This document shows, one piece after another, positions 1-11,733 of a stretch of DNA of 11,733 nucleotides; within the stretch, counting starts at the first letter, position 1; each line of letters opens with the position of its first letter. Source of the stretch: an uncultured bacterium (GTDB lineage: Bacteria > Patescibacteriota > Minisyncoccia > CAIUEV01); the NCBI GenBank assembly GCA_903898335.1, contig CAIUEV010000028.1, positions 1 to 11,733 of the forward strand, read 5' to 3'. The notes below the pieces were generated by a model. The model had not been told where the DNA came from. It worked only from the letters and a program-made list of their open reading frames with translations, and made no database searches. Both the position numbers and the translations under genes were made by a program.

Positions 1-89
1 AAAAAAGCCACCAAAAGTGACCCGAGAAAATAGATCGTATTGTTTTTAATAAATTTATCTTCGGCCAAAGCCTTGATTTTCGCCCGCAC
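1..89 (-). CDS. Flippase-like membrane protein, N-terminal fragment (cut by window edge)
   Basis: A reading frame enters from the left edge on the minus strand. It begins at a GTG (89-87), and an in-frame TAA lies four codons upstream (101-99), so GTG is the only usable start. The 29 visible residues are a basic, charged head (RAKIKALAEDKFIKNN) followed by the beginning of a hydrophobic helix (TIYFLGSLLVAF). This charged-head-then-'YFLGS' opening resembles the N-terminus of Wzx/MurJ-superfamily oligosaccharide flippases, and a complete flippase lies just upstream on the same strand; the family call is an inference from very little sequence. No Shine-Dalgarno is present: the bases before the start are AACTTTCT repeats. 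Confidence 0.5.
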   Translation of the reverse strand, partial: MRAKIKALAEDKFIKNNTIYFLGSLLVAF

Positions 90-90
90 T

Positions 91-235
91 TGAGAAAGTT
101 AGAAAGTTAGAAAGTTTGTAAAGTTAGAAATATGTTGAGTTTTTAAAGTTAGAAAGTTTGTAAAGTTAGAAAGTTATCAAGTTATAAAGTAGAAAGTCAG
201 AATCCTTAACTTTAAACTTTTAACTTTTAACTTTT
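91..235. repeat. AT-rich AAAGTTAG/AACTTT repeat block, copy 1
   Basis: This 145-bp non-coding block is made almost wholly of 8- and 9-bp units such as AAAGTTAG and AAAGTTTGT. Two internal 28-bp stretches, within 103-130 and at 145-172, are identical. Bases 97-124 are identical to 1796-1823, and 136-156 match 2251-2271 with one mismatch. Towards the tRNA (206-235) the orientation flips to TTAACTTT/TTTTAACTTTT units, so the transcript could fold into a long, weak A/U hairpin. It separates the tRNA-Leu from the partial flippase and supplies the upstream bases of the latter. Confidence 0.85.
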
Positions 236-239
236 TCTG

Positions 240-325
240 TACCGTGGGGGAGACTCGAACTCCCAATCCCGATGAAGGGAACCAGGTCCTAAGCCTGGCG
301 CGTCTACCAATTCCGCCACCACGGC
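240..325 (-). tRNA. tRNA-Leu (anticodon UAG)
   Basis: An 86-nt class II tRNA. On the minus strand the acceptor strand GCCGTGG pairs with CCACGGT, leaving A as discriminator base. The D arm contains AATTGGTAGA. The anticodon stem-loop is CCAGG-CTTAGGA-CCTGG, with anticodon TAG at 291-289 on the minus strand. A long variable arm (TCCC/GGGA) marks it as leucine class, and the T arm is GGGAG-TTCGAGT-CTCCC. It should read CUN leucine codons. CCA is not encoded (ACAG follows), so it would need CCA-adding enzyme. The 1-72 pair is a G-U wobble rather than the usual G-C. Its 5' end is only 3 nt from the stop codon of the flippase gene, so the two are probably co-transcribed and the tRNA excised. Confidence 0.95.
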
Positions 326-328
326 GCT

Positions 329-1789
329 TTAACTGTTTTTCTTCTTGCGCTTCATCATTTCTTTCAGCAGATTCCATTCCTTTGCTCCGATTTCTCCCCC
401 AAGGTATAACAGAAATAAATAAAAAGCCAGACAGAGCGGCCCGAGAATCAAAAACAGCCAGCCGGTTCGAGGCAAAAACCAAGAAATTCCGACCAGAATT
501 GCAAAAGCTCCCGAAATTTTCAGAAAGCTTTTTAAGCTGAAGATGTAGCCGAAATGTTTTCTGACATAGGCTAAAGAAAGCAGCATCACGAAAAAAGAAG
601 TTAGGGTGGTGCCCCAAGCGGCGCCCATTAAAGCATATTTTTGAATCAAAAAATAGGTCAAAATCGTGTTGAGTGCTAGACCCAAAAGCGAAATCAGCAT
701 CGGCACCTTGACTTTACCTGCTCCATTGAGAATAAAAGTAGCCACATAAAAAACGGTCAAAAAACCCACTCCAAAAACAAAAATTTGCATGGGTGGCACG
801 GCCTCGATAAATTTCTGACTGTAAAAAATCCGAACAATCGGATCGGCAAAAACGGACATCAAAAGACAAATCGGCAACAGGGCAAGAAAAAGCAGTCGAA
901 AAGATTCGCTGACCAATTTTTTGGTCTGACCGTGATCCTCGTCGGCCGTCGATTTGGAAACGGCCGGCAGAATCAAAATCGTCAAAGCGTAGAACAAATA
1001 ATAGGGAATGCGCCCCACCGTAATGGCCGCATTGTAAATTCCGGTCAGATAGTCGCTTTTGAGGAGACCTTTGACCAGATAAAGATCAATCGTGACCAAA
1101 AATTCATAAGCAATAAGAAAAAGTGTAACCGGCCAAGCGTAATTAAATAATTTTTTAACAGGGAAAGTTCCCTTTGGCTCCGTTTTTCGGAAGGGATCAA
1201 AAAACTGCGCGCCCAAGAAAACGGCCAATGGCGCCAAAGCATAACCCACGATAGCCCCCTCAATGGCGCGACCGGAAGATTTATAGAGCCAAGCCAACCC
1301 GATAATGAAAAACATTCGCGCCACCGAACGCAAAATTTTTAAAAACGATTGGACTTTGAATTCATGAATGCCTGTGTAGTAGTAGAAATAGAAGGAAGCC
1401 ATGGCAAAGGCGGGAATAATCAAGCTGGAAAGTTGGAAAAGTTCGGTCATACCCGGGTCGCCGAGAATCCGCGCAATCAAAGGAGCGCAAAGAAAAAACA
1501 AAAGCGCCACTCCGCCAATCAAGAAAAATTGCAATCGTTTAGCTTGATTTTTAATGACGGGCACTTTACCCTTTTCTTTTTCAAAAACTTCGGACAGATA
1601 TTTGCTCATGGCCGTCGGGATGCCGTTGCCGATTAAAATAATAATCATTGTGGTGAGCGTGATTACCACCGCATAACGACCGTAATCGGTCGGACCGAGA
1701 ATTCGCCCCATTCCGCTGTGAATGATATAGCCGGAAAGATTGTAGAGCACTTCACTGATCAAAAGAAAGAAAAAGGATCGCGCCAACAT
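329..1789 (-). CDS. Oligosaccharide flippase, Wzx/MurJ-type (MOP superfamily)
   Basis: A 486-residue protein, the usual length for polysaccharide/lipid-linked-oligosaccharide flippases, which move undecaprenyl-linked glycans across the membrane. It is hydrophobic throughout, with about 14 predicted membrane segments. The N-terminal signature (SGYIIHSGMGRILGPTDYGR, residues about 20-39) is the 'R.LGp..YG' motif of the polysaccharide-biosynthesis family, followed by 'GNGIPTAMSKYLSE' (about residues 54-67). A second-half repeat begins near residue 215, and the C-terminus is a lysine-rich cytoplasmic tail. The ATG at 1789 is chosen because the protein starts directly at the first helix; it is preceded by TAACTAATCTC, with no Shine-Dalgarno, and then by repeat DNA. 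The substrate cannot be told from sequence: O-antigen/capsule-like and lipid II are both possible. The adjacent partial gene looks like a second flippase. Confidence 0.85.
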   Translation of the reverse strand: MLARSFFFLLISEVLYNLSGYIIHSGMGRILGPTDYGRYAVVITLTTMIIILIGNGIPTAMSKYLSEVFEKEKGKVPVIKNQAKRLQFFLIGGVALLFFLCAPLIARILGDPGMTELFQLSSLIIPAFAMASFYFYYYTGIHEFKVQSFLKILRSVARMFFIIGLAWLYKSSGRAIEGAIVGYALAPLAVFLGAQFFDPFRKTEPKGTFPVKKLFNYAWPVTLFLIAYEFLVTIDLYLVKGLLKSDYLTGIYNAAITVGRIPYYLFYALTILILPAVSKSTADEDHGQTKKLVSESFRLLFLALLPICLLMSVFADPIVRIFYSQKFIEAVPPMQIFVFGVGFLTVFYVATFILNGAGKVKVPMLISLLGLALNTILTYFLIQKYALMGAAWGTTLTSFFVMLLSLAYVRKHFGYIFSLKSFLKISGAFAILVGISWFLPRTGWLFLILGPLCLAFYLFLLYLGGEIGAKEWNLLKEMMKRKKKNS

Positions 1790-1792
1790 GAG

Positions 1793-1830
1793 ATTAGTTA
1801 GAAAGTTAGAAAGTTTGTAAAGTCTATAAA
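1793..1830. repeat. AAAGTTAG/AACTTT repeat, copy 2
   Basis: Bases 1796-1823 are identical over 28 nt to 97-124 in the first repeat block. In both places the repeat ends within a few bases of the start codon of a minus-strand flippase-like gene. On its other side it abuts the promoter of the plus-strand S23-type gene, so it fills the divergent intergenic region. Confidence 0.85.
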
Positions 1831-1832
1831 GT

Positions 1833-1862
1833 TTGACTTGCTTTTATTTTTTTGACCATAAT
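1833..1862 (+). promoter_or_regulatory. Sigma-70-type promoter for the S23-type gene
   Basis: TTGACT (1833-1838) and CATAAT (1857-1862) are separated by 18 bp, a good match to the -35/-10 consensus. Transcription would start near 1869, giving an untranslated leader of about 30 nt before the ATG at 1900. This also argues against the TTG at 1852, which lies upstream of the predicted transcript start. Prediction by eye only. Confidence 0.55.
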
Positions 1863-1899
1863 TCACAATTTAATAATTTTAAAAAATACACCTTACAAA

Positions 1900-2244
1900 A
1901 TGAAGTTTAACTCTTTTGAGGAAATCTTAGCTTATCAAAAATCTGAACAATTAGCTTTAAAAATTTACACTCTTTTACGTGATTGTAATGATTTTGGATT
2001 TAAAAATCAAATTCAAAGAGCAGTAGTCTCAATAAGTAATAACATTGCCGAGGGTTTCGAGAGAAAAGGAAATAAAGAATTTAGGCAATTTCTGTTTATT
2101 GCAAAAGGATCATGCGGAGAAGTTCGATCCATGTTAAGACTTTCTCTCAAGCTTAACTATGTTTCTGAAGGAAATTTTAATGTGCTGCATAATCTATCGG
2201 TTGAAGTGTCTAAAATGCTCTCAGGATTAATAAAAAAATTATAG
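1900..2244 (+). CDS. S23-type four-helix bundle protein (23S rRNA-intervening-sequence protein family)
   Basis: A 114-residue all-helical protein. It shows the family pattern: an opening 'FEEILAYQKSEQLALKIY', then 'QIQRAVVSISNNIAEGFER' at about residues 41-59, 'KEFRQFLFIAKGSCGEVRSML' at about 64-84, and a final helix with 'SKMLSGLIKKL'. This is the family of the protein encoded inside 23S rRNA intervening sequences, related to Avd of diversity-generating retroelements. Members form pentameric bundles, but free-standing copies have no agreed function. The ATG at 1900 is chosen because homology begins there; a TTG at 1852 in the same frame lies inside the promoter. It is the only plus-strand gene in the left half, is flanked by dispersed repeats, and has about 31% G+C by hand count against roughly 45% in neighbours, suggesting a separate origin. 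Confidence 0.85.
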   Translation: MKFNSFEEILAYQKSEQLALKIYTLLRDCNDFGFKNQIQRAVVSISNNIAEGFERKGNKEFRQFLFIAKGSCGEVRSMLRLSLKLNYVSEGNFNVLHNLSVEVSKMLSGLIKKL

Positions 2245-2250
2245 CGATAA

Positions 2251-2271
2251 TGAGTTTTTAAAGCTAGAAAG
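2251..2271. repeat. Dispersed repeat, copy 3 (partial)
   Basis: TGAGTTTTTAAAGCTAGAAA plus one G differs by a single base from 136-156 in the first repeat block. It starts 6 nt after the stop codon of the S23-type gene, so that gene has a copy of the repeat family on each side, in the same orientation. Confidence 0.8.
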
Positions 2272-2286
2272 ACCTCTAAGGGTTTC

Positions 2287-2352
2287 TTTATGAACTTTAT
2301 GAACTTTATGAACTTTATGAACTTTATGAACTTTATGAACTTTTTAACTTTA
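2287..2352. repeat. 9-bp tandem array (TTTATGAAC)n overlapping the murC 3' end
   Basis: Six perfect copies of TTTATGAAC fill 2287-2340, followed by two decayed units, TTTTTAAC (2341-2348) and a TTTATCAAC-like unit that merges into coding sequence. The last nine bases of the murC reading frame, including its TAA stop at 2335-2333, lie inside the perfect array, and the codons just before lie in the decayed units. The AACTTT core is shared with the 8/9-bp units of the other repeat blocks, in inverted orientation. Perfect copies suggest recent slippage. Confidence 0.95.
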
Positions 2353-3889
2353 TCAACTCCTCCCCCACTCGAAAGCCGTCTCCCGCTCCGAGAGTCAAAA
2401 AAACGGTCGGCCGAGCAAAACTCAGCTGAGAAAAATAAGCGATAGCTTCACTCTGATTAGGAAAGTAAACGGCTTTTTTCTTTTCGGGAATGAGCGCCAC
2501 CAAATCTCGAGCACTCACTGTGCCGACACTTTCCCGAGCGGAAGAATAAATCTCAAGAACACCGATTTCGTCGGCTTGTTCAAAAGCGTTAGCAAATTCT
2601 TTCAAGAATTTTTCGGTGCGCGAAAAAGTGTGAGGCTGAAAAAGAGCCACCAAACGATGCCTGGGTAAAGTTTTTTTCACCGCCCGCAGCGTGGCTTCCA
2701 CTTCGCTCGGGTGATGAGCAAAATCGTCGAAAATCAAAGTTTTTTTGATTTTTCCCTTGAATTGCAGCCGTCGTTCCGTTCCAAGAAAAGTCATCATGGA
2801 TTTCTCAATCACTCCGACTAATTGTTTTAGCCAAGCTATTTGATCAGAGATATTGGACGGCAAAGGTCGGTCAGACCAAATTTTCAATTCTTTGTTGAAA
2901 GCGATTTTTTGCTTCGAATCGGATTGCCTCAACTGAAGCATAAAATTAAAAATAAAGGCCAGAACGGCGACGCTATTCATCGCATTGTGATCGCCCGTCA
3001 ACGGCGAATCAAACTTAACGAAAAGACCGTTTTTTGACGGACAGGGTAGATTTTTGTCCTTCAGCTTGATTTTTAAAGTTATTTTCGAAACAAAACGCTC
3101 CCCGTTTTTCAAGCGACTGACAATTTTTTTCAAACAAAAATCGGCGTTCTTCCCCTTACCAAAAGTGACAATGCGATCGGTTTCGGAAATATTTTTTAAA
3201 ATCTGACGACAGTGTGCATTGTCTTGATTAATAATTAAAAATCCTTGCGTTACTGAATTTTCAGACCAGCGCCGCACAAAATCTTGAAAGGCGGCCGTAT
3301 ATGCTTCCGGTGTTGGATAAAAATCGGGATGATCGTAATCGATATTGTTTAGGATAATCGATCCCGGCTCATAAAAACGCAATTTATTTTGATGTTCGTC
3401 CGCCTCGATCACAAAAATATCACTCTCTCCCGCCAAAGAATTGCTCTGCCAATTGGAAACTTTACTGCCGATCACGGCGCTGGGCGAAAAACCCAAGTCG
3501 GCTAAAGTGTTGGCCAGCAGAGCGGAAGTCGTTGTCTTACCGTGTGATCCGGCCACCGCGACACCTTCCGATCGATTAAAAAACTCCGCCAAAGCCTCCG
3601 GATAGGTCAGGACGAGAAAACCTTTTTCCATCGCCGCCTTAATTTCCGGATTGGTTTCCGCTGAAAAGGCGGTTGAATGAACAACTACCTCCGTTTCCGC
3701 CGGAATATTGGAGGCGTTAAATTTCTCCTTAAATTCAATCCCCAATTTTTTCAGCACTTCATCCGTAAAAAATTTTTCTTCCGTGTCGGAACCGCTGATT
3801 TTTTTACCTCGCTTCAAAAGATAGCCGGCCAAAGCGGTCATTCCCGCTCCTTTAATGCCCACCAGATGAAAGTGAGTTTTATCGTCCAT
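2333..3889 (-). CDS. murC: UDP-N-acetylmuramate--L-alanine ligase (MurC)
   Basis: A 518-residue Mur ligase that adds L-alanine to UDP-MurNAc with ATP, the first peptide step of peptidoglycan precursor synthesis in the cytoplasm. The N-terminal domain has the MurC nucleotide-binding signature GIKGAGM (11-17). The central domain has the ATP loop SHGKTTT (115-121), EADE (162-165), NNIDYDHPD (181-189) and GDHNAMN (299-305). The C-terminal domain has DDFAHHP (388-394), FQPHTFSRT (417-425) and LTLGAGD (498-504). It is longer than usual MurC proteins because about 35 extra residues lie between GDHNAMN and ERRLQ (372-376). The related recycling ligase Mpl is the main alternative, but the overall pattern favours MurC. 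It follows the ligase-protease gene by 25 nt. The ATG at 3889 has no Shine-Dalgarno, and the C-terminus ends inside a tandem repeat. Confidence 0.92.
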   Translation of the reverse strand: MDDKTHFHLVGIKGAGMTALAGYLLKRGKKISGSDTEEKFFTDEVLKKLGIEFKEKFNASNIPAETEVVVHSTAFSAETNPEIKAAMEKGFLVLTYPEALAEFFNRSEGVAVAGSHGKTTTSALLANTLADLGFSPSAVIGSKVSNWQSNSLAGESDIFVIEADEHQNKLRFYEPGSIILNNIDYDHPDFYPTPEAYTAAFQDFVRRWSENSVTQGFLIINQDNAHCRQILKNISETDRIVTFGKGKNADFCLKKIVSRLKNGERFVSKITLKIKLKDKNLPCPSKNGLFVKFDSPLTGDHNAMNSVAVLAFIFNFMLQLRQSDSKQKIAFNKELKIWSDRPLPSNISDQIAWLKQLVGVIEKSMMTFLGTERRLQFKGKIKKTLIFDDFAHHPSEVEATLRAVKKTLPRHRLVALFQPHTFSRTEKFLKEFANAFEQADEIGVLEIYSSARESVGTVSARDLVALIPEKKKAVYFPNQSEAIAYFSQLSFARPTVFLTLGAGDGFRVGEELIKLKSS

Positions 3890-3914
3890 AAAATTTATTG
3901 TTCAAAAATTACGT

Positions 3915-5378
3915 CTACTGTTCTTTCTTGAGCCCGACATCAATGATAAAAGAACGCAGACTTTTGCGACCGATAATTACCGGGTAACGCAGATGCTTGC
4001 GTCTGACGATAGTCGCCTTGGTTGATATGGGAATTTGGTCCAGCACGATTTTCGTTTCGATTACGGGCCGAATGCTCAATCCGTTAGAAGAATAAACCAA
4101 CTTGACTTTCTTTAATAGTCCATTTGATCCGGCGATAATTTCATCAATATGTTCATCGCGAATTTTTTTAATTGCCTCAAATTGATATTCGATTGATTCA
4201 TTGGGAAAAATTTGCGAAGCGTGATAGTAAGGAAAATATTTTTTAAAAACAGTCAAAGCCTCTCCGTAGCCCAATTCGATGGCCAAATCTTCATCAATGG
4301 AAACATAGTAAGCGCCCGTGTCCAATTTGGCATCCACCTGCATCCTGCCTCGAGGCCCGTAAATGGAAATTTTCTTGAAAATTCCCACCATGGTTTTACC
4401 TGTTGCCTCCTCAACTTCATCCTCGATTTCTCCGCCAAAAAGATCCTGACCGATGCGCACCGCCTTTTTGGTTGTGCTTATTTTCAGCCCCTTGACTCTC
4501 TCCAGACGATCTCTTAATGGCGCTTGATTGGCATTTTGAATGGAAAGACCGGGTCTGACATTGATTTCAGCCACTACCGGACCTCGATCACGATCAGTCA
4601 TAATATCGACACCCAAAAAGCCCAGCCCACTCGCCTCTTGGCAATTAACGGCAATTTCCAACGATTCTTTCCAGTAAGGAATTCGGATACCGGCCAAGGG
4701 CAAACGAGTTCCGGGAACAAAATCCAGATGGTAATCCTGCTGAGTGGCCAAATTTCTTGAGATAGCGTGAGTTGTCACCCCTGTCGCCATGTCGATACCG
4801 ACGCAAATTCCTCCCAGATGCAAATTGGCTCGTCCGCCCGAAGCCTCCGTTGGCAGGCGCAACATAGCCATAATGGGCACACGATTAAAAACAATGATTC
4901 GCAAATCGGGAATTCCGCGGTAGCTGTACGGCTTAAAAACTCGTGACAGTTTTACTCGCTCCTCGAAAAAAGCCTTATCCGGCTGGTTGGATAAAGAATA
5001 AGTACCTTCAAAAATATTACGGATATGCATCTTCAGATCTTCTATTGTAACTTCTCTTTTATCCGCTTTCACCCAATTGCCCGTTTTTTTGTTGCGACCG
5101 TAAACCACAACGATGCCTTCACCACCCAGGCCACGATTGGGTTTCAGGACAAAGCTGTAAGGCAGCTGGTCCCAATCAAAATTCTCCAGCTCCTTGAGGC
5201 TGCGAATACGCGCAATCAGGTTCGGTACCGGCAAATCGGCCTTCATCAAAGCTCTCTTGGAAAGCATTTTATCGTCCGCAATCTTTCTGGCTTCCTTCGG
5301 ATTGTAGGGTCTGACATAAAGCAGATTTCGGGCGTTCATCCCGAGCACCAATCTACTTTTTTCGAGGTAATTCAACAT
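3915..5378 (-). CDS. RimK/glutamate-ligase-like ATP-grasp enzyme fused to a retropepsin-like protease domain
   Basis: A 487-residue two-domain protein. Residues about 1-300 form an ATP-grasp ligase of the alpha-L-glutamate-ligase-like type: KPNRGLGGEGI (79-89) is the ATP-binding loop, PDLRIIVF lies at 157-164, and the metal-binding end is VVAEINVRPGLSIQNANQ (268-285). Such enzymes join an amino acid to a carboxylate through an acyl phosphate. After an acidic linker (315-326), residues about 330-487 match the retropepsin-like 'RimK-associated protease' family (Pfam calls it putative zinc protease): KLDTGAYYVSI with the catalytic-type DTGA at 353-356, and the closing PVIIGRKSLRSFIIDV (466-481). 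In many bacteria these two activities are encoded by separate neighbouring genes. Its start overlaps the upstream 7TM gene by 26 nt and murC follows at 25 nt, so the three are probably one operon. The substrate is unknown. Confidence 0.88.
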   Translation of the reverse strand: MLNYLEKSRLVLGMNARNLLYVRPYNPKEARKIADDKMLSKRALMKADLPVPNLIARIRSLKELENFDWDQLPYSFVLKPNRGLGGEGIVVVYGRNKKTGNWVKADKREVTIEDLKMHIRNIFEGTYSLSNQPDKAFFEERVKLSRVFKPYSYRGIPDLRIIVFNRVPIMAMLRLPTEASGGRANLHLGGICVGIDMATGVTTHAISRNLATQQDYHLDFVPGTRLPLAGIRIPYWKESLEIAVNCQEASGLGFLGVDIMTDRDRGPVVAEINVRPGLSIQNANQAPLRDRLERVKGLKISTTKKAVRIGQDLFGGEIEDEVEEATGKTMVGIFKKISIYGPRGRMQVDAKLDTGAYYVSIDEDLAIELGYGEALTVFKKYFPYYHASQIFPNESIEYQFEAIKKIRDEHIDEIIAGSNGLLKKVKLVYSSNGLSIRPVIETKIVLDQIPISTKATIVRRKHLRYPVIIGRKSLRSFIIDVGLKKEQ

Positions 5379-6012
5379 TTTTTATAACGTCACGAAATCT
5401 TAAGTATTCATAAAGACGCAGCCCTTGCCATCGACCGATAAAAATATTCAGCAAAACAATGAATAGCACGGTTACCGGATAATTGAGGACAAGAACTTGA
5501 AACGCCTCCCATTTAACTACGAAATAACAAATCACGGCCAACAAAATTGTCTCCAAAGCCAGAAAGAAAGCCGTTCGAAAACCTTTCTCGATTTGCGCCA
5601 CCACGAATTTTTCCACAATCGTAATCATGATTAAAATCGGAAAAATCGAAACGCTAGCCAGACCGGTACGATTGAAGACTCCTCCCACCACCAGAAAAAT
5701 CAAAACCGAGATGGCCGTCACCGAGAGCATCATGGCCGTTCGCGACATATAAAGCAGCTGAAAATTACGCAAAAGATATCTCATCCCCAGCGCCACCAGC
5801 AGAACCACGGTAAAAATGGCGATCCCATATTTCAGAGTGGTCGCCAGAAAAGCCACCGCAATAACGGATGGCGTGTAAATACCGAAGGCTTTAATTCCCA
5901 CGACTTGTCGGGCAAAAGCAATGATGGTCAAAATCACCGGATACATCAGCACATAAATCACCGTTTCTACCGGTACCCCCTGACCAATGGCCAGATCAAC
6001 TAAATTAGGCAT
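5353..6012 (-). CDS. Seven-helix membrane protein, 7TM_transglut-type, lacking the transglutaminase-like domain
   Basis: A 219-residue protein with about seven hydrophobic segments. It matches the membrane domain usually found at the C-terminus of 'inactive transglutaminase fused to 7TM' proteins: ARQVVGIKAFGIYTPSVIAVAFL (34-56, given here as the family's R.V.G..tFG..TP...A.aF pattern), SIFPILIMITIVEKF (122-136) with a nearby E and R (142-146), and the ending GRWQGLRLYEYLRFRDV (193-209). The extracellular transglutaminase-like part is missing, and no upstream gene supplies it. In known loci this module sits beside the ATP-grasp ligase and retropepsin-like protease, exactly as here. ATG at 6012 is preferred; the preceding in-frame TTG (6015) is an alternative. 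It probably recruits, senses or exports the ligase product at the membrane, which is an inference. Confidence 0.85.
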   Translation of the reverse strand: MPNLVDLAIGQGVPVETVIYVLMYPVILTIIAFARQVVGIKAFGIYTPSVIAVAFLATTLKYGIAIFTVVLLVALGMRYLLRNFQLLYMSRTAMMLSVTAISVLIFLVVGGVFNRTGLASVSIFPILIMITIVEKFVVAQIEKGFRTAFFLALETILLAVICYFVVKWEAFQVLVLNYPVTVLFIVLLNIFIGRWQGLRLYEYLRFRDVIKNVELPRKK

Positions 6013-6015
6013 CAA

Positions 6016-6088
6016 TCTACTTTAAAAATAGAAAAACAATTTTAGAAATTTGATTTCATTCTATGCTATTTTTATTTTTTTTATAAAT
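6016..6088. other. AT-rich divergent intergenic region upstream of the 7TM operon
   Basis: This very AT-rich stretch separates the minus-strand 7TM-ligase-murC operon from the plus-strand mraZ cluster. The minus-strand promoter must lie here, but no clear -35/-10 pair is visible. A TTGTCA on the minus strand (6095-6090) overlaps the mraZ -35 box on the other strand, and TAGAAT-like hexamers occur further downstream at poor spacing. Confidence 0.4.
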
Positions 6089-6116
6089 TTGACAAGAAAA
6101 AGTTGTGGTCTATTAT
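6089..6116 (+). promoter_or_regulatory. mraZ promoter (-35 TTGACA, -10 TATTAT)
   Basis: A perfect TTGACA (6089-6094) is followed after 16 bp by TATTAT (6111-6116); a TATAAA at 6114-6119 gives a 19-bp spacing as an alternative. Transcription would begin near 6122-6126, right at the first MraZ-box repeat, so a bound repressor would cover the start point. This is the only strong promoter seen for the plus-strand division cluster. Confidence 0.7.
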
Positions 6117-6122
6117 AAAACT

Positions 6123-6158
6123 AAAGTGGAGGAAAGTGGGGACAAGTGTTAAAATGTG
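6123..6158 (+). promoter_or_regulatory. MraZ operator: four AAAGTG-type boxes with 10-bp period
   Basis: AAAGTG occurs at 6123-6128 and 6133-6138, CAAGTG at 6143-6148 and AATGTG at 6153-6158, each separated by four bases. MraZ proteins are known to bind direct repeats with this spacing upstream of their own gene (AAAGTG[T/G] units in mycoplasmas, TGGG-type units in E. coli), contacting one repeat per helical turn through a ring-shaped oligomer. Its place between promoter and mraZ indicates autoregulation. The fourth, weaker box includes the GTG at 6156 that would otherwise look like a start codon. Confidence 0.85.
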
Positions 6159-6179
6159 TTTCTTAAAACCCAAAAATCA

Positions 6180-6614
6180 ATGTTTATCGGAGAATACCAA
6201 CATTCAATCGACAAAAAGAGACGCATCGCCATCCCCGCCAAATTCCGCGGTTCTTTTAAAACAAAAGCAATAATCACTCGGGGACTGGACGGCTGTCTTT
6301 TCGTTTACCCCACCGCAACGTGGGAAAAACTGGCGGAAAAACTCGGCTCTCTGCCTTTGGGTGAAAGAAAGATGCGGCAGTTTGTTCGACTGACTCTCTC
6401 GCAAGCCATTGAGACGGAAGTTGATAAACAGGGACGAATCCTTATTCCCAACTACCTGAATGACTTCGCCGATCTTAAATCCGAAGCGGTTGTCACCGGT
6501 CTTTACGACCGAGTGGAGATCTGGAATCGAGAAAGATGGAAGAAACAGACAGCTGAAGCGGAAAAAGACAAAGAAGAAATGGCGGAGGAGTTGGGTAAAC
6601 TTGGCATCTACTAA
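6180..6614 (+). CDS. mraZ: Transcriptional regulator MraZ
   Basis: A 144-residue protein, normal for MraZ, with two SpoVT/AbrB-like DNA-binding repeats. The first opens with MFIGEYQHSIDKKRRIAIPA and continues into KFR (1-23); the second has VDKQGRILIPNYL (81-93). MraZ binds repeated boxes upstream of the division/cell-wall cluster and controls its transcription. A run of four such boxes lies just upstream. The ATG at 6180 is chosen because MFxGEY is the conserved N-terminus; an in-frame GTG eight codons earlier (6156) lies inside the operator. No Shine-Dalgarno precedes the ATG. The last 25 residues are a charged helix typical of the family. First gene of the plus-strand set mraZ-rsmH-ftsL. 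Confidence 0.96.
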   Translation: MFIGEYQHSIDKKRRIAIPAKFRGSFKTKAIITRGLDGCLFVYPTATWEKLAEKLGSLPLGERKMRQFVRLTLSQAIETEVDKQGRILIPNYLNDFADLKSEAVVTGLYDRVEIWNRERWKKQTAEAEKDKEEMAEELGKLGIY

Positions 6615-6674
6615 AAAGTTATTTAATTTCTTTCGTTTCCGTTTAATTATTAATGTTTTAAAAAAATTCACTCC

Positions 6675-7637
6675 ATGCATATCTCAGTCATGCCCGTAGA
6701 GTCGCTAAATTTCTGGATCGGAGGAGATAACAAGGAAAAAGTTCTTCCCGGTGTCTATGTGGATGCCACTTTCGGTGAGGGGGGACATAGCCGACTTTTT
6801 TTAGAACAGACTGATAAAACGGAAAATGTTTTCTTGGTGGCCCTGGATCGAGACAGCAGAAGGATTGAAAAGGGAAAAAATTTTTTTGCGAAAGAAATTG
6901 AATCGGGCAAGCTCCAATTGATTAAGGGAAATTTTAGCGAGCTGCCGGCAATTTTAAGCTCTTTGAAAACTAAAAATTTACCGGTAAGAGGAATCCTTTT
7001 CGATTTCGGCCTTTGCACCACTCAATTTTCCGAAAATCGAGGCTTCAGCTTCAACGAAAAAGAAGCTCCGCTCGACATGCGAATGAGCGAAGACGAAGAG
7101 CTGACAGCCGGCCAAATCTTGAACGAGTGGGAAGAAGAAGCTCTCACCAAAATAATCAAGGAAAAGGGAGAGGAAAGAGAAGGCCGAAAGATTGCCCGGG
7201 CCATTCTTCAAAAAAGAGCTCAGGGTTTTAGTTTCGAGAAAGTTGACGACCTGCTGGAAGTTTTGAAAAAGATAACCAAAAAACCGTGGGGACAGAAGAT
7301 TCACTTTGCGACCAAAACTTTCCAAGCTTTACGCATGACCGTTAATCGAGAGGAAGAAAGCCTGATTAGAGGCCTCAGAGAAGCTCTTGACATTTTAGCC
7401 CCCGGCGGCCGAATTGTCACCATCGCCTTTCACTCGGGTGAAGACCGACCGGTAAAAAATTTCTTTCGTCGAGAAAGTCGAGATTGCATCTGTCCGCCGG
7501 AAATGCCAATTTGTCGTTGCGATCATCAAAAGACGCTAAAAATCCTGACCAAGAAACCGCTCACCCCCGACGAAGAAGAAATAAAAAGAAACCCCAATTC
7601 CCGATCAGCCAAAATGCGCGTCGCGGAAAAAATTTAA
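6675..7637 (+). CDS. rsmH: 16S rRNA (cytosine(1402)-N4)-methyltransferase RsmH (MraW)
   Basis: A 320-residue SAM-dependent methyltransferase that N4-methylates C1402 in the decoding centre of 16S rRNA. Conserved blocks are HISVM (2-6), DATFGEGGHS (30-39, SAM loop), ALDRD (56-60), APLDMRM (131-137), FQALRMTVN (216-224), GGRIVTIAFHSGEDRPVK (244-261) and the C-terminal NPNSRSAKMRVAEK (306-319). Between them is the usual inserted helical domain, and a CxC...CxC cluster (271-282) is also common in the family. The motif normally reading DLGVSSxQ is FDFGLCTTQF (109-118), a noticeable departure next to the active site. It follows mraZ by 60 nt, its standard place in the dcw cluster. The ATG at 6675 fits the conserved N-terminus; no Shine-Dalgarno is visible. 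Confidence 0.95.
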   Translation: MHISVMPVESLNFWIGGDNKEKVLPGVYVDATFGEGGHSRLFLEQTDKTENVFLVALDRDSRRIEKGKNFFAKEIESGKLQLIKGNFSELPAILSSLKTKNLPVRGILFDFGLCTTQFSENRGFSFNEKEAPLDMRMSEDEELTAGQILNEWEEEALTKIIKEKGEEREGRKIARAILQKRAQGFSFEKVDDLLEVLKKITKKPWGQKIHFATKTFQALRMTVNREEESLIRGLREALDILAPGGRIVTIAFHSGEDRPVKNFFRRESRDCICPPEMPICRCDHQKTLKILTKKPLTPDEEEIKRNPNSRSAKMRVAEKI

Positions 7638-7659
7638 AAAAATAAAAACGATCGAATTC

Positions 7660-8043
7660 ATGAACCAGCCAATTCTGTTTTATCAAAATTTACCGCAGAA
7701 ACAAAAAAATCGAAAAAGATTTTCGATTCTGCCCAGGTTTAAAGTCGGCCAAACTTCTTTGATTGTCGTTACTGTCCTGATTTTTCTTTTAATGAGTTTA
7801 ATCTATTTGATTCAAGCCAATTCAACGGCCACCAAAGGCTACGAAATTGAAAAAGAGCAAGAAAGAATCAAAAAACTGGAATCTCAAGGAGAAAAACTAG
7901 AACTGGAAATGGCGAAAATTCGCTCCACTCGAGAGTTGAATGAAGTTCCCAACCAACTCAACATGAAACCCTCTCCGGAAGGAGAAACTCTAAAGTTTGT
8001 TTCTTTGGACCAAAAAGATTCCTTGGCGAAAAAAGAGGATTAA
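7660..8043 (+). CDS. ftsL: FtsL-like cell division protein
   Basis: A 127-residue bitopic membrane protein: a basic cytoplasmic head with several K/R (10-29), one membrane helix (about 33-52, LIVVTVLIFLLMSLIYLIQA) and a periplasmic coiled-coil stretch (about 59-90, rich in E/K with I/L at heptad positions). This layout, size and position directly after rsmH are those of FtsL, which with FtsB/DivIC and FtsQ/DivIB activates septal peptidoglycan synthesis. Sequence conservation in this family is poor, so the call rests on architecture and place. 'LNMKPSPEGETLKFVSL' near the C-terminus is like the short tail seen in FtsL. The last 86 bp overlap, on the opposite strand, the end of the response-regulator gene. 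No ftsI follows. An FtsB-like partner is encoded 0.8 kb away on the other strand. Confidence 0.75.
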   Translation: MNQPILFYQNLPQKQKNRKRFSILPRFKVGQTSLIVVTVLIFLLMSLIYLIQANSTATKGYEIEKEQERIKKLESQGEKLELEMAKIRSTRELNEVPNQLNMKPSPEGETLKFVSLDQKDSLAKKED

Positions 8044-8731
8044 ACGCTTCCGAATAAACTCCGAATAAATAACCGCGACCGTGGATCGTGTGAATCAACT
8101 TGTCGGACGATGGCAAACCGCCATCGATTTTTCGACGCAGACTCAGCATGTGGACTTCCAAAGTATTGGCCGAGCCTATATAATTGATATCCCAGACGGA
8201 TTCCAAAATAACTATTTTATTCAAAACAATTCCTCGATTGAAAATCAAATATTGCAGCAAATCGAATTCTTTCTTGCGCAAACGAATCTCTCGATTACCT
8301 CGAAAAACTTTATACCTTCTGAAGTCAACCGACAAATCGGCCAAACGGTAATTTTCATCCAACAAATCCCCCTTCTTCTCCCAGCCGTTAGTCACCTTTA
8401 TCTTGGCTAAAATTTCCTGAAAGGAGACCGGCGCCAACATAATATCGTCCACCCCCAAATCGTAGAGACGCAATTTGGTTTCCGAATCAATTTCTTCCGC
8501 TATATAGATCAGAAAACCCTTAAAAATTCTGGAAAGCGTTTTTTCAATAAAACGCTGCAGCTCGGGCGCCTCACCACCACCGATAATTACCAGATCGTAA
8601 TTGTTTTTTCGCAACATCCACTCTCCTTTTTTTATTCCCCTCACTCTGTCTCCCTCAAAACCCGCTCGCCAGAAACCGTCAATATAGCTTTCCGGCAGTT
8701 GATTGGCATTGTCGATCGTCAAGAGACGCAT
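7958..8731 (-). CDS. OmpR/PhoB-type regulator with degenerate (non-phosphorylatable) receiver domain
   Basis: A 257-residue protein. Residues 1-112 have the receiver-domain pattern (LLTID at 3-7, YDLVIIGGG at 45-53, FLIYIAEE at 73-80, GVDDIMLAPV at 93-102), but the residue matching the phospho-acceptor Asp is Gly51, the second acidic residue after the first strand is missing, and the lysine of the usual 'KP' is Ala100. So it is probably a pseudo-receiver, not controlled by a histidine kinase in the normal way. Residues about 133-224 are an intact winged-helix DNA-binding domain (RKKEFDLLQYLI, VHMLSLRRKID, IHGRGYLF). A 34-residue tail after GYLF is unusual and overlaps ftsL antisense. No kinase gene is nearby. 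It lies 89 nt after the ftsB-like gene and may belong to the same transcript. Targets are unknown. Confidence 0.87.
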   Translation of the reverse strand: MRLLTIDNANQLPESYIDGFWRAGFEGDRVRGIKKGEWMLRKNNYDLVIIGGGEAPELQRFIEKTLSRIFKGFLIYIAEEIDSETKLRLYDLGVDDIMLAPVSFQEILAKIKVTNGWEKKGDLLDENYRLADLSVDFRRYKVFRGNREIRLRKKEFDLLQYLIFNRGIVLNKIVILESVWDINYIGSANTLEVHMLSLRRKIDGGLPSSDKLIHTIHGRGYLFGVYSEAFNPLFSPRNLFGPKKQTLEFLLPERVSC

Positions 8732-8820
8732 AATTTTCTTTTAGATTTAAAAGGTAAATTATGAGTTCTTAAACTTTAAATAAAATTCTGGCAAATTTAT
8801 TTCTTAAATTAAAAATAGAT

Positions 8821-9222
8821 TCATCCCGTAGCAAAAAAATAATCCCACCATTTACGCAGATTGGATCTGCTGTCCTCCTTCTTCGGAATGGCCGCCTCTT
8901 CCTCCACTTTCTTTTCTTCCATTTCGATTTTTTCTTTTTCTGAAATTGTCGGCTCCTTAACTAAAACAACATTTTCTCCCTCCTTCTGCACGCTCAAAGT
9001 TTCTTTGGCTTCTTTTTCCTTAAAATCGGAAGTTTGAAAATAGTCAATCAAACCTTGCAATTTTTGATTTTCTCTTTCTCTTTTTTCCGCCTGCACTCGT
9101 AAGTCTTCAATTTCCTTCTGAATTTGCTCTCGACGATAAGTTTCTTGAGCCACCCCCAAAGAGATCACCACTACAATACCTATCGCTATTATGATCAGAA
9201 CCAAACGAAAAAGAAACGTCAT
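8821..9222 (-). CDS. FtsB/DivIC-like septum formation protein
   Basis: A 133-residue bitopic protein with one N-terminal membrane helix (about 4-22), a coiled coil (about 28-60), then YFQTSDFKEKEAKETLSV (61-78) and GENVV (82-86). This matches the septum-formation-initiator family, where a short stretch after the coiled coil carries 'eKeAREkLglvkpgE.v'. FtsB/DivIC pairs with FtsL through its coiled coil in the divisome. A Glu/Lys-rich linker (90-117) leads to an aromatic tail, NLRKWWDYFF (121-130), a tail style often seen in candidate-phyla division proteins. The ATG at 9222 lacks a Shine-Dalgarno. It is 13 nt downstream of the P-loop kinase gene, so surely co-transcribed with it. It is the natural partner of the FtsL-like protein encoded on the other strand. 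Confidence 0.8.
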   Translation of the reverse strand: MTFLFRLVLIIIAIGIVVVISLGVAQETYRREQIQKEIEDLRVQAEKRERENQKLQGLIDYFQTSDFKEKEAKETLSVQKEGENVVLVKEPTISEKEKIEMEEKKVEEEAAIPKKEDSRSNLRKWWDYFFATG

Positions 9223-9235
9223 CGTTTTGGAATAT

Positions 9236-9808
9236 CTATTTTCTTAATAATTGAGTCATCATTTTATCCACTTCTTTTTTCATTTTAGCGCGACCGCCGC
9301 CATTGTCAATAATAAAATCGGCTTTATTCATCAAAGCGGGAATATATTTCTCGTTTTTAGTCGAGGTCTGTTTTTTGAACTCTGTAAAAGAAACTCGATC
9401 GTCCGTTTTTTCCTTACGCTTAGCCACTCTTTCCCAACGAGTCTTGACCGGGACCTCCAAGGCGACAAGCGTATTATCTTCGAAAGAACGTAAAAATTTA
9501 TAATCTGAGGGAAGCCGAATTCCGTTAATGACAACAATTTTACTTTGCGAAAGATCTTCAATTTTTTTCTCCAACGCCCTAGTCAGAACATCTCGTCCGA
9601 AACGATGACGCAAAGTGTTGGCCAACCAAGTTGAATTATCTCTCGAAACTTCCAAATTAAAAAACTTCAATGTCTCCACCAGAAAGAACGAAAAGCGAAA
9701 CTCCTCCGCTCCGTACCGCTTTTTCAAATAGGAAGAAACCGTATCCTTGCCGCTCCCACCGGGACCGACCAAACCAATAACCAATTTTCCCTTACCGATT
9801 TTAGACAT
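9236..9808 (-). CDS. P-loop nucleotide kinase-like protein (dephospho-CoA kinase / dNMP kinase type)
   Basis: A 190-residue small kinase. It has a Walker A loop GPGGSGKDT (15-23) after a hydrophobic strand, a Walker B-like strand IVVINGIRLPSD (91-102), a lid-like basic segment RWERVAKRKEKTDDR (124-138) and ADFIIDNGG (163-171) near the C-terminus. The GxGGSGKDT loop and 'vIdGIR.p.d' strand place it with dephospho-CoA kinases, phage-type deoxynucleotide monophosphate kinases and related UPF0200-like proteins, which phosphorylate small nucleotides or nucleotide-like cofactors. The sequence alone does not separate these; dephospho-CoA kinase (last step of CoA synthesis) is the commonest annotation for such genes, but the lid is not a clear match. 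It sits between HPF and ftsB in a co-directional row. Confidence 0.7.
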   Translation of the reverse strand: MSKIGKGKLVIGLVGPGGSGKDTVSSYLKKRYGAEEFRFSFFLVETLKFFNLEVSRDNSTWLANTLRHRFGRDVLTRALEKKIEDLSQSKIVVINGIRLPSDYKFLRSFEDNTLVALEVPVKTRWERVAKRKEKTDDRVSFTEFKKQTSTKNEKYIPALMNKADFIIDNGGGRAKMKKEVDKMMTQLLRK

Positions 9809-9854
9809 AACAAAACGACAATTAAAATTTAATAATCAAAGCAGCCAGACCAGC

Positions 9855-10238
9855 TTACTTGCTTTTGCGAAAACGCGCCAAATGATGCACCGTAAATTTT
9901 TTCTTCACTGAAGCGCCTCCTCTTTTTTTGAGAGTAATCAAACGATCTTTCTGTTTTTTAATTTGACTTTTTAAATCTTCAACGGCTTCGTCAACTCCCT
10001 CAAAAATAGTTTTCTTCACTGATTGAGCGATAAACTTACCGGCACCACACTCTAACTGAAATTCAATGCGAAAATGCTTCTTTCGGATCAAAAATTCGAA
10101 CTCAAAATTAACCTTGGGCGGGAATTCATCCCGAACAAAGAACTTTTCAAAGGCCAGCATCTTTTTCGACACATACTCTTCCACTTTGCCTTTTTCCTTC
10201 TCCTCGATGTTGGAATGAAAGTAGAAATTGGTGTTCAT
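9855..10238 (-). CDS. hpf: Ribosome hibernation-promoting factor (HPF/RaiA family, short form)
   Basis: A 127-residue protein of the sigma-54-modulation/S30AE family, which binds the decoding region of the 30S subunit and silences ribosomes in stationary phase or starvation. It shows the beta-alpha-beta-beta-beta-alpha order: a first strand (NFYFHSN), helix 12-33, strands at 42-50 and 55-62 (HFRIEFQLECGAGKFIAQ), then the long helix DEAVEDLKSQIKKQKDRL (83-100) that carries the family's 'AID...kLerQl.k.k' pattern. The C-terminal tail is strongly basic, ending in ARFRKSK. It lacks the long-HPF dimerisation domain. A GGTGGAGG (10267-10260, minus strand) lies 21 nt before the ATG, too far to be a normal ribosome binding site. 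It lies between acetate kinase and the P-loop kinase. Confidence 0.87.
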   Translation of the reverse strand: MNTNFYFHSNIEEKEKGKVEEYVSKKMLAFEKFFVRDEFPPKVNFEFEFLIRKKHFRIEFQLECGAGKFIAQSVKKTIFEGVDEAVEDLKSQIKKQKDRLITLKKRGGASVKKKFTVHHLARFRKSK

Positions 10239-10286
10239 ACTTTCTGTTTAATTATTAATCCTCCACCTGAATTTTAAGACAAAATT

Positions 10287-11369
10287 TTAAAAAGACCAAC
10301 CGGCCTTGGCAGCCCCCCGAATCCATTCCTCCGCCATCGTTTTTTCCTCCGACGTCGGATGAACCAAGATTTTAGTATTTTTAAGTAAAGTTTTCATTAA
10401 CGGTTCCACTATTTCATTGCGAGTAATCGCTTTTCCCGCCCCAATGGAGCCGGTAAAAACCAAGGCATCACACCCACCCAAAGCCGCCCAGTAAGCACCG
10501 ATGTATTTTCTTATTCGATAGACAAACATTTCAAAAGCCAAAATCGCCCGCGGCTCTTTCTTTTTTATTTTATCAATCAATTCAAGCATATTAGTGCACT
10601 GCGCCACTCCGACAAAACCGCTTTCTCGCAGCAACATCGCCTCTATTTTTTCCGGTCGCATACCTCGACGCATTAAATAAAAGATTATCCCCGGATCGAT
10701 ATCCCCCGCCCTTGTTGACATCATCAGTCCTTCCAGCGGCGTGAACCCCATGCTGGTGTCGATGGCGCAACCGTTTAAAACGGCGGCCACACTAGCACCA
10801 CCGCCCAAATGAACGGTAATTATTTTTTGATTTTTTACTGCCTGACCTAAAGTTTTTTTCGCCATTGCAGCTGCACCGGCGTGAGAAATTCCGTGAAAAC
10901 CGTAACGTTTCAAACCGAAACGACGGCTAACCGCTGACGAAATAGGATAAAGAGCGGTTTTCTCCGGCAACCCGGCAAAAAAAGCCGTATCGAACACGGC
11001 CAGATGAGCCGCTTTGGGCCAAGTCCGACGCGCAAAAACAATACCTTCCAAATTAAAAGGATTATGCAAAGGAGCCAAATGTGAAATACGATGCAGCGTG
11101 GAAATTATCTTACCGTCAATCAGAGTGCTTTGGCTCATTTCTCCCCCGTGAACCACTCGATGAGCCACCCCTTTGATTTTGTCGGTTAATCGATTTTTTT
11201 CCAATTCGGCAAAAAGTAGCCTTAATACCGCCTCTTTTTTGACGCTTTCCTTTAAATTGGATTTGGACCAAGAAAAAACCTCCTTCAATTCGTCCCTCCC
11301 CTTAATCGCAAAAATCTTACTCTTAACCGAGGTACTCCCCACATTAAGAGAGAGAATCAAATTTACCAT
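10287..11369 (-). CDS. ackA: Acetate kinase
   Basis: A 360-residue kinase converting acetyl phosphate and ADP to acetate and ATP, or the reverse. Family motifs are LNVGSTSVKSKIF (8-20), HRVVHGGE (70-77), PLHNPFNLEGI (100-110), FDTAF (126-130), RYGFHGISH (155-163, catalytic His159), HLGGGASV (187-194), DTSMGFTPLEGLMM with R220 and GDIDPG (204-227), and VFTGSIG (304-310); the EE at 341-342 near the C-terminus probably includes the magnesium-binding Glu. It is about 40 residues shorter than typical enzymes, mostly in the N-terminal half. Small departures are FDTAFF for FDTAFH, HLGGGAS for HLGNGAS and SIGAG for GIGEN. The ATG at 11369 is chosen because homology starts there; the frame stays open 65 codons further but those overlap the preceding gene. 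No phosphotransacetylase gene is in the window. Confidence 0.92.
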   Translation of the reverse strand: MVNLILSLNVGSTSVKSKIFAIKGRDELKEVFSWSKSNLKESVKKEAVLRLLFAELEKNRLTDKIKGVAHRVVHGGEMSQSTLIDGKIISTLHRISHLAPLHNPFNLEGIVFARRTWPKAAHLAVFDTAFFAGLPEKTALYPISSAVSRRFGLKRYGFHGISHAGAAAMAKKTLGQAVKNQKIITVHLGGGASVAAVLNGCAIDTSMGFTPLEGLMMSTRAGDIDPGIIFYLMRRGMRPEKIEAMLLRESGFVGVAQCTNMLELIDKIKKKEPRAILAFEMFVYRIRKYIGAYWAALGGCDALVFTGSIGAGKAITRNEIVEPLMKTLLKNTKILVHPTSEEKTMAEEWIRGAAKAGWSF

Positions 11370-11401
11370 CGGTAAAAATTTATTTTTTCTTCTTAAATTT
11401 T

Positions 11402-11733
11402 TTAACTTTCTTGACAACCGGCTTTTTTCCCGTTTTTTTTGTTGTGTAAAGTCTTCCCCACCAGAGTCGCCGTGACCGCCCCGACAAAAGCTCCGATACC
11501 CGCCGCCGCAATAAATATTTTTTCCGGATTTTCTTTCACATAGCCGCGCAGTTTTTTCTCCCATTCCGAAAATTCATCTTTAGCTTTAAGTAAGTTCTGT
11601 TCGGCTGAATCACCGACTTTGCCGATTTGCTCCTCGGCGATTTTTTTAATGTTTCCCATCACCAAATCGGCCTTGCGCTTGACTTTTTTGGCCTTTTTCT
11701 TTGCTTCCTTCTCGATTTTTTGAGTTTCCGCTT
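11402..11733 (-). CDS. Small membrane-anchored YqjD/DUF883-like protein (5' end uncertain or beyond window)
   Basis: A charged helical region followed by one C-terminal glycine-rich membrane helix: ENPEKIFIAAAGIGAFVGAV... This 'helix, then ENP/EHP, then glycine-zipper helix, then basic tail' layout is that of the YqjD/ElaB/DUF883 group, small inner-membrane proteins some of which bind ribosomes. The frame is open to the right edge; upstream codons give a lysine-rich helix (AETQKIEKEAKKKAKKVKRK). An ATG at 11659 would give 85 residues, and the true start may be further upstream. The stop at 11402 follows an odd tail, NGKKAGCQES, entered through a run of eight A; the neighbouring frame would instead give a lysine-rich tail ending at 11380, just before ackA. 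The gene precedes ackA by 32 nt and is probably co-transcribed. Confidence 0.65.
   Translation of the reverse strand, partial: AETQKIEKEAKKKAKKVKRKADLVMGNIKKIAEEQIGKVGDSAEQNLLKAKDEFSEWEKKLRGYVKENPEKIFIAAAGIGAFVGAVTATLVGKTLHNKKNGKKAGCQES

Follow-up and report, generated by a model that had tools for sequence, protein, structure and literature searches.

A conserved pair of a 7TM membrane protein and an ATP-grasp ligase-retropepsin fusion in Patescibacteria is related to the rlo osmotic-stress system

The window analyzed here, a stretch of 11,733 nucleotides from an uncultured member of the Patescibacteria, encodes a 7TM membrane protein and, directly behind it, an enzyme in which an ATP-grasp ligase is fused to a retropepsin. 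The two genes are one conserved unit, paired across relatives far beyond chance. By homology of all three domains, the pair is best described as a streamlined, rearranged relative of the rlo osmotic-stress system. The relevant features are the following:

5353..6012, minus strand: 7TM membrane protein with an RloB-type core but no transglutaminase ectodomain (219 aa, counted from ATG; PF14402)
3915..5378, minus strand: RloC-RloA type fusion enzyme with the ATP-grasp ligase at its N-terminus and the retropepsin at its C-terminus (487 aa; PF14397, PF05618)
4434..5348, minus strand: ATP-grasp domain of the fusion, residues 11-315
3936..4415, minus strand: retropepsin domain of the fusion, residues 322-481 (profile matches to RloA structures 9g58/9g59)
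4311..4322, minus strand: retropepsin catalytic motif DTGA, residues 353-356 (24/24 aligned fusions)
3999..4070, minus strand: fusion segment R437 to R460, matching RloA R114 and R137 (residue alignments)
2333..3889, minus strand: murC (TIGR01082), 25 nt downstream of the fusion, probably outside the system
6013..6155, no strand: divergent intergenic region towards mraZ, with a promoter-like site at 6089-6116 (plus strand)

A sequence-only reading of this locus had described three tightly packed minus-strand genes, and the coordinates confirm it: the 7TM and fusion genes overlap by 26 nt (5353-5378) and a 25-nt gap separates the fusion from murC, whose product scores 391.8 bits against the TIGR01082 equivalog (cut-off 335.1). 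The 26-nt overlap is identical in five relatives (L033-L036 and L041). Judging from spacing, the pair would be co-transcribed with murC. In the other direction lies mraZ (6156-6614, plus strand), whose ORF begins 143 bp from the start of the 7TM gene; a TTG at 6015 stands one codon upstream of the 7TM ATG. The divergence from mraZ recurs in all three family members; outside the family, no locus with 2.5 kb or more of upstream sequence has it. A sigma-70-like site (11/12) precedes mraZ; promoter-like sites number 10, against a mean of 6.0 in shuffles, so that most of them are chance.

The domain identities first read from the sequence hold, and so does the view that 7TM, RimK-like ATP-grasp and retropepsin make up a known association, here homologous to RloB and RloC-RloA. 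This association was reportedly first described, probably, by Iyer et al. in 2009. The 7TM protein matches PF14402 with 104.2 bits (cut-off 25), as do 27 of 27 sequences of the 7TM family, and shares 28% identity with Aeromonas RloB over the latter's C-terminal part. It covers only positions 314-507 of the 508 in the RloB model NF052267, and the transglutaminase domain is absent. The corresponding model, PF14400, recognises Aeromonas RloB, and was above cut-off in none of 93 genomes, in a search in which no control genome matched either. A sub-cut-off match to it in the source genome (19.2 bits) was dismissed because a longer ORF occupies the opposite strand there. In many other Patescibacteria the 7TM protein has a PKD ectodomain in place of the transglutaminase. 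The AlphaFold2 model of the protein has a mean pLDDT of 89.4, and structure comparison returned no confident fold match for it.

In the fusion, PF14397 matches residues 17-296 (220.4 bits) and PF05618 residues 344-481 (39.0 bits). Its ATP-grasp domain is 37% identical to Aeromonas RloC; by fold it is nearest to ArgX, a C-terminal amino-acid ligase, and to the poly-alpha-L-glutamate synthetase RimK. Against TIGR02291 the fusion reaches 266.1, short of the 314.2 cut-off. The retropepsin domain matches the RloA structures 9g58 and 9g59 with profile E-values of 1.5e-7 and 1.4e-7. Catalytic and charge-binding residues are conserved throughout the 24 aligned fusions: ligase residues K79, D158, R160, D258, E271 and N273 are each present in 24/24, as are DTGA, R437 and R460 of the retropepsin, with K351 in 23/24. 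Alignments including 9g59 identify K351, R437 and R460 as the counterparts of RloA K46, R114 and R137, the residues reported to bind polyglutamate (PMC12239564). The spacing between the two arginines is 23 in both proteins, and they also align with R202 and R225 of Aeromonas RloA, in which the K46-equivalent lysine is an arginine.

This architecture is widespread. Counting relatives with a visible stop codon, a fusion ORF with DTGA or DSGA was found in 80/80 contig loci and 23/23 class relatives (two sets that share 7 contigs), and 12 of 13 fusions from the phylum set carry a retropepsin motif, including L175 (DTGA). L186 keeps the ligase and has INTG at the DTGA position, where Pfam finds no protease domain, so protease activity is dispensable in some relatives. 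The search for PF05618 in the source genome (97% complete) gave one place, the fusion, and no standalone retropepsin. Pairing is strict: among the 80 loci retrieved by the fusion, upstream sequence of 700 bp or more is available in 79, and all 79 have a 7TM gene upstream on the same strand (72 immediately upstream by ORF calls, 7 on the same strand by profile search). The same holds for 25/25 class-relative loci in which that much upstream sequence is available; this set of 26 shares 7 contigs with the 80, and every denominator covers only those loci whose flanks were long enough. Among the matches listed in a literature search whose coverage takes in few subscription papers, there was no paper on the fusion in Patescibacteria.

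The closest described relative is rloABC of Pseudomonas and other Gammaproteobacteria, with a homologous 7TM core, ATP-grasp ligase and retropepsin, and with the DTG motif and polyglutamate-binding arginines common to both retropepsins (PMC12239564). Both systems have tight same-strand genes, yet they differ in arrangement. The rlo order is A-B-C, as in the rloA-rloB-rloC row of an Aeromonas locus (L193), whereas here the 7TM gene precedes a ligase-protease; RloB has an inactive transglutaminase domain (PF14400) that the 7TM protein lacks; and RloA is a separate, secreted protein with a signal peptide, whereas the retropepsin here is fused to the ligase C-terminus and would thus be cytosolic together with the rest of the enzyme. 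A RimBK hybrid from Desulfotalea psychrophila likewise joins a RimK-like ATP-grasp and a retropepsin in one polypeptide, but with the retropepsin N-terminal (PMC11957791), whereas here ATP-grasp comes first, the ligase is RloC-type and there is a dedicated 7TM partner. In Halobacterium sp. DL1 (L192:3164-4918) the same 7TM and ATPgrasp_ST families form one 584-aa ORF, but without a retropepsin in it.

We give about even weight to the reading that the 7TM protein and the fusion are a membrane-docked synthetase and trimmer of polyglutamate-like chains, the likely purpose being osmotic/envelope homeostasis. They would form one module, a compact relative of RloB-RloC-RloA, a unity to which domain fusions point (7TM with ATP-grasp in Halobacterium sp. 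DL1, ATP-grasp with retropepsin here). The ATP-grasp domain would consume ATP to build alpha-linked chains of glutamate, or of a similar acidic residue, either free or carried on the C-terminus of an acceptor. The retropepsin, as a putative cytosolic homodimer, would shorten long acidic runs; it may also boost the ligase, in the way RimB stimulates polyglutamate synthesis by RimK (PMC11957791). The 7TM protein, its basic C-terminus predicted to be cytosolic, would dock the enzyme at the membrane and relay or sense the product. When Pseudomonas lacks the protease, additional loss of rloB or rloC relieves the osmotic defect completely and the other defects in part (PMC12239564); ligase and 7TM thus produce what the protease clears. 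Against this reading counts the location of the protease: being cytosolic here and secreted in Pseudomonas, it would meet its target on the opposite side of the membrane. The sub-cut-off TIGR02291 score also speaks against it, as does the RimBK precedent, which cleaved polyglutamylated RpsF, with no glutamylation of RpsF seen (PMC11957791); so do the INTG of L186, the arginine replacing K46 in Aeromonas RloA and the missing confident fold match of the 7TM protein. In addition, 51/57 relatives have further ATP-grasp genes (1-4) downstream that the source locus lacks, and lineages may therefore differ in their product.

The sequence-only reading had instead coupled the pair to murC, and hence perhaps to peptidoglycan. 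Tabulating the neighbours of homologues revealed no conserved linkage. Taking the best match per genome among the matches listed, murC adjoins the 7TM gene in 1 of 27 7TM-bearing genomes, the source genome alone; in the other 26 it is on another contig in 24 and ~335 kb (G047) or ~177 kb (G021) away in two, this best listed match falling below the MurC cut-off in 5/26 (G028, G053, G069, G071 and G092). MurC was likewise found in 0/80 contig loci and 0/26 class-relative loci, within flanks of up to ~6-9 kb often ended by the contig. The murC gene beside the pair looks like a chance neighbour, and the peptidoglycan link falls away with it. A ligase adding residues to a muropeptide or lipid-linked precursor, with the protease trimming them in coupling with MurC, would fit the 25-nt gap, the cell-shape and cell-wall-antibiotic defects of Pseudomonas rloA mutants (PMC12239564) and the ATP-grasp fold that D-Ala-D-Ala ligases have in common with the fusion. 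It would also fit the nearby class A PBP: of the 57 loci that can be read for 5.5 kb or more downstream, 48 have one no further than 6 kb behind the pair, in 47 on the same strand. This coupling looked strong; yet among 20 relatives without 7TM, hand-picked from 66 roughly in list order and including two stretches below 7 kb, ruvC is near the PBP in 16 (yebC or ruvC in 18), so PBP proximity is backbone synteny, an inherited gene order, and was ruled out as independent evidence. As the conserved protease residues moreover suit acidic alpha-peptides, we regard precursor tagging as very improbable. An envelope or osmotic role is still plausible through the Pseudomonas rlo phenotypes (PMC12239564), but not through murC.

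It is unlikely, too, that the fusion is a cytosolic modifier of the RimK-RimB kind, glutamylating and deglutamylating a ribosomal or other cytosolic protein while the 7TM protein only localises or senses. Fold, ATP-grasp residues and polyglutamate logic are common to RimK/RimB and the fusion, with RimK among the closest folds; the architecture would put the retropepsin in the cytosol, RimBK hybrids are known (PMC11957791), and most relatives have yebC and ruvC on the upstream side, without envelope bias. Yet the fusion stays far below both models (RimK equivalog NF007764, 18.2 bits vs 331; RimB, 18.7 vs 200), its membrane partner is constant in 79/79 loci, and rimB deletion shows no genetic interaction with rloA mutants (PMC12239564). 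Elsewhere in the source genome there is one other RimK-type place, at C6. The remaining alternative is also doubtful: another acidic or amino substrate made into a short peptide or cofactor (cf. ArgX/LysX on LysW), with the retropepsin as a maturation protease and with the relatives' extra ATP-grasp enzymes and MATCAP carboxypeptidases extending or shortening the product. In the source genome a GraspC-type ligase was not found in a search without control, nor was MATCAP, for which nothing matched in controls either. Nothing but the pair is kept at the locus in the source family, so linkage to extra ligases is not obligatory, and the polyglutamate-binding arginines are invariant (24/24). In 2/2 readable same-family genomes groEL (PF00118) follows the fusion. 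Neighbours were named by similarity to representatives, those Pfam-checked being YebC, RuvC, GroEL, YdjC, GNAT, MATCAP, PBP, glycosyltransferase and ATP-grasp.

PgsB-PgsC (CapB-CapC), the poly-gamma-glutamate synthase, combines an ATP-dependent glutamate ligase of Mur-type fold with a small membrane protein. Its likeness to our pair is one of general idea only: CapC (PF14102) matches 0/27 7TM sequences at E up to 10, and hhalign of the 7TM against one CapC sequence, a comparison of low power, gives a probability of 0.2%. A bolder and rather unlikely version of the polyglutamate reading would make the pair a self-contained membrane synthase for alpha-linked polyglutamate, or for a comparable acidic polypeptide, in charge of production, metering and export alike: ATP-grasp would polymerise, the retropepsin set the length and the 7TM pass the polymer across the membrane. 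If true, the pair would parallel the Mur-ligase-based synthase with an ATP-grasp enzyme, and it would occur in over a quarter of the Patescibacteria sampled and extend into haloarchaea.

The 7TM family itself is present in 109 of 379 sampled Patescibacteria genomes and on an archaeal plasmid; in the published RloB survey, 96% of matches were in Proteobacteria (PMC12239564). Its interchangeable ectodomains (transglutaminase, PKD or none) point to a core of 7TM and ligase, to which the transglutaminase would be an addition. The union of ligase and protease in one enzyme implies a substrate reachable from the cytosol and, with three Rlo activities contained in two proteins, the Rlo substrate and the role of the 7TM protein become assayable in vitro.

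The window, one contig of 11,733 bases, derives from a genome of 961 kb in 148 contigs, and the nearest named relatives retrieved are mostly labelled Moranbacteria or Patescibacteria. Three minus-strand genes are tightly packed in it, as the sequence-only reading had described, the first two overlapping by 26 nt and the last two separated by 25 nt:

5353-6012 (-), 7TM_transglut, first of three consecutive genes
3915-5378 (-), ATP-grasp/retropepsin fusion of 487 residues, second of three
2333-3889 (-), murC, third of three

Divergent from the 7TM gene, mraZ-rsmH-ftsL start at 6156 (the ftsL call represents weak matches, below the cut-off). Convergent with ftsL lies a gene for a response-regulator-like protein (7958-8731, minus strand) with a clear winged-helix domain; a Pfam search matched no receiver domain in it, and it is possibly a receiver without a phosphorylation site. 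A 23S rRNA-intervening-sequence protein gene (1852-2244, plus strand; PF05635, 112.7 bits) separates murC from a polysaccharide/MurJ-like flippase gene.

The 7TM and fusion genes form one unit. We found 7TM in 27 of 93 related genomes, the window's own included (own family 4/4, sister family 5/5, remaining genomes 18/84), and a fusion-type ATP-grasp gene adjoins it in all 26 class-relative loci retrieved, three of which end at a contig edge before the retropepsin. A search with the fusion alignment gave 80 named loci, the best 80 of 379 confirmed; this set has seven contigs in common with the class relatives and is not independent of them. Among the 79 named loci with at least 700 bp upstream, 7TM is directly upstream of the fusion on the same strand in 72, and in the remaining seven, where an ORF-overlap filter had left it out, it was recovered by profile search. 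Complete fusion ORFs always carry DTGA or DSGA (80/80 and 23/23 in the two sets).

Some loci deviate. In L186 (198-1553, minus strand) a fusion homologue retains the ligase and has its catalytic motif changed to INTG, so that its protease is probably dead; in L175 the homologue is split into two ORFs (2132-2575 and 2618-3517, plus strand) by a frameshift or assembly error. One contig, retrieved as both L116 (7131-7667, plus) and L042 (5432-5968, minus), has a second, stand-alone retropepsin gene immediately after the fusion. Fusion-bearing records L091, L068 and P0041 are labelled Micavibrio, Elulimicrobium and Fimivivens, which may reflect wrongly labelled bins or a true occurrence outside Patescibacteria.

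The sequence-only reading had coupled this pair to murC, a claim that the neighbour tabulation does not bear out: MurC was seen near the pair in none of the 80 named and none of the 26 class-relative loci. It was never the first readable gene downstream of the fusion (0/21; 21 of 26 loci readable), and groEL comes next in both own-family genomes whose contig continues. When the 93 genomes were searched, the best MurC-model match in the 26 other 7TM-bearing genomes was always away from 7TM, on a different contig in 24 (cases limited by contig breaks) and about 335 kb and 177 kb off on the same contig in two, the match being under the MurC cut-off in five of the 26. These locations, together with the named loci, speak against murC as a partner. 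Divergent mraZ is common to 3/3 family members and absent from all further loci whose upstream sequence reaches 2.5 kb or more.

Most relatives show the order yebC-ruvC-7TM-fusion, at least one further ATP-grasp ligase, sometimes a MATCAP-type carboxypeptidase, and a class A PBP (neighbour families were verified on representatives). In named loci we counted ruvC in 62/73, yebC in 48/69, ATP-grasp immediately downstream in 66/76, PBP within 6 kb in 48/57, and MATCAP-type in 6/57; counts were lower in the 26 class-relative loci (ruvC 17/23, yebC 10/21, ATP-grasp as next gene 10/21, PBP 9/15). The PBP could thus seem to replace murC as the partner, but this candidate falls, because ruvC is also near the PBP in 16 of 20 relatives without 7TM, with the interval empty or holding one opposite-strand gene in 13 of those 16. 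What places the PBP beside the module is thus an inherited gene order that hosts it, and this tells us little about what the module does. In these 20 relatives none of the extra ATP-grasp genes was recognised in the ruvC-PBP interval, so such genes are part of the module; 128 of them are one similarity group, present in 69/80 named loci.

Downstream of the fusion, MATCAP-family (PF08014) carboxypeptidase genes in L124 (8461-9807), L073 (10805-12142) and L071 (9953-10861) share a gene row with RimK/TTL-like ATP-grasp ligases, reminiscent of the eukaryotic tubulin tyrosination pair. In L088 (7480-8742) and L112 (3886-5157) a Mur-ligase-like gene adjoins a RimK-like ATP-grasp gene, an arrangement similar to a cyanophycin synthetase split into its two ligase halves.

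The 7TM protein, ATP-grasp ligase, retropepsin and their association are already known; the arrangement differs from the named ones found. In RimBK, the ligase-protease hybrid described in PMC11957791, the retropepsin is N-terminal to the ligase, whereas here it is C-terminal, and RloA, the retropepsin of the gammaproteobacterial rlo operon, is secreted (PMC12239564), whereas the fused protease is predicted to be cytosolic. The window's genome has no PF05618 place besides the fusion, and the transglutaminase domain PF14400 exceeded its cut-off in 0/93 genomes. Across the wider phylum we found 110 7TM matches in 109 of 379 genomes, with reading frames of at least 400 residues in 57, 280-399 in 17 and under 280 in 36; in the 29 best-scoring loci (own excluded) the extension before 7TM exceeds 200 residues in 26, is 61-200 in two and at most 60 in one. 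A PKD domain is present in seven of ten long proteins scanned (L131 among them); a transglutaminase domain is present in none of the ten. The short form prevails in the window's class (26/26) and in named loci (78/79, the exception being L131).

Good evidence that 7TM and ligase act as one machine comes from a Halobacterium sp. DL1 plasmid, where a single 584-residue ORF (L192, 3164-4918, plus strand) joins 7TM_transglut (51-243) to ATPgrasp_ST (286-557); the ligase would be on the cytosolic side because it needs ATP. This ORF is missing from the PLSDB gene table and has transposase genes upstream. No confident structural relative of 7TM was found, and PgsC identity failed both tests. In Patescibacterium G098, which has 7TM (L172), a Mur-ligase-like CapB-type gene also occurs; the gene after it is of the CapC family and matches CapC twice in tandem (L056, 4243-6566, plus strand). 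Among the papers listed by literature searches, the fusion order, cytosolic protease, ectodomain swap, archaeal 7TM-ligase protein and breadth in Patescibacteria are not described, though some may be in print.

Both active sites appear conserved. Ligase residues K79, D158, R160, D258, E271 and N273, which we take to be the catalytic positions of the ATP-grasp superfamily, are invariant in 24 aligned fusions, as is the retropepsin D353-T-G-A. Aligned to the RloA structures 9g58/9g59 and to Aeromonas RloA, K351 (kept in 23/24), R437 (24/24) and R460 (24/24) match RloA K46, R114 and R137, with the same 23-residue spacing between the arginines; the K46 equivalent is R in Aeromonas RloA. According to PMC12239564, these RloA residues coordinate polyglutamate, changing R114 or R137 weakens cleavage by the P. 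aeruginosa enzyme, and reporters with 8 or 10 glutamates are cut while those with six or fewer are not.

In Pseudomonas, the same source reports, loss of 7TM or ligase fully rescued the low-salt growth of a protease-less strain and partly its other defects; the ligase and 7TM thus yield a product which the protease has to clear. In a transposon screen of another bacterium, disrupting the transglutaminase-7TM gene altered membrane-vesicle output and size (PMC12096838), a further envelope effect. When stimulated by RimB, RimK makes free polyglutamate, in chains of up to 28-36 residues that later vanish (PMC11957791). Most simply, by analogy, the fusion would dock on the 7TM protein and act as a self-limiting synthetase and trimmer of polyglutamate-like chains. 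Its products might be acceptor-bound, free or exported; with a cytosolic protease, they must be accessible from inside. Against this, glutamylation of RpsF by RimBK was not observed (PMC11957791), and L186 lacks the catalytic aspartate yet still has a ligase. Glutamate is a putative substrate, and the pair would have a putative osmotic or envelope role, transferred from Pseudomonas by homology.
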